NCBI RefSeq assembly: GCF_000153285.1
Contig: NZ_CH724168.1
Coordinates: forward strand, 1,916,110-1,980,109
Direction: 5' to 3'
DNA from: Synechococcus sp. WH 7805
GTDB taxonomy: Bacteria > Cyanobacteriota > Cyanobacteriia > PCC-6307 > Cyanobiaceae
DNA length: 64,000 nt
Of this stretch, positions 1 through 64,000 are shown piece by piece (within the stretch, counting starts at the first letter, position 1; each line of letters begins with the position of its first letter). The notes under the pieces are model-generated. The model had not been told where the DNA came from and did no database searches. It saw nothing but the letters and a program-made list of their open reading frames with translations. The position numbers and the translations under genes were made by a program.

Positions 1-972
1 GTGGATTTTGCCTATCGCATTCATTCCGAGGTGGGCAATCATTGCCATGGCGTCAGGATCAACGATCGCCTCTGCCCACTCTCCACACCGCTGCAGAACG
101 GGGATTTCATCAACATTCTCACCAGCAAAACGGCGCACCCCAGCCTGGATTGGCTCAACTTTGTAGCCACACCAACGGCACGGAATCGCATTCGCCAGTG
201 GTACAAACGAAGCCATCGCGATGAAACGATTCAACGCGGCAAGGAGCTGCTGGAGCGAGAGTTGGGGCGCAGTGGTTTTGACGCTCTGCTGAACAGCGAA
301 GCGATGACCCGTGTCTCTGAACGCTGCAACCTGCACTGCACCGATGATCTCCTGGCGGCCCTTGGATTCGGTGCCGTCACTCTTCATCAGGTGCTCAATC
401 GGCTGCGGGAGGAAATCCGTTTGCAAGCCGATGCGGAGACTCAGCCCCTCAGCAATGAGGATGTGGCCCGCAAGCTGGTGGAACAGGCGGAATCAGCGCC
501 GGTTCGGCAAGACCATGCTGGCGCCGTGCCGATTCTCGGAGTGGAGGGACTTGACTATCGCCTGGGCGGTTGCTGCAGCCCTCTGCCTGGTGAGGCGATT
601 GTGGGCACCGTGGCACTCGGTAACCATGGAATCACCATTCACCGGCAAGAGTGCGCCAATGTGGAGGCGATCCCCAGTGAACGGCGCCTGCCGGTGCGTT
701 GGAATCCAGCCAATGCCCGCAATGGACAGCGCTTCCCGGTGCAGTTGCGCATTGAGGTGATCGACCGAGTGGGCATCCTCAAGGACATCCTGATGCGTCT
801 TTCGGATGGATCGATCAACGTCAGTGATGCGCGTGTGAAAACGACCTATGGCAAACCAGCCCGGATCGATTTGCGCGTGGAGCTGGCTGGTGCCGACCTG
901 TTGCAGCGCACCATGGATCAGATCCGTTCGATGGCGGATGTGCTCGATATCGCGCGAACGGGTCAGGGGTGA
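1..972 (+). CDS. spoT: RelA/SpoT-family (p)ppGpp synthetase/hydrolase, C-terminal part
   Basis: C-terminal regulatory half of a bifunctional (p)ppGpp synthetase/hydrolase, the stringent-response enzyme. The gene is cut by the left edge of the window, so the catalytic HD and synthetase domains are not visible and the GTG at base 1 is probably an internal Val codon. Residues 1-50 are the end of a TGS domain, followed by a helical region and a conserved-cysteine region (GGCCSPLPGE near residue 190, HRQECAN near 215). The end is an ACT domain (about 240-315) with RVGILKDI. The ORF ends at TGA 970-972, 50 bp from the convergent stop of giant gene A. Its last 278 bp are duplicated at 26330-26607. 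The family assignment is firm; the choice of spoT over relA follows usual cyanobacterial naming. Confidence 0.93.
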   Translation: MDFAYRIHSEVGNHCHGVRINDRLCPLSTPLQNGDFINILTSKTAHPSLDWLNFVATPTARNRIRQWYKRSHRDETIQRGKELLERELGRSGFDALLNSEAMTRVSERCNLHCTDDLLAALGFGAVTLHQVLNRLREEIRLQADAETQPLSNEDVARKLVEQAESAPVRQDHAGAVPILGVEGLDYRLGGCCSPLPGEAIVGTVALGNHGITIHRQECANVEAIPSERRLPVRWNPANARNGQRFPVQLRIEVIDRVGILKDILMRLSDGSINVSDARVKTTYGKPARIDLRVELAGADLLQRTMDQIRSMADVLDIARTGQG

Positions 973-3160
973 TTCGCAGCTTTGAAGGTTGCGCTGACCC
1001 TGCCCGTTGTGGTTTGGACGGATCAGAGGATCAAGGAGTCCGCGGATAGTTCGTTGACTCCTTTGAGGTTGATTTGAAAGTCAGCAAAGAGGTCGTCGTC
1101 AATATTGAGTCTGAGGACAGCGTTGTTAAACCTTGCCTGGCCAATGTCTGAGAAGCGATCGGATCCAATGAAGACAAAGGCTTGATCACCGTTCGTGTTT
1201 GGATCGGCATCAATCCGTGAGAGGTCGATGGTGTCGTCTGCTGTGAAATCAGTGATCTGATCTCTTGTTGCATTGGTTATGCCGGAGTCATTGATGGATT
1301 GAAAGAGAAAAGTATCGGCATTGCTGCCGCCGGTGAGTTTGTCTTTGTCTTCTTTGCCGATGAGTGTGTCGTTGCCGCCTTTGCCGTTGAGGCGATTTTT
1401 ACCTGAATTGCCTTCAATTCTGTTGTCCAGGTCATTGCCAGTGCCATTGAGATTGTCAGTGCCCGTGAGGATCAGGTTTGCAAGACCGTCTGGAAGGGTC
1501 AGGCTTTCGGAGGACCTGATCGTTGAGGTGATGAGATCGTTGGTATCGATGATGAGATCAGCATTGTCACTGAGGGAACCCTGAGTTCCGGGCTGAGGGA
1601 GTGAAAGGATGGCTGGATTGCCGTTGGCATCAGTGATGCTGCCGCCGTTGAGTGCGAGTGCTGTGGAAGAGAGCTGATCGAGATCAGCGGAGGTGTCACC
1701 GTCTTGAACGGTGTATTGGAAGGTGAGGGTGTTGGTGCCGGAGCCGGAGGTAAAGATCGCTTTGCGATCGGTGGTGCCGGTTTCGAGCTGGAGAGTGGGT
1801 GTGCCGCCAGTGGTGTCAACGACAACGGGTTTTGAGAAGCCGATGGTGAGGTTGATGACAGCACCGATGGTGTAGACGCCATTGACGGTGGAGGAGTTCA
1901 CGCCAGGAGCAGCCCCCGTGTTGCGGAAGAAGAGGGTGTCACCGGCGGCATTGCCAATGAAGAGATCAGGGTCGCTGTCGTTATCAGGATCGGCAAAGGC
2001 CGGGCTTGCGTTGAAGCCCACATCAGTAATTCCGAAGGGATTGGGTTCACCGTTGGCCCCGCGTTCTTGGCTGTAGGCGGGAGCGGTGGAGCCTGGAGGG
2101 GCGTTGTTGCGGAAGACAAGGGTGTTGCCGTCTCGATTGCCGATGAAGAGATCAAGATCACCGTCGCCATCGGCATCGGTGAAGGCGGGGGCGGCGGAGA
2201 GTCCTACATCGTTGATTCCAAAGGGATTGGTGGCAGCTGGTGCGTAAGCGGGAGTGGTGGCTCCTGGAGTGGCGTTGTTGCGGAAGACAAGGGTTTTACC
2301 GCGTAGGTTGCCGATGAAGAGATCAAGATCGCCGTCGTTATCGGTATCTGTAAAGGCGGGCTTGGCGAAACGGCCCACGTCGGTGATTCCGAAAGGATTG
2401 GGTTCACCGTTGGCCCCGCGTTCTTGGCTGTAGGCGGGAGCGGTGGAGCCTGGAGGGGCGTTGTTGCGGAAGAAGAGGGTGTTGCCGGCTCGATTGCCGA
2501 TGAAGAGATCAAGGTCACCATCGTCATCAATGTCGGTGAGGGTTGGGCTGGCGGCGCGACCTACATCAGTAATCCCGAAAGGATTGGTGACTGCTGGTGC
2601 GTAGGCGGGAGCGGTGGAGCCTGAAGCGGCGGTGTTGCGGAAGAAGAGGGTGTTGCCGGCTCGATTGCCGATGAAGAGATCAAGATCATCGTCGCCATCA
2701 ATGTCGGCAAAGGTGGGTTTGGCGGAGAGGCCGACATCGGAAATTCCGAAAGGATTGCTGGCTTCTAAAACGTATGTGCGGGTGTCCGTGCTGACGAAGG
2801 GCGCGATGCCGTCGATCACCAGATCGGCATTGCTGCTGAGAGAGCCTGCTGCGCCTGGGTTGGGGAGATTGAGGATGGCGTTGTTACCTGCGGCATCCTG
2901 AATGGTTCCGCCGTTGAGGGCGAGTGCGGAGGAGGAGAGCTGATCGAGATCAGCGGAGGAATCACCGTCTTGAACGATGTATTGGAAGGTGAGGGTGTTG
3001 GTGCCTGAACCGGAGGTGAAGATCGCTTTGCGATCGATGGTTCCGGTTTCGAGCTGGAGAGCTGGGGTGCCTGTGACGACAACATCCTCATCGAAGGTCA
3101 CGGTGAGGTTGATGACGGAGCCGATGCCGTAGGAGCCGTCGGCGGTGGTCGAGTCGACGC
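695..3160. repeat. 2466-bp direct repeat, copy 1
   Basis: This segment recurs at 26330-28795 with a constant offset of 25635. It covers the last third of spoT, the 50-bp convergent intergenic gap and the last ~710 codons of the giant gene. Reading both copies I found two substitutions: position 1502 (Leu in A, Val in B) and position 3150. Identity starts abruptly inside spoT and ends inside an Ig-like unit, where the two giant genes remain similar but no longer identical. Confidence 0.95.
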
Positions 3161-6100
3161 GAGTGATGGAGGGAGATGCGGTGACTTTGGTTGTGGAATC
3201 AGTCGCTTGTGTTGCTGAATTACCGGCTAAGTCGCTGACATCGGCGCTGATGTTGAGGGTGCCGTCAGCGAGGGAAGAGAGATCGAGGCCAGAGACGGAA
3301 TAGCTGTTGCTGTTGACGGTGGCGGTGGTGTTGATCGTGTTGGATCCATCGGTAATGGAGATGGAAACGGTCTGGCCGTCTTCTGCGCCGGTGGTGGTGC
3401 CAGAGATGGTGACGGAGGAATCTTCTGCAGCGTTGAGGATGCTGTCGCCGCCATCGTTGATGGCAACGGAAACGGTGGGGATGGTGGTCTTGATGACCAG
3501 GTTTTTATTGGCGCTGAGAGAGCCTGCTGCGCCTGGGTTGGGGAGATTGAGGATGGCTGAATTGCCAGCGGTATCGGCGATGCTGCCGCCATTGAGGGCG
3601 AGTGCGGATGAGGAAAGCTGATCGAGATCAGCGGAGGTGTCACCGACTTGAACGATGTATTGGAAGGTGAGGGTGCTTGTGCCGGAGCCGGAGATATAAG
3701 TAGCGAAGCGATCGATGGTGCCGGTTTCGAGCTGAAGGGTTGGTGTGCCGGAGGTGGTGTCAACGACAACGGGTTCTGAGAAGGAAACGGAGAGGTTGAT
3801 GACGTCTCCAGCAACACAGATGCCGTCAGGCGTGGTCGAGTCGACGCGAGTGATGGTGGTTGAGATTGTTGGTCTGACGGTGTTAATGGAGAGAGTGAGT
3901 GTGTTGTTGGTGTCGTCGCCGTCGTTGTTGGTGTTGCCAGCTGAATTGGAGAAAGTGCCTGAGGCAACGGAGATAACAGCGTCAGAGGTGCTGTCGGCGT
4001 TGGCAGTGAAGGTGGCGGTGTAGCTGGAGCCAGAGCCGGCAAAGTTGGAGAGTGTGCCTCCGGAGACAGAGATATCGGCTTCTGAGAAATCGGAAGAGGG
4101 TTCTGAAAGCGTGAAGGTGAGCGTGGCGGTGTCCCCTGCTTGAAGGGAGGAGCGATCGGAGGTCAGAGCGATTGTTGGTCTGACGGTGTTGATGGAGAGA
4201 GTGAGTGTGTTGTTGGTGTTATCGCCGTCGTTGTTGGTGTTTCCAGCTGAATTGGAGAAAGTGCCTGAGGCCACGGAGATGACAGCGTCGGAGGTGCTGT
4301 TGGCGTCAGCAGTGAAGGTGGCGGTGTAGCTGGAGCCAGAGCCGGCAAAGTTGGAGAGTGTGCCTCCGGAGATGGTGATATCGGCTTCTGAGAAATCGGA
4401 AGAGGGTTCTGAAAGCGTGAAGGTGAGCGTGGTGGTATCGCCTGCTTGAAGGGAGGAGCGATCGGAGGTCAGAGTGATTGTTGGTCTGACGGTGTTGATG
4501 GAGAGGGTGAGTGTGTTGTTGGTGTTATCGCCGTCGTTATTGGTGTTTCCAGCTGAATTGGAAAAAGTGCCTGAGGCAACGGAGATAACAGCGTCGGAGG
4601 TGCTGTTGGCGTCAGCAGTGAAGGTGGCGGTGTAGCTGGATCCGGATCCGGAGAAGTTGGAGAGTGTGCCTCCGGAGACGGTGATATCGGCTTCTGAGAA
4701 ATCGGAAGAGGGTTCTGAAAGCGTGAAGGTGAGCGTGGCGGTGTCGCCTGCTTGAAGGGAGGAGCGATCGGAGGTCAGAGCGATTGTTGGTCTGACGGTG
4801 TTGATGGAGAGGGTGAGTGTGTTGTTGGTGTTATCGCCGTCGTTATTGGTGTTGCCAGCTGAATTGGAAAAAGTGTCTGAGGCAACGGAGATAACAGCGT
4901 CGGAGGTGCTGTCGGCGTTGGCAGTGAAGGTGGCGGTGTAGCTGGATCCGGAGCCGGAGAAGTTGGAGAGTGTGCCTCCGGAGATGGTGATATCGGCTTC
5001 TGAGAAATCGGAAGAAGGTTCTGAAAGCGTGAAGGTGAGCGTGGTGGTATCGCCTGCTTGAAGGGAGGAGCGATCGGAGGTCAGAGTGATTGTTGGTCTG
5101 ACGGTGTTGATGGAGAGGGTGAGTGTGTTGTTGGTGTTATCGCCGTCGTTATTGGTGTTTCCAGCTGAATTGGAAAAAGTGCCTGAGGCAACGGAGATAA
5201 CAGCGTCGGAGGTGCTGTTGGCGTCAGCAGTGAAGGTGGCGGTGTAGCTGGATCCGGATCCGGAGAAGTTGGAGAGTGTGCCTCCGGAGACGGTGATATC
5301 GGCTTCTGAGAAATCGGAAGAGGGTTCTGAAAGCGTGAAGGTGAGCGTGGCGGTGTCGCCTGCTTGAAGGGAGGAGCGATCGGAGGTCAGAGCGATTGTT
5401 GGTCTGACGGTGTTGATGGAGAGGGTGAGTGTGTTGTTGGTGTTATCGCCGTCGTTATTGGTGTTGCCAGCTGAATTGGAAAAAGTGTCTGAGGCAACGG
5501 AGATAACAGCGTCGGAGGTGCTGTCGGCGTTGGCAGTGAAGGTGGCGGTGTAGCTGGATCCGGATCCGGAGAAGTTGGAGAGTGTGCCTCCGGAGACGGT
5601 GATATCGGCTTCTGAGAAATCGGAAGAAGGTTCTGAAAGCGTGAAGGTGAGCGTGGCGGTGTCTCCTGCTTGAAGGGAGGAGCGATCGGAGGTCAGAGCG
5701 ATTGTTGGTCTGACGGTGTTGATGGAGAGGGTGAGTGTGTTGTTGGTGTTATCGCCGTCGTTATTGGTGTTGCCAGCTGAATTGGAAAAAGTGCCTGAGG
5801 CAACGGAGATGACTGCGTCAGAGGTGCTGTCGGCGTTGGCAGTGAAGGTGGCTGTGTAGCTGGAGCCAGAGCCTGAGAAGTTGGAGAGTGTGCCTCCGGA
5901 GATAGTGATATCGGCTTCTGAGAAATCGGAAGAAGGTTCTGAAAGAGTGAAGGTGAGCGTGGCGGTGTCCCCTGCTTGAAGGGAGGAGCGATCGGAGGTC
6001 AGAGCGATTGTTGGTCTGACGGTGTTGATGGAGAGGGTGAGTGTGTTGTTGGTGTCGTCGCCGTCGTTGTTGAAGATTCCATCGCTTGAGAAAGCGTTGC

Positions 6101-9100
6101 TGCCAACTTCAATGACGCCATGGATGGTGCTGTTGGTATCAGGAGTGAAGGTGGCTGTGTAGATGGAGCCAGAGCCGGAGAAGTTGGAGAGTGTGCCTCC
6201 GGAGACAGAGATATCGGATTGCAAGAAATCAGATGAGGGTTCTGAGAGCGTGAAGGTGAGCGTGGTGGTATCGCCTGCTTTGAGAGAGGAGAGAGTGGAG
6301 GTCAGAGCAATGACGGGTCTGACGGTGTTGATGGAGAGAGTGAGAGAGTTGTTGGTGTTATCGCCGTTGTTGTTGGTGTTGCCGGCTGAATTGGAGAAAG
6401 TGCCTGAGGCGACGGAGATGACTGCGTCGGAGGTGCTGTTGGCGTCAGGAGTGAATGTGGCGGTGTAGCTGGAGCCGGATCCAGAGAAGTTGGAGAGTGT
6501 GCCTCCGGAGACGGTGATATCGGCTTCTGAGAAATCGGAAGAGGGTTCTGAAAGAGTGAAGGTGAGCGTGGTGGTATCGCCTGCTTTGAGAGAGGAGAGA
6601 GTGGAGGTCAGAGCAATGACGGGTCTGACGGTGTTGATGGAGAGGGTGAGTGTGTTGTTGGTGTTATCGCCGTCGTTGTTGGTGTTGCCGGCTGAATTGG
6701 AGAAAGTGCCAGAGGCGACGGAGATGACTGCGTCAGAGGTGCTGTTGGTATCAGGAGTGAAGGTGGCTGTGTAGCTGGAGCCAGAGCCTGAGAAGTTGGA
6801 GAGTGTGCCTCCGGAGATAGTGATATCGGCTTCTGAGAAATCGGAAGAGGGTTCTGAAAGCGTGAAGGTGAGCGTGGTGGTATCGCCTGCTTTGAGAGAG
6901 GAGAGAGTGGAGGTCAGAGCAATGACGGGTCTGACGGTGTTGATGGAGAGAGTGAGTGTGTTGTTGGTGTTATCGCCGTCGTTGTTGAAGATTCCATTGC
7001 TTGAGAAAGCGTTGCTGCCAACTTCAATGACGCCATCGATGGTGCTGTTGGCGTTGGGAGTGAAGGTGGCGGTGTAGATGGAGCCAGAGCCAGAGAAGTT
7101 GGAGAGTGTGCCTCCGGAGATGGTGATATCGGATTCGGTGAAGTCTGAGGAATCGTCTGAAAGAACAAAAGTTAGTGATGCGGTTTTACCGATATTGAGT
7201 GATGAGGTGCTGGATATAATGCCAATTGTTGGAAAGCCGTTTTCATCGCTGAGTCCAACAATGCCAGGAGACTGTCGACTGGTGAGAATATCTGCGGGGA
7301 ACCCGGTCAGGGTCGTGATCGCAGCGGCGTTAATGACAACAGTGGTTTTTCTGTCGAGCGTGTTGAGAGCTGCAGCAGCGACGGAGGCATCGGCGATAGT
7401 GATGGAATATGCATTGCCATCTCCGTTGAGGCCTGTGAGTGTGGCGAGATCGCCCTCAGCGATGGTGGCGGTGACGATGCCGGATGTTTCAGCAGCGAGG
7501 TCATTGGCCTGAGCAGTGGTGGCGGTACCGCTGTCGACGGTGATGGCCTCGCTGCCTAAGCCGGTGATGCCGTCTGACGTGACAGCCTCAATGAGCTCCG
7601 CGGCTGTACCTGTGAGTGTGGTGACGGCGGAGGCATCGATGGTTCCTGTGGTGTTGCCATCGAGGGTGTTGAGGACTGCGGCCGCGAGGGTGGTGTCAGT
7701 GAGAGTGACGTCCTGATCACCGAGATTGCTGATGCCGCCTGAGTCGAAGGCGGTGTTGAGATCGACGGCTGCACCAGTGAGTGTGGTGATGGCAGCGGCG
7801 TCGATGGCAACAGTGGTTTTTCCATCGAGCGTGTTGAGGGCTGCGGTATCAACAGAGGCATCGTCGATGGTGATGGAATAGGCATTGCCGGTTCCGTTGA
7901 GTGCGGCGAGTGTGGCGAGATCGCCCTCAGCGATGGTGGCGGTGACGATGCCGGATGTTTCAGCAGCGAGGTCATTGGCCTGAGCAGTGGTGGCGGTGCC
8001 GCTGTCGACGGTGATGGCCTCGTCGCCTAAGCCTGTGATGCCGTTGGCTGTAACAGCCTCGATGAGGTCCGTGGCGGAACCAGTGAGTGCGGTGATGGAG
8101 GCGGCATCGATGCTTCCTGTGGTGTTGTCATCGAGGGCGTTGAGGACTGAAGCAGTGAGGGTGGTGTCTGAGAGGGTGACGTTCTCATTGCCGAGGCCTG
8201 AGATTTCGGTAGAGGTGAAGGCAGTGTTGAGCTCTGTGGCTGTACCAGTGAGTGTGGTGACAGTGCTGGCATCAATAGTTCCTGTGGTTTTGTCGTCGAG
8301 GGTGTTGAGGACAGCGGCATCGAGGGTGGTGTCAGAGAGGGTGACTTCTTCGTTATTCAGGCCTGAGAATTTGTTTGAGTTGTAAACAGCGATTAGATCA
8401 GCAGCCGTACCGGCGAGAGAAGAAATGGAGCTGGCATCGATGGTGCCTGACGTTTTACCCTCGAGGCTGTTGAGAACCGTCGCGGCGAGGGTGATGTCGG
8501 AGAGGGTGACGTTTTCGTCGCCAAGGCCAGAGATATTGTTTGTTGATGCGTAGACGGAATTGAGCTCTGCGGCAGCGCCTATGAATGTTGTGATGGAGTT
8601 GGCATTGATGCTTCCTGTGGTGTTGCCGTTGAGGGCGTTGAGGACTGAAGCCGTGAGGGAGGTGTCAGTGAGAGTGACGTCCTGATCACTGAGATTGCTG
8701 ATGCTGACTGAGTCGAAGGCGGTGTTGAGATCGACGGCTGCACCAGTGAGTGTGTTGAGGGTGCTGGCATCGATGCTTCCTGAGGTTTTGCCGTTGAGGG
8801 CGTTGAGGACTGAAGCAGTGAGGGAGGAGTCAGTGAGAGTGACGTCCTGATCACCGAGATTGCTGATGCCGCCTGAGTCGAAGGCGGTGTTGAGATCGAC
8901 GGCTGCACCAGTGAGTGCGGTGACGGTGCTGGCATCGATGTTTCCTGTGGTGTTGCCGTTGAGGGCGTTGAGGACTGAAGCCGTGAGGGAGGTGTCAGTG
9001 AGAGTGACGTCCTGATCACTGAGATTGCTGATGCCGCCTGAGTTGAAGGCGGTGTGGAGATCGACGGCTGCACCTGTGAGTGTGTTGAGGGTGCTGGCAT

Positions 9101-12100
9101 CGATGCTTCCTGTGGTGTTGCCATCGAGGTCGTTGAGGACTGAAGCCGTGAGGGAGGAGTCAGTGAGAGTGACGTCCTGATCACTGAGATTGCTGATGCC
9201 GCCTGAGTCGAAGGCGGTGTTGAGATCGACGGCTGCACCAGTGAGTGTGTTGAGGGTGCTGGCATCGATGCTTCCTGAGGTTTTGCCGTTGAGGGCGTTG
9301 AGGACTGAAGCCGTGAGGGAGGTGTCAGTGAGAGTGACGTCCTGATCACTGAGATTGCTGATGCCGCCTGAGTCGAAGGCGGTGTTGAGATCGACGGCTG
9401 CACCAGTGAGTGCGGTGATGGAGGAGGCATCGATGCTTCCTGTGGTGTTGTTATCGAGGGCGTTGAGGACTGAAGCCGTGAGGGAGGTGTCAGTGAGAGT
9501 GACGTCCTGATCACTGAGATTGCTGATGCCGCCTGAGTTGAAGGCGGTGTTGAGATCGACGGCTGCACCTGTGAGTGTGTTGAGGGTGCTGGCATCGATG
9601 ACTTGGCTGTTCGCTGAATCAATTGCAATTAAATCGGAAGCATTGATATTCGAGGCTGTAAAGATAATTTCTTCGTCGCCAAGTCCATTGATCCCGCTTG
9701 CTGTGTATGCAGTGGCGATATCTTCGGCTGTACCCTCAATTTGAATTATATTTTGGCCATTAATATCATTGATTGTTTTGTTGTTGATTGCATTGAGAAT
9801 TGCTGCATTGACCGCTGTATCAGAGATTGTGATGGCGTAGGCATTGCCGGTTCCGGTGAGACCAGAGAGTGTGGCGAGATCGCCCTCGGCGATGGTGGCG
9901 GTAACGATGCCGGATGTTTCATCAGCGAGGGCATTGGCCTGAGCAGTGGTGGCGGTACCGCTGTCGACGGTGATGGCCCCGTCGCCTAAACCTGTGATGC
10001 CGTTGGAGGTAACAGCCTCGATGAGGTCCGTGGCTGCACCAGTGAGTGTGTTGAGGGTGCTGGCATCGATGCTTCCTGTGGTGTTGTTATCGAGGGCGTT
10101 GAGGACTGAAGCAGTGAGGGAGATGTCGGAGAGGATGACGTCCTGATCACGAAGGCCCGAGATGCCCGGTGAGGTGAATGCCGTGTTGATCTCTGTGGAT
10201 GTGCCGGAAAGGGTGATGGTGGCGGAGGCATCGATAACAACGGTTGTTTTTTCGTCGAGCGTGTTGAGGGCTGCTGCATCAACGGAGGCATCGTCGATGG
10301 TGATGGAATAGGCATTGCCATCTCCGGTGAGGCCTGCGAGTGTGGCGAGATCGCCCTCAGCGATGGTGGCGGTGACGATGCCGGATGTGGCAGCAGCGAG
10401 GGCATTGGCCTGAGCCGTGGTGGCGGTACCGCTGTCGACGGTGATGGCCTCGTCGCCTAAGCCTGTGATGCCGTTGGCTGTAACAGCCTCGATGAGGTCC
10501 GTGGCGGAACCAGTGAGTGCGGTGATGGAGGAGGCATCGATGCTTCCTGTGGTTTTGCTTTTGAGGGCGTTGATGTCTGTGGCATCGAGTGTGTTGTCAG
10601 AGAGGATGATGTCCTGATCACGAAGCCCCGAGATGCCCGGTGATGCGAATGCCGAGTGGATCTCTGCGGCTAAGCCGGTGAGTGTGGCGATGGAGGAGGC
10701 ATCAATGGTCCCTGTGGTGTTGCCATCGAGGATGTTGAGGATGGCAGCGTCGAGGGTGGTGTCGGAGAGGATGATGTCCTCATTCCCTAGGCCGGTAATG
10801 CCAACTGGAATGAGTGAGTTGTTGAGAGCTGCTCCATCAAGGGGTGTAGTACTGAGCCCGGCTACTGCGTAAGCGTCGTTGAGGTCTGCCGCAGCGCCGG
10901 TGAGCGTGGTGATTGCGGAAGCATCAATCGTTCCCGAAGTTTTATCACCAAGGGTGTTGAGAATAGAGACGTCGAGTGTGGTGTCAGAAAGCGTGACGTC
11001 TTCGTTGCCGAGGCCTGTGATCTCGGTAGAGGAGAAGGCAGTGTTGAGCTCTGTGGCTGTGCCAGTCAGTGTGGTCAGGCTGGAGCTGTCGATGTTTCCT
11101 GAGGTGTTTCTATCGAGAGCATTCAGTGTTGATGCGGAGAGTGACGTGTCTGTGAGAGTTGCCGGTTCATCGCCAAGGCCGGAGATTCCATCGGATTCGT
11201 AGACAGTATTGAGGTCTGTAGCAGAACCTGTTAAAGCTTCAATGCCAATGGCATTGATGACACGGCTGTTCGCCGCGTCAATTGCAGCCAAGCTATCTGC
11301 GTTGATATTCGAGAATGTGAAAATAATTTCTTCATCACCAAGTCCGTCAATTCCGCCCTCTGTGTATGTTGCGGCGATGTCTTCGACTGCACCTGAGATC
11401 TGAATTATGTTTTCCCCATTAATATTGGTGATTGTTTTGATGTTTAATGCATTTAATTCAGCTGCGTTTACCAGCGTATTGGTGATGGTGAGGGCGTAGG
11501 CATTGCCGGTTCCGTTGAGTGCGGCGAGTGTGGCGAGATCGCCCTCAGCAATGGTGGCGGTGACGATGCCGGATGTTTCATCAGCAAGGGTGTTGGCCTG
11601 AGAAATGGAGGCGGTGCCGCTGTTGACGGTGATGGCTTCATTCCCGAGGCCAGTGATGCCGCTGGCTGTAACAGCCTCGATGAGGTCCGTGGCTGTACCG
11701 GAGAGTGTGGTGATGGAGGAGGCGTCGATACTTCCTGTGGTGTTGCCGTTGAGGGCGTTGAGGACTGAAGCCGTGAGTGAGGTGTCAGTGAGAGTGACGT
11801 CCTGATCACCGAGATTGCTGATGCCGCCTGAGTCGAAGGCGGTGTTGAGATCGACGGCTGCACCAGTGAGTGTGTTGACGGTGTTGGCATCGATGCTTCC
11901 TGTGGTGTTGTTATCGAGGGCGTTGAGGACTGCGGCCGCGAGTGTGGTGTCAGTGAGAGTGACGTCCTGATCACTGAGATTGCTGATGCCGCCTGAGTCG
12001 AAGGCGGTGTTGAGATCGACGGCTGCACCAGTGAGTGTGGTGATGGCAGCGGCGTTGATGGCAACAGTGGTTTTTGCGTCGAGCGTGTTGAGGGCTGCTG

Positions 12101-15100
12101 CATCAACGGAGGCATCGTTGATGGTGATGGAATAGGCATTGCCGGTTCCGTTGAGTGCGGCGAGTGTGGCGAGATCGCCCTCAGCGATGGTGGCGGTGAT
12201 GATGCCGGATGTTTCATCAGCGAGGTCATTGGCCTGAGCAGTGGTGGCGGTGCCGCTGTCGACGGTGATGGCCTCGTCGCCTAAGCCGGTGATGCCGTCT
12301 GACGTGACAGCCTCAATGAGCTCCGCGGCGGAACCAGTGAGCGTGTTGACGGTGTTGGCGTTGATGGTGCCGGATGTGTTGTCATCGAGGGCGTTGAGGA
12401 CTGAAGCCGTGAGAGAGGTGTCAGTGAGAGTGACGTCCTGATCACTGAGATTGCTGATGCCGCCTGAGTCGAAGGCGGTGTTGAGATCTACAGCTGCACC
12501 AGTGAGTGTGTTGAGGGTGCTGGCATCGATGCTTCCTGAGGTGTTGTTATCGAGGGCGTTGAGGACTGAAGCCGTGAGAGAGGTGTCAGTGAGAGTGACG
12601 TCCTGATCACTGAGATTGCTGATGCCGCCTGAGTCGAAGGCGGTGTTGAGATCTACAGCTGCACCAGTGAGTGTGGTGACGGCAGCGGCGTTGATGGCAA
12701 CAGTGGTTTTTCCATCGAGCGTGTTGAGTGCTGCTGCATCAACGGAGGCATCGTCGATGGTGATGGAATAGGCATTGCCGGTTCCGTTGAGTGCGGCGAG
12801 TGTGGCGAGATCGCCCTCAGCGATGGTGGCGGTGACGATGCCGGATGTTTCATCAGCGAGGGCATTGGCCTGAGCAGTGGTGGCGGTACCGCTGTTGACG
12901 GTGATGGCTTCATTCCCGAGGCCTGTGATGCCGTTGGAGGTGACAGCCTCGATGAGGTCTGTGGCTAAACCAGTGAGTGTGGTGACGGCAGCGGCGTCGA
13001 TGGCAACAGTGGTTTTTGCGTCGAGCGTGTTGAGGGCTGCGGCATCAACGGCGGCATCGTCGATGGTGATGGAATAGGCATTGCCTGTTCCGTTGAGGCC
13101 GGCGAGTGTGGCGAGATCACCCTCAGCGATGGTGGCGGTGACGATGCCGGATGTTTCATCAGCGAGGGCATTGGCCTGAGCAGTGGTGGCGGTACCGCTG
13201 TTGACGGTGATGGCTTCATTCCCGAGGCCTGTGATGCCGCTGGAGGTGACAGCCTCGATGAGATCCGTGGCTGTACCGGAGAGTGTGGTGATGGAGGAGG
13301 CATCGATGCTTCCTGAGGTTTTGTTATCGAGGGCGTTGAGGACTGAAGCAGTGAGGGAGGTGTCAGTGAGAGTGACGTCCTGATCACTGAGATTGCTGAT
13401 GCCGCCTGAGTCGAAGGCGGTGTTGAGATCGACGGCTGCACCAGTGAGTGCGGTGATGGAGGAGGCATCGATGCTTCCTGTGGTGTTGTTATCGAGGGCG
13501 TTGAGGACTGAAGCAGTGAGGGAGGTGTCAGTGAGAGTGACGTCCTGATCACTGAGATTGCTGATGCCGCCTGAGTCGAAGGCGGTGTTGAGATCGACGG
13601 CTGCACCAGTGAGTGCGGTGATGGAGGAGGCATCGATGCTTCCTGTGGTGTTGTTATCGAGGGCGTTGAGGACTGAAGCCGTGAGAGAGGTGTCAGTGAG
13701 AGTGACGTCCTGATCACTGAGATTGCTGATGCCGCCTGAGTCGAAGGCGGTGTTGAGATCGACGGCTGCACCAGTGAGTGTGGTGACGGCGGAGGCATCG
13801 ATGCTTCCTGTGGTGTTGCCATCGAGGGCGTTGAGGACTGAAGCCGTGAGTGAGGAGTCAGTGAGAGTGACGTCCTGATCAACGAGATTGCTGATGCCGC
13901 CTGAGTCGAAGGCGGTGTTGAGATCGACGGCTGCACCAGTGAGCGTGTTGACGGTGTTGGCGTTGATGGTGCCGGATGTGTTGTCATCGAGGGCGTTGAG
14001 GACTGAAGCCGTGAGGGAGGTGTCAGTGAGAGTGACGTCCTGATCACTGAGATTGCTGATGCCGCCTGAGTCGAAGGCGGTGTTGAGATCTACAGCTGCA
14101 CCAGTGAGTGTGTTGAGGGTGCTGGCATCGATGCTTCCTGAGGTGTTGTTATCGAGGGCGTTGAGGACTGAAGCCGTGAGAGAGGTGTCAGTGAGAGTGA
14201 CGTCCTGATCACTGAGATTGCTGATGCCGCCTGAGTCGAAGGCGGTGTTGAGATCGACGGCTGCACCGGAGAGCGTGTTGAGGGTGCTGGCATCGATGCT
14301 TCCTGTGGTGTTGTTATCGAGGGCGTTGAGGACTGAAGTAGTGAGAGAGGTGTCAGTGAGAGTGACGTCCTGATCACCGAGATTGCTGATGCCGCCTGAG
14401 TCGAAGGCGGTGTTGAGATCTACAGCTGCACCAGTGAGTGTGTTGAGGGTGCTGGCATCGATGCTTCCTGTGGTCTTGCCGTTGAGGGCGTTGAGGACTG
14501 AAGCCGTGAGGGAGGAGTCAGTGAGAGTGACGTCCTGATCACTGAGATTGCTGATGCCGCCTGAGTCGAAGGCGGTGTTGAGATCGACGGCTGCACCAGT
14601 GAGTGTGTTGAGGGTGCTGGCATCGATGCTTCCTGAGGTTTTGTTATCGAGGGCGTTGAGGACTGAAGCCGTGAGGGAGGAGTCAGTGAGAGTGACGTCC
14701 TCGTCACCGAGATTGCTGATGCCGCTTGAGTTGAAGGCGGTGTTGAGATCGACGGCTGCACCAGTGAGTGTGTTGAGGGTGTTGGCATCGATGCTTCCTG
14801 TGGTGTTGTTATCGAGGGCGTTGAGGACGGAAGTAGTGAGAGAGGTGTCAGTGAGAGTGACGTCCTCGTCACCGAGATTGCTGATGCCGCCTGAGTCGAA
14901 GGCGGTGTTGAGATCGACGGCTGCACCAGTGAGTGTGGTGACGGCAGCGGCGTCGATGGCAACAGTGGTTTTTCCATCGAGCGTGTTGAGAGCTGCTGCA
15001 TCAACGGAGGCATCGGCGATGGTGATGGAATTGGCATTGCCGGTTCCGTTGAGTGCGGCGAGTGTGGCGAGATCGCCCTCAGCGATGGTGGCGGTGACGA

Positions 15101-18100
15101 TGCCGGATGTGGCAGCAGCGAGGGCATTGGCCTGAGCAGTGGTGGCGGTACCGCTGTCGACGGTGATGGCCTCGTCGCCTAAGCCTGTGATGTCGTTGGC
15201 TGTAACAGCCTCGATGAGGTCCGTGGCTGCACCAGTGAGTGTGTTGAGGGTGTTGGCATCGATGCTTCCTGTGGTGTTGCCATCGAGGGCGTTGAGGACT
15301 GAAGCGGTGAGTGAGGTGTCAGTGAGAGTGACGTCCTCGTCACCGAGATTGCTGATGCCGCCTGAGTCGAAGGCGGTGTTGAGATCTACGGCTGCACCGG
15401 AGAGCGTGTTGAGGGTGCTGGCATCGATGCTTCCTGTGGTGTTGTTATCGAGGGCGTTGAGGACTGAAGTAGTGAGAGAGGTGTCAGTGAGAGTGACGTC
15501 CTGATCACCGAGATTGCTGATGCCGCCTGAGTCGAAGGCGGTGTTGAGATCGACGGCTGCACCAGTGAGTGTGTTGACGGTGCTGGCATCGATGATTCCT
15601 GTGGTGTTGTTATCGAGGGCGTTGAGGACTGAAGCCGTGAGGGAGGTGTCAGTGAGAGTGACGTCCTGATCACTGAGATTGCTGATGCCGCCTGAGTCGA
15701 AGGCGGTGTTGAGATCTACAGCTGCACCAGTGAGTGTGTTGAGGGTGCTGGCATCGATGCTTCCTGAGGTTTTGTTATCGAGGGCGTTGAGGACTGAAGC
15801 CGTAAGAGAGGTGTCAGTGAGAGTGACGTCCTCGTCACCGAGATTGCTGATGCCGCCTGAGTCGAAGGCGGTGTTGAGATTTACGGCTGCACCAGTGAGC
15901 GTGTTGAGGGTGTTGGCGTTGATGGTGCCGGATGTGTTGTCATCGAGGGCGTTGAGGACTGAAGCCGTGAGAGAGGTGTCAGTGAGAGTGACGTCCTGAT
16001 CACTGAGATTGCTGATGCCGCCTGAGTCGAAGGCGGTGTTGAGATCTACGGCTGCACCAGTGAGTGTGTTGAGGGTGTTGGCATCGATGCTTCCTGTGGT
16101 GTTGTTATCGAGGGCGTTGAGGACTGAAGCCGTGAGTAAGGAGTCAGTGAGAGTGACGTCCTGATCACTGAGATTGCTGATGCCGCCTGAGTCGAAGGCG
16201 GTGTTGAGATCGACGGCTGCACCAGTGAGTGTGTTGAGGGTGTTGGCATCGATGCTTCCTGTGGTGTTGCCATCGAGGGCGTTGAGGACTGAAGCCGTGA
16301 GGGAGGTGTCAGTGAGAGTGACGTCCTGATCACTGAGATTGCTGATGCCGCCTGAGTCGAAGGCGGTGTTGAGATCGACGGCTGCACCAGTGAGTGTGTT
16401 GAGGGTGCTGGCATCGATGCTTCCTGTGGTGTTGTTATCGAGGGCGTTGAGGACTGAAGCGGTGAGTGAGGTGTCAGTGAGAGTGACGTCCTCGTCACCG
16501 AGATTGCTGATGCCGCCTGAGTCGAAGGCGGTGTTGAGATCTACAGCTGCACCAGTGAGTGTGTTGAGGGTGCTGGCATCGATGCTTCCTGAGGTTTTGT
16601 TATCGAGGGCGTTGAGGACTGAAGCCGTGAGGGAGGAGTCAGTGAGAGTGACGTCCTCGTCACCGAGATTGCTGATGCCGCTTGAGTTGAAGGCGGTGTT
16701 GAGATCGACGGCTGCACCAGTGAGTGTGTTGAGGGTGTTGGCATCGATGCTTCCTGTGGTGTTGTTATCGAGGGCGTTGAGGACGGAAGTAGTGAGAGAG
16801 GTGTCAGTGAGAGTGACGTCCTCGTCACCGAGATTGCTGATGCCGCCTGAGTCGAAGGCAGTGTTGAGATCGACGGCTGCACCAGTGAGTGTGGTGATGG
16901 CAGCGGCGTCGATGGCAACAGTGGTTTTGCCGTCGAGCGTGTTGAGTGCTGCAGCATCAACAGATGTATCGCTGATTGTGACACTTAGACTGTTTCCGCT
17001 CTCGCTAATGCCTGCTAATGTAGATAAATCTCCGTCCGAAATTGTGGCGGTAAGTATTCGGTTGTTGGACGTAATTAGCGAAGATAGTGTATTGGCTTCT
17101 GCAACGGTAATTGATCCGCTGACGTCGAAATTGACGTTTCCGCCTAGCCCTGAAATCGAGCCGGCTGTTTCGGCTGCGTATGCGGAATTGATGTCCGCAT
17201 TGCTTCCCGTGAGTGTTCTTATGTTTTGTGCATTAACTGTGGTCGTTGTGATTCCATCAATGGTCAGTAGGTCTGAAGCGCTGACGGTTCTTTCTCGAAT
17301 GCGAATTGAATAAGCATTTCCTGTTCCTTCTATGGTCAGAGCATTGGAAACGTTGAGATTGCCCGTCCCATCCGAGTTCGTGATTGTTGCGGTGATTATT
17401 CCCGACGTGAAGCTGTTCAGTGTGTTTGCTTCTGAAGCGCGAATTCTGTTATCGACAGTGATTGCTTCGTCGCCTAAGCCTGTGATGCCGCCTGAGTCGA
17501 AGGCGGTGTTGAGATCGACGGCTGCACCAGTGAGCGTGTTGACGGTGTTGGCGTTGATGGTGCCGGATGTGTTGTCATCGAGGGCGTTGAGGACTGAAGC
17601 CGTGAGGGAGGTGTCAGTGAGAGTGACGTCCTGATCACTGAGATTGCTGATGCCGCCTGAGTCGAAGGCGGTGTTGAGATCGACGGCTGCACCGGTGAGT
17701 GTGGTGACGGCAGCGGCGTCGATGGCAACAGTGGTTTTTCCATCGAGCGTGTTGAGTGCTGCTGCATCAATGGAGGCATCGTCGATGGTGATGGAATAGG
17801 CATTGCCTGTTCCGGTGAGGCCTGCGAGTGTGGCGAGATCACCCTCAGCGATGGTGGCGGTGACGATGCCGGATGTTTCATCAGCGAGGGCATTGGCCTG
17901 AGTAGTGGTGGCGGTACCGCTGTCGACGGTGATGGCCTCGTTGCCTAAGCCTGTGATGCCGCTGGAGGTGACAGCCTCGATGAGGTCCGTGGCGGAACCA
18001 GTGAGTGCGGTGATGGAGGAGGCATCGATGCTTCCTGTGGTGTTGTTATCGAGGGCGTTGAGAACTGAAGCCGTGAGAGAGGTGTCAGTGAGAGTGACGT

Positions 18101-21100
18101 CCTCGTCACCGAGATTGCTGATGCCGCCTGAGTCGAAGGCGGTGTTGAGATCGACGGCTGCGCCGGAGAGTGTGTTGAGGGTGTTGGCGTTGATGGTGCC
18201 GGATGTGTTGTCATCGAGGGCGTTGAGGACTGAAGCCGTGAGAGAGGTGTCAGTGAGAGTGACGTCCTCGTCACCGAGATTGCTGATGCCGCCTGAGTCG
18301 AAGGCGGTGTTGAGATCGACGGCTGCACCAGTGAGTGTGTTGAGGGTGCTGGCATCGATGATTCCTGTGGTGTTGTTATCGAGGGCGTTGAGGACTGAAG
18401 CGGTGAGTGAGGTGTCAGTGAGAGTGACGTCCTCGTCACCGAGATTGCTTATGCCGCCTGAGTCGAAGGCGGTGTTGAGATCGACGGCTGCACCGGTGAG
18501 TGTGGTGACGGCAGCGGCGTCGATGGCAACAGTGGTTTTTCCATCGAGGGTGTTGAGTGCTGCTGCATCAACGGAGGCATCGTCGATGGTGATGGAATAG
18601 GCATTGCCTGTTCCGGTGAGGCCTGCGAGTGTGGCGAGATCACCCTCAGCGATGGTGGCGGTGACGATGCCGGATGTTTCATCAGCGAGGGCATTGGCCT
18701 GAGCAGTGGTGGCGGTACCGATGTCGACGGTGACGTTTACATCGTCGAGATTGCTGATACCAGAGGAGTCGAAGGCAGTGTTGAGTTCTGAGGCCTCACC
18801 AGTGAGTGTGGTGATGGAGCCGGCATCGATGATTCCTGTGGTTTTGTCATCGAGCGTGTTGAGGACAGCGGCGTTGAGGGAGGTGTCGGAGAGAGTGACG
18901 GCCTCGTTGCCGAGGCCTGTGATGCCTGCTGAGGAGAAGGCATTGTCGAGATCTATGGCTGCGCCGGCGAGTGTGGTGACGGCAGCGGCGTCGATGGCAA
19001 CAGTGGTTTTTGCGTCGAGCGTGTTGAGGGCTGCGGCATCAACGGAGGCATCGTCGATGGTGATGGAATAGGCATTGCCGGTTCCGTTGAGTGCGGCGAG
19101 TGTGGTGAGATCGCCCTCAGCGATGGCGGCGGTGACGATGCCGGATGTTTCATCAGCGAGGGCATTGGCCTGAGCAGTGGTGGCGGTGCCGCTGTCGACG
19201 GTGATGGCCTCGTCGCCTAAGCCTGTGATGCCGTTGGAGGTGACAGCCTCGATTAGGTCTGTGGCTAAACCAGTGAGTGTGGTGACGGCAGCGGCGTCGA
19301 TGGCAACAGTGGTTTTGCCATCGAGCGTGTTGAGTGCTGCTGCATCAACGGAGGCATCGTCGATGGTGATGGAATAGGCATTGCCGGTTCCGTTGAGTGC
19401 GGCGAGTGTGGTGAGATCACCCTCAGCGATGGTGGCGGTGACGATGCCGGATGTTTCATCAGCGAGGTCATTGGCCTGAGCAGTGGTGGCGGTACCGCTG
19501 TCGACGGTGATGGCCTCGTCGCCTAAGCCTGTGATGCCGTTGGCTGTAACAGCCTCGATGAGGTCCGTGGCGGAACCAGTGAGTGCGGTGATGGAGGAGG
19601 CATCGATGCTTCCTGTGGTGTTGTCATCGAGGGCGTTGAGGACTGAAGCCGTGAGAGAGGTGTCAGTGAGAGTGACGTCCTGATCAACGAGATTGCTGAT
19701 GCCGCCTGAGTCGAAGGCGGTGTTGAGATCTACAGCTGCACCAGTGAGTGTGTTGAGGGTGCTGGCATCGATGCTTCCTGAGGTGTTGTTATCGAGGGCG
19801 TTGAGGACTGAAGCAGTGAGAGAGGTGTCAGTGAGAGTGACGTCCTCGTCACTGAGATTGCTGATGCCGCCTGAGTCGAAGGCGGTGTTGAGATCGACGG
19901 CTGCACCAGTGAGTGTGTTGAGGGTGTTGGCATCGATGCTTCCTGTGGTGTTGTTATCGAGGGCGTTGAGGACTGAAGCCGTGAGGGAGGTGTCAGTGAG
20001 AGTGACGTCCTCGTCACCGAGATTGCTGATGCCGCCTGAGTCGAAGGCGGTGTTGAGATCGACGGCTGCACCAGTGAGTGTGGTGATGGCAGCGGCGTTG
20101 ATGGCAACAGTGGTTTTTCCATCGAGCGTGTTGAGGGCTGCTGCATCAACGGAGGCATCGTTGATGGTGATGGAATAGGCATTGCCGGTTCCGGTGAGGC
20201 CTGCGAGTGTGGCGAGATCGCCCTCAGCGATGGTGGCGGTGACGATGCCGGATGTTTCATCAGCGAGGGCATTGGCCTGAGCAGTGGTGGCGGTGCCGCT
20301 GTCGACGGTGATGGCCTCGTCGCCTAAGCCGGTGATGCCGTCTGACGTGACAGCCTCAATGAGCTCCGCGGCTGTACCTGTGAGTGTGGTGATGGAGGAG
20401 GCATCGATGCTTCCTGTGGTGTTGCCATCGAGGGCGTTGAGGACCGAAGCGGTGAGTGAGGTGTCAGTGAGAGTGACGTCCTGATCACTGAGATTGCTGA
20501 TGCCGCCTGAGTCGAAGGCGGTGTTGAGATCGACGGCTGCACCAGTGAGTGTGGTGACGGCAGCGGCGTCGATGGCAACAGTGGTTTTTCCATCGAGCGT
20601 GTTGAGTGCTGCTGCATCAACGGAGGCATCGTCGATGGTGATGGAATAGGCATTGCCGGTTCCGTTGAGTGCGGCGAGTGTGGTGAGATCACCCTCAGCG
20701 ATGGTGGCGGTGACGATGCCGGATGTTTCATCAGCGAGGTCATTGGCCTGAGCAGTGGTGGCGGTACCGCTGTCGACGGTGATGGCCTCGTCGCCTAAGC
20801 CTGTGATGCCGTTGGCTGTAACAGCCTCGATGAGGTCCGTGGCGGAACCAGTGAGTGCGGTGATGGAGGAGGCATCGATGCTTCCTGTGGTGTTGTCATC
20901 GAGGGCGTTGAGGACTGAAGCCGTGAGAGAGGTGTCAGTGAGAGTGACGTCCTCGTCACCGAGATTGCTGATGCCGCCTGAGTCGAAGGCGGTGTTGAGA
21001 TCTACAGCTGCACCAGTGAGTGTGTTGAGGGTGCTGGCATCGATGCTTCCTGAGGTGTTGTTATCGAGGGCGTTGAGGACTGAAGCCGTGAGAGAGGTGT

Positions 21101-24100
21101 CAGTGAGAGTGACGTCCTGATCACTGAGATTGCTGATGCCGCCTGAGTCGAAGGCGGTGTTGAGATCTACGGCTGCACCGGAGAGCGTGTTGAGGGTGCT
21201 GGCATCGATGCTTCCTGTGGTGTTGTTATCGAGGGCGTTGAGGACTGAAGTAGTGAGGGAGGTGTCAGTGAGAGTGACGTCCTGATCACCGAGATTGCTG
21301 ATGCCGCCTGAGTCGAAGGCGGTGTTGAGATCTACGGCTGCACCAGTGAGTGTGGTGACGGCGGAGGCATCGATGCTTCCTGTGGTGTTGCCATCGAGGG
21401 CGTTGAGGACTGAAGCCGTGAGGGAGGAGTCAGTGAGAGTGACGTCCTGATCACTGAGATTGCTGATGCCGCCTGAGTCGAAGGCGGTGTTGAGATCGAC
21501 GGCTGCACCGGTGAGTGTGGTGACGGCAGCGGCGTCGATGGCAACAGTGGTTTTTCCATCGAGCGTGTTGAGTGCTGCTGCATCAACGGAGGCATCGTCG
21601 ATGGTGATGGAATAGGCATTGCCTGTTCCGGTGAGGCCTGCGAGTGTGGCGAGATCACCCTCAGCGATGGTGGCGGTGACGATGCCGGATGTTTCATCAG
21701 CGAGGGCATTGGCCTGAGCAGTGGTGGCGGTACCGCTGTCGACGGTGATGGCCTCGTCGCCTAAGCCGGTGATGCCGTCTGACGTGACAGCCTCGATGAG
21801 GTCCGTGGCGGAACCAGTGAGCGTGTTGACGGTGTTGGCATCGATGCTTCCTGTGGTGTTGTTATCGAGGGCGTTGAGGACTGAAGCCGTGAGAGAGGTG
21901 TCAGTGAGAGTGACGTCCTGATCACTGAGATTGCTGATGCCGCCTGAGTCGAAGGCGGTGTTGAGATCGGCGGCTGCACCAGTGAGTGTGGTGACGGCAG
22001 CGGCGTCGATGGCAACAGTGGTTTTGCCGTCGAGCGTGTTGAGGGCTGCGGCATCAACGGAGGCATCGTCGATGGTGATGGAATAGGCATTGCCGGTTCC
22101 GTTGAGTGCGGCGAGTGTGGTGAGATCGCCCTCAGCGATGGCGGCGGTGACGATGCCGGATGTTTCATCAGCGAGGGCATTGGCCTGAGCAGTGGTGGCG
22201 GTGCCGCTGTCGACGGTGATGGCCTCGTCGCCTAAGCCTGTGATGCCGTTGGAGGTGACAGCCTCGATTAGGTCTGTGGCTGCACCAGTGAGTGTGGTGA
22301 CGGCAGCGGCGTCGATGGCAACAGTGGTTTTTCCATCGAGCGTGTTGAGTGCTGCTGCATCAATGGAGGCATCGTCGATGGTGATGGCATAGGCATTGCC
22401 TGTTCCGGTGAGACCGGCGAGTGTGGTGAGATCACCCTCAGCGATGGTGGCGGTGACGATGCCGGATGTTTCATCAGCGAGGTCATTGGCCTGAGCAGTG
22501 GTGGCGGTACCGCTGTCGACGGTGATGTCTACATCGCCGAGATTGCTGATGCCATTGGAGGCAACAGCCTCAATGAGCTCCGCGGCGGAACCAGTGAGCG
22601 TGTTGACGGTGTTGGCATCGATGCTTCCTGTGGTGTTGTTATCGAGGGCGTTGAGGACTGAAGCCGTGAGTGAGGTGTCAGTGAGAGTGACGTCCTGATC
22701 ACTGAGATTGCTGATGCCGCCTGAGTCGAAGGCGGTGTTGAGATCGACGGCTGCACCAGTGAGTGTGGTGATGGCAGCGGCGTTGATGGCAACAGTGGTT
22801 TTTCCATCGAGCGTGTTGAGGGCTGCTGCATCAACGGAGGCATCGTTGATGGTGATGGAATAGGCATTGCCGGTTCCGTTGAGTGCGGCGAGTGTGGCGA
22901 GATCGCCCTCAGCGATGGTGGCGGTGATGATGCCGGATGTTTCATCAGCGAGGTCATTGGCCTGAGCAGTGGTGGCGGTGCCGCTGTCGACGGTGATGGC
23001 CTCGTCGCCTAAGCCGGTGATGCCGTCTGACGTGACAGCCTCAATGAGCTCCGCGGCGGAACCAGTGAGCGTGTTGACGGTGTTGGCGTTGATGGTGCCG
23101 GATGTGTTGTCATCGAGGGCGTTGAGGACTGAAGCCGTGAGAGAGGTGTCAGTGAGAGTGACGTCCTGATCACTGAGATTGCTGATGCCGCCTGAGTCGA
23201 AGGCGGTGTTGAGATCTACAGCTGCACCAGTGAGTGTGTTGAGGGTGCTGGCATCGATGCTTCCTGAGGTGTTGTTATCGAGGGCGTTGAGGACTGAAGC
23301 CGTGAGAGAGGTGTCAGTGAGAGTGACGTCCTGATCACTGAGATTGCTGATGCCGCCTGAGTCGAAGGCGGTGTTGAGATCGACGGCTGCACCGGAGAGC
23401 GTGTTGAGGGTGCTGGCATCGATGCTTCCTGTGGTGTTGTTATCGAGGGCGTTGAGGACTGAAGTAGTGAGAGAGGTGTCAGTGAGAGTGACGTCCTGAT
23501 CACCGAGATTGCTGATGCCGCCTGAGTCGAAGGCGGTGTTGAGATCTACAGCTGCACCAGTGAGTGTGTTGAGGGTGCTGGCATCGATGCTTCCTGTGGT
23601 CTTGCCGTTGAGGGCGTTGAGGACTGAAGCCGTGAGGGAGGAGTCAGTGAGAGTGACGTCCTGATCACTGAGATTGCTGATGCCGCCTGAGTCGAAGGCG
23701 GTGTTGAGATCGACGGCTGCACCAGTGAGTGTGGTGATGGCAGCGGCGTTGATGGCAACAGTGGTTTTTCCATCGAGCGTGTTGAGGGCTGCTGCATCAA
23801 CGGAGGCATCGTTGATGGTGATGGAATAGGCATTGCCGGTTCCGTTGAGTGCGGCGAGTGTGGCGAGATCGCCCTCAGCGATGGTGGCGGTGATGATGCC
23901 GGATGTTTCATCAGCGAGGTCATTGGCCTGAGCAGTGGTGGCGGTGCCGCTGTCGACGGTGATGGCCTCGTCGCCTAAGCCGGTGATGCCGTCTGACGTG
24001 ACAGCCTCAATGAGCTCCGCGGCTGTACCTGTGAGTGTGGTGACGGCGGAGGCATCGATGCTTCCTGTGGTCTTGCCGTTGAGGGCGTTGAGGACTGAAG

Positions 24101-25412
24101 CCGTGAGAGAGGTGTCAGTGAGAGTGACGTCCTCGTCACCGAGATTGCTGATGCCGCCTGAGTCGAAGGCGGTGTTGAGATCTACAGCTGCACCAGTGAG
24201 TGTGTTGAGGGTGTTGGCGTTGATGGTGCCGGATGTGTTGTCATCGAGGGCGTTGAGGACTGAAGCCGTGAGAGAGGTGTCAGTGAGAGTGACGTCCTGA
24301 TCACTGAGATTGCTGATGCCGCCTGAGTCGAAGGCGGTGTTGAGATCTACAGCTGCACCAGTGAGTGTGTTGAGGGTGCTGGCATCGATGATTCCTGTGG
24401 TGTTGTTATCGAGGGCGTTGAGGACTGAAGCCGTGAGAGAGGTGTCAGTGAGAGTGACGTCCTGATCACTGAGATTGCTAATGCCGCCTGAGTCGAAGGC
24501 GGTGTTGAGATCGACGGCTGCACCAGTGAGTGTGGTGATGGCAGCGGCGTCGATGGCAACAGTGGTTTTTGCGTCGAGCGTGTTGAGGGCTGCTGCATCA
24601 GCGGCGGCATCGTCGATGGTGATGGAATAGGCATTGCCTGTTCCGGTGAGGCCTGCGAGTGTGGCGAGATCGCCCTCAGCGATGGTGGCGGTGACGATGC
24701 CGGATGTGGCAGCAGCGAGGTCATTGGCCTGAGCCGTGGTGGCGGTGCCGCTGTCGACGGTGATGGCCTCGTCGCCTAAGCCTGTGATGCCGTTGGCTGT
24801 AACAGCCTCGATGAGGTCCGTGGCGGAACCAGTGAGTGCGGTGATGGAGGAGGCATCGATGCTTCCTGTGGTCTTGCCGTTGAGGGCGTTGAGGACTGAA
24901 GCCGTGAGAGATGTGTCAGTGAGAGTGACGTCCTGATCACTGAGATTGCTGATGCCGCCTGAGTCGAAGGCGGTGTTGAGATCGACGGCTGCACCAGTGA
25001 GTGTGTTGAGGGTGCTGGCATCGATGCTTCCTGTGGTCTTGCCGTTGAGGGCGTTGAGGACTGAAGCCGTGAGAGATGTGTCAGTGAGAGTGACGTCCTG
25101 ATCACTGAGATTGCTGATGCCGCCTGAGTCGAAGGCGGTGTTGAGATCGACGGCTGCACCAGTGAGCGTGTTGAGGGTGCTGGCATCGATGCTTCCTGTG
25201 GTTTTGTTATCGAGAGTGTTGAGCCCCGTAACATCAACCGAGGTGTCTGAAATGGTGATGTCTTCATCACCAAGACCGGTTATTCCCGATAGGCCATAGA
25301 TCGAATTAATATCGAAAAGTGACCCGGTGATGCGGGTTACAAAAGTTGCATCAAATGTTCCGCCGTTTAGAAGTCGGGTGTTGATTAAATTGGCGGCCGT
25401 AATCGTTGACAT
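1023..25412 (-). CDS. Giant repetitive RTX-type secreted/surface protein A (8129 aa)
   Basis: One uninterrupted 24.4-kb reading frame. Residues 1 to ~6060 are tandem units of 55 aa (type 1, core DLNTAFDSGGISNLSDQDV) and 102 aa (type 2, core GITGLGDEAITVDSG plus TATIAEGDLATLAGL). I do not recognise this repeat as a named domain; its regular hydrophobic/Gly/Asp pattern suggests a beta-solenoid (inference). Residues ~6063-7185 are 11 bacterial Ig-like units of 102 aa. Then come Ig-like modules with the TLQLETG signature, one block of five FG-GAP/VCBS repeats (about 7551-7831, DIDGDGDLDLFIG), and degenerate RTX nonapeptides (GGNDTLIGKEDKDKLTGG, about 8000). The last ~85 residues resemble a type I secretion C-terminus. 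There is no N-terminal signal peptide, consistent with type I export; no T1SS genes are in the window. Size and organism recall SwmB, the motility-associated giant protein of swimming marine Synechococcus; homology needs a search. ATG at 25412 lacks a clear ribosome site and lies 17 bp after the stop of a small upstream ORF. Confidence 0.9.
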   Translation of the reverse strand: MSTITAANLINTRLLNGGTFDATFVTRITGSLFDINSIYGLSGITGLGDEDITISDTSVDVTGLNTLDNKTTGSIDASTLNTLTGAAVDLNTAFDSGGISNLSDQDVTLTDTSLTASVLNALNGKTTGSIDASTLNTLTGAAVDLNTAFDSGGISNLSDQDVTLTDTSLTASVLNALNGKTTGSIDASSITALTGSATDLIEAVTANGITGLGDEAITVDSGTATTAQANDLAAATSGIVTATIAEGDLATLAGLTGTGNAYSITIDDAAADAAALNTLDAKTTVAIDAAAITTLTGAAVDLNTAFDSGGISNLSDQDVTLTDTSLTASVLNALDNNTTGIIDASTLNTLTGAAVDLNTAFDSGGISNLSDQDVTLTDTSLTASVLNALDDNTSGTINANTLNTLTGAAVDLNTAFDSGGISNLGDEDVTLTDTSLTASVLNALNGKTTGSIDASAVTTLTGTAAELIEAVTSDGITGLGDEAITVDSGTATTAQANDLADETSGIITATIAEGDLATLAALNGTGNAYSITINDASVDAAALNTLDGKTTVAINAAAITTLTGAAVDLNTAFDSGGISNLSDQDVTLTDSSLTASVLNALNGKTTGSIDASTLNTLTGAAVDLNTAFDSGGISNLGDQDVTLTDTSLTTSVLNALDNNTTGSIDASTLNTLSGAAVDLNTAFDSGGISNLSDQDVTLTDTSLTASVLNALDNNTSGSIDASTLNTLTGAAVDLNTAFDSGGISNLSDQDVTLTDTSLTASVLNALDDNTSGTINANTVNTLTGSAAELIEAVTSDGITGLGDEAITVDSGTATTAQANDLADETSGIITATIAEGDLATLAALNGTGNAYSITINDASVDAAALNTLDGKTTVAINAAAITTLTGAAVDLNTAFDSGGISNLSDQDVTLTDTSLTASVLNALDNNTTGSIDANTVNTLTGSAAELIEAVASNGISNLGDVDITVDSGTATTAQANDLADETSGIVTATIAEGDLTTLAGLTGTGNAYAITIDDASIDAAALNTLDGKTTVAIDAAAVTTLTGAATDLIEAVTSNGITGLGDEAITVDSGTATTAQANALADETSGIVTAAIAEGDLTTLAALNGTGNAYSITIDDASVDAAALNTLDGKTTVAIDAAAVTTLTGAAADLNTAFDSGGISNLSDQDVTLTDTSLTASVLNALDNNTTGSIDANTVNTLTGSATDLIEAVTSDGITGLGDEAITVDSGTATTAQANALADETSGIVTATIAEGDLATLAGLTGTGNAYSITIDDASVDAAALNTLDGKTTVAIDAAAVTTLTGAAVDLNTAFDSGGISNLSDQDVTLTDSSLTASVLNALDGNTTGSIDASAVTTLTGAAVDLNTAFDSGGISNLGDQDVTLTDTSLTTSVLNALDNNTTGSIDASTLNTLSGAAVDLNTAFDSGGISNLSDQDVTLTDTSLTASVLNALDNNTSGSIDASTLNTLTGAAVDLNTAFDSGGISNLGDEDVTLTDTSLTASVLNALDDNTTGSIDASSITALTGSATDLIEAVTANGITGLGDEAITVDSGTATTAQANDLADETSGIVTATIAEGDLTTLAALNGTGNAYSITIDDASVDAAALNTLDGKTTVAIDAAAVTTLTGAAVDLNTAFDSGGISNLSDQDVTLTDTSLTASVLNALDGNTTGSIDASSITTLTGTAAELIEAVTSDGITGLGDEAITVDSGTATTAQANALADETSGIVTATIAEGDLATLAGLTGTGNAYSITINDASVDAAALNTLDGKTTVAINAAAITTLTGAAVDLNTAFDSGGISNLGDEDVTLTDTSLTASVLNALDNNTTGSIDANTLNTLTGAAVDLNTAFDSGGISNLSDEDVTLTDTSLTASVLNALDNNTSGSIDASTLNTLTGAAVDLNTAFDSGGISNLVDQDVTLTDTSLTASVLNALDDNTTGSIDASSITALTGSATDLIEAVTANGITGLGDEAITVDSGTATTAQANDLADETSGIVTATIAEGDLTTLAALNGTGNAYSITIDDASVDAAALNTLDGKTTVAIDAAAVTTLTGLATDLIEAVTSNGITGLGDEAITVDSGTATTAQANALADETSGIVTAAIAEGDLTTLAALNGTGNAYSITIDDASVDAAALNTLDAKTTVAIDAAAVTTLAGAAIDLDNAFSSAGITGLGNEAVTLSDTSLNAAVLNTLDDKTTGIIDAGSITTLTGEASELNTAFDSSGISNLDDVNVTVDIGTATTAQANALADETSGIVTATIAEGDLATLAGLTGTGNAYSITIDDASVDAAALNTLDGKTTVAIDAAAVTTLTGAAVDLNTAFDSGGISNLGDEDVTLTDTSLTASVLNALDNNTTGIIDASTLNTLTGAAVDLNTAFDSGGISNLGDEDVTLTDTSLTASVLNALDDNTSGTINANTLNTLSGAAVDLNTAFDSGGISNLGDEDVTLTDTSLTASVLNALDNNTTGSIDASSITALTGSATDLIEAVTSSGITGLGNEAITVDSGTATTTQANALADETSGIVTATIAEGDLATLAGLTGTGNAYSITIDDASIDAAALNTLDGKTTVAIDAAAVTTLTGAAVDLNTAFDSGGISNLSDQDVTLTDTSLTASVLNALDDNTSGTINANTVNTLTGAAVDLNTAFDSGGITGLGDEAITVDNRIRASEANTLNSFTSGIITATITNSDGTGNLNVSNALTIEGTGNAYSIRIRERTVSASDLLTIDGITTTTVNAQNIRTLTGSNADINSAYAAETAGSISGLGGNVNFDVSGSITVAEANTLSSLITSNNRILTATISDGDLSTLAGISESGNSLSVTISDTSVDAAALNTLDGKTTVAIDAAAITTLTGAAVDLNTAFDSGGISNLGDEDVTLTDTSLTTSVLNALDNNTTGSIDANTLNTLTGAAVDLNTAFNSSGISNLGDEDVTLTDSSLTASVLNALDNKTSGSIDASTLNTLTGAAVDLNTAFDSGGISNLGDEDVTLTDTSLTASVLNALDNNTTGSIDASTLNTLTGAAVDLNTAFDSGGISNLSDQDVTLTDTSLTASVLNALDGNTTGSIDANTLNTLTGAAVDLNTAFDSGGISNLSDQDVTLTDSLLTASVLNALDNNTTGSIDANTLNTLTGAAVDLNTAFDSGGISNLSDQDVTLTDTSLTASVLNALDDNTSGTINANTLNTLTGAAVNLNTAFDSGGISNLGDEDVTLTDTSLTASVLNALDNKTSGSIDASTLNTLTGAAVDLNTAFDSGGISNLSDQDVTLTDTSLTASVLNALDNNTTGIIDASTVNTLTGAAVDLNTAFDSGGISNLGDQDVTLTDTSLTTSVLNALDNNTTGSIDASTLNTLSGAAVDLNTAFDSGGISNLGDEDVTLTDTSLTASVLNALDGNTTGSIDANTLNTLTGAATDLIEAVTANDITGLGDEAITVDSGTATTAQANALAAATSGIVTATIAEGDLATLAALNGTGNANSITIADASVDAAALNTLDGKTTVAIDAAAVTTLTGAAVDLNTAFDSGGISNLGDEDVTLTDTSLTTSVLNALDNNTTGSIDANTLNTLTGAAVDLNTAFNSSGISNLGDEDVTLTDSSLTASVLNALDNKTSGSIDASTLNTLTGAAVDLNTAFDSGGISNLSDQDVTLTDSSLTASVLNALNGKTTGSIDASTLNTLTGAAVDLNTAFDSGGISNLGDQDVTLTDTSLTTSVLNALDNNTTGSIDASTLNTLSGAAVDLNTAFDSGGISNLSDQDVTLTDTSLTASVLNALDNNTSGSIDASTLNTLTGAAVDLNTAFDSGGISNLSDQDVTLTDTSLTASVLNALDDNTSGTINANTVNTLTGAAVDLNTAFDSGGISNLVDQDVTLTDSSLTASVLNALDGNTTGSIDASAVTTLTGAAVDLNTAFDSGGISNLSDQDVTLTDTSLTASVLNALDNNTTGSIDASSITALTGAAVDLNTAFDSGGISNLSDQDVTLTDTSLTASVLNALDNNTTGSIDASSITALTGAAVDLNTAFDSGGISNLSDQDVTLTDTSLTASVLNALDNKTSGSIDASSITTLSGTATDLIEAVTSSGITGLGNEAITVNSGTATTAQANALADETSGIVTATIAEGDLATLAGLNGTGNAYSITIDDAAVDAAALNTLDAKTTVAIDAAAVTTLTGLATDLIEAVTSNGITGLGNEAITVNSGTATTAQANALADETSGIVTATIAEGDLATLAALNGTGNAYSITIDDASVDAAALNTLDGKTTVAINAAAVTTLTGAAVDLNTAFDSGGISNLSDQDVTLTDTSLTASVLNALDNNTSGSIDASTLNTLTGAAVDLNTAFDSGGISNLSDQDVTLTDTSLTASVLNALDDNTSGTINANTVNTLTGSAAELIEAVTSDGITGLGDEAITVDSGTATTAQANDLADETSGIITATIAEGDLATLAALNGTGNAYSITINDASVDAAALNTLDAKTTVAINAAAITTLTGAAVDLNTAFDSGGISNLSDQDVTLTDTTLAAAVLNALDNNTTGSIDANTVNTLTGAAVDLNTAFDSGGISNLGDQDVTLTDTSLTASVLNALNGNTTGSIDASSITTLSGTATDLIEAVTASGITGLGNEAITVNSGTASISQANTLADETSGIVTATIAEGDLATLAALNGTGNAYALTITNTLVNAAELNALNIKTITNINGENIIQISGAVEDIAATYTEGGIDGLGDEEIIFTFSNINADSLAAIDAANSRVINAIGIEALTGSATDLNTVYESDGISGLGDEPATLTDTSLSASTLNALDRNTSGNIDSSSLTTLTGTATELNTAFSSTEITGLGNEDVTLSDTTLDVSILNTLGDKTSGTIDASAITTLTGAAADLNDAYAVAGLSTTPLDGAALNNSLIPVGITGLGNEDIILSDTTLDAAILNILDGNTTGTIDASSIATLTGLAAEIHSAFASPGISGLRDQDIILSDNTLDATDINALKSKTTGSIDASSITALTGSATDLIEAVTANGITGLGDEAITVDSGTATTAQANALAAATSGIVTATIAEGDLATLAGLTGDGNAYSITIDDASVDAAALNTLDEKTTVVIDASATITLSGTSTEINTAFTSPGISGLRDQDVILSDISLTASVLNALDNNTTGSIDASTLNTLTGAATDLIEAVTSNGITGLGDGAITVDSGTATTAQANALADETSGIVTATIAEGDLATLSGLTGTGNAYAITISDTAVNAAILNAINNKTINDINGQNIIQIEGTAEDIATAYTASGINGLGDEEIIFTASNINASDLIAIDSANSQVIDASTLNTLTGAAVDLNTAFNSGGISNLSDQDVTLTDTSLTASVLNALDNNTTGSIDASSITALTGAAVDLNTAFDSGGISNLSDQDVTLTDTSLTASVLNALNGKTSGSIDASTLNTLTGAAVDLNTAFDSGGISNLSDQDVTLTDSSLTASVLNDLDGNTTGSIDASTLNTLTGAAVDLHTAFNSGGISNLSDQDVTLTDTSLTASVLNALNGNTTGNIDASTVTALTGAAVDLNTAFDSGGISNLGDQDVTLTDSSLTASVLNALNGKTSGSIDASTLNTLTGAAVDLNTAFDSVSISNLSDQDVTLTDTSLTASVLNALNGNTTGSINANSITTFIGAAAELNSVYASTNNISGLGDENVTLSDITLAATVLNSLEGKTSGTIDASSISSLAGTAADLIAVYNSNKFSGLNNEEVTLSDTTLDAAVLNTLDDKTTGTIDASTVTTLTGTATELNTAFTSTEISGLGNENVTLSDTTLTASVLNALDDNTTGSIDAASITALTGSATDLIEAVTANGITGLGDEAITVDSGTATTAQANDLAAETSGIVTATIAEGDLATLAALNGTGNAYSITIDDASVDTAALNTLDGKTTVAIDAAAITTLTGAAVDLNTAFDSGGISNLGDQDVTLTDTTLAAAVLNTLDGNTTGTIDASAVTTLTGTAAELIEAVTSDGITGLGSEAITVDSGTATTAQANDLAAETSGIVTATIAEGDLATLTGLNGDGNAYSITIADASVAAAALNTLDRKTTVVINAAAITTLTGFPADILTSRQSPGIVGLSDENGFPTIGIISSTSSLNIGKTASLTFVLSDDSSDFTESDITISGGTLSNFSGSGSIYTATFTPNANSTIDGVIEVGSNAFSSNGIFNNDGDNTNNTLTLSINTVRPVIALTSTLSSLKAGDTTTLTFTLSEPSSDFSEADITISGGTLSNFSGSGSSYTATFTPDTNSTSDAVISVASGTFSNSAGNTNNDGDNTNNTLTLSINTVRPVIALTSTLSSLKAGDTTTLTFTLSEPSSDFSEADITVSGGTLSNFSGSGSSYTATFTPDANSTSDAVISVASGTFSNSAGNTNNNGDNTNNSLTLSINTVRPVIALTSTLSSLKAGDTTTLTFTLSEPSSDFLQSDISVSGGTLSNFSGSGSIYTATFTPDTNSTIHGVIEVGSNAFSSDGIFNNDGDDTNNTLTLSINTVRPTIALTSDRSSLQAGDTATLTFTLSEPSSDFSEADITISGGTLSNFSGSGSSYTATFTANADSTSDAVISVASGTFSNSAGNTNNDGDNTNNTLTLSINTVRPTIALTSDRSSLQAGDTATLTFTLSEPSSDFSEADITVSGGTLSNFSGSGSSYTATFTANADSTSDAVISVASDTFSNSAGNTNNDGDNTNNTLTLSINTVRPTIALTSDRSSLQAGDTATLTFTLSEPSSDFSEADITVSGGTLSNFSGSGSSYTATFTADANSTSDAVISVASGTFSNSAGNTNNDGDNTNNTLTLSINTVRPTITLTSDRSSLQAGDTTTLTFTLSEPSSDFSEADITISGGTLSNFSGSGSSYTATFTANADSTSDAVISVASDTFSNSAGNTNNDGDNTNNTLTLSINTVRPTIALTSDRSSLQAGDTATLTFTLSEPSSDFSEADITVSGGTLSNFSGSGSSYTATFTADANSTSDAVISVASGTFSNSAGNTNNDGDNTNNTLTLSINTVRPTITLTSDRSSLQAGDTTTLTFTLSEPSSDFSEADITISGGTLSNFAGSGSSYTATFTADANSTSDAVISVASGTFSNSAGNTNNDGDNTNNTLTLSINTVRPTIALTSDRSSLQAGDTATLTFTLSEPSSDFSEADISVSGGTLSNFAGSGSSYTATFTANADSTSDAVISVASGTFSNSAGNTNNDGDDTNNTLTLSINTVRPTISTTITRVDSTTPDGICVAGDVINLSVSFSEPVVVDTTSGTPTLQLETGTIDRFATYISGSGTSTLTFQYIVQVGDTSADLDQLSSSALALNGGSIADTAGNSAILNLPNPGAAGSLSANKNLVIKTTIPTVSVAINDGGDSILNAAEDSSVTISGTTTGAEDGQTVSISITDGSNTINTTATVNSNSYSVSGLDLSSLADGTLNISADVSDLAGNSATQATDSTTKVTASPSITRVDSTTADGSYGIGSVINLTVTFDEDVVVTGTPALQLETGTIDRKAIFTSGSGTNTLTFQYIVQDGDSSADLDQLSSSALALNGGTIQDAAGNNAILNLPNPGAAGSLSSNADLVIDGIAPFVSTDTRTYVLEASNPFGISDVGLSAKPTFADIDGDDDLDLFIGNRAGNTLFFRNTAASGSTAPAYAPAVTNPFGITDVGRAASPTLTDIDDDGDLDLFIGNRAGNTLFFRNNAPPGSTAPAYSQERGANGEPNPFGITDVGRFAKPAFTDTDNDGDLDLFIGNLRGKTLVFRNNATPGATTPAYAPAATNPFGINDVGLSAAPAFTDADGDGDLDLFIGNRDGNTLVFRNNAPPGSTAPAYSQERGANGEPNPFGITDVGFNASPAFADPDNDSDPDLFIGNAAGDTLFFRNTGAAPGVNSSTVNGVYTIGAVINLTIGFSKPVVVDTTGGTPTLQLETGTTDRKAIFTSGSGTNTLTFQYTVQDGDTSADLDQLSSTALALNGGSITDANGNPAILSLPQPGTQGSLSDNADLIIDTNDLITSTIRSSESLTLPDGLANLILTGTDNLNGTGNDLDNRIEGNSGKNRLNGKGGNDTLIGKEDKDKLTGGSNADTFLFQSINDSGITNATRDQITDFTADDTIDLSRIDADPNTNGDQAFVFIGSDRFSDIGQARFNNAVLRLNIDDDLFADFQINLKGVNELSADSLIL
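3860..7240 (-). repeat. 11 tandem 306-bp Ig-like units in giant gene A
   Basis: Eleven 102-codon units, each carrying RPTIALTS, LQAGDTATLTFTLSEPSSDF and SGGTLSNF. The phase can be read from the recurring start of each unit at 4179, 4485 and 4791, exactly 306 bp apart. Outer units (the first four in the protein, and the first especially) are more diverged; inner ones differ by only a few bases, a sign of recent amplification or homogenisation. At the protein level they resemble bacterial Ig-like/Big repeats of adhesins. Confidence 0.9.
7250..25340 (-). repeat. 18-kb tandem array of 165-bp and 306-bp coding repeats
   Basis: The array alternates a 165-bp unit (55 codons) and a 306-bp unit (102 codons). 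It contains about 110 short-unit equivalents. Spacing is exact in many places, for example 306 bp between the same motif at 12877 and 13183, and at 19177 and 19483. All length changes are multiples of three, so the frame stays open throughout. Multi-unit blocks are also copied, for example around 13970-14600 and 23095-23725 (offset 9126). The repeats are coding, not CRISPR: there are no unique spacers and the unit is far too long. Confidence 0.93.
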
Positions 25413-25429
25413 GTTGGTAAATATTGCTG

Positions 25430-25855
25430 CTAATCTGTTTGCCCGGCTGCGCTGTTCTTAGTTGCTGCAGATATGAAAGCGACGATTATCCTGCTCAGGA
25501 TTGCAGTGAGGATGGTGGAATAGGGGCTGCTGGATTCAAAGGAATTGGAAAGTGTGCCGTCAGATGCTTTGTGGCCTTCAGCAGCGAAGTTGATTGATGA
25601 TCCTGAGTGGAAGAAGCTGAGCGTTGTGGTTTCGCCAGCTGTTAGGGAAGCGGCATCGTCTGCCAGGGCGAGTCGGCTACGGGAGGTGGCTGTATCCCAC
25701 TGGATTTGCTTGTGACCTGAGCTGGAGCCAGTGCCCTGATTGTTGATTGCACCTGTGGCAGCCGTGGTGTCGAAGATGGTGAGGCCGACTGGTCGCAAGA
25801 AGTCGTTGTCGACAGCTTTCCGATCGACGTCAGGACCAAGCTGAGTCATCGACAT
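25430..25855 (-). CDS. Small ORF upstream of giant gene A, degenerate Ig-like fragment
   Basis: 141-codon ORF starting ATG TCG ATG ACT CAG, with an excellent AGGAGG ribosome site at 25863-25868, seven bases before the ATG. The first ~75 residues are unique. From residue ~77 it matches the Ig-like units of giant A in degraded form: SLTAGETTTLSF for LQAGDTATLTF, SDGTLSNSF for SGGTLSNF, NSAAGQTD for NSAGNTND. It ends 17 bp before the ATG of giant A but in a different frame. It could be the decayed 5' end of an ancestral giant gene whose good start signal survives, or a leader ORF coupling translation into giant A. Function unknown. Confidence 0.5.
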   Translation of the reverse strand: MSMTQLGPDVDRKAVDNDFLRPVGLTIFDTTAATGAINNQGTGSSSGHKQIQWDTATSRSRLALADDAASLTAGETTTLSFFHSGSSINFAAEGHKASDGTLSNSFESSSPYSTILTAILSRIIVAFISAATKNSAAGQTD

Positions 25856-25862
25856 TGCTGAA

Positions 25863-25868
25863 CCTCCT
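25863..25868 (-). promoter_or_regulatory. Strong Shine-Dalgarno site of the 141-aa ORF
   Basis: Reads AGGAGG on the minus strand, seven bases upstream of the ATG at 25855. It is stronger than the sites of the neighbouring giant genes, neither of which has a clear purine-rich site. Confidence 0.6.
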
Positions 25869-25954
25869 CAGGGCGCGCAATGCGTTGTTCGCTAGGTATT
25901 TGTGCTTGGTAGGAACCAGCTAACACCCAGTTCTCAGAAAACTCTCACCAATTT

Positions 25955-26328
25955 TCAAGGTTTTTCAGTTGCGGTTAGCCCCCGTGTGAGCCCGATAGTG
26001 CACGATTTGTGCTCGCTCGGTACGCGAATCTGCTTTGGCTGGCGTGAGTGCAGGCTGCATCGCGGCCTGTATTTCGCTTTTGAAGCCGTTTTTTTGGGAA
26101 GCTCCCCGAATTGGTTGCGGTCAATGCGCACTCCGTCTAGGTGCATGGACCCTTGCAGCTGTGTGGGCGTCACCCCGAAATGCTCTTGGCAGCTCTTGAA
26201 CAATGACCTTCGCGATTCAGATAGCTCAGTGCTGAGCTCGTCGGCGGGGACTGTTTTCATCGGGCGCCTGGCGCACCAATGGAGCATGTCGATGGCGGCT
26301 TCATGGCGAGCTTCGCGCTTGGCGACCG
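25955..26328 (-). pseudogene. AraC-family regulator remnant
   Basis: The minus-strand translation runs AKREARHEAAIDMLHWC, then RRSLFKSCQEHFGVTPTQLQ and MHLDGVRIDRN. This matches the start of the helix-turn-helix domain of the intact AraC regulator at 43419-44387 (AKREARHEAAIDLLHWC, SLFRGSREHFDRTPLELQ, RMDRVREL). The N-terminal half is missing: homology stops exactly where the duplicated spoT end begins (26330). After ~60 matching residues the frame runs into unrelated sequence, so the second helix-turn-helix is lost as well. DNA identity to the intact gene is only roughly three quarters, so this came from a paralogue or an old copy. Non-functional. Confidence 0.75.
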
Positions 26329-26329
26329 T

Positions 26330-26607
26330 TGCGTTGGAATCCAGCCAATGCCCGCAATGGACAGCGCTTCCCGGTGCAGTTGCGCATTGAGGTGATCGAC
26401 CGAGTGGGCATCCTCAAGGACATCCTGATGCGTCTTTCGGATGGATCGATCAACGTCAGTGATGCGCGTGTGAAAACGACCTATGGCAAACCAGCCCGGA
26501 TCGATTTGCGCGTGGAGCTGGCTGGTGCCGACCTGTTGCAGCGCACCATGGATCAGATCCGTTCGATGGCGGATGTGCTCGATATCGCGCGAACGGGTCA
26601 GGGGTGA
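26330..26607 (+). pseudogene. spoT 3' remnant (ACT domain only)
   Basis: Identical to 695-972, the last 92 codons of spoT. It encodes only the end of the conserved-cysteine region and the ACT domain. A TTG at 26329, created at the junction, is in frame, but no ribosome site or promoter is apparent. It converges on giant gene B just as the real spoT converges on giant gene A. Confidence 0.9.
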
Positions 26608-28795
26608 TTCGCAGCTTTGAAGGTTGCGCTGACCCTGCCCGTTGTGGTTTGGACGGATCAGAGGATCAAGGAGTCCGCGGATAGTTCGTTGACTCCTTTG
26701 AGGTTGATTTGAAAGTCAGCAAAGAGGTCGTCGTCAATATTGAGTCTGAGGACAGCGTTGTTAAACCTTGCCTGGCCAATGTCTGAGAAGCGATCGGATC
26801 CAATGAAGACAAAGGCTTGATCACCGTTCGTGTTTGGATCGGCATCAATCCGTGAGAGGTCGATGGTGTCGTCTGCTGTGAAATCAGTGATCTGATCTCT
26901 TGTTGCATTGGTTATGCCGGAGTCATTGATGGATTGAAAGAGAAAAGTATCGGCATTGCTGCCGCCGGTGAGTTTGTCTTTGTCTTCTTTGCCGATGAGT
27001 GTGTCGTTGCCGCCTTTGCCGTTGAGGCGATTTTTACCTGAATTGCCTTCAATTCTGTTGTCCAGGTCATTGCCAGTGCCATTGAGATTGTCAGTGCCCG
27101 TGAGGATCAGGTTTGCAAGACCGTCTGGAAGGGTCACGCTTTCGGAGGACCTGATCGTTGAGGTGATGAGATCGTTGGTATCGATGATGAGATCAGCATT
27201 GTCACTGAGGGAACCCTGAGTTCCGGGCTGAGGGAGTGAAAGGATGGCTGGATTGCCGTTGGCATCAGTGATGCTGCCGCCGTTGAGTGCGAGTGCTGTG
27301 GAAGAGAGCTGATCGAGATCAGCGGAGGTGTCACCGTCTTGAACGGTGTATTGGAAGGTGAGGGTGTTGGTGCCGGAGCCGGAGGTAAAGATCGCTTTGC
27401 GATCGGTGGTGCCGGTTTCGAGCTGGAGAGTGGGTGTGCCGCCAGTGGTGTCAACGACAACGGGTTTTGAGAAGCCGATGGTGAGGTTGATGACAGCACC
27501 GATGGTGTAGACGCCATTGACGGTGGAGGAGTTCACGCCAGGAGCAGCCCCCGTGTTGCGGAAGAAGAGGGTGTCACCGGCGGCATTGCCAATGAAGAGA
27601 TCAGGGTCGCTGTCGTTATCAGGATCGGCAAAGGCCGGGCTTGCGTTGAAGCCCACATCAGTAATTCCGAAGGGATTGGGTTCACCGTTGGCCCCGCGTT
27701 CTTGGCTGTAGGCGGGAGCGGTGGAGCCTGGAGGGGCGTTGTTGCGGAAGACAAGGGTGTTGCCGTCTCGATTGCCGATGAAGAGATCAAGATCACCGTC
27801 GCCATCGGCATCGGTGAAGGCGGGGGCGGCGGAGAGTCCTACATCGTTGATTCCAAAGGGATTGGTGGCAGCTGGTGCGTAAGCGGGAGTGGTGGCTCCT
27901 GGAGTGGCGTTGTTGCGGAAGACAAGGGTTTTACCGCGTAGGTTGCCGATGAAGAGATCAAGATCGCCGTCGTTATCGGTATCTGTAAAGGCGGGCTTGG
28001 CGAAACGGCCCACGTCGGTGATTCCGAAAGGATTGGGTTCACCGTTGGCCCCGCGTTCTTGGCTGTAGGCGGGAGCGGTGGAGCCTGGAGGGGCGTTGTT
28101 GCGGAAGAAGAGGGTGTTGCCGGCTCGATTGCCGATGAAGAGATCAAGGTCACCATCGTCATCAATGTCGGTGAGGGTTGGGCTGGCGGCGCGACCTACA
28201 TCAGTAATCCCGAAAGGATTGGTGACTGCTGGTGCGTAGGCGGGAGCGGTGGAGCCTGAAGCGGCGGTGTTGCGGAAGAAGAGGGTGTTGCCGGCTCGAT
28301 TGCCGATGAAGAGATCAAGATCATCGTCGCCATCAATGTCGGCAAAGGTGGGTTTGGCGGAGAGGCCGACATCGGAAATTCCGAAAGGATTGCTGGCTTC
28401 TAAAACGTATGTGCGGGTGTCCGTGCTGACGAAGGGCGCGATGCCGTCGATCACCAGATCGGCATTGCTGCTGAGAGAGCCTGCTGCGCCTGGGTTGGGG
28501 AGATTGAGGATGGCGTTGTTACCTGCGGCATCCTGAATGGTTCCGCCGTTGAGGGCGAGTGCGGAGGAGGAGAGCTGATCGAGATCAGCGGAGGAATCAC
28601 CGTCTTGAACGATGTATTGGAAGGTGAGGGTGTTGGTGCCTGAACCGGAGGTGAAGATCGCTTTGCGATCGATGGTTCCGGTTTCGAGCTGGAGAGCTGG
28701 GGTGCCTGTGACGACAACATCCTCATCGAAGGTCACGGTGAGGTTGATGACGGAGCCGATGCCGTAGGAGCCGTCGGCGGTGGTGGAGTCGACGC
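26330..28795. repeat. 2466-bp direct repeat, copy 2
   Basis: Second copy of 695-3160. Its left edge is a sharp junction with the AraC remnant. Its right edge lies in an Ig-like unit of giant B, after GAGTCGACGC shared by both copies. It is long and identical enough to support homologous recombination that would delete or amplify the intervening 25.6 kb. Confidence 0.95.
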
Positions 28796-31700
28796 CCGTG
28801 ACAGTGGGCTGGTTGCCGTCGATCACCAGATCGGCATTGGTGCCAAGTGATCCGGTATCGCCTGGTTCAGCAAGGGTGAGGATGGCATTGTTACCTGCAG
28901 CATCGGCGATGGAGCCGCCATTGAGTTCGAGTGCTGTTGAGGAAAGCTGATCAAGATCAGCGGAGGTGTCACCGTCTTGAACGGTGTATTGAAAAGTGAG
29001 AGTGGTGCTGCCTGAGCCGGAAATGAAGATCGCTTTGCGATCGATGGTTCCGGTTTCGAGCTGAAGAGTGGGCGTGCCTGTGACGACAACATCCTCATCG
29101 AAGGTCACGGTGAGGTTGATGACGGAGCCAATGCCGTAGGAGCCGTCGGCGGTGGTTGAACTCACGCCCGTCACAGTGGGCTGGTTGCCGTCGATCACCA
29201 GATCGGCATTGGTGCCAAGTGATCCGGTATCGCCTGGTTCAGCAAGGGTGAGGATGGCATTGTTACCTGCAGCATCGGCGATGGAGCCGCCATTGAGTTC
29301 GAGTGCTGTTGAGGAAAGCTGATCAAGATCAGCGGAGGTGTCACCGTCTTGAACGGTGTATTGAAAAGTGAGAGTGGTGCTGCCTGAGCCGGAAATGAAG
29401 ATCGCTTTGCGATCGATGGTTCCGGTTTCGAGCTGGAGAGCTGGGGTGCCTGTGACGACAACATCCTCATCGAAGGTCACGGTGAGGTTGATGACCGAGC
29501 CGATTCCATAGGTGCCATCAGCGGTGGCAGAGTTGACCGGGGCGATGGCAGCGGTGTTACGGAAGAAGAGAGTGTTGCCGTCTTCATCGCCGATAAAGAG
29601 ATCAAGATCACCGTCGTTATCGGCATCAGCAAAGACAGGGCTTGCGGTGGAGGCAACTTGTGTAATCCCGAAGGGATTGGTTTCAGCTGCGGCGAAAGCG
29701 GGCGTGGTGGCGCCTGGAGTGGCGGTGTTACGGAAAAAGAGGGTGTTGCCATCTCGATTGCCGATAAAGAGATCAAGATCACCGTCGTTATCGGCATCAG
29801 CAAAGGCCGGGCTAGCTAAGGAGCCAACATCCGTAATCCCGAAGGGATTGGTTTCAGCTGCAGCGAAAGCAGGAGTGGGGGCGCCTGGAGCGGCGGTGTT
29901 GCGGAAGAAAAGGTTGTCGCCGTCTTCATTGCCGATGAAGAGATCAAGATCGCCGTCGCCATCGGCGTCAGCAAAGGCAGGGCTTACGAAGAGGCCAACC
30001 TCAGTAATCCCGAAGAGATTGGTTGCAGCTCCAGCGAAAGCGGGAGCTGTTGCGCTTGCAGCGGCGGTGTTAAGGAAGGAGAAGGTGTCGCCGTCTTCAT
30101 TGCCGATGAAGAGATCAAGATCACCGTCGTTATCGGCATCAGCAAAGGCAGGGCTTGCGGTGGCGTCAACATTCGTTATCCCGAAGGGATTGATTTCAGC
30201 TGCGGCGAAAGCAGGAGTGGTGGCGCCTGAAGGGGAGGTGTTGCGGAAGAAGAGGGTGTTGCCGTCTCCCTCGCCAATGAAGAGATCGAGATCACCGTCC
30301 TTATCGACATCGGCAAAGGTTGGGCCTGCGAAGGAGCCAACACCCGTAATCCCGAAGGGGTTGGTGACAGCTGCGGCGAATGACGGAGAGGTTTGAGGGG
30401 CTGTTGTGTCTTTGGTGGTGGAATCAGTGGCTTGCGTTGCTGAATTACCGGCTAAGTCGCTGACATCGGCGGTGATGTTGAGGGTGCCGTCGTTTAAGGA
30501 AGAGAGATCGAGGCCAGAGACGGAATAGCTGTTGCTGTTGACGGTTGCGGTGGTGTTGATGGGAGTGCCACCACCAGAGGAGGTGATGTTGATGGAAACG
30601 GTCTGGCCGTTTTCTGCGCCGGTGGTGGAGCCAGAGATGGTGACGGAGGAATCTTCTGTTGCGTTGAGGAAACCATCGCCGCCGTTATTGATGGCAACAG
30701 AGATGGTGGGCGCCACACCGTCGATCACCAGAGCCGCATTGGTGCCAAGTGATCCCGTATCGCCTGGAGCAGCGAGGGTGAGGATGGCGTTATTACCTGC
30801 AGCATCGGCGATGGAGCCGCCATTGAGTTCGAGTGCTGTTGAGGAAAGCTGATCAAGATCAGCGGAAGTATCCCCTTCTTGAACGGTGTATTGGAAGGTG
30901 AGGGTGTTGGTGCCTGAGCCGGAGACGAAGATCGCTTTGCGATCGATGGTTCCGGTTTCAAGCTGAAGAGTGGGTATGCCGACTGTGGTGTCGACAACAA
31001 CAGCTTCTGAAAAGGAAACAGTGAGGTTGATGAAATCGCCGATGCCGTAGGAGACGTCGGCGTTGGTTGAACTCACGCCCGTGACAGTGGGCCTGGTGGT
31101 GTCGATCACCAGAGCCGCATTGTCGCCAAGTGATCCCGTATCGCCTGGAGCAGCGAGGGTGAGGATGGCGTTATTACCTGCAGCATCGGCGATGGAGCCG
31201 CCATTGAGTTCGAGTGCTGTTGAGGAAAGCTGATCAAGATCAGCGGAAGTATCCCCTTCTTGAACGGTGTATTGGAAGGTGAGGGTGTTGGTGCCCGAGC
31301 CGGAGACGAAGATCGCTTTGCGATCGATGGTTCCGGTTTCAAGCTGAAGAGTGGGTATGCCGACTGTGGTGTCGACAACAACAGCTTCTGAAAAGGAAAC
31401 AGTGAGGTTGATGAAATCGCCGATGCCGTAGGAGACGTCGGCGTTGGTTGAACTCACGCCCGTGACAGTGGGCCTGGTGGTGTCGATCACCAGAGCCGCA
31501 TTGTCGCCAAGTGATCCCGTATCGCCTGGAGCAGCGAGGGTGAGGATGGCGTTATTACCTGCAGCATCGGCGATGGAGCCGCCATTGAGTTCGAGTGCTG
31601 TTGAGGAAAGCTGATCAAGATCAGCGGAAGTATCCCCTTCTTGAACGGTGTATTGGAAGGTGAGGGTGTTGGTGCCTGAGCCGGAGACGAAGATCGCTTT

Positions 31701-34700
31701 GCGATCGATGGTTCCGGTTTCAAGCTGAAGAGTGGGTATGCCGACTGTGGTGTCGACAACAACAGCTTCTGAAAAGGAAACAGTGAGGTTGATGAAATCG
31801 CCGATGCCGTAGGAGACGTCGGCGTTGGTGGAGTCGACGCCCGTGACAGTGGGCTGGTTGCCGTCGATCACCAGAGCGGCATTGTCGCCAAGCGATCCTT
31901 GTTCCCCTGGATCAGCGAGGGTGAGGATGGCGTTATTACCTGCAGCATCGGCGATGGAGCCGCCATTGAGTTCGAGTGCTGTTGAGGAAAGCTGATCAAG
32001 ATCAGAGGAAGTATCCCCTTCTTGAACGGTGTATTGGAAGGTGAGGGTGTTGGTGCCTGAGCCAGAGGTAAAGGTCGCTTTGCGATCGATGGTGCCGGTT
32101 TCAAGTTGAAGTGTGGGTGTGCCGCCTGAGGTGTCGACAACAACGGGTTCTGAGAAGGAAACAGTGAGGTTGATGACATCGCCGATGCCGTAGGTGCCAT
32201 CTGGTGTGGTGGAGGCGACCGGGGCTACGGGTGTTGCAGCGGTGTTGAGGAAGAAGGCGGTGTCGCCGTTGAAATTGCCGATGAAGAGGTCGAGATCACC
32301 GTCGTTATCGGCATCCGCAAAGGCGGGCTTAGCAGCAAAGCCCTCTTTGGAGATTCCGAAGGGATTGTTTTCAGATGCGGCGTAAGCGGGTGAGGTGGCG
32401 CCTAGAGCGGCGGTGTTGCGGAAGAAGAGGGTGTTGCCGGCGCTGTTGCCGATAAAGAGATCAAGGTCGCCGTCTCCATCGGCGTCAGCAAAGGCCGGGG
32501 TTGCAGAAAAGCCAACATCTGTAATTCCAAAGGGATTGGTGACAGCTGAGGCGAATTCGGGCTCGGTGCTGCCTGGAGCGGCGATGTTGCGGAAGAAGAA
32601 GGTGTCGCCTCTATTCGCAACACTGTTGCCGATGAAGAGATCAAGATCCCCGTCTCCATCGGCGTCAGCAAAGGCAGGGCTGGCATTGATGACAATGGGG
32701 ATTCCGAAGGGGGTGTCTCCACCTTCTTGTATGAACGCCGGAGTGTCGGCTGAGCCGGTGTTGCGGAAGAAGAAAGTGCTTCCGAAGGTGTCACCAATGA
32801 AGAGATCAAGATCGCCATCCCGATCAATGTCGGCAAATTCAGGTTTGGCGATAGATCTATCTGCAACCTCCGTAATCCCGAAGGGATTGGTTTCAGCTGC
32901 TGCAAAAGCGGGTGAAGTGGCGCCTAGAACGGCGGTGTTGCTGAAGAAGAGGATCTCGCCGTCTGCACCGCCGATGAAGAGATCGAAGTCACCGTCTCCA
33001 TCAATGTCGGTGAGGGTTGGGCTGGCTTGCAAGCGCACATCCGTAATCCCGAAGGGATTGGTTGCAGCTGCGGCGAAAGCGGGAGCCGTCGCGAAGCTGC
33101 CTTGGCTGCCGGTGGGCCTGGTGGTGTCGATCACCAGAGCCGCATTGTCGCCAAGTGATCCCGTATCGCCTGGAGCAGCGAGGGTGAGGATGGCGTTATT
33201 ACCTGCAGCATCGGCGATGGAGCCGCCATTCAGTTCGAGTGCTGTTGAGGAAAGCTGATCAAGATCAGCGGAAGTATCCCCTTCTTGAACGGTGTATTGG
33301 AAGGTGAGGGTGTTGGTGCCTGAGCCAGAGGTAAAAATCGCTTTGCGATCGATGGTGCCGGTTTCAAGCTGAAGTGTGGGTGTGCCGCCTGAGGTGTCGA
33401 CAACAACGGGTTCTGAGAAGGAAACGGTGAGGGTTATGACGTCGCCGATGCCGTAGGTGCCACTGGCCGTTTCTGAAGTCACTGGGGCTACGGGTGTGGC
33501 GGCGGTGTTGCGGAAGAAGTTGGTGAGGCCGCCACTGTTGCCGATGAAGAGATCGAGATCGCCGTCGTCATCGATATCGGCAAAGGCAGGTCTGGAGATG
33601 AAGCCAACATCCGTGATCCCAAAGGGAGTGGTTCCTTCTTGTTGGGTGAAAGCGGGAGCGTTTGCAGAACCGGTGTTGCGGAAGAAGAGGGTGTCGCCAT
33701 CCTCAATTCCGATGAAGAGATCAAAATCACCGTCATTGTCGATATCAGCAAAAGCAGGTTTGGCGTAGGAGCCAACATCCGGAATATCGAAGGGAGTGGT
33801 TCCTTCTTGTTGGGTGTAAGCGGGAGCGCTCGCAGAACCGGTGTTGCGGAAGAAGAGGGTGTTGGCGGGTCTGTTGCCGATGAAGAGATCAAAATCACCG
33901 TCATTGTCGATATCAGCAAAAGCAGGGCTGGCGGAGGAGCCAACATTCGTAATCCCGAAAGGATTGGTTGCAGCTCCAGCGAAAGCGGGAGCTGTTGCGC
34001 TTGCAGCGGCGGTGTTAAGGAAGAAGAGGGTGTTGGCGGTTCTGTTGCTAATAAAAAGATCAAGATCACCGTCGCCGTCGATATCGGCAAATTCAGGGCT
34101 GGCGGAGGAGCCAACATTCGTAATCCCGAAGGGAATGATTTCAGCTGGTGCGAAAGCGGGAGTGGTGGCGCTTGGAGCGGCGGTGTTGCGGAAAAAGTTG
34201 GTGTCGCCGTCTTCATTGCCAATAAAAAGATCAAGATCACCGTCGCCGTCGATATCGGCAAATTCAGGGCTGGAGGATTGGCCAACATCCATAATCCCGA
34301 AGGGATTCGTGACTGCTGCGGCGTAAGCGGGAGCCGTCGCGAAGCTGCCTTGGCTGCCGGTGGGCCTGGTGGTGTCGATCACCAGAGCCGCATTGTCGCC
34401 AAGTGATCCCGTATCGCCTGGAGCAGCGAGGGTGAGGATGGCGTTATTACCTGCAGCATCGGCGATGGAGCCGCCATTGAGTTCGAGTGCTGTTGAGGAA
34501 AGCTGATCAAGATCAGCGGAAGTATCCCCTTCTTGAACGGTGTATTGGAAGGTGAGGGTGTTGGTGCCTGAGCCGGATTCAAAGATCGCTTTGCGATCGA
34601 TGGTTCCTGTTTCCAGCTGAAGAGTGGGTGTACCGCCAGAGGTGTTGACAACAACGGCTTCTGAGAAGGAAACAGTGAGGTTGATGACATCGCCGATGCC

Positions 34701-37700
34701 ATAGGAGCCATCAGCGGTGGCTGACTCGACCGGGGCTACGGGTGTGGCGGCGGTGTTAAGGAAGAAGACGGTGTCGCCGGATCCACTGCCGATGAAGAGA
34801 TCGAGATCGCCATCGCCATCGATATCGGCAAAGGCGGGGTTTGCGGAAGAGACAACACTCGCAATCCCGAAGGGGTTGGTGACAACTGCGGCGTAAACCG
34901 GCGAGGTGGCGCCTGGAGCGGCGGTGTTTCGGAAGAAGAGGGTGTTGCCGTCGAAATTACTGATGAAAAGATCGAGATCGCCGTCGCCATCGACATCAGC
35001 AAAGGCCGGGCTAGCTGAGGAGCCAACACCCGTAATCCCGAAGGGATTGTTTTCAGATGCGGCGTAAGCGGGTGAGGTGGCGCCTAGAGCGGCGGTGTTG
35101 CGGAAGAAGACGGTGTCGCCTTTGCCACTGCCGATGAAGAGATCAAGATCGCCGTCGTTATCGGCGTCAGTAAAGGCCGGGTTGGCTCGGCCGCCAAGCC
35201 CCGTAAGGCCGCCAACATTCGTAATCCCGAAGGGATTGTTTTCAGATGCGGCGTAAGCGGGTGAGGTGGCGCCTAGAGCGGCGGTGTTGCGGAAGAAGAC
35301 GGTGTCGCCGTTGCCACTGCCGATGAAGAGATCAAGATCGCCGTCGTTATCGGCGTCAGCGAAGGCAGGGCTGGCTTCGTCAACATCTGTAATCCCGAAG
35401 GGATTGGTGACGGCTGTTGCGTAAGCGGGCGTGGTGCTGTCTGGAGCGGCAGTGTTGCGGAAAAAGACGGTATCGCCGTCGAGATTGCCTATGAAAAGAT
35501 CCAGATCACCGTCGTTATCGGCATCAGCAAAGGCAGGGCTAGCGACTAACCCAATGTCCCTAATCCCGAAGGGATTGATTTCAGCTGCGGCGAAAGCGGG
35601 AGCTGTCGCAAAACTCCCCTGGCTTCCGGTAGGTCTGGTGGTGTCGATCACTAGAGCGGCATTGTAGCCTAGAGATCCGGCTTCGCCTGGTTCAGCGAGA
35701 GTGAGGATGGCGTTGTTCCCTGCGGCATCGGCGATGGTGCCGCCGTTGAGTTCGAGTGCTGTTGAGGAAAGCTGATCAAGATCAGCGGAAGTATCCCCTT
35801 CTTGAACGATGTATCGGAAGGTGAGAGTGGTGCTGCCTGAGCCAGAGGTAAAGGTCGCTTTGCGATCGATGGTGCCGGTTTCAAGCTGAAGTGTGGGTGT
35901 GCCGCCTGAGGTGTCGACAACAACGGGTTCTGAGAAGGAAACGGTGAGGGTTATGACGTCGCCGATGCCGTAGGAGCCGTCTTGGGTTGTGGAGTCAACC
36001 GGTGCTACGGGTGTGGGCGCGGTGTTGCGGAAGAAGAGGGTGTTGCCGGAGACATTGCCGATGACGAGATCAAGATCGCCGTCGTTATCGGCGTCAGCCA
36101 AAGCCGGGCTGGCGTTGGAATCAAGCTCCGTGATCCCGAAAGGATTGGGTTCAGCTGCGGCGAATTCGGGCTCGGTGCTGCCTGGAGCGGCGGTGTTGCG
36201 GAAGAAGAGGGTGTTGGCGGGTCTGTTGCCGATGAAGAGATCAAGATCGCCGTCTCCATCGGCATCAGCAATGGCCGGGGTTGAAAAGTCATCAACACGC
36301 GTAATCCCGAAGGGATTGAATGCAGCTGCGGCGAATTCGGGCTCGGTGCTGCCTGGAGCTGCGGTGTTGCGGAAGAAGATGGTGTCGCCGTCGATGCTGC
36401 CGATGAAGAGATCAAGATCACCGTCGCCATCGGCGTCAGCCAAGGCCGGACTGGCGGCGGGATCTACAACCGTGATCCCAAAGGGATTGGGTTCAGCTGC
36501 GGCGAATTCGGGCTCGGTGCTGCCTGGAGCGGCGGTGTTGCGGAAGAAGATGGTGTCGCCGAATACATTGCCGATGAAGAGATCAAGATCACCGTCGTTA
36601 TCGGCATCAGCAAAGGCAGGGCTAGCGAAGGAGCCAACACCCGTAATCCCGAAGGGATTCGTGACTGCTGCGGCGTAAGCGGGTGAGGTGCTGCCTGGAG
36701 CGGCGGTGTTGCGGAAGAAGACGGTGTCGCCGCCTTCATTGCCGATGAAGAGATCAAGATCACCGTCGTTATCGGCATCAGCAAAGGCAGGGCTGGCGAA
36801 GGAGCCAACACCCGTAATCCCGAAGGGATTGGTTGCAGCTGCGGCGAAAGCGGGAGCTGTCGCAAAACTCCCCTGGCTGCCTGTCGGTCTGGTGGTGTCG
36901 ATCACCAGAGCCGCATTGGTGCCAAGTGATCCCGTATCGCCTGGAGCAGCGAGGGTGAGGATGGCGTTATTACCTGCAGCATCGGCGATGGAGCCGCCAT
37001 TGAGTTCGAGTGCTGTTGAGGACAGCTGATCAAGATCAGCGGAAGTATCCCCTTCTTGAACGGTGTATTGGAAGGTGAGGGTGTTGGTGCCTGAGCCGGA
37101 GACGAAGATCGCTTTGCGATCGATGCTGCCGGTTTCCAGCTGAAGGGTGGGTGTGCCGACTGTGGTGTCGACAACAACAGCCTCTGAAAAGGCAACGGTG
37201 AGATTGATGACCGAGCCAATGCCGTAGGAGCCATCAGCGGTGGCTGACTCGACCGGGGCTACGGGTGTGGCGGCGGTGTTAAGGAAGAAGACGGTGTCGC
37301 CGGATCCACCTACAGTGCCAATAAAAAGATCAAGATCGCCGTCGCCGTCGATATCGGCAAATTCAGGTCTGGCGAGTTCGACACCACGCTCGATCCCGAA
37401 GGGATCGATTTCAGCTGGTGCGAAATCAGGGGCTGTCGCGCGCAGGAGGCTGCCGGTGGGCCTGGTGGTGTCGAGTGAGGCCTCAACCGCAACGGCGATG
37501 CCATCAAGAATAAGGATGCGTTGGTCGTTTTCTCGATCAGCGGAGGGATCGGGAGTTTCTCCGCGCAACAGGGACGAGAAGATTGCGCCTTCATCACCAG
37601 CCGTGTCGGTTGAGTCGTTGAGGCGCCGATCGATGGCATGGCCGAGTTCCTCGAGCAGCACGGCCTCGATCTGCTCAGCGGTGGCCAGCTCCAGCCAGGC

Positions 37701-38000
37701 GGCATTGAGGTAGATGCGTTCGCCACCCTCCGGCGCTGCGCTGGTGTAAGCAGCAATCAGGCCATCCATCGTTGTGGCATCGAGGATCTGGACGCTGATC
37801 CCAAGACCTGGTCCGCTGATGTTGGCCAGCAGAGCATCGCGGTTGGTGCCGGGCGGCACCCCAAACACCTTGAGAAGAAGGCTGTTGAAGGCGTCTTGAT
37901 TGCTGCTCCAGGTCGCCAGGCGATCTTCCAGCCGCAGCAGAGCCTCGTGGAGGTTGGCGTTGGTGGATGTGGAGGTGGCTGTGAGGAGTAGTTGAGTCAT
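26658..38000 (-). CDS. Giant FG-GAP/VCBS, Ig-like and RTX secreted protein B (3780 aa)
   Basis: The N-terminal ~190 residues form a globular domain with LLEELGHAIDRRLN (near residue 118) and GDEGAIFSSLLRG, a lead domain I have seen in other large cyanobacterial RTX proteins. EELGH resembles the zinc-protease HExxH with the first His replaced. Then 31 FG-GAP/VCBS repeats (core DADNDGDLDLFIGN, a Ca-binding-like DxDxDGDxD) occur as one single and six blocks of exactly five. They are separated by ~110-aa Ig-like modules (GIGDVINLTVSFSE, TLQLETGTIDRKA), 12 in total. RTX nonapeptides lie near residue 3650, and an ~85-residue C-terminal region is shared with giant A. No signal peptide; type I secretion is likely. 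The ATG at 38000 overlaps the stop of the upstream gene by 4 bp (ATGA), so it is translationally coupled and last in an operon with two probable modification enzymes. Confidence 0.92.
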   Translation of the reverse strand: MTQLLLTATSTSTNANLHEALLRLEDRLATWSSNQDAFNSLLLKVFGVPPGTNRDALLANISGPGLGISVQILDATTMDGLIAAYTSAAPEGGERIYLNAAWLELATAEQIEAVLLEELGHAIDRRLNDSTDTAGDEGAIFSSLLRGETPDPSADRENDQRILILDGIAVAVEASLDTTRPTGSLLRATAPDFAPAEIDPFGIERGVELARPEFADIDGDGDLDLFIGTVGGSGDTVFFLNTAATPVAPVESATADGSYGIGSVINLTVAFSEAVVVDTTVGTPTLQLETGSIDRKAIFVSGSGTNTLTFQYTVQEGDTSADLDQLSSTALELNGGSIADAAGNNAILTLAAPGDTGSLGTNAALVIDTTRPTGSQGSFATAPAFAAAATNPFGITGVGSFASPAFADADNDGDLDLFIGNEGGDTVFFRNTAAPGSTSPAYAAAVTNPFGITGVGSFASPAFADADNDGDLDLFIGNVFGDTIFFRNTAAPGSTEPEFAAAEPNPFGITVVDPAASPALADADGDGDLDLFIGSIDGDTIFFRNTAAPGSTEPEFAAAAFNPFGITRVDDFSTPAIADADGDGDLDLFIGNRPANTLFFRNTAAPGSTEPEFAAAEPNPFGITELDSNASPALADADNDGDLDLVIGNVSGNTLFFRNTAPTPVAPVDSTTQDGSYGIGDVITLTVSFSEPVVVDTSGGTPTLQLETGTIDRKATFTSGSGSTTLTFRYIVQEGDTSADLDQLSSTALELNGGTIADAAGNNAILTLAEPGEAGSLGYNAALVIDTTRPTGSQGSFATAPAFAAAEINPFGIRDIGLVASPAFADADNDGDLDLFIGNLDGDTVFFRNTAAPDSTTPAYATAVTNPFGITDVDEASPAFADADNDGDLDLFIGSGNGDTVFFRNTAALGATSPAYAASENNPFGITNVGGLTGLGGRANPAFTDADNDGDLDLFIGSGKGDTVFFRNTAALGATSPAYAASENNPFGITGVGSSASPAFADVDGDGDLDLFISNFDGNTLFFRNTAAPGATSPVYAAVVTNPFGIASVVSSANPAFADIDGDGDLDLFIGSGSGDTVFFLNTAATPVAPVESATADGSYGIGDVINLTVSFSEAVVVNTSGGTPTLQLETGTIDRKAIFESGSGTNTLTFQYTVQEGDTSADLDQLSSTALELNGGSIADAAGNNAILTLAAPGDTGSLGDNAALVIDTTRPTGSQGSFATAPAYAAAVTNPFGIMDVGQSSSPEFADIDGDGDLDLFIGNEDGDTNFFRNTAAPSATTPAFAPAEIIPFGITNVGSSASPEFADIDGDGDLDLFISNRTANTLFFLNTAAASATAPAFAGAATNPFGITNVGSSASPAFADIDNDGDFDLFIGNRPANTLFFRNTGSASAPAYTQQEGTTPFDIPDVGSYAKPAFADIDNDGDFDLFIGIEDGDTLFFRNTGSANAPAFTQQEGTTPFGITDVGFISRPAFADIDDDGDLDLFIGNSGGLTNFFRNTAATPVAPVTSETASGTYGIGDVITLTVSFSEPVVVDTSGGTPTLQLETGTIDRKAIFTSGSGTNTLTFQYTVQEGDTSADLDQLSSTALELNGGSIADAAGNNAILTLAAPGDTGSLGDNAALVIDTTRPTGSQGSFATAPAFAAAATNPFGITDVRLQASPTLTDIDGDGDFDLFIGGADGEILFFSNTAVLGATSPAFAAAETNPFGITEVADRSIAKPEFADIDRDGDLDLFIGDTFGSTFFFRNTGSADTPAFIQEGGDTPFGIPIVINASPAFADADGDGDLDLFIGNSVANRGDTFFFRNIAAPGSTEPEFASAVTNPFGITDVGFSATPAFADADGDGDLDLFIGNSAGNTLFFRNTAALGATSPAYAASENNPFGISKEGFAAKPAFADADNDGDLDLFIGNFNGDTAFFLNTAATPVAPVASTTPDGTYGIGDVINLTVSFSEPVVVDTSGGTPTLQLETGTIDRKATFTSGSGTNTLTFQYTVQEGDTSSDLDQLSSTALELNGGSIADAAGNNAILTLADPGEQGSLGDNAALVIDGNQPTVTGVDSTNADVSYGIGDFINLTVSFSEAVVVDTTVGIPTLQLETGTIDRKAIFVSGSGTNTLTFQYTVQEGDTSADLDQLSSTALELNGGSIADAAGNNAILTLAAPGDTGSLGDNAALVIDTTRPTVTGVSSTNADVSYGIGDFINLTVSFSEAVVVDTTVGIPTLQLETGTIDRKAIFVSGSGTNTLTFQYTVQEGDTSADLDQLSSTALELNGGSIADAAGNNAILTLAAPGDTGSLGDNAALVIDTTRPTVTGVSSTNADVSYGIGDFINLTVSFSEAVVVDTTVGIPTLQLETGTIDRKAIFVSGSGTNTLTFQYTVQEGDTSADLDQLSSTALELNGGSIADAAGNNAILTLAAPGDTGSLGTNAALVIDGVAPTISVAINNGGDGFLNATEDSSVTISGSTTGAENGQTVSINITSSGGGTPINTTATVNSNSYSVSGLDLSSLNDGTLNITADVSDLAGNSATQATDSTTKDTTAPQTSPSFAAAVTNPFGITGVGSFAGPTFADVDKDGDLDLFIGEGDGNTLFFRNTSPSGATTPAFAAAEINPFGITNVDATASPAFADADNDGDLDLFIGNEDGDTFSFLNTAAASATAPAFAGAATNLFGITEVGLFVSPAFADADGDGDLDLFIGNEDGDNLFFRNTAAPGAPTPAFAAAETNPFGITDVGSLASPAFADADNDGDLDLFIGNRDGNTLFFRNTATPGATTPAFAAAETNPFGITQVASTASPVFADADNDGDLDLFIGDEDGNTLFFRNTAAIAPVNSATADGTYGIGSVINLTVTFDEDVVVTGTPALQLETGTIDRKAIFISGSGSTTLTFQYTVQDGDTSADLDQLSSTALELNGGSIADAAGNNAILTLAEPGDTGSLGTNADLVIDGNQPTVTGVSSTTADGSYGIGSVINLTVTFDEDVVVTGTPTLQLETGTIDRKAIFISGSGSTTLTFQYTVQDGDTSADLDQLSSTALELNGGSIADAAGNNAILTLAEPGDTGSLGTNADLVIDGNQPTVTGVDSTTADGSYGIGSVINLTVTFDEDVVVTGTPALQLETGTIDRKAIFTSGSGTNTLTFQYIVQDGDSSADLDQLSSSALALNGGTIQDAAGNNAILNLPNPGAAGSLSSNADLVIDGIAPFVSTDTRTYVLEASNPFGISDVGLSAKPTFADIDGDDDLDLFIGNRAGNTLFFRNTAASGSTAPAYAPAVTNPFGITDVGRAASPTLTDIDDDGDLDLFIGNRAGNTLFFRNNAPPGSTAPAYSQERGANGEPNPFGITDVGRFAKPAFTDTDNDGDLDLFIGNLRGKTLVFRNNATPGATTPAYAPAATNPFGINDVGLSAAPAFTDADGDGDLDLFIGNRDGNTLVFRNNAPPGSTAPAYSQERGANGEPNPFGITDVGFNASPAFADPDNDSDPDLFIGNAAGDTLFFRNTGAAPGVNSSTVNGVYTIGAVINLTIGFSKPVVVDTTGGTPTLQLETGTTDRKAIFTSGSGTNTLTFQYTVQDGDTSADLDQLSSTALALNGGSITDANGNPAILSLPQPGTQGSLSDNADLIIDTNDLITSTIRSSESVTLPDGLANLILTGTDNLNGTGNDLDNRIEGNSGKNRLNGKGGNDTLIGKEDKDKLTGGSNADTFLFQSINDSGITNATRDQITDFTADDTIDLSRIDADPNTNGDQAFVFIGSDRFSDIGQARFNNAVLRLNIDDDLFADFQINLKGVNELSADSLIL
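28816..29559 (-). repeat. Two tandem 372-bp Ig-like units in giant gene B
   Basis: Two near-identical 124-codon units beginning with the motif GTCGATCACCAGATCGGC (plus strand), 372 bp apart. They encode TLQLETG-type Ig-like modules carrying the variant FDEDVVVTGTP strand in place of FSEPVVVDTSGGTP. Confidence 0.8.
30721..31863 (-). repeat. Three tandem 381-bp Ig-like units in giant gene B
   Basis: The same motif (TCGATCACCAGAGC) starts at 30721, 31102, 31483 and, in slightly changed form, 31864, exactly 381 bp apart. The three 127-codon units are nearly identical (NADVSYGIGDF, VVVDTTVGIPTLQLETG), which points to very recent amplification. Confidence 0.88.
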
Positions 38001-40108
38001 CGCTCAGTCGATCCGCTTGTGTTGGGTGTGGCTTGAAGCGACTTGAGCGGGGGTGATTGACATCGGCGGGAACGGCCGATGGCGAGCAGGTGAACGCCGA
38101 GATGGCGTTTGAGCAGGCGCAACATTGCCGTGTTGCGGTGATCAATTGCGGCACGACCGGTGGGGATGGCAGCAGCGTTCTGGCGGCGGAAGCCCTCAGC
38201 CAGCAGGCTCAGAGCGCGAGCGCGGCTGCGGTGGCCCGTGGCGACGAACAGGCTGGAGTAGCGAACACTGCCAGCTCCGGTGCGGTGAGCCAGCACCCAG
38301 CCCACCGGGGCGTCGTGATGCAGCAGGGCGAGGCTGATGGACGGTTCGAGCTCGCGTTGATCAACAGGGGGTTGCAGTTCAGTGGGAGCGTCGAGGGCGC
38401 GGGCTTGGTTGACCTGCGTTTCGCTGAGCTGGTGCCATGGGAGGAGGCTGTAGGGAGCTGCAATAGGAAAGCGATCAGCCCAGTTGATGCCATCAATCTG
38501 GTGGCTGCGGCCCTCGAGCAGCACGAAATCAGTGCGGGGCGTACTCCATCCGAGCCTGGCAAGGATCGGCTCAAAGCAGGTGCTGAGTTCCGGGCTGGCC
38601 TTGTAGCGGAGGGTGAGGGGGGCAATGTCTTCCTTGGCCAGAAAGACCATCAGCCGGCGCAAAAGGCCGGTGCCGATGCCGCGTCGTCGCCAAGGCACAT
38701 CCACCTTGAGGGAGAGCAGCTGGGCTGATCCATCAGCCTGGCGCTCGGCAATCGCCAATCCCACCATCACACCAGAGGCCATGGCCGAAAGGCCCAGCAG
38801 TTCACCCTTGATGCGGGTGATGGCCGTGCTGCCTGGTGCGAGGGAAGGGAAGGTGAGCTCGGCGTATGGGGCGAGGTTGGCGGGGGTGAGGTGAAACACC
38901 CGCTGGTAGCGGATCGGGGTGCCGGGTGATGCAGGTGTGTCGTGGTGGGAGTCGGTTGTGGCAGTGGGAGTGGAGGGTTGCGGCAACCCGAAGGGCCTCA
39001 GGGTTGGTCCTTGGTGTGGCTTGCCGCTGGGCGCCATGGGGCGCACATGCAACAGTTCTGGCTGATCGGGAATTTTCACCAGACAATCGATCTCCTCGCC
39101 TTGCAGGCCAAGAGCCCGCGGTTGGCGCACTCCTGGCAGCACGGCCACATCAAAGAGTTCATCAATGGGGTCGGGGAGGTCCAGGCTGTGCACGATCTCG
39201 CCAGTGGCCAGATCAATCACACGCAAGCCACAACAGCCACCGGGGTTGCCCTCGGCATTCAATCGCTCCTCGAGCGGCAGGCCGGTGAACTCGGGTGAAC
39301 GCAGCTTGGAGAGGCCCACCACGGCAAATCCTGCGGCAAAGGCGAGTCCGCGCACAAAGCCGGAGAGATAGCAGAGTGCTCGAAATTGGCCGTCCTCGAT
39401 CCAGCCGAGTTCGCCAGTGCCGGAGTTGAGCAGCCAGAGTTTGCCATCGCGCCAGCGGGGAGAATGGGGCATGGCCAGACCGGTGGCCGCCAGCTCACCC
39501 GATGGAATGTGAATCACCACTCCGCCTTCACTGCGCTGGTTGCGCCAGGAGGAGGGATCCCCGCTGCTGCAGAAGGCGGTCGCCCAGGTGGGGAGGCCGT
39601 CTTTGAGGGCAAGGCCGTTGAGGTGACAGCGGTCGTCGCCAGCGAATTGGGTGATGAACGGTGGAGCCCAGGTGGGCGCAAAGCTGCAGCGTGGCTTGAT
39701 GGTGGCCAGGCAGCTGAAGGCTGTGTTCACAAAGATCGGTTGGTCGTCGGCGTCGAGCACGAGTTCGTGCGCATTCACCTCACCGGTGGTGAAGCTGGCA
39801 GCGGGTACATAAAGGCGATCACCGCCCTCATGGAGCTGGCCTGGCGCCAGGAGGTTGTCGAGGCGCCAGAGCTGGCAACGAGCAGCCATCCAGAGGCTTT
39901 CGCCAGCAACGAACAGTCCCATCGGCCGATCAAAGAGCCGTTCGTTCAGCTTGATCTGCGGCTGGTCGGTTGCGTCGGTTCCGAGCAGCAGCAGGCGATT
40001 GGCGCGGTACGTGCTGAAGGCCAGTGAGATGTTGGCTTCTCGCAGCCAGCTGGCGAGTCCCGACGAGGAAGCGATCGAAACAGACTCAGAGGCTTGGTGA
40101 TTCCGCAT
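37997..40108 (-). CDS. TIGR03032-family protein fused to GNAT acetyltransferase
   Basis: The N-terminal ~350 residues match TIGR03032 (DUF4915), a family of unknown function often found beside giant repeat proteins. Landmarks are CHLNGLALKDG, MPHSPRWRDGKLWLLNSGTG and FVRGLAFAAGFAVVGLSK. A proline/threonine-rich linker follows. The C-terminal ~300 residues carry a GNAT acyl-CoA N-acyltransferase fold with motif A RRRGIGTGLLRRL, and possibly a second degenerate GNAT copy. Start: ATG 40108 precedes the conserved region directly; an in-frame TTG at 40213, 17 bp after the upstream stop, is the longest alternative and gives 738 aa. The stop overlaps the giant B start (ATGA). The second gene of the three-gene operon; a role in modifying or folding giant B is inference from position. 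Confidence 0.85.
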   Translation of the reverse strand: MRNHQASESVSIASSSGLASWLREANISLAFSTYRANRLLLLGTDATDQPQIKLNERLFDRPMGLFVAGESLWMAARCQLWRLDNLLAPGQLHEGGDRLYVPAASFTTGEVNAHELVLDADDQPIFVNTAFSCLATIKPRCSFAPTWAPPFITQFAGDDRCHLNGLALKDGLPTWATAFCSSGDPSSWRNQRSEGGVVIHIPSGELAATGLAMPHSPRWRDGKLWLLNSGTGELGWIEDGQFRALCYLSGFVRGLAFAAGFAVVGLSKLRSPEFTGLPLEERLNAEGNPGGCCGLRVIDLATGEIVHSLDLPDPIDELFDVAVLPGVRQPRALGLQGEEIDCLVKIPDQPELLHVRPMAPSGKPHQGPTLRPFGLPQPSTPTATTDSHHDTPASPGTPIRYQRVFHLTPANLAPYAELTFPSLAPGSTAITRIKGELLGLSAMASGVMVGLAIAERQADGSAQLLSLKVDVPWRRRGIGTGLLRRLMVFLAKEDIAPLTLRYKASPELSTCFEPILARLGWSTPRTDFVLLEGRSHQIDGINWADRFPIAAPYSLLPWHQLSETQVNQARALDAPTELQPPVDQRELEPSISLALLHHDAPVGWVLAHRTGAGSVRYSSLFVATGHRSRARALSLLAEGFRRQNAAAIPTGRAAIDHRNTAMLRLLKRHLGVHLLAIGRSRRCQSPPLKSLQATPNTSGSTER

Positions 40109-40230
40109 TGCAGGTGTTGAGCCGAACCTGCAATCAACAACTTCTTCTAGCGAGGTGAAATTCTTTTGGCTCTCATTTTGATGATTTGTCGTGGTAAGCG
40201 AATCTTTCGGCAAAGGTGATGTCTGCTCAT

Positions 40231-42903
40231 TCAGTGCACGAGTTGTTCCAGCAGGCCTTCCAAGTGCCCAACCCAGGCAGCCGTGTTGAACAGAGGCAGG
40301 TTGTGTTGCTGATCAAGCAGATGGCGGCGCAGGCGCCTCAGTTCGGCAGGTTGACGGCCCAGGGCGATGGCTTTTTGCTGGTAGGCCTCGGGTGTTGAGC
40401 AGATCAGCTCATTGAGCCCTGTGGCGGCGCAGAGACTGGCGCCCATGCGCGAGGCAAAGTTCTCGCCTGGGCAACTCAACAGGGGAAGGCCGGCTGCCAG
40501 TGCAGTCACCGCCGTGGCCCCAGAGCTGTAAGGGCTGGTGTCGAGCAGTAAATCGGCGAGGCTGCAGGCCTGAGAGAACAAGGCGCTCTCCAGCTTTGGG
40601 CTGAAGACCAGGCGCTGAGGCCCCAACCCCGCTGCTCTGGCTTTCTTGCGCAGGCGCTCTTCCACCAAAGGCTGATCATTGATGATCCAAAGCAGCGCAT
40701 CCGGCACCTGCTGCAGGATCTCCAGCCAACAATGAAATCGCATCGGTGTGATCTTCTCGGCTCGGTGGAAGCAGGCGAACACCACGGCGTCCTCCGGCAG
40801 GCCGATGTCGTTGCGAGTCAGTGCTGGCTGGGCTGCATCGCTGCACTCCTTCAATGAGCTTGAGCTCACGAATGCCCAAGGCAGGCGGTGCACTGTTTCT
40901 CTGTAGTGGGAGTCGTGCTCTGGTGGGATCAACCAGGTATCGGCGATCAGCCCATCGATCCAGTCGGCCCCCAGTGAGCCTGGGTATCCGAGGTAATGGA
41001 GTTGCAAGGGCGCGGGCCTGCGGGCCAGCACGTCCGGACGCCCATGGTGGGTATGGCCCATCAGGTCGATCAGCACATCGATGCCATCGGCCCGGATCTG
41101 CTGGGCGATCGCCTCGCTGCTGTCTGCCGCCACGATCTTGAAATGGTCCACGCCCTTGCGGATCGCAGCGCTGACCGCATCGGAAATGTCGCTGAGGGAA
41201 TAGGCGAACACCTCGAAGCGTCTTCGGTCGTGTTTTGAGAACACGCCATGGATCAGATGGCCCATGGCATGGTCGCGGAAATCGGCTGAGAGGTAGCCGA
41301 TGCGCAGGCGTTGGCTGTTTAGACGGGGTGGTGGCGGTAGGTGCCGGCCGGCTATGCGGGCGCGGGTGGGTTCGCTCCAGCGTTCACCCAGGCGACGGTG
41401 AAGGGCGGGTGGAAGTGCAAACAAAGATGCGGTGAGGGGGGCAACCAGGGGGCCATCACTGCTCTCGGCGTAGCGCTGCAACTGCCTGAGCATCCGAGCA
41501 GCACGGCGGTCGTAGTCATCCCAGTCGCAGAGGCTGAGGCGATGCCATTCGAGGCTTGTGAGCACGTCGGTGGCCTCTGGAGCGAGGGTGTGGGCTGTGT
41601 TCAGTGCGTGAAGACCGGCTTCGGTGTGACCCAGGGCCGCGAGGGCCTGCCCAAGTTGGTAGTGACCTTCTGGCAGCTCCGGTCTCTGGCGCAGCAGGCG
41701 ACGAAAGCAGGGCACGGCAGCCTCCACTCGGCCCAGTTCCATCAAGGTGCTGCCCAGCTGCAGCAGCAGATCAGGACGCTGTGGCGTGGCACGCAGGATC
41801 ACCCGTAAGGCTTCAAGGGCCTGGCGGGTGAACCCCAGGCTGCGCAGTTGCAGGGCGAGCGCGAGCAGGTTGTCGCCGGCGATGGTGAGGCTGGGCTCCA
41901 GTCGCAGTGCTTCGCTGTGGTCAGCGACCGCGCCATCGAGATCACCTTGGAGCTGACGCAGGGCGCCGCGATTGGTCTGGGCGCGGGCACGCAGGCCGTT
42001 GGAGCATGAACTGTCTGTGGTCTGCAGCAGGGCATCGAGGCTCCTGATGGCCTCGAGTGGTCGGTTTTGTCGGTGCAGCACGTTGGCCAGCTGCAGCTGA
42101 GCAGGACCATGGTTCGGTGTGAGCTGCAGCAGTTGGCGATAGAGCTGTTCGGCCTCTGGCCAGGCCTGCGCCTTTTCAAGAGCCCGCGCCGAGCGAAACA
42201 AGGTTTGAGGCTCGCTCCACTTGCCGAGATAAGCCTGCACCGAACGATCCCAGAGCGCACCGGCGGCCATTCCGCCACTGGCATGGATCAACGGAAACGG
42301 CCATGTCCCGAGACACAGGCCCGCCTGGAGGGCCGAGCGGCAGAAATCCAGGTCGTAATGGTGGAATGCAAAGCGTGGGTCAAAGCGCACGCCTGAACGC
42401 TGAAGCGTGTCGGCCCGCGCTGCGATGAACACGCCGTCAAGGGATTCAACCGGCATGGGTGTGGGACCAAAGACGGTCGGTACCGCTGACCCGAGCGATC
42501 CGTGGCGGATGGCGCCGCTCAAGTAGGCATGGTCCCACTGGCCGCTGGTGGGGTCCAGCCACCAGGCAACTTGTCCCCGTTGATGACGTTGGTTGCCGCA
42601 TACCCCAACCACATCAAAGCGGGCTAAGGCCTTCTGCAGTTGTGAGCCGAGGTGTTCAGGGCCAAGGTCCACATCGTCGTGGCAAAACACCAGCACCGTG
42701 GTTGGCGATGAACTTTCGATCGCAGTGTTGTACGTGATTGCGAGCGATTCGTGGTTGCCGCAACGAATGGTGCTCTCGTAAGACTTGTGCTCTGGCCGGG
42801 TTAGGCATCGTCCGAGTAACGACTTCTGGGCAAAGTCTTCCGGTGCAAATCGGCTGGCGCTGACGATGTGGATCGAGAGATCAGCGTTGTGAATGATCTG
42901 CAC
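40231..42903 (-). CDS. GT2-TPR-OGT multidomain glycosyltransferase
   Basis: 890 aa. Residues 1-235 look like a GT2-type glycosyltransferase (VLVFCHDDVDLG with an acidic DxD-like site, SLDGVFIAARADTL, FHHYDLDFC). Residues ~240-480 are TPR helices (WPEAEQLYRQLLQLTPNHGP, PEGHYQLGQALAALGHTEAG). Residues ~530-890 are a SPINDLY/O-GlcNAc-transferase-type GT41 domain: LRIGYLSADFRDHAMGHLI with the conserved His, CFHRAEKITP with the conserved Lys, LLDTSPYSSGATAVTALAAG. In this family the TPRs bind the polypeptide acceptor and GT41 puts sugar on Ser/Thr; giant B, rich in Ser/Thr and encoded in the same operon, is the obvious candidate substrate (inference). The start is GTG 42903, with no upstream alternative recognised. 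First gene of the operon. Confidence 0.9.
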   Translation of the reverse strand: MQIIHNADLSIHIVSASRFAPEDFAQKSLLGRCLTRPEHKSYESTIRCGNHESLAITYNTAIESSSPTTVLVFCHDDVDLGPEHLGSQLQKALARFDVVGVCGNQRHQRGQVAWWLDPTSGQWDHAYLSGAIRHGSLGSAVPTVFGPTPMPVESLDGVFIAARADTLQRSGVRFDPRFAFHHYDLDFCRSALQAGLCLGTWPFPLIHASGGMAAGALWDRSVQAYLGKWSEPQTLFRSARALEKAQAWPEAEQLYRQLLQLTPNHGPAQLQLANVLHRQNRPLEAIRSLDALLQTTDSSCSNGLRARAQTNRGALRQLQGDLDGAVADHSEALRLEPSLTIAGDNLLALALQLRSLGFTRQALEALRVILRATPQRPDLLLQLGSTLMELGRVEAAVPCFRRLLRQRPELPEGHYQLGQALAALGHTEAGLHALNTAHTLAPEATDVLTSLEWHRLSLCDWDDYDRRAARMLRQLQRYAESSDGPLVAPLTASLFALPPALHRRLGERWSEPTRARIAGRHLPPPPRLNSQRLRIGYLSADFRDHAMGHLIHGVFSKHDRRRFEVFAYSLSDISDAVSAAIRKGVDHFKIVAADSSEAIAQQIRADGIDVLIDLMGHTHHGRPDVLARRPAPLQLHYLGYPGSLGADWIDGLIADTWLIPPEHDSHYRETVHRLPWAFVSSSSLKECSDAAQPALTRNDIGLPEDAVVFACFHRAEKITPMRFHCWLEILQQVPDALLWIINDQPLVEERLRKKARAAGLGPQRLVFSPKLESALFSQACSLADLLLDTSPYSSGATAVTALAAGLPLLSCPGENFASRMGASLCAATGLNELICSTPEAYQQKAIALGRQPAELRRLRRHLLDQQHNLPLFNTAAWVGHLEGLLEQLVH

Positions 42904-43104
42904 CTGCGATCGATCGTATGAATGTTATGGCAATGATGAGGATTGTGCAGGCTCCTAGTAGTGATAATGGTGGGTGGATTTGTGATTGTGCGCTTTTTTG
43001 GAAACGGTTTTGGTCGCTCAATCAATGAAACAATTAAAACTTTGGTATGGAAATTTTCCTGTTGATCGATTGTGATGTTGTTCCTTCCTTCTTTGGCTTG
43101 GGTG

Positions 43105-43328
43105 GATCAGAGGATCAAGGAGTTGTCGGGTAAGTCGTTGACTCCTTTGAGGTTGATTTGAAAGTCAGCAAAGAGGACGTCGTCAATATTGAGTCTGAGG
43201 ACAGCGTTGTTAAACCTTGCCTGGCCAATGTCTGAGAAGCGATCGGATCCAATGAAGACATCACCCAGATCACCGCTAGGTACCACGATGAGACCACCGC
43301 CAGGCATCAAGAGGTCGAACCCACCCAT
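43105..43328 (-). pseudogene. RTX protein C-terminal stub
   Basis: Bases 43105-43260 match 1021-1176, the last ~50 codons of both giant genes, at about 95% (7 differences seen in 156). It encodes FIGSDRFSDIGQARFNNAV and ends LPDNSLIL where the giants end LSADSLIL. Upstream of 43260 the similarity stops. A short unrelated stretch with an ATG at 43328 gives a 73-aa ORF, with no RTX nonapeptides. It sits directly downstream of the intact AraC gene and looks like what remained after a giant gene was deleted. Confidence 0.8.
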
Positions 43329-43418
43329 TCCCTTAGATGCTTCTCATCGAATTCTCAGGAACAAAGCAGCGATTTTTGAAGGGGTCAGAGCCCATTGGTA
43401 CGCGTCTCCCGAGCCTGC

Positions 43419-44387
43419 TCAGAGTGTTCTTTTGGGATCGTGTTTGAGTGTGTCCTGCGGTAGTTCTCCGTAGTAGTCCTGATACCGTCGAGCGAAGTGG
43501 CTGCGGCTGGTGAAGCCCATGGATGCAGCGCTGTCGCCAACACCGGTGAGGCCTTGGCTGGCGAGGCGAGCTGGGTCTAGTAGCAGTTCCCTGACGCGAT
43601 CCATGCGGATCGCGCGTTGCAGCTCTAGGGGTGTGCGGTCGAAATGTTCTCGGGATCCGCGGAACAACGACGTACGCGATTGGAACAGCTCGGCGCTGAG
43701 TGCTTCAACGGTGACTGTCTTCGTGGGGTTTTTGTCGCACCAGTGCAGCAGGTCGATGGCGGCTTCATGGCGTGCTTCGCGTTTGGCGATGAGCTTTGTG
43801 CGTGCCTGGGGTTCTTCAAAGCAGCGAATCACGCTGTCGATCAGTTGATCGGGGTCTTCGGGATTCCATCCCTGTTCGTTGCGTTGAATCAGTTGGTGGA
43901 GTTGATTCCGCAAGCGTTGTTGCAACTCCGGCAGTAGTTCCAGTTGATTGGTGCCTTCCCAGCGTTCCAGGGTGCGCTGGCTTCCTCCTCGGTGGTTCAG
44001 CTGCTCCAGCAGCACTTCCTTGCCAATCACGATTGTGGCCAGCCGGGCACCGGCGGGCAGCCTCAGATCAAAGTCGGTGAGGTGGCGGTTGTATCCCATC
44101 AAGGCAGGCCACTCCACGGAAATGCCCTGTGCCCGATACAGCGATGACGCCTGGGGCTCTTCCAGAGGGATGGCCACCGTGCAGGGTTTCGGCCGGCGGG
44201 TTCCGCTGAGAAACAGGCATTGGTTGGTTTCCAGCAGATTGCAGCGAACTGCTCCCAGGTGAAAGCTGCGCAGCCGACCCTGCAAGGGGCCGGGGCTCAT
44301 CTGCAGGGCCACAAGATCGGGCGACAGTGGTTGGAAGAGCTCCTGCAAGCCCTGACAGCTGGAAAACGTGCTGTCCAACTGGATCAC
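43419..44387 (-). CDS. AraC-family transcriptional regulator
   Basis: 322 aa. The N-terminal ~210 residues are a poorly conserved effector/dimerisation region. The C-terminal ~100 residues form the double helix-turn-helix of AraC/XylS proteins (TVEALSAELFQSRTSLFRG, then GDSAASMGFTSRSHFARRYQ and YYGELPQDTL, the usual AraC signature). Start GTG 44387: a stop codon lies 21 bp upstream in frame. It is divergent from the outer-membrane protein gene (144 bp apart) and upstream of the RTX stub and the glycosyltransferase/giant B operon on the same strand, so it may control either. A damaged relative lies at 25955-26328 upstream of giant A. Confidence 0.9.
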   Translation of the reverse strand: MIQLDSTFSSCQGLQELFQPLSPDLVALQMSPGPLQGRLRSFHLGAVRCNLLETNQCLFLSGTRRPKPCTVAIPLEEPQASSLYRAQGISVEWPALMGYNRHLTDFDLRLPAGARLATIVIGKEVLLEQLNHRGGSQRTLERWEGTNQLELLPELQQRLRNQLHQLIQRNEQGWNPEDPDQLIDSVIRCFEEPQARTKLIAKREARHEAAIDLLHWCDKNPTKTVTVEALSAELFQSRTSLFRGSREHFDRTPLELQRAIRMDRVRELLLDPARLASQGLTGVGDSAASMGFTSRSHFARRYQDYYGELPQDTLKHDPKRTL

Positions 44388-44530
44388 CGACGAGCTGAAG
44401 ACCTACTGGAACTGTTGCTATTCACGCGCCCGATCGTTCGCGATGGTGAGCCGATGCGTACGCGATTGTGTTCATTCCTGGATGGCGGCTGCGTGGTTGA
44501 GGCTGCTGTTGAGGTTTTGGACAGACACTG

Positions 44531-45418
44531 GTGTCGCGCGTTGCACGCTGTTCGTTTCCAGTGGTTGCTCGTTCTCTTCTTGTTGGCCTTGCGGCCAGCC
44601 TGTTGATCGCCGAGTCGGCTTCTGCCCAGCCAAATCCGATCACGTCCTTCACACGCATGTGGGGTGAATGGGATGTGGTCCCGAACACGCAATGGGCTCC
44701 CAAGGCCGTGGATCCATCGGCGCAGCCCGATCGCTCGATCCAGATCTTCAAATTTCAGCCCGTCGTTCCCTTCCGCCTCAACGACGACTGGACCGTGCTG
44801 ACGCGCACGATCTTTCGCTTCATCTCCTTGCCCACGGCGGATCCCCTTATTGGGCTGTCGCCAGAGGGTGGGCCCGTACTGCTTGGCTGGGATCAGCGCA
44901 GTCAGGCCGGCTTGGCCGACATCAGCCCCACCGCCTTTCTGGTGCCGGATCTCGGCCCTGACTTCACCGTCGGCCTGGGCTCATCGCTGGTGGTGCCGGT
45001 CGGTGATGGCGCGATTGACAGCGGCAAGTTGTCCGTCGGCCCTGCACTCCTGGCCTTTTTTCATCGCGGCCCCTGGGTCGTGGGGGCTCGCATGCGCAAT
45101 GTGTGGTCGGTGGGTGGCCAGTCCGATCGCGACGACGTCAACCGCATGGTGGTGCGAGGTCTGTTGCGTTACCAGTTGAATCCCGACTGGTATCTGATTT
45201 CATCGCCGATCATCGCCGCCGATTGGACCCAGCCGGATGGCAAAGGCTGGATCGTGCCGGTTGGCGGCGGTGTGGGTCGCTCGTTCCGACTGGCCGGTCA
45301 GCCCATGCAGGTGTCGGTGGAGGGCTACTACAACGCGGTGAAGCCTCAGGTGTTGGGTGAGGAGTTGCTGGGTGACTGGACGATCCGCACCCAGTGGCAG
45401 ATCTTCTTTCCCAACTGA
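44531..45418 (+). CDS. Outer-membrane beta-barrel-like protein (neuromedin U type)
   Basis: 295 aa with an N-terminal signal peptide (hydrophobic LLVGLAASLLIAESASA, cleavage likely after ASA near residue 32). The mature part alternates polar and hydrophobic residues with many amphipathic beta strands and ends in a Phe-containing strand (TQWQIFFPN), as in outer-membrane barrels. It resembles proteins annotated 'neuromedin U' in cyanobacteria and proteobacteria (PVVPFRLNDDWTVLTRTIFRF, LSVGPALLAFF). The start is GTG. Transported substrate unknown. Confidence 0.75.
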   Translation: MSRVARCSFPVVARSLLVGLAASLLIAESASAQPNPITSFTRMWGEWDVVPNTQWAPKAVDPSAQPDRSIQIFKFQPVVPFRLNDDWTVLTRTIFRFISLPTADPLIGLSPEGGPVLLGWDQRSQAGLADISPTAFLVPDLGPDFTVGLGSSLVVPVGDGAIDSGKLSVGPALLAFFHRGPWVVGARMRNVWSVGGQSDRDDVNRMVVRGLLRYQLNPDWYLISSPIIAADWTQPDGKGWIVPVGGGVGRSFRLAGQPMQVSVEGYYNAVKPQVLGEELLGDWTIRTQWQIFFPN

Positions 45419-45425
45419 GCCGCAT

Positions 45426-45662
45426 CAGCGCCGGTTCGAGCGACTAAGGGTCGCGATAAAGGTGCGTCGACCGAAGCGGCGAACCCTGTGGCGCCCCCAC
45501 GGCAGCCAGCGAGTGGTGTTGCGCAAGGCCTTCAGCCAGCCGGCCACATAGTTGCGATGGCGCTGTGGACTGAGAACCCAGCGCGCGATTTAGGACGAGC
45601 CAACACCCAGGAGCAGAATCCGACCGATCCACAGGTGCGGGTTCCAGGTTCAGTCAGTGAGG
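45426..45662 (-). pseudogene. Small basic protein remnant
   Basis: Minus strand, one frame: TWNPHLWIGRILLLGVGSS, then a TAA, then ARWVLSPQRHRNYVAGWLKA and a Trp/Arg-rich tail to TGA at 45426-45428. The sequence is protein-like on both sides of the in-frame stop, and another stop lies just upstream. I do not recognise the family. Probably a decayed small membrane-associated protein. Confidence 0.3.
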
Positions 45663-45879
45663 TTGCGGCAACGGATGAAATGAGGTCCAAAAAGCGTCTT
45701 CACTTCGCCATCGGTGTTTTATCGGTGCTTGGTCATGATCACTTGGTGATGATCTGGTCGGGTCTCTACGGATTGGAGTTCTCGATGCAAAAGACAATTA
45801 GCACCAGATCAGCGTTCTGCTGACTTGAGCCTGATTCATGAAGATGGCTCATCTTGGATATGGCGATATCTCAACTCTT

Positions 45880-46071
45880 TTATTCTATTTCTAAGTCTTT
45901 GAGTGCAGGGGTATTCTTGAAGCTTCTGCGTGCACGGTTGTCGGAGTTTAATCTCTCTATCAGCTTCAGGTAAGCATTATCACTCGACCGGGTTCCTGTT
46001 CCTATTCTGCCGTAAAGCGTTGGAAGAGTGAGTATATTCCAGTCTGCTGCAATTCGATTTGTCCTTGATGA
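45880..46071 (-). pseudogene. Protein-like remnant of unknown family
   Basis: Open minus-strand frame between a TAG at 46072-46074 and a TAA at 45880-45882, with no start codon. It reads WNILTLPTLYGRIGTG, then SDNAYLKLIERLNSDNRA, RRSFKNTPALKDLEIE. The composition is protein-like, resembling the C-terminal end of an enzyme. Family not recognised. Confidence 0.3.
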
Positions 46072-46579
46072 CTATCGGTGGTTGGCCGAGGATAGGCTTG
46101 ATGTTAATGAGCTATCCGGTTTCGTGGGTGGCAAGGTTTGCGTTGAAGCGTTTCGCTGTTGAGGTTGAATGTTGATTGGTGCGCAAGGAGTTGTGGTTGG
46201 CATGTGGTAAATCGCTCGCGATAATTGTTGAACAAGCGTCGCTCTTGTCTGTTCTGTTTAGGGTGTTTGTGGGCATGAATCTTCGCTGTAATGAGATAGT
46301 TTTTGCTGCATCAGCGAAGTCTGGCTTTGCCTGCGAGCCCCAGCGCTTGCAGGCATGCTGTAAAGCGGCCGGCTTCTCGGAAAATCGCTCTCGGTAAGGC
46401 TGCAAGGTGATGCACCGTAGGTAGCAAAGCCCTTTTCTGTTGAAGCTTTGTTGCTCGCTGTTGGCATTGCCTAGCCCGATACTTTTGAAGACGTGCATGA
46501 TGTCCTTCTTCAATCGTTCCAGAGCAAATCCGATTGAAGTGGTGTTTGACGTTGTGTACCAAGGGCCTCGACTTGCTGT

Positions 46580-47041
46580 TCAACTGCAGCGCTGCTGGAT
46601 GGCTTTCACAAGTTTTGGAACCGCATCCCGCTGGCCCTGCAGCATGAAGGCCTCCCGTTCCAGTACGCGGTCGCCGTGGTGGTAGCTGCGGAGAAGGATG
46701 GCGCTGATTTCCCGCTCCACCACAGGATTCAACTGGGCTGACCAGCCGAGGGGCGTGAGCCTGCCGCTGGGGCAACTCTGAGCGGCATGAACCGCTTCAT
46801 GCAGAACGGTCTGCCGCACGATGCCCAATGGAATGGTGAGCGGAGAAATCCACAGTGTTTTGCTTTTGGCCTGGAACAGTCCGTAGCTGCCGCGCACCGG
46901 AGGCAGGGCGATGCGCACGTTGAACCCTTTGCTCTGCAAAGCCTGAATCAGAGGATTCAGATCAGCCGGGAGTCGATCGAGTGGTTGGGGGGCCAGTGCT
47001 GAGGCGATCAGGGCCGCCGGAAGCACGGCGCTCATGGTCAT
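46580..47041 (-). CDS. Small secreted HEAVH metallopeptidase-like protein
   Basis: 153 aa. A short hydrophobic N-terminus (MTMSAVLPAALIASALA) looks like a signal or anchor. The middle has TVLHEAVHAAQSC (near residue 90), an HExxH zinc-binding motif, and a Glu-rich C-terminal helix follows (LEREAFMLQGQRDAVPKLV). Proteolytic activity is inferred from the motif only. Its ATG (47041) overlaps the stop of the DUF2062 gene by one base (TGATG), so the two are probably co-translated. Confidence 0.75.
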   Translation of the reverse strand: MTMSAVLPAALIASALAPQPLDRLPADLNPLIQALQSKGFNVRIALPPVRGSYGLFQAKSKTLWISPLTIPLGIVRQTVLHEAVHAAQSCPSGRLTPLGWSAQLNPVVEREISAILLRSYHHGDRVLEREAFMLQGQRDAVPKLVKAIQQRCS

Positions 47042-47487
47042 CACTGGGAGCGCTGCAGCCAGCGCAGGCTCAGCCACCAGCCGACAGCACCACAGACAGC
47101 ACCCGTCAGTGCGGAGCCAAGAAGCAGACGGCTCAAAACGCTCCAGCCCACCTCGCTGAAGCCCTCCTGGCGAAGAGTGTCGAACCCTGGCCAGGGACGT
47201 CCTGGACCCAGTACGAGGTCTCCGACTTTGAAGTTGAACATGTAAAGGGGCACGTAGGTGAAGGGATTGCTGATCCAGGTGCCCGCTGCGGCCAGGATGT
47301 GATTGCCGCGCACCACGCTGGCCAGGGCGATGCCCAGAAGCGTTTGGAAGCCAAAGAACGGAAAGCAGCCGCAGAAGATCCCTGCAGCCAGCCCGCGGGC
47401 GCGCTGACCGGGAGTGCCCTCCTGTTGCCAAAGCCACTGCAAAGCGTCTTGGACGCGTTCCCTTGCCTTGATCAGCATCCGGCCCAT
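47041..47487 (-). CDS. DUF2062 membrane protein
   Basis: About 148 aa from ATG 47487 (MGRMLIKARERV). It has the DUF2062 core: GLAAGIFCGCFPFFGFQT, then a hydrophobic segment and GTWISNPFTYVPLYMFNFKVG, and a C-terminal transmembrane helix (ALTGAVCGAVGWWLSL). An in-frame extension to 47610 would overlap the divergent mnmE start and is unlikely. Function of the family is unknown. Confidence 0.85.
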   Translation of the reverse strand: MGRMLIKARERVQDALQWLWQQEGTPGQRARGLAAGIFCGCFPFFGFQTLLGIALASVVRGNHILAAAGTWISNPFTYVPLYMFNFKVGDLVLGPGRPWPGFDTLRQEGFSEVGWSVLSRLLLGSALTGAVCGAVGWWLSLRWLQRSQ

Positions 47488-47563
47488 GGGAGTTGACAGC
47501 GGTCTCTTCAAGGTGGTGGGACTGCGATCGTAGGAAGGAGCGCAGGGCCTGGAGAGCCGCTCG

Positions 47564-48946
47564 ATGCAGGAGATCAATCGAGACGCGCAAACGATCGCCG
47601 CGGTGGCCACGGCTGTGGCTCCCGCGCAGGGGGGGATCGCCGTGATCCGTCTCTCCGGCCCCCAGGCTCAGTCCGCTGTGAAGGCGGTCACGCGCATTCC
47701 AGGACTGCAGCCCTGGGAGAGCCATCACGTGCTTTACGGCCATGTGTTGGCGGCGGAGAGCGACGAGCGGATTGATGAAGTGCTGGTGCTGTTGATGCTG
47801 GCGCCGCGCAGTTTCACCGGGGAGGATGTGGTGGAGATCCATTGCCATGGCGGGGTGATTGCCGTGCAGCGGGTGCTGGCCCGGGTGCTGGATCAGCCTG
47901 GGGTGCGACGGGCTTTGCCTGGTGAGTTCAGCCAGCGGGCTGTGCTCAATGGGCGTCTTGACCTCACCCGTGCGGAGGCCATCAGTGATCTGGTGGCGGC
48001 ACGCAGTCAGCGTGCTGCGCAGCTGGCGATGGCCGGCGTGGATGGGGGAATTCAGAAACGGATCACAGCCCTGCGTGAACGTCTGCTGGATCAGCTCAGC
48101 GAGTTGGAGGCTCGGGTGGATTTCGAGGAGGACCTGCCGCCCCTGGATGGATCAGCCCTGCTCGAGGAGTTGCAGATGGTGCGCTGCCAGCTGCAGCAGC
48201 TGGTGGAGGATGGGCAGGTTGGTGCCGCTCTGCGCCAGGGGCTGCGCGTGGCCCTGGTGGGACGTCCGAATGTGGGCAAGAGCTCCTTGCTCAATCGTCT
48301 CAGCCGGCGCGAGAGGGCGATCGTGACCGATCTGCCCGGCACCACCCGTGATCTGCTGGAGAGCGAGATCGTGCTTGAGGGGGTGCCGATCACCCTGCTC
48401 GATACCGCGGGCATTCGGGCGACGACCGATGCGGTGGAGCAGCTCGGCATTGCCCGCAGTCACGACGCCCTGGCCAGTGCTGATCTGGTGCTGCTCCTTT
48501 TTGATCTGAGCGTGGGCTGGACGCCAGATGATGAGGCGCTTCGGCAGCGCGTCCCCGACGCTGTGCCCCATCTGCTGGTGGGCAACAAAGTGGATCTTGC
48601 TGGTTCTGATGCTCTGGCGAGGCTCAGCTCCGCTGCTGTCGACGTGTGTCTCAGTGCCAATACAGGCGCCGGGGAGGCTGAGTTGGTGCAGGCCATGCTG
48701 AAGCGTTGTGGGGCTCTCACAGACGGCTCTCTGCTGCTTTCCCTCAACCAGCGCCAGGCGGATCTGGCTCAGCAGGCTGCCGATGCTCTGGCCCGCAGTG
48801 CGCAGGTGGCGGCCGACGGGTTGCCCTGGGACTTCTGGACGATCGATCTGCGTCAGGCGATTCGCAGCCTTGGCGAGATCACTGGCGAGGAGCTCACCGA
48901 ATCAGTGCTCGATCGGATCTTCTCCCGCTTCTGCATCGGCAAGTGA
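47564..48946 (+). CDS. mnmE: tRNA modification GTPase MnmE
   Basis: 460 aa, usual length. MnmE with MnmG modifies U34 of certain tRNAs (the cmnm5U pathway). It has an N-terminal tetrahydrofolate-binding domain (AVAPAQGGIAVIRLSG at the start), a helical domain, and an inserted G domain with G1 GRPNVGKSSLLN (about 233), G2 PGTTRD, G3 DTAGIR and G4 NKVDL. The C-terminal FCIGK carries the conserved Cys. A GGAG lies ~10 bases before ATG 47564. Convergent with the permease gene (6 bp between stops). Confidence 0.97.
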   Translation: MQEINRDAQTIAAVATAVAPAQGGIAVIRLSGPQAQSAVKAVTRIPGLQPWESHHVLYGHVLAAESDERIDEVLVLLMLAPRSFTGEDVVEIHCHGGVIAVQRVLARVLDQPGVRRALPGEFSQRAVLNGRLDLTRAEAISDLVAARSQRAAQLAMAGVDGGIQKRITALRERLLDQLSELEARVDFEEDLPPLDGSALLEELQMVRCQLQQLVEDGQVGAALRQGLRVALVGRPNVGKSSLLNRLSRRERAIVTDLPGTTRDLLESEIVLEGVPITLLDTAGIRATTDAVEQLGIARSHDALASADLVLLLFDLSVGWTPDDEALRQRVPDAVPHLLVGNKVDLAGSDALARLSSAAVDVCLSANTGAGEAELVQAMLKRCGALTDGSLLLSLNQRQADLAQQAADALARSAQVAADGLPWDFWTIDLRQAIRSLGEITGEELTESVLDRIFSRFCIGK

Positions 48947-48952
48947 AGCGGG

Positions 48953-50554
48953 TCAGGTGCTCTCTCCACCATCGCTGTGTTGCGGCAGCCAGTGGGCGAT
49001 CAGCATCACGATGGTGACCGCTCCATAGCCGACGGACCACTGTTGCCCTGTTCCCCAGCCAAGGTCGAGTGTGGTGTCGGACACACTGAAGGTCCAGGCA
49101 TGGATCACACCGAACCAAGCCAGGAGGCAAGCAAGAGCGCTCGTGGCTGCCGCTGCCAGGAATCGCTGTTCGATCACGTACACCAGCATTGCGGCCAGCA
49201 GCATGGCGGTGATGATTTGACCCTGTTCCAGGGCGAAGGCGCCGGCGGCCCAGATATCAGCCCTCGCCAGGGTCTGCACGAGATCTTGACCAAAGGGGTT
49301 TTGAACCGTGCCTGCACCACCGGCGCGTAATCCAGCTTTCAACAGTTGTGCTCCCCAGCCCGCGAGCCCAGGGAGCAGTCCCAACACCACAGCAGACGCA
49401 TGACGCAGGGGTGTGGCCTGGAAGGCCTGAGCGCTGACCGCGATGCCGACATACAAAATGATCGCCATTCCGGCTTCGATGGGGATCACTTCGGCCACAA
49501 GGCCAAACAAACCCAGCAGGCAGCCTGCTGCCATCACCAAGCCATTCAGCAAGGAATATCCCGATCGGGCACCGAGGGCTTTCCAGGCTGGATGGCCGAT
49601 GTAGATCGTGGTGGGAAAACAGGACCCCAGAACCGCGGCAGAGAGGGTGCCGATTCCATCGATCAGCAAGGCTGGCCTGGCCGGATAACGATCTCCCGCG
49701 GCTGCCGCACTTTCAAGATTTTGAAGAGATCCGATCACGTTGAACAGGCCCATCGGCAGGATGACGCCCATCCAGGGAATCAGCTCGCCACGGCCCTGCC
49801 AGAGGGTACTGAGCTGGAGGGTGGGGAGATGAAGGCTCACCGCAGTCAGAGCGTTGTTGATGGCGTCTGAATCCGGCTGAATCATGCCGCTGCCCCAGGC
49901 CAGCACCGCTCCGATCAGAACGGCACTCAATCCCGTGGGTAAGGGCCAGCGAACGTTGCCGAAATAGCCCACGAGGATCACCGCAAGGCTGCTCAGGCCG
50001 ATCAAAGGAAAGGAGTACGTGCGCAGAAAGAAGGCCAGGGCGAGAAAGCCCATCGCGATACCCGCCAGAGTGGAGAGCAAAGCTGCCCGTGGAAGCCAAC
50101 GCTGCAGTCGGGTCACCGTGAAGGCCCCTGCTATCTCGATCACGCCGGAGCCAAGGCATGCCATCACCCCGGCCTGCCAGGAGCGCGTGATCGCTTCCGC
50201 TTCGCTCAGTCCACCGCCGAGAGCAGCCAGTTTGACGGGCAACATCACCAAAAAAATGTAGGCAAACAGGCTGATGGTGTTGATGCCGTAAGGCAGGGCC
50301 GTGCAATCGGTTCGTTGCTCTCGCCGGGCCAGCTGCATGGCCTGATTGGCGTAGGCAAGATTGCCCACCAACAGGCTGATTCCTGTCGCTGGAAGGATCA
50401 CGCCGAAGAGAAGGCTGTCGGGGTAACCGAGCACGGTTCTGCACAGCCCGAGGATCAGCAGGATGTTGATGAGATTGTCGAGGGCCAGGGCGAGAAACCC
50501 ATCGAGATCACCAGGGCGCCAGGCCTTGAGAACGCGTTCCGGGAACCCAACCAT
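48953..50554 (-). CDS. NCS2-type permease (xanthine/uracil/AzgA-like)
   Basis: About 533 aa with 12 or more predicted transmembrane segments. It has the overall pattern of NCS2 nucleobase permeases (TALPYGINTISLFAYIF near the start, NVIGSLQNLESAAAAGDRYP and GIGTLSAAVLGSCFPTTIYIGHP in the middle; the latter is the NAT/AzgA-type region). Substrate cannot be assigned; purines or a carboxylate are possible. ATG 50554 (MVGFPERVLKAW) is preferred over the in-frame TTG at 50560. Confidence 0.82.
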   Translation of the reverse strand: MVGFPERVLKAWRPGDLDGFLALALDNLINILLILGLCRTVLGYPDSLLFGVILPATGISLLVGNLAYANQAMQLARREQRTDCTALPYGINTISLFAYIFLVMLPVKLAALGGGLSEAEAITRSWQAGVMACLGSGVIEIAGAFTVTRLQRWLPRAALLSTLAGIAMGFLALAFFLRTYSFPLIGLSSLAVILVGYFGNVRWPLPTGLSAVLIGAVLAWGSGMIQPDSDAINNALTAVSLHLPTLQLSTLWQGRGELIPWMGVILPMGLFNVIGSLQNLESAAAAGDRYPARPALLIDGIGTLSAAVLGSCFPTTIYIGHPAWKALGARSGYSLLNGLVMAAGCLLGLFGLVAEVIPIEAGMAIILYVGIAVSAQAFQATPLRHASAVVLGLLPGLAGWGAQLLKAGLRAGGAGTVQNPFGQDLVQTLARADIWAAGAFALEQGQIITAMLLAAMLVYVIEQRFLAAAATSALACLLAWFGVIHAWTFSVSDTTLDLGWGTGQQWSVGYGAVTIVMLIAHWLPQHSDGGEST

Positions 50555-50659
50555 GACCAAACCTGTGTCGGAATTTCCTCAGCTTGCTCCCCGACATTTC
50601 AATTGGGATGGCTCTAGCGAAGTGCCTTCAGAATGAGATCTCCTTGTTTGGTCTGTCCT

Positions 50660-51169
50660 GTGACTGATCCACTGGCTGCTCTCAAGCCCTCGCAGTGGGC
50701 CCAGTTGAAAGTGCTCTGTTGGCTGGCAAGTGTGGATGGGGATGTGGCTTCGGAAGAGCGGGCACTCCTCAGCAAGCTGTCGCAGCGTCTGCTGCCTCTG
50801 GAAGATCCGGAGGATGCCCTTGCGTCGTTGCAGGCTGAGTCGTCGGAGGCCGAACTGGAAGCCTGGGTCGCCCAGCTGAACGGCACGGATGATCGGATGG
50901 CCATGGTGTCGCTGGCGTTTCAGATGGCCTGCAGCAGCCAGGGGCCGGACGATGACAGTGCCATCAACGCCGCTGAGAGGGTGGCTTATCGGCGCCTCCT
51001 AGAGGTCCTCAACCTCTCGGATGCCCAGGTACAGGAGGCGGAATGGGCTGCCCGCCAGGCTCTCAAGGAAACGCCGGCTCTCCTCGATCGTCTCAATCAA
51101 TTGCTGTTTGGCTGGGGAGCCTGGCCTTCGGTCGCGGCCCTTGAGGCGTCGGGCACCAGCTGGCTCTGA
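50660..51169 (+). CDS. TerB-like protein
   Basis: About 169 aa from GTG 50660 (MTDPLAALKPSQWAQLK); an ATG at 50633 would add nine residues. All-helical, with LKVLCWLASVDGDVASEERALL, the pattern of tellurite-resistance TerB/DjlA N-terminal domains: acidic loop DGDVASEE and a second acidic pair in DDDSAINAAERVAYRRLL. Function in cyanobacteria unknown. Its TGA overlaps the nadC ATG by one base. Confidence 0.75.
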   Translation: MTDPLAALKPSQWAQLKVLCWLASVDGDVASEERALLSKLSQRLLPLEDPEDALASLQAESSEAELEAWVAQLNGTDDRMAMVSLAFQMACSSQGPDDDSAINAAERVAYRRLLEVLNLSDAQVQEAEWAARQALKETPALLDRLNQLLFGWGAWPSVAALEASGTSWL

Positions 51170-52020
51170 TGGTGGCTGCTCTGCCGATCACCCCGCAGCT
51201 CCAGAGGCAGCTCGAGGCCTGGCTGATGGAAGATCTCGGCCGAGGCGATCTCACGGCTGCAGCACTTCAGGGGTGTCGTGGTGCGGCTCATTGGATGGCC
51301 AAGGCAGACGGCCAGTTCTGCGGTGGTGTGTTGCTCGAGCCATTGGTGCATCTGCTTGACCCGGCGGCTGAGGTGAATCTGCTGGTGGGCGAAGGTCAGT
51401 GGGTCGAGGCAGGGCAGCGTCTGTTGGAGGTCGAAGGTGCGGCTGCAGCCCTTGTGGGCGTTGAGCGCACGGCTCTCAACCTGGCCATGCGCTTGTCCGG
51501 GATTGCCACAGCCACAGCGGCCTTGGTGGCTCAGCTCCAGGGCACCGGTGCGCGTCTCGCTGATACCCGGAAGACCACGCCGGGGTTGCGCGTGCTGGAG
51601 AAATACGCGGTGCGCTGCGGCGGTGGGGTGAATCACCGCATGGGGCTGGATGACGCGGCCATGCTCAAGGAAAACCACATCGCCTGGGCGGGGGGCATCA
51701 CTGCGGCCATCGCGGCCGTGCGCGAGCAGGCTCCATGGCCCACGGCTGTGATTGTTGAAGCGGAGACAGAGGCCCAGGCCACTGAAGCGGTGCGAGCGGG
51801 CGCCAATGGGGTGCTGCTGGATGAGTTCACCCCTGAGCAGCTCATGGCCCTTGTGCCGCGTCTGCGGGAATCCAGCACCTGCGGGGTGGTGCTGGAGGCC
51901 TCGGGCATTCAGCCCGAGCAGTTGCAGGCCTATGCCGTCACTGGCATTGATCTGATCTCCACGAGCGCACCGGTCACCCGCAGTCGCTGGCTCGACCTCA
52001 GCATGCGCTTCTGTGCTTGA
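51169..52020 (+). CDS. nadC: Quinolinate phosphoribosyltransferase NadC
   Basis: 283 aa, normal length. It converts quinolinate and PRPP to nicotinate mononucleotide in NAD synthesis. It has MEDLGRGDLTAAAL near the N-terminus, ERTALNLAMRLSGIAT, the active-site RKTTPGLRVLEKYAVRCGG, and NHRMGLDDAAMLKENH. The end has VVLEASGIQPEQLQAYAVTG and IDLISTSA. Coupled to the TerB-like gene (TGATG). Confidence 0.97.
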   Translation: MVAALPITPQLQRQLEAWLMEDLGRGDLTAAALQGCRGAAHWMAKADGQFCGGVLLEPLVHLLDPAAEVNLLVGEGQWVEAGQRLLEVEGAAAALVGVERTALNLAMRLSGIATATAALVAQLQGTGARLADTRKTTPGLRVLEKYAVRCGGGVNHRMGLDDAAMLKENHIAWAGGITAAIAAVREQAPWPTAVIVEAETEAQATEAVRAGANGVLLDEFTPEQLMALVPRLRESSTCGVVLEASGIQPEQLQAYAVTGIDLISTSAPVTRSRWLDLSMRFCA

Positions 52021-52025
52021 GCGTC

Positions 52026-52457
52026 TTAGTCCTCGTTGCAGAGGGGCGCCCAAGGCGGGCTGGTGTCCACCTGAAGCAGCAGCAGCACAGCGTCCTCCGG
52101 ACCGACCGTCCATGAGCGGTGACCACGACCCGCGCGCGTCCCCTGGTCCCCTCCAAAGGACAGCTCACCGGCACCCATCGTCACGGTCTGTCCGTCCATG
52201 GTTTCAACGGCCCAGGAGCCCTGGAGGGGAACGATCCATTGGGGTTTGGGATTTTCGTGCCAGTCGTAGACGCTTCCCGCCGGCAGTACCAGGGTGATGA
52301 GAGTGGTCGTTTCCTTGCTATGGCGGGCTGACCAAAGGGGAGCAGCACCCTCAGCAAAAGGGGTGAATTGATGGCCCTCCAGGGCATGCCGTGCCTGCCG
52401 ACTGATGCCGTCGGCATCCACCCAGACGCGCCAGTAAGGAATCGCTGGTGACGCCAT
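52026..52457 (-). CDS. Small cupin-domain protein
   Basis: 143 aa. A single cupin barrel: LVLPAGSVYDWHENPKPQWI and GSWAVETMDGQTVTMGAGEL match cupin motif 1, with His and Gln in metal-ligand positions. RGHRSWTVG follows as motif 2. Substrate unknown. Convergent with nadC (5 bp apart). Confidence 0.8.
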   Translation of the reverse strand: MASPAIPYWRVWVDADGISRQARHALEGHQFTPFAEGAAPLWSARHSKETTTLITLVLPAGSVYDWHENPKPQWIVPLQGSWAVETMDGQTVTMGAGELSFGGDQGTRAGRGHRSWTVGPEDAVLLLLQVDTSPPWAPLCNED

Positions 52458-52576
52458 CGCGGAACTGTGAACGTTGCCTCGCTCTAGCTGTGGAGACAGG
52501 CTCTTGCCTCAGTGGTCATTCAGCGGTTGACAGTGCCGCGGGATGATCGGTGCCTGCCAAGCCTTCTGCTTCTTCC

Positions 52577-54349
52577 ATGCTGCGCATCGCCCAGGCCCTT
52601 GAAACCCAGTTGCGCGATGCGATGCAGCGGGCCCTCCCTGAAGCGGATGCGGGGCTGGATCCCCAGCTGGTCGCCGCCAGCAAGCCGGAGTTCGGCGATT
52701 TTCAGGCCAACGGTGCCCTCCCCCTGGCCAAGCCCTTGAAGCAGGCCCCACGGCAGATCGCCACGGCGATTGTGGAGCAGCTGCAGGCGGATCCCGCCTT
52801 CACGGACCTGTGTTTAGAGCCTCAGATCGCTGGCCCAGGTTTTATCAACCTCACGATTCGCCCTGAGCGGCTGGCGGCCGAGGTGTCGGCTCGGCTTGGG
52901 GACGAACGGTTGGGGGTGCCGGCGGTGGTGAACGAGGCACCGGTGGTGGTGGATTTTTCCAGCCCCAACATCGCCAAGGAGATGCATGTGGGGCACCTGC
53001 GCTCCACGATCATTGGCGATTCTCTGGCGAGGGTGCTGGAGTTCCGCGGCCATCCGGTGCTGCGCCTCAATCACGTGGGCGATTGGGGCACCCAGTTCGG
53101 CATGTTGATCACCCACCTCAAGCAGGTGGCGCCGGAAGCTTTGGAGACTGCCGATGCGGTGGATCTCGGTGATCTGGTGGCCTTCTACCGCGAGGCCAAG
53201 AAGCGTTTCGATGAGGATGAAGCCTTCCAGTTCACCTCCCGTGAGGAGGTGGTGAAGCTGCAGGGTGGCGATCCGGTGTCGCTCAAGGCCTGGGGCCTGC
53301 TCTGCGATCAGTCGCGGCGCGAGTTCCAGAAGATCTACGACCGGCTCGATATTCGCCTCAGCGAACGCGGTGAATCGTTTTACAACCCTTTCCTGCCGGC
53401 GGTGATTGATGGGCTGAAGGACGCTGAGCTGTTGGTCACCGACGACGGTGCGGAGTGTGTGTTCCTCGAAGGTGTGCAGGGCAAGGACGGCAATCCCCTG
53501 CCAGTGATCGTGCGCAAGAGTGATGGAGGCTTCAACTACGCCACCACCGATCTGGCGGCGATTCGCTACCGCTTTGGAGCGGTTCCCGATGGTGACGGCG
53601 CTCGCCGGGTGATCTATGTGACCGATGCCGGCCAGGCGAATCACTTCGCTGGGGTGTTCCAGGTGGCCACACGGGCCGGCTGGATTCCTGACGGCGCTCG
53701 CCTCGAGCACGTGCCCTTTGGTCTGGTGCAGGGAGAGGACGGCAAGAAGCTCAAGACCCGCTCCGGTGACACGGTGCGTCTGCGGGATCTGCTCGATGAA
53801 GCCGTGGAGCGGGCCGAAGCCGACCTGCGCTCACGTCTGAAGGCGGAGGAGCGCAGCGAGTCGGAGGAGTTCATTCACCACGTTGCCGCCACCGTCGGTT
53901 TGGCGGCCGTGAAATACGCCGACCTCAGTCAGAACCGAATCACGAATTACCAGTTCTCCTTCGATCGGATGCTGGCGTTGCAGGGCAATACGGCGCCCTA
54001 TCTCCTGTATGCCGTGGTGCGCATCGCCGGGATTGCTCGCAAGGGGGGTGACCTGGAGGTGTCGACGGCACAGCTGCAGTTCAGCGAGCCCCAGGAGTGG
54101 GCCCTGGTGCGGGAGCTGCTCAAGTTCGATGTGGTGATTGCCGAGGTGGAGGAAGAGCTCTTGCCCAACCGCCTCTGCAGCTACCTGTTCGAGCTCAGCC
54201 AGGTGTTCAACCGCTTCTATGACCAGGTGCCGGTGCTCAAGGCCGAGTCAGAGGCTCTCCCCTCAAGGCTGGCGCTTTGCAGGCTCACTGCCGACACGCT
54301 CAAAGCAGGCCTCGGCTTGCTGGGGATTCCCAGCCTGGAACGGATGTGA
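52577..54349 (+). CDS. argS: Arginyl-tRNA synthetase
   Basis: About 590 aa from ATG 52577 ([12 protein letters not shown]); an in-frame GTG at 52550 would add nine residues. It has the N-terminal tRNA-recognition domain ([16 protein letters not shown]), the class I signature [17 protein letters not shown] (HVGH = HIGH), and [17 protein letters not shown] as the KMSKS-equivalent loop. The C-terminal DALR anticodon-binding domain ends [16 protein letters not shown] through LGIPSLERM. Confidence 0.97.
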
Positions 54350-55341
54350 CTGGGCCCAGCATCCCACGCCTTCTGCTGCTCGGCACCGGTGGCACCATCG
54401 CCGGTACGGCTCCTGAGTCCACCCAGCTGAATCGTTACGCCGCGGGGGTGATCGGTGCTGAGGCGTTGTTGACAACTCTGCCTCAGTTGAATCGGCTCGC
54501 CGAGATCCAGGTGGAGCAGATCACCAATGTCGACAGCGCTGACCTTGGCTTCAACCACTGGCGCGATCTGGTGAGTCGTCTGAGGCAGATCCTGGCTGAG
54601 GATCCAGGTTTGGTTGGCGTGGTGATCACCCATGGCACCAACACGCTTGAAGAAACCGCCTGGTTGCTGCAGCTTCTTATTGATGATCCCCGGCCGGTGG
54701 TTTTGGTGGGAGCGATGCGGCCTGCGTCCGCTCTCAGTGCCGATGGCCCCCTCAACCTCTACCAGGCCGTGCAGGTGGCCTGCAGTGCTGATTCTCGCGG
54801 TCGCGGCGTGATGGTGGTGATGGATGGCCAGATCCACAGTGCCCGTGATGTTGCGAAACGCGCCACGCAGGGAGTCGGTGCTTTTCACAGTGCAACACGA
54901 GGCCCCCTGGGTTGGGTCGATGATTTCGGTGTTCATCTGTCTGGAGTGGAACGGAGCGCGTCGGTTCCTTTTGCTGGTCTGTCGCTTCCGACGATCTGGC
55001 CTCAGGTGGTGATCCTGCACGGATGCGTGCAACCGTCTGAAGCGTTGATTCCAGCGTTGCTGTCGGCTGGGGTGGAGGGCCTGGTGTTTACCGGGACCGG
55101 CGCTGGGCAATTGTCAGCAGTCGAACGGAACGCGCTTGCGCAATGGCAGGGTCCTCGGCCTCTCATGCTTCGTGCGAACCGTTGCGGGATGGGGCCTGTG
55201 CACCGCTGTGAGGATCACGCGCGGCTTGGTCTGCTGCCAGCGGGTGATCTCAGTCCCCAGAAAGCGCGGGTGCTGCTACTGCTGGCGCTGATCAACGGGG
55301 ATGACCGGAACACGCTGGCTTCTCGACTCATGGTTGTTTGA
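54346..55341 (+). CDS. L-asparaginase (AnsA/AnsB type)
   Basis: 331 aa from GTG 54346, which overlaps the argS stop (GTGA), so translation is coupled. Hydrolyses asparagine to aspartate and ammonia. Visible are [14 protein letters not shown] with the first catalytic Thr, [14 protein letters not shown] with the second, and [17 protein letters not shown] with the conserved RP and SADGP. In the second motif the Asp of the E. coli enzyme is Asn, as in a subset of homologues. No signal peptide is evident, so it is cytoplasmic. Confidence 0.92.
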
Positions 55342-55371
55342 GATCTGCGATTCAGGCTCGAGATATTGCGG

Positions 55372-56574
55372 CTACCGAGTTGATGGATTGGTGGACGTTT
55401 TTTGCCAGCTTGCTTCCAGCCTGGCTGTGTCGCCTTCATAGTTCAGTCTTGATCATGCAATGTTGATGGCTTGTTTCGTTGTCGGATCGAGATTGGCTCC
55501 AAAGATGAAGGCTTGTGGGGTTTTGTTTGGCATCTCGAGGGAGATCCAATAGTTGTCGGGTTCGTCCACGTTTTGAAGGATCTGCGTTAGAACCGAAACA
55601 TCAGAAACGGTGTGATTTGCAAGTCCGGAGTCGAGCGCTTCGGACAGTGCTCCTTTGCGTTCGGTGGCGACAATGCCGCTGTGGCTTGCTTGATCGAGAT
55701 TGTGGATTTCTACCTGATTTAACAACCAATCATGCATTTTTGTGCCTGCGTTGACGGCGACACCTTCCGATAAAATTTTATTCAAATACGATTTGTTGAT
55801 ATTGTTGGCGTTCATCGGTTTGCGGTCTTCAAAAATCAACGCAGCGGTCGTGCCAACGAGAATGGAAAGAAACAGAATTCGGATCCCGCTCGCAAGCACG
55901 ATCAGGGCATGAGCACGTTGATTTTGGTGCAGGAGTTTGTCGACTCCGCTGCTGAGCAGAAGCATGATCCAGGCCTTGGTGAAGCGGGTCGACGGTTTGC
56001 CGCTGAATCCACTCATCCCATCAAAATTTTTCTCCAGAGAAGCAACGCCTAGAGCCGACATTTCACTGATGACAAGCAGGGTAATCAGCGACGTTTTGAT
56101 GATTGTGTCTTAAAGGAGCTGTGTGCCAATCCCGATTTTCAGGGAATTAATTTTTCGGCTCAGCATGCCGAGGCTGTCGCGGGTGTAGGGGACAGAGAAT
56201 TCAACGAGCTCGAGTCGCTCGGGTGTGATTTTGTGGCAGGAGGCGATCAGGTCAACTGAGCCAAAGGCTGCGGCATCGACCGCTTGGCTGAAGGTGGGCA
56301 GCGAGACAATGGTGTATGGCCTGTTGATGTTCTCGGCGACACGACGCCAGACATCAATGGATAAACCTTCGTAGTTGTTGTTCGCTTCGTCAGAGCAGGG
56401 CAGATAGTTGTCAACTGTCCCAACCAGAAGATGCTCAGATGAATCAGTCGTTAACCCCTCTGCTTTGAGGGCTCCTGTTGAAACAGTGGCTGCGAGCCCT
56501 AGCACCAGTCCCACGCCGGTGAACAGTCTCTGCAGTAGCTGATTCCGATGCATACCGTTTGCTGTTGATTTCAT
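55372..56574 (-). pseudogene. GluR0-like ionotropic receptor channel broken by two in-frame stops
   Basis: In one unbroken frame from ATG 56574 to TAG 55372-55374 (400 codons, close to the 397 aa of Synechocystis GluR0) there are two stops: TAA 56110-56112 and TGA 55453-55455. N-terminal signal (LVLGLAATVSTGA), ligand-binding half S1 (LLVGTVDNYLPCSDEANNNYEG, ITPERLELVEFSVPY), then the TAA. Directly after it comes helix M1 (IIKTSLITLLVIS), a pore region, helix M2 (ALIVLASGIRILFLSILVG), and S2. The TGA splits the end of S2: INIA, stop, SRLNYEGDTARLEASW, a typical binding-protein end. CAA to TAA and CGA to TGA would each need one C-to-T change. The pore region (AWIMLLLSSGVDK) lacks the K-channel TVGYG. 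Its ATG overlaps the stop of the PEP-mutase-like gene (ATGA). Confidence 0.82.
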
Positions 56575-57461
56575 CCCCCCATGGCGTTGTCGGCTTCAAA
56601 TCCAACCAGTGCTTTCAGTTCCTGAAAGCTGAGCATCGTCTCAGGAGTGTTGCCAGCTTTGAGGTCAGCCAGTGCTTTTCGCATCGCGAAGGCTGCCGTT
56701 GACAGCAGGGTGAGGGGGTAGGCCACCAGATCAAAGCCCATGGCACCCAGCCGATCGGGTTTCAGAAGCGGCGTGATGCCTCCTTCGAGCATGTTGGCCA
56801 TGTGCAGACCGGGCACCTCCTGGCAAAACCTGAGCATTTCCTGCTCGCTGCGGGGGGCCTCAAGAAACAGCACATCGGCGCCGAGTTGAGCGAAGGCTTT
56901 CAGACGCCAGAGTGCTTCCTCGAGGGCCCCTGTCTCGCCTTGGCTTTCATCCATGGCGGAGCGGGCATCCGTCCGCGCCACGATCACCAGATCGGCTCCC
57001 TGATTGCGGGCCTCCACCGCTGCATGGATCCTCGCGATCGCAGTGTCGCGATCGACCACTTCCTTCACGCCAGTGTGCCCGCAACGCTTCGGGGCTACCT
57101 GGTCTTCCAGCATGATTCCGCCGAACCCAGCTTTGGCGAACTGGTGCATGGTGCGTTGCACGTTGGCGGCATTGCCATGGCCTGTGTCGCCGTCACCAAT
57201 CACCGGGATCGACACGGCATCGCAGATCGAGCGTCCTTGATCGAGCATCTCCGTCACCGTCAGAAGACCGGTGTCGGGCAGTCCGGCGCGGGCGGCAGCC
57301 ACGGAGAACCCGCTCATAAAGGTGAGCGGACAGCCGGCTTGCTCCACCAGACGTGCTGACAGGGCATCAAAGCAGCAGGGCATGACGTGGCAGGTGTTTT
57401 GGCGGAGTAGAGCTCGTAGGCGATCGGCCGCACCGGGTTGTGGGGGCATGGCAGCGGTCAT
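56571..57461 (-). CDS. PEP mutase/isocitrate lyase family protein
   Basis: 296 aa TIM barrel of the isocitrate lyase/PEP mutase superfamily. Metal-binding GDGDTGHGN, active-site loop [11 protein letters not shown] (KRCGH signature, near residue 125) and VIVARTDAR. Related enzymes include methylisocitrate lyase, oxaloacetate decarboxylases and dimethylmalate lyase; the exact substrate cannot be told. It sits between selO (upstream) and the broken channel gene (downstream), overlapping each by 4 bp (ATGA), so the three form one operon. Confidence 0.88.
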
Positions 57462-59137
57462 GAGGAGCAGCTGTAGTGAGAAATTCCACCGGCATTGAAC
57501 AGCTCACGCGGTCGCAGCTGGCCGTATGTCGACAGAACGGCGTCTGATGGGTCGTCGTAGGGGTTGCTGAACACCTGCTGCAGCTCATGGATGAGGCTCA
57601 TGTCTCCGAGCTCCGCTCGCTGGTAGGCCGGCGCGACCAGCCACTCGCGCCAGGTGATGGCGGGATTCACCTGCTGCATCGCTGCCGACGTCTCGCTGAG
57701 ATTGCCTTGGGCTTCCAGGCTGCTGCGCCAGTGACCCAGCCAGCCCTGCCATCGGCCGGCGAGCTCGTCCGGGCAGGGCTGGTAGAAGCTCGGAGTCAGC
57801 TCGGAGACAGCTCTGGGCAGCGTCGACAGAAGGCGGAAGGCCTTGCAGTAGTCAGCTCCGGTTGTTGCCAGCAGCTGCAACAGTTCCGTCACCAGGGTGT
57901 CGTCGTAGGCCGGCAATCCGATTTTGCTGGCCCACATCGCCTCCATCTTCTGCTGCATCACTGCAGCAAAGCCGTCATGGAGTGCATCGAGCTCCTCCTG
58001 GGCTTGTCGATCGCCATCCAGCAGCGTGCGCAGAGATGACCAGAACATTTTGAAGTTTGTTTCCGCGGCCACGGGCTGGTTGAAGAAACAGAAGTGGGTC
58101 CCACCACCGGTCCAGGGTTGGAAGCGGGGATCGAACAGTTCGCAGAAACCGAAGGGTCCGTAGTCGAGGGTGTAACCGCCGGCGGCACAGTTGTCGCTGT
58201 TGAAGTTGCCCTGGCAGTAGCCGACGCGCATCCAGTGGGCCACTAGTGATGTGAGCCGTTCTCGGAAGAGGTGGGCGAGCGCGATGACCTGTTTGTGGAA
58301 TGGCTCGGCTGGATCAATTGCGGGCCTGTAGTTCCTCTCGATCAGGTGCTGCACGATCAGCTGCAGCTCCTGGCGTGCTTCGGGGTGGGCGTCGTTGCGA
58401 GCCCGGCGTGCGAACAGCTCGATCTGTCCGACCCGCAAGAAGGAGGGGGCTACGCGCGTGCAGATCGCGGCTGCGTTTTGCACCATTATGTCTGGATCGA
58501 AGGAGCGTGAGTTCTCCGAGTACCAGGGTCTGGCAACCGTTTCCGATTGGGAGACGTAAAGGCTCAGTGAGCGGGAGGTGGGCACGCCGAGGGCATGCAT
58601 GAACTCTTGTGCCAGGAATTCGCGCACACTGGAGCGCAGAACAGCGCGTCCATCCGCACCGCGGCAGTAGGGCGTCGGCCCGCCGCCCTTGAGTTGCATC
58701 TCCCAGCGCTGGTTTTTGAACACTCCCTCAAAGACGGAGATGGCCCGCCCGTCGCCATAGCCGTTGCCGGTTCCAAACGGACACTGCTGGATGTATTCGG
58801 TGCCATAGATCGACAGGGCATAGCCGGTAGCCCAGCCCCAGGGATGCATGGGATCGGTGCTTGCTGACAGGTCTCCAGAGAACATTCTCTGAAAGGCGTC
58901 GTCATGAACCAACGCCTCACTCAGCCCAAGCTCATCGAACAGGACAGAACTGTGGGCGACGTAGGCGGGATCGGGGAGCGGTGTCGGCCTCACTGGCACG
59001 TAGTGACCCGATGTCACCTGCCGAGGTCGCAAATCGACTCCGTCTGTCGTTGCCTGTGGATCCGCCTTCAGCTGCTCTAACAAGGAATAGTCGACCCGCT
59101 GCCTGAACTCCTCAAAGCTGTTTGCTGTTGTGGGCAT
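57458..59137 (-). CDS. selO: Protein adenylyltransferase SelO
   Basis: 559 aa pseudokinase-fold protein that AMPylates Ser/Thr/Tyr (YdiU/SelO family). It has the [20 protein letters not shown] region, [20 protein letters not shown] with metal-binding Asn/Asp and the catalytic DYGPFGF, and a C-terminal YSCSS tail (Cys in place of selenocysteine, typical of bacteria). ATG at 59137. First gene of the selO/PEP-mutase/channel operon. The family is linked to redox control of enzymes. Confidence 0.93.
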
Positions 59138-59324
59138 GAAGGCAACGGCGATTCTCCGATGCTATGAACTTTTGCGATCACCGTTCATTGGATCGAGACA
59201 ACGCTTGAAGGGCTGTTTCGGGGCAGTGCATCCTTAGGTATCAGTACGGATCAGCGGCTTCAGCGGGCAAAAGCTGCTCACGGGGATAGTTGTTACAATG
59301 GATACCGAACAATCATTTTTTTGA

Positions 59325-60329
59325 ATGGCGATTCTCGCCAACAATCCCCCCTTCACTAATCAAGCCGACCAAAGAAGATCCTCGAATGGATGGCGGATCC
59401 TGAGAAACATTAGTGCGGAGGCTGGTAATGATTTCATTGAAGGTAGACAGCGTCTGAGCTCCAACAGCAGCGGCATTGGGATTGAGATTTTTGGCAGCGT
59501 TTTGGATACAGAGTTTGGGAATGACACTGTTAAGGGCATTGCTCGCGCGAAAAATGGTGTGGCTACTGGCATTGATATTTTTGGAAAAACCCTGATCAAT
59601 GGGAATGAGATCGGTGATAGTGCGATTGATTCCGGAGCTGATAACGACAAAGTGATCGGGCGAGGTAACAGTAGGACTGGAATTGCTTATGGTATTGAGA
59701 TCAATGGCGGCAAGATCGATTCTGGTCTTGCTAATGACAGGATTACAGGCAATGGAAAAAGTAGGAGTGGTGATGCCTATGGCATCTCGCTGAATGGCAG
59801 TAATGCCGAAACGAAAATCGATACCGGACTTGGCAATGACAGTGTTGTAGGCAAGGCAAGAAGTCGCAGCGGCAATGCCTTTGGTATCAACAACTTGAGG
59901 AATAGCACCATTGATACTGGAGATGGTGATGACACCGTTACTGGTGTTGCTTCAAGTGACACTGGTGCAGCTGTCGGTATCTTCAACAATGGTGTGATCG
60001 ATGGCGGCGCAGGCGATGATGTGTTTGATGCGTTAACAGGTGGTTGGGGTGGCAACGGTCGTGCTGATCTTGGCAGTGGCAATGACACTGTTAGAGGTTT
60101 TGGCAGCGGCACCTTTGATGGCGGTGTCGGATTCGATACACTTGTTTTCAACGCTGGCACTTACAACATTGCAAGAGTGGGAAGCCAGTTGGATCGCTTT
60201 GAAATAACACTTTCCTCTCTTCAAAATAGTCCGGTCATGACTGTCACTGAATTTGAATTTTTCGGGGAAGGTGATCAGCAGACGTCATTTGCGAGTGCTG
60301 TTGCTGCCGGTCAAATTACTTTTATCTAA
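59325..60329 (+). CDS. RTX-like repeat protein, copy 1 (334 aa)
   Basis: Tandem repeats of ~35 aa, each with an RTX-like half nonapeptide (GFGNDTVKG in degenerate forms such as GLGNDSVVGKA, GDGDDTVTGVA) and a GI(E/D)IFG strand. The family is Ca-binding beta-roll in type. The C-terminal ~100 residues (GAGDDVFDALTGGWGG, TVTEFEFFGEGDQQTSF, AAGQITFI) are well conserved with the paralogue at 60875. No signal peptide. Secretion by a type I system is inferred. A possible -10 (TACAAT, 59294-59299) lies 26 bp before the ATG, with no clear -35 and no strong ribosome site. Confidence 0.8.
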   Translation: MAILANNPPFTNQADQRRSSNGWRILRNISAEAGNDFIEGRQRLSSNSSGIGIEIFGSVLDTEFGNDTVKGIARAKNGVATGIDIFGKTLINGNEIGDSAIDSGADNDKVIGRGNSRTGIAYGIEINGGKIDSGLANDRITGNGKSRSGDAYGISLNGSNAETKIDTGLGNDSVVGKARSRSGNAFGINNLRNSTIDTGDGDDTVTGVASSDTGAAVGIFNNGVIDGGAGDDVFDALTGGWGGNGRADLGSGNDTVRGFGSGTFDGGVGFDTLVFNAGTYNIARVGSQLDRFEITLSSLQNSPVMTVTEFEFFGEGDQQTSFASAVAAGQITFI

Positions 60330-60362
60330 AAGACCTTAGGGCTCAACGATTGAATAATTTTT

Positions 60363-60386
60363 CCGGCCCTTCGGGGCCGGTTTTTT
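60363..60386 (+). terminator. Rho-independent terminator
   Basis: Hairpin CCGGCCC-TTCG-GGGCCGG followed by six Ts, 34 bp after the stop of RTX-like copy 1. The same hairpin is found at 62407-62430 behind copy 2. Confidence 0.93.
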
Positions 60387-60448
60387 GTTGGCCTGGGCAA
60401 CGTTGGAATCCCACCTGCTTCTGGGTTGTTCTTGGATGCCCGGGTTGA

Positions 60449-60640
60449 TCACTCTTTGATAGCTTCATAGAGAATGCGCATGAGCATGCGAACACCGTTA
60501 TCGATCTTGAGTTCTGCATGGTTTGGAATGCCGATTTTGCTGAATTCTCTCAGTTCGTCGAGAAGTTCAGGGTGAAACTGGCAGGAGAAAGAGCGTCAAA
60601 TGGATTTGGCTTCGAAATCCAAAACTCTGTTATTGATTGC
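60449..60640 (-). pseudogene. 3' remnant of the amidotransferase-like gene
   Basis: Minus strand reads DFEAKSI, TGA, RSFSCQFHPELLDELREFS, KIGIPNHAELKIDNG, VRMLMRILYEAIKE, stop. This aligns over ~55 residues with the C-terminus of the intact gene at 62498-63874 (DFETKNIRRSF, SCQFHPELLDDLREFS, RILYEAIKD). One in-frame TGA replaces an Arg codon. Nothing of the upstream 400 codons remains. It follows RTX copy 1 in the same convergent layout as the intact gene follows copy 2. Confidence 0.88.
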
Positions 60641-60874
60641 TTTTAAGGGTGGGGAGGAAATCTGATTTCCTGAGGAATTGCTCTTTGATTGGCATTGCCG
60701 TTTTGCTTGTCAGAAGCGGCAATGGATTGGAAATTTCTTGTATTCTTTTGAGGGGAATTGGTGGTTGAGGAAACAAAACGTTGTGCTTTGGTGATGGTTT
60801 GCTCAAATTGAAATGGGCGGGTTGACCAGTAAAATTTAATTGACTAGAGCAGAATTAGATTTAAAATTTCCAAA

Positions 60875-62380
60875 ATGGCTTTTCTGACTAATGAGCCCTC
60901 CTTCACTAATCGGGAAGACGTAAGAATTTCTTTTGATGGCTGGATTATTTCGTCTGGCGTAGGCGTTGATGCTTTGAGTGGTGGTGACATTGTTGAAGGT
61001 CTGGCAGCATCTGGCGACGGCGATGCTGCTGGAATCTTTATTTCCAGTGGGGCTCTAGATGCAGGCAATGGCCGTGACACCATTCAAGGCAAGGGCACCA
61101 CTGCAGAAGGCGCAGTCACTGGTATCGAGATTATCCTCGGCGGCACTTTGCAAGCCGGTTTGGGTGACGACAATATTCAAGGCACGGCCACCACGAACCT
61201 CGGGGCTGCTGCTGGTATCGAGATCGTCAGTAGCTCCCTTGATACAGGGTCCGGCAGAGACACGATTGAAGGTAAATCCACAACTGGCGAGGGGGCTGCT
61301 GCTGGTATCGAGATCGTCAACGGCACGCTGAATACAGGATTGGGCATTGATTCAATCAAAGGTAGGGCCACCACTGGCGACGGCGCAGTCTCTGGCGTTG
61401 AAGTCACCCTCGACGGCACCCTTGACACAGGCTTTGGTAATGACACTGTTCAAGGGAGAGCCAGCACGGCCGTTGGAGCGGCTGCTGGTATCGATATCTT
61501 TAGGGGTGCTCTTGATACAGGCTTAGGTAATGACACAATTGCAGGAAAAGCCATTTCAGGTGATGGCGCCGTTGCTGGTATCGAAGTTTTCCGTGGCACC
61601 CTCAATACAGGTTTCGGCATCGATACCTTTGACGGCCAAGCCACCACGGCCGTCGGTCCTGCCGCTGGTATCGAGATCGTCCGAAGCACCTTGGATACTG
61701 GGTTAGGAGCTGACATTATCCAAGGCAAGGGCACCACTGTTGATGGCGCGGCCTCTGGGGTAGAGATCGCTCGTGGCACCTTGAAGACACGGGCTGGTGG
61801 GGACATGATCATTGGCGACGCTGAAGGTCGTCGCGTTGCCTATGGAATCCTTAACTTCAACAACGGCGCTTTGATTGCTGGTGCTGGCGATGACACCATC
61901 ACAGGCAATGCAGAAGCGCGTCGCTTTGCCTTTGGCATCTTCAACGACAGCACCAGCACCATAAAAACTGGATCTGGTAATGATGCAATCACTGGTACTG
62001 CCTCCAATGCCAAAAGAGAGGCCTTTGGAATCTTCAATGATGGCGTTATTGATGGTGGCGGTGGCAACGATGTGTTTGATGCCCTCAAGGATGGATGGGG
62101 TGGTGGCGGTACGGTTGATTTGGGCAGAGGAGATGATGTCCTAAGAGGTTTTGGTAGCGGTACCTTTATTGGTGGTAGTGGTTTGGATGCGTTGACTTTT
62201 AGCTCTGGTACTTACAGGATTGAGAATGTTGAGGGGCAGCGCGGGGTCTTTCAGATAACGCTCGATTCCCTTGAGCCAAGCCCTGTTATGAATGTGGTTG
62301 GGTTTGAATTCTTCGGAGAAGGTGATCAGCAGACAAGCTTTGCAGCAGCGGCCTCTGCTGGAGAGATCACATTCGTTTGA
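60875..62380 (+). CDS. RTX-like repeat protein, copy 2 (501 aa)
   Basis: Longer paralogue of the 59325 gene. The N-terminus aligns (MAFLTNEPSFTNREDVR with MAILANNPPFTNQADQR). Its core repeats are regular at ~34 aa, with ASTAVGAAAGIDIFRG and ALDTGLGNDTIAGK type units. After about residue 310 they become degenerate, then the shared C-terminal domain (GNDVFDALKDGWGG, VVGFEFFGEGDQQTSF). It differs from copy 1 mainly by several extra repeat units. No ribosome site is clear at ATG 60875; the 5' region 60641-60874 is AT-rich and held no other gene that I could see. Confidence 0.82.
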   Translation: MAFLTNEPSFTNREDVRISFDGWIISSGVGVDALSGGDIVEGLAASGDGDAAGIFISSGALDAGNGRDTIQGKGTTAEGAVTGIEIILGGTLQAGLGDDNIQGTATTNLGAAAGIEIVSSSLDTGSGRDTIEGKSTTGEGAAAGIEIVNGTLNTGLGIDSIKGRATTGDGAVSGVEVTLDGTLDTGFGNDTVQGRASTAVGAAAGIDIFRGALDTGLGNDTIAGKAISGDGAVAGIEVFRGTLNTGFGIDTFDGQATTAVGPAAGIEIVRSTLDTGLGADIIQGKGTTVDGAASGVEIARGTLKTRAGGDMIIGDAEGRRVAYGILNFNNGALIAGAGDDTITGNAEARRFAFGIFNDSTSTIKTGSGNDAITGTASNAKREAFGIFNDGVIDGGGGNDVFDALKDGWGGGGTVDLGRGDDVLRGFGSGTFIGGSGLDALTFSSGTYRIENVEGQRGVFQITLDSLEPSPVMNVVGFEFFGEGDQQTSFAAAASAGEITFV

Positions 62381-62406
62381 AGAATTGAATTACGTTGTCT
62401 GCTTTT

Positions 62407-62430
62407 CCGGCCCTTCGGGGCCGGTTTTTT
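62407..62430 (+). terminator. Rho-independent terminator
   Basis: CCGGCCC-TTCG-GGGCCGG followed by six Ts, 27 bp after the stop of RTX-like copy 2. It is a copy of the hairpin at 60363. On the minus strand there is no T-tract, so it serves the plus-strand gene only. Confidence 0.93.
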
Positions 62431-62497
62431 ATGAGTTCAGTTGGTTTTGCGCATCGGTTAGGTATTGGGCTGAGCTTATTCTGATTGCTTCTTGTCG

Positions 62498-63874
62498 CTA
62501 ATCTTTGATGGCCTCGTAAAGAATGCGCATTAAAAGGCGTATCCCGTCGTCTTTTTTGAGTTCTGAATATGCGGGAATGCCGCTTCTGCTGAACTCTCTT
62601 AAGTCGTCGAGGAGTTCCGGGTGGAATTGGCACGAAAATGAGCGCCGAATGTTTTTTGTTTCAAAGTCCATGTAACTGATGCATGTTGCTGCAACCTCGG
62701 TACAGAGTTTTCCCTGCACTGTTGTTGAGCAGAGGATTTCCACTGAACTTGGTAACTTAAGTAGCCATGCCAGTGGTGAAATCGCCACCAGTTTTCTCGA
62801 AGGTACAAGGGCGTGGTGAAGTTTTCTGTAGGCCCAATTGGCAAACAAAATAGCCTCTTCGTTGACTTCATCAGTGTGAAACATCACAATGTTTAAGTTT
62901 TTCTCGTAGCTGATGGAGTGTTCGATGATTCCATCGTATTCCTCGCTTGATACGGCATGGGTAAGGATTAGTTCGCTGAAGCGGTGGCTTGGATGTTGTT
63001 TGTTGTGGTCGTAGTGAACCAGTTCGCAGTGGCCAGCTTCTGGTATTTCGTTAACTCCTACGGCGAACTGGGGGTCATCCCATCCGTGGGCGATTTCATC
63101 CTTGCCGCCCTTAATAATTTTGAGGTTTCTACCAATGGATTCGATTTCTTTGCAGGTATCAAGAAGCCCTTTGAGCGTGTGAATATTTTCCTTCAGGGTT
63201 GACTCGCAGCAGTTGAGAATGTCCCTTGTCGCTTTTTGGATCAGATGAATGTGGGCTTGCGCTGCGAGTTGATGGCCAAGGCAGATAAACACAACCGGAG
63301 GTGTGCGGCTTTGTCGGGAAATGATGAGTTCCTCGCATAAGTTCTGCAGGTCCTGCAGGCTCCATTGGCAGGCCTTGAATGTGTCTGCTTCGCGGACCGT
63401 CGGGTGGCCGCCTTCGACGACTACGGCCATGCAGCGACTTAGGGCTTGCAAGAGCAGGGACCGGTCGATCTCTGGGCTGTCCCAGAGTGGGAAGAGAATC
63501 GAGTCACAATCGGCGATCCCTTGCGCAAGGCATGCAACATTTAGGGATGCTCTAACGGTTTCACCGCAACTGTTATGGCCAACGTGATCAGCTGGCTCAA
63601 GAATGCAGAGGCTATGGCGTAAAAGGTCATTATTTTCCAGGAGAGATCTCAGGTCTTTGTTTGTTTTTACAACTTTTTCGAGAGGGGATTGTTTGCCCCA
63701 GCCCTCCTGAATGTCGTCGTCTTGAATTGGGTATTCGACTCCGTTGAGTAAGTGGGGGGAGTCGCGATCATGCAGAAAATCCCCAATGAGTGTTTGGATT
63801 GATTCAATGCTTGATTGACCTGGCCGTAAAAAGCCTGGTTGCGTTCTCCAGGGCTGATGATTTGCTGCCTTCAT
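62498..63874 (-). CDS. Class I glutamine-amidotransferase-like protein
   Basis: 458 aa. VVFICLGHQLAAQA (Cys near residue 197) is the nucleophile elbow of class I glutamine amidotransferases, and CQFHPELLDDL (His-Pro-Glu near 416) supplies the other two triad members. The Cys-to-His gap is ~218 residues, against roughly 90-100 in the usual domain, so a large insertion or a second domain sits between. The N-terminal ~100 residues are unrecognised. Partner synthetase and substrate unknown; a regulatory glutamine-sensing role is also possible. It converges on the RTX copy 2 gene; its 3' end was duplicated with that gene (60449-60640). ATG 63874; upstream bases 63875-64000 show no other gene. Confidence 0.75.
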   Translation of the reverse strand: MKAANHQPWRTQPGFLRPGQSSIESIQTLIGDFLHDRDSPHLLNGVEYPIQDDDIQEGWGKQSPLEKVVKTNKDLRSLLENNDLLRHSLCILEPADHVGHNSCGETVRASLNVACLAQGIADCDSILFPLWDSPEIDRSLLLQALSRCMAVVVEGGHPTVREADTFKACQWSLQDLQNLCEELIISRQSRTPPVVFICLGHQLAAQAHIHLIQKATRDILNCCESTLKENIHTLKGLLDTCKEIESIGRNLKIIKGGKDEIAHGWDDPQFAVGVNEIPEAGHCELVHYDHNKQHPSHRFSELILTHAVSSEEYDGIIEHSISYEKNLNIVMFHTDEVNEEAILFANWAYRKLHHALVPSRKLVAISPLAWLLKLPSSVEILCSTTVQGKLCTEVAATCISYMDFETKNIRRSFSCQFHPELLDDLREFSRSGIPAYSELKKDDGIRLLMRILYEAIKD

Positions 63875-64000
63875 TGAATCAATGCCTCGGATTCAACGGT
63901 GAATGCTTTGGCGGTTTGTTTTTGTCTGAACAAGCACGGTTTGCTGACTTCCCTCCTGAGCACGAGCAAACCTTGTTTTGATCTGGTCTACCGGGTCTGC

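Follow-up and report, generated by a model that had tools for sequence, protein, structure and literature searches.

In Synechococcus sp. WH 7805, the third gene of a SelO / PEP-mutase-like / receptor run is very probably a pseudogene of recent origin, derived from a prokaryotic iGluR relative that lacks the K+ filter, and its loss was apparently paralleled in a related Black Sea lineage. The gene lies on the minus strand of the window, that is the whole 64,000-nucleotide stretch of contig NZ_CH724168.1 that was analysed, and the coordinates of its features and neighbours are collected in Table 1. None of the literature titles and abstract openings listed concerned this gene.

Translation of the minus-strand frame gave 400 codons followed by a closing TAG (55374-55372), with exactly two internal stops, TAA and TGA, the frame being otherwise open and without frameshift, as the original prediction had described. 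When seven relatives without internal stops (30-33% identity) were aligned with it, the alignment passed both window stops in one frame, and in tblastn the read-through frame produced single unbroken matches to the same seven (e.g., residues 51-390, 49-390 and 1-390); homology thus resumes after each stop, as had also been claimed, and the coding frame is interrupted relative to its intact homologues. None of the aligned relatives has a stop at either of the two positions. Because residues 47-391 of the read-through frame gave a match at E 2.6e-70, and Pfam SBP_bac_3 was recovered at E 9e-16 on the part before the first stop alone (residues 49-143), we take the frame to be the remnant of a real gene and not a chance reading. 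Its native 3' end is less sure, since the copy in the closest relative (see below) stops at codon 391 and the relatives, where followed to their ends, terminate 2-10 residues past the last conserved tryptophan (Trp390), a range that includes the 10 residues of the window frame; either the window TAG or the codon-391 stop may be the native one. The reading that the window frame overshoots its true end to reach the TAG was rejected on the same range.

Table 1. Features of the broken gene and of its neighbours (positions in the window; residues and codons numbered in the read-through frame).
Feature	Position	Strand	Basis
iGluR-like gene, broken, read-through frame	55372..56574	-	400 codons; translation and alignment
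N-terminal helix, predicted, signal-peptide-like, residues 9-34	56473..56550	-	AlphaFold2, low confidence here
S1 half of ligand-binding domain and linker, residues 49-154, before the first stop	56113..56430	-	Pfam, PDB match
S1 Arg120	56217-56215	-	ITPERLEL stretch, alignment
In-frame stop TAA, codon 155, directly before M1	56110..56112	-	Translation, model
M1 helix, predicted, residues 157-183	56026..56106	-	AlphaFold2
Pore helix and loop, residues 194-215, ...LLLSSGVDKLL..., without TVGYG	55930..55995	-	AlphaFold2, tree alignment
M2 helix, predicted, residues 219-251	55822..55920	-	AlphaFold2
S2 half of ligand-binding domain, residues 261-395 in the model	55390..55794	-	Alignment, SBP_bac_3, AlphaFold2
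S2 Asp325	55602-55600	-	SDVSVL stretch, alignment
In-frame stop TGA, codon 374, within late S2 helix (364-379)	55453..55455	-	Translation, model
Codon 391, sense in the window, stop in the sister copy	55402..55404	-	DNA alignment
SelO (YdiU), intact, first of the three-gene run	57458..59137	-	ORF, domain searches
PEP mutase / isocitrate-lyase-like gene, intact; 4-base overlap with the start of the broken gene	56571..57461	-	ORF, domain searches
Asparaginase, intact, convergent neighbour; start codon unsettled, ORF list starts at 54277	54355..55341	+	ORF, domain searches

The arrangement S1-M1-P-M2-S2, in which a ligand-binding domain is split by a membrane part, was recognised in the window frame from three sides. 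SBP_bac_3 covers residues 49-391 with the membrane part inside. With moderate confidence (pLDDT 67.6, pTM 0.42, 11-row alignment), AlphaFold2 modelled the read-through frame with, in order, an N-terminal helix (9-34), S1 elements to residue 140, M1 (157-183), a pore helix (194-207), M2 (219-251) and S2 from residue 261. Foldseek matched this model, among the rows printed, with NMDA, AMPA, kainate and delta chains and with one glutamine-binding protein, at E values of about 1e-12 to 2e-11 and low TMq (0.26-0.33). When the profile of the relatives was compared with PDB, the ligand-binding domain of GluR0 (Slr1257) was the best match (E 1.1e-15), with amino-acid-binding ABC transporter proteins close behind, and positions 64-385 of the same profile also matched the GluN2B chain of an NMDA receptor (E 6e-9).

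SelO, the PEP-mutase-like gene and the receptor gene overlap by 4 bases at each junction and the receptor comes last, in agreement with the prediction that it closes an operon whose first two genes are intact. SelO, the PEP mutase, asparaginase and ArgS, which surround the broken gene, are all open, and the last two are adjacent in the window. Divergent from this operon and adjoining it are two plus-strand ORFs (59325-60329 and 60875-62380), both repetitive, Gly/Asp-rich and alike at their N- and C-termini, for which NCBIfam gave no match and Pfam none that passed the cut-off, its one Big_7 match being at E 0.15.

In a search of 31 genomes of the genus, 7, including that of the window, reached E 1e-15 or lower, and the strongest match elsewhere had 36% identity. 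Among 400 family genomes, a draw from a larger group, 80 had a match at the same threshold and a single one was close: contig 52 of genome G357, with 87% identity over residues 182-398 and 83% over residues 41-143. This contig is identical to JADHMX010000109.1, from the metagenome-assembled genome (MAG) Synechococcus sp. BS301-5m-G53 of the Black Sea. A one-pattern scan of genome contigs returned 53 stretches and, from these, 11 confirmed loci; in just one of the 11, that of the MAG, SelO, PEP mutase and asparaginase lie beside the gene (flanks of up to 5 kb, shorter at contig ends). No intact copy at this locus was found in the 400 family genomes or in the one-pattern scan, from which records nearest the window genome may be omitted. 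Around 12 other PEP-mutase loci in the genus, no receptor gene, SelO or asparaginase lay within roughly 1.5 kb, the viral contig scan gave no match, and in the plasmid search the PEP-mutase-like part of the query matched and nothing else.

Besides the window genome and G357, the 400-genome search flagged one stop each in G361, G341, G189, G362 and G298. Four of these were checked as further cases of internal stops (G361/L036, G341/L038, G189/L040 and G362/L049) and rejected: in three the stop lies at the extreme C-terminal end, and G361/L036 has no stop inside the printed match.

The MAG copy, hereafter the sister copy, occupies the same locus with the same neighbours on both sides and has about 85% amino acid identity to the window gene; it differs in its lesions. 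DNA alignment showed identical gene order and an identical ATGA overlap. Relative to the window, the sister copy is without bases 56529-56451 (79), 56194-56149 (46) and 56032 (1), and its codon 342 reads as a stop. A further gap, 55391-55350 (42), takes in the last codons of the window frame together with the closing TAG. The other three gaps amount to 126 bases, which returns the last part to the frame of the start and leaves the segments between out of frame, and the first frameshift leaves an 82-codon ORF from the start. No disabling lesion is common to the two copies. The original prediction had named sister strains with the same stops and conserved sequence beyond them as grounds for a functional split; the one relative compared, a MAG and not a strain of the same species, does not have these stops in common with the window. 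Its codons at both positions are sense codons other than CAA and CGA, the difference from the window being a transversion in each case, so that the proposed origin of each stop by a C-to-T change from CAA or CGA is unsupported against this sister, which need not show the ancestral codons. G357 is a MAG, 79% complete, with 6% contamination and assigned to another genus, so assembly faults may explain part of its lesions.

These lesions bear on whether the window gene could work in pieces, either as the 154-residue S1 fragment or as a 202-residue fragment from an internal ATG (56061..55453). The first fragment does retain the upstream-overlapping start and the S1 domain. However, it would be half of a ligand-binding domain, missing the S2 lobe, which closes over the ligand, and neither fragment boundary is kept in the sister, whose 79-base deletion shifts the frame near the start and whose 1-base deletion and codon-342 stop fall within the second fragment. 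We consider a functional split or truncation very improbable.

A sequencing or assembly error, the gene of the strain being in fact intact, is unlikely, albeit less so. In its favour, just two single-codon breaks interrupt the frame and the pair still shows selection (see below); against it stand two separate nonsense codons in one gene amid open neighbours, a genome in 3 contigs with 99.99% completeness, and the breakage of the same gene by other lesions in a relative. Recent loss of the gene is the reading we retain.

Along the two contigs, identity in 200-base steps lies at 97-100% over SelO and PEP mutase, drops to 89-95% within the receptor gene, and is next 94-96% and finally 75-86% through asparaginase, a pattern that suggests, though it does not prove, recombination around the locus. 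The fall at 56574 (MAG L058:1364-1419) looks as if a recombination tract had ended near the receptor start. Between asparaginase and ArgS, the MAG carries a membrane-protein-like gene (L058:3422-5003, minus strand) in two overlapping frames, as if broken.

The timing of the loss was approached through the differences between the window and sister copies. Over 342 codons (346 less 4, codons at the indels and the four with a stop in either copy being excluded), 18, 16 and 48 differences fall at codon positions 1, 2 and 3 (chi-square p 8e-6), and dN/dS by the Nei-Gojobori method on the indel-free pieces is 0.195 (bootstrap 95% 0.12-0.30; 0.231 on a cruder global alignment). Because the differences are mostly at third positions and dN/dS is 0.195, most of the divergence would have accumulated under purifying selection, each copy having broken late. 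As controls, seven comparisons of intact homologues, which are not independent (three Prochlorococcus pairs, L003-L004, and three with the genome's own other-clade paralogue), gave 0.064-0.196, and the neighbouring asparaginase 0.168. The value of the receptor pair is indistinguishable from those of the intact relatives and so does not by itself point to relaxed constraint; it is the lesions that argue for a pseudogene. The recent loss put forward in the original prediction is supported, the sister being broken by other lesions and the divergence of the pair showing purifying selection.

The same third-position bias, like the homology, persists past both stops, as it would if programmed or conserved readthrough yielded a full-length channel. 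Yet the stops are conserved neither in the sister, whose own frame is shifted, nor in any aligned relative, and a full-length product would require readthrough at two unlike stops, one TAA and one TGA; we give readthrough very little credence. With late pseudogenisation kept as the preferred explanation, the gene would have stayed functional while the two lineages accumulated most of their divergence, and each would then have lost it separately. The ancestral product would be a membrane protein with the order signal peptide-S1-M1-pore loop-M2-S2 and a pore loop without the potassium filter, its translation probably coupled to the upstream gene via the ATGA overlap; while it was intact, its pore would have been gated by an amino acid bound between S1 and S2. 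Translation would now end once the S1 half of the ligand-binding domain is complete, so that no channel would be made.

The pore loop sets this gene apart from the canonical channels. TVGYG or a near variant is absent from it and from all 35 distinct relatives of its group, a count that excludes two MAG fragments (L034) and identical rows, includes L009 by score only, and contains three partial rows (L045, L046 and L053). Among 22 lower-scoring rows, 18 read TVGYGD and L013, L028, L018 and L026 do not; one of the 18 is a canonical gene (L032) that is open elsewhere in the same genome. In a tree of 35 hand-picked rows (the window, 29 noncanonical and 5 canonical), five canonical TVGYGD proteins fall on one side of a 100/100 branch and the window groups with eight noncanonical rows (100/99), finer placement being unsure on account of long branches. 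The designation GluR0-type, as originally given, therefore holds for the S1-M1-P-M2-S2 architecture and fails for the filter.

Two picocyanobacterial iGluR-like clades without TVGYG were noticed, with short G-x-G-like loops (MGSG, MGTG, TGPG and TGEG). The window genome also has an open-frame member of the second clade (G000:C2:1545261-1546376; L031/L033) besides the canonical gene. A canonical GluR0 homologue in another genome of the genus (L013; G023:C1, match 1342223-1342534) is apparently broken too, its open frame of 209 codons ending before the TVGYGD filter with last residues that look frameshifted.

Ger et al. 2010 (PMC2950845) distinguish two groups of prokaryotic iGluR-like proteins: Group 1 has a K+ filter, whereas the P regions of Group 2 are unrecognised. 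GluR0 (Slr1257) of Synechocystis, assigned there to Group 1, has the S1-M1-P-M2-S2 order in common with the window gene, and no PDB sequence matches the window's group better than its ligand-binding domain, ABC amino-acid-binding proteins being close behind. The S1 arginine and the S2 aspartate, which according to the same paper contact glutamate, appear common to both: Arg120 is kept, and Asp325 is kept in the window copy (alignment and our own reading). GluR0 differs in that the window gene is without the TVGYG potassium filter and has two stops. With Group 2, whose P region is unlike any known filter, the window gene has the same topology and an unrecognised P region; by these two features, and not by placement with the published proteins, it fits the description of that group. 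A difference is that 5 of the 11 rows aligned have Asn at the S2 aspartate position, whereas PMC2950845 reports this aspartate as totally conserved in Groups 1 and 2. On the sequence evidence, we regard the gene as a prokaryotic iGluR relative without the K+ filter.

A wider proposal, which we advance tentatively and judge to have somewhat less than an even chance, is that the gene is a relic in a distinct, little-described picocyanobacterial group of ligand-gated pores, in which the filter is a short G-x-G-like loop and not TVGYG; the group would be kept beside a canonical GluR0-type gene and would have been lost in at least two lineages, its intact members being amino-acid-gated channels of non-K+ selectivity or receptors that no longer conduct.

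As a pseudogene, the gene is ordinary in kind. It provides a small, clear case of an accessory receptor lost late, and apparently in parallel, by two related lineages. Of more interest are the noncanonical relatives with open frames, which are present in Prochlorococcus and Synechococcus single-cell genomes (for example the Prochlorococcus gene at L080:4920-6059) and could show what role a glutamate-receptor-like pore lacking a potassium filter has in marine cyanobacteria.
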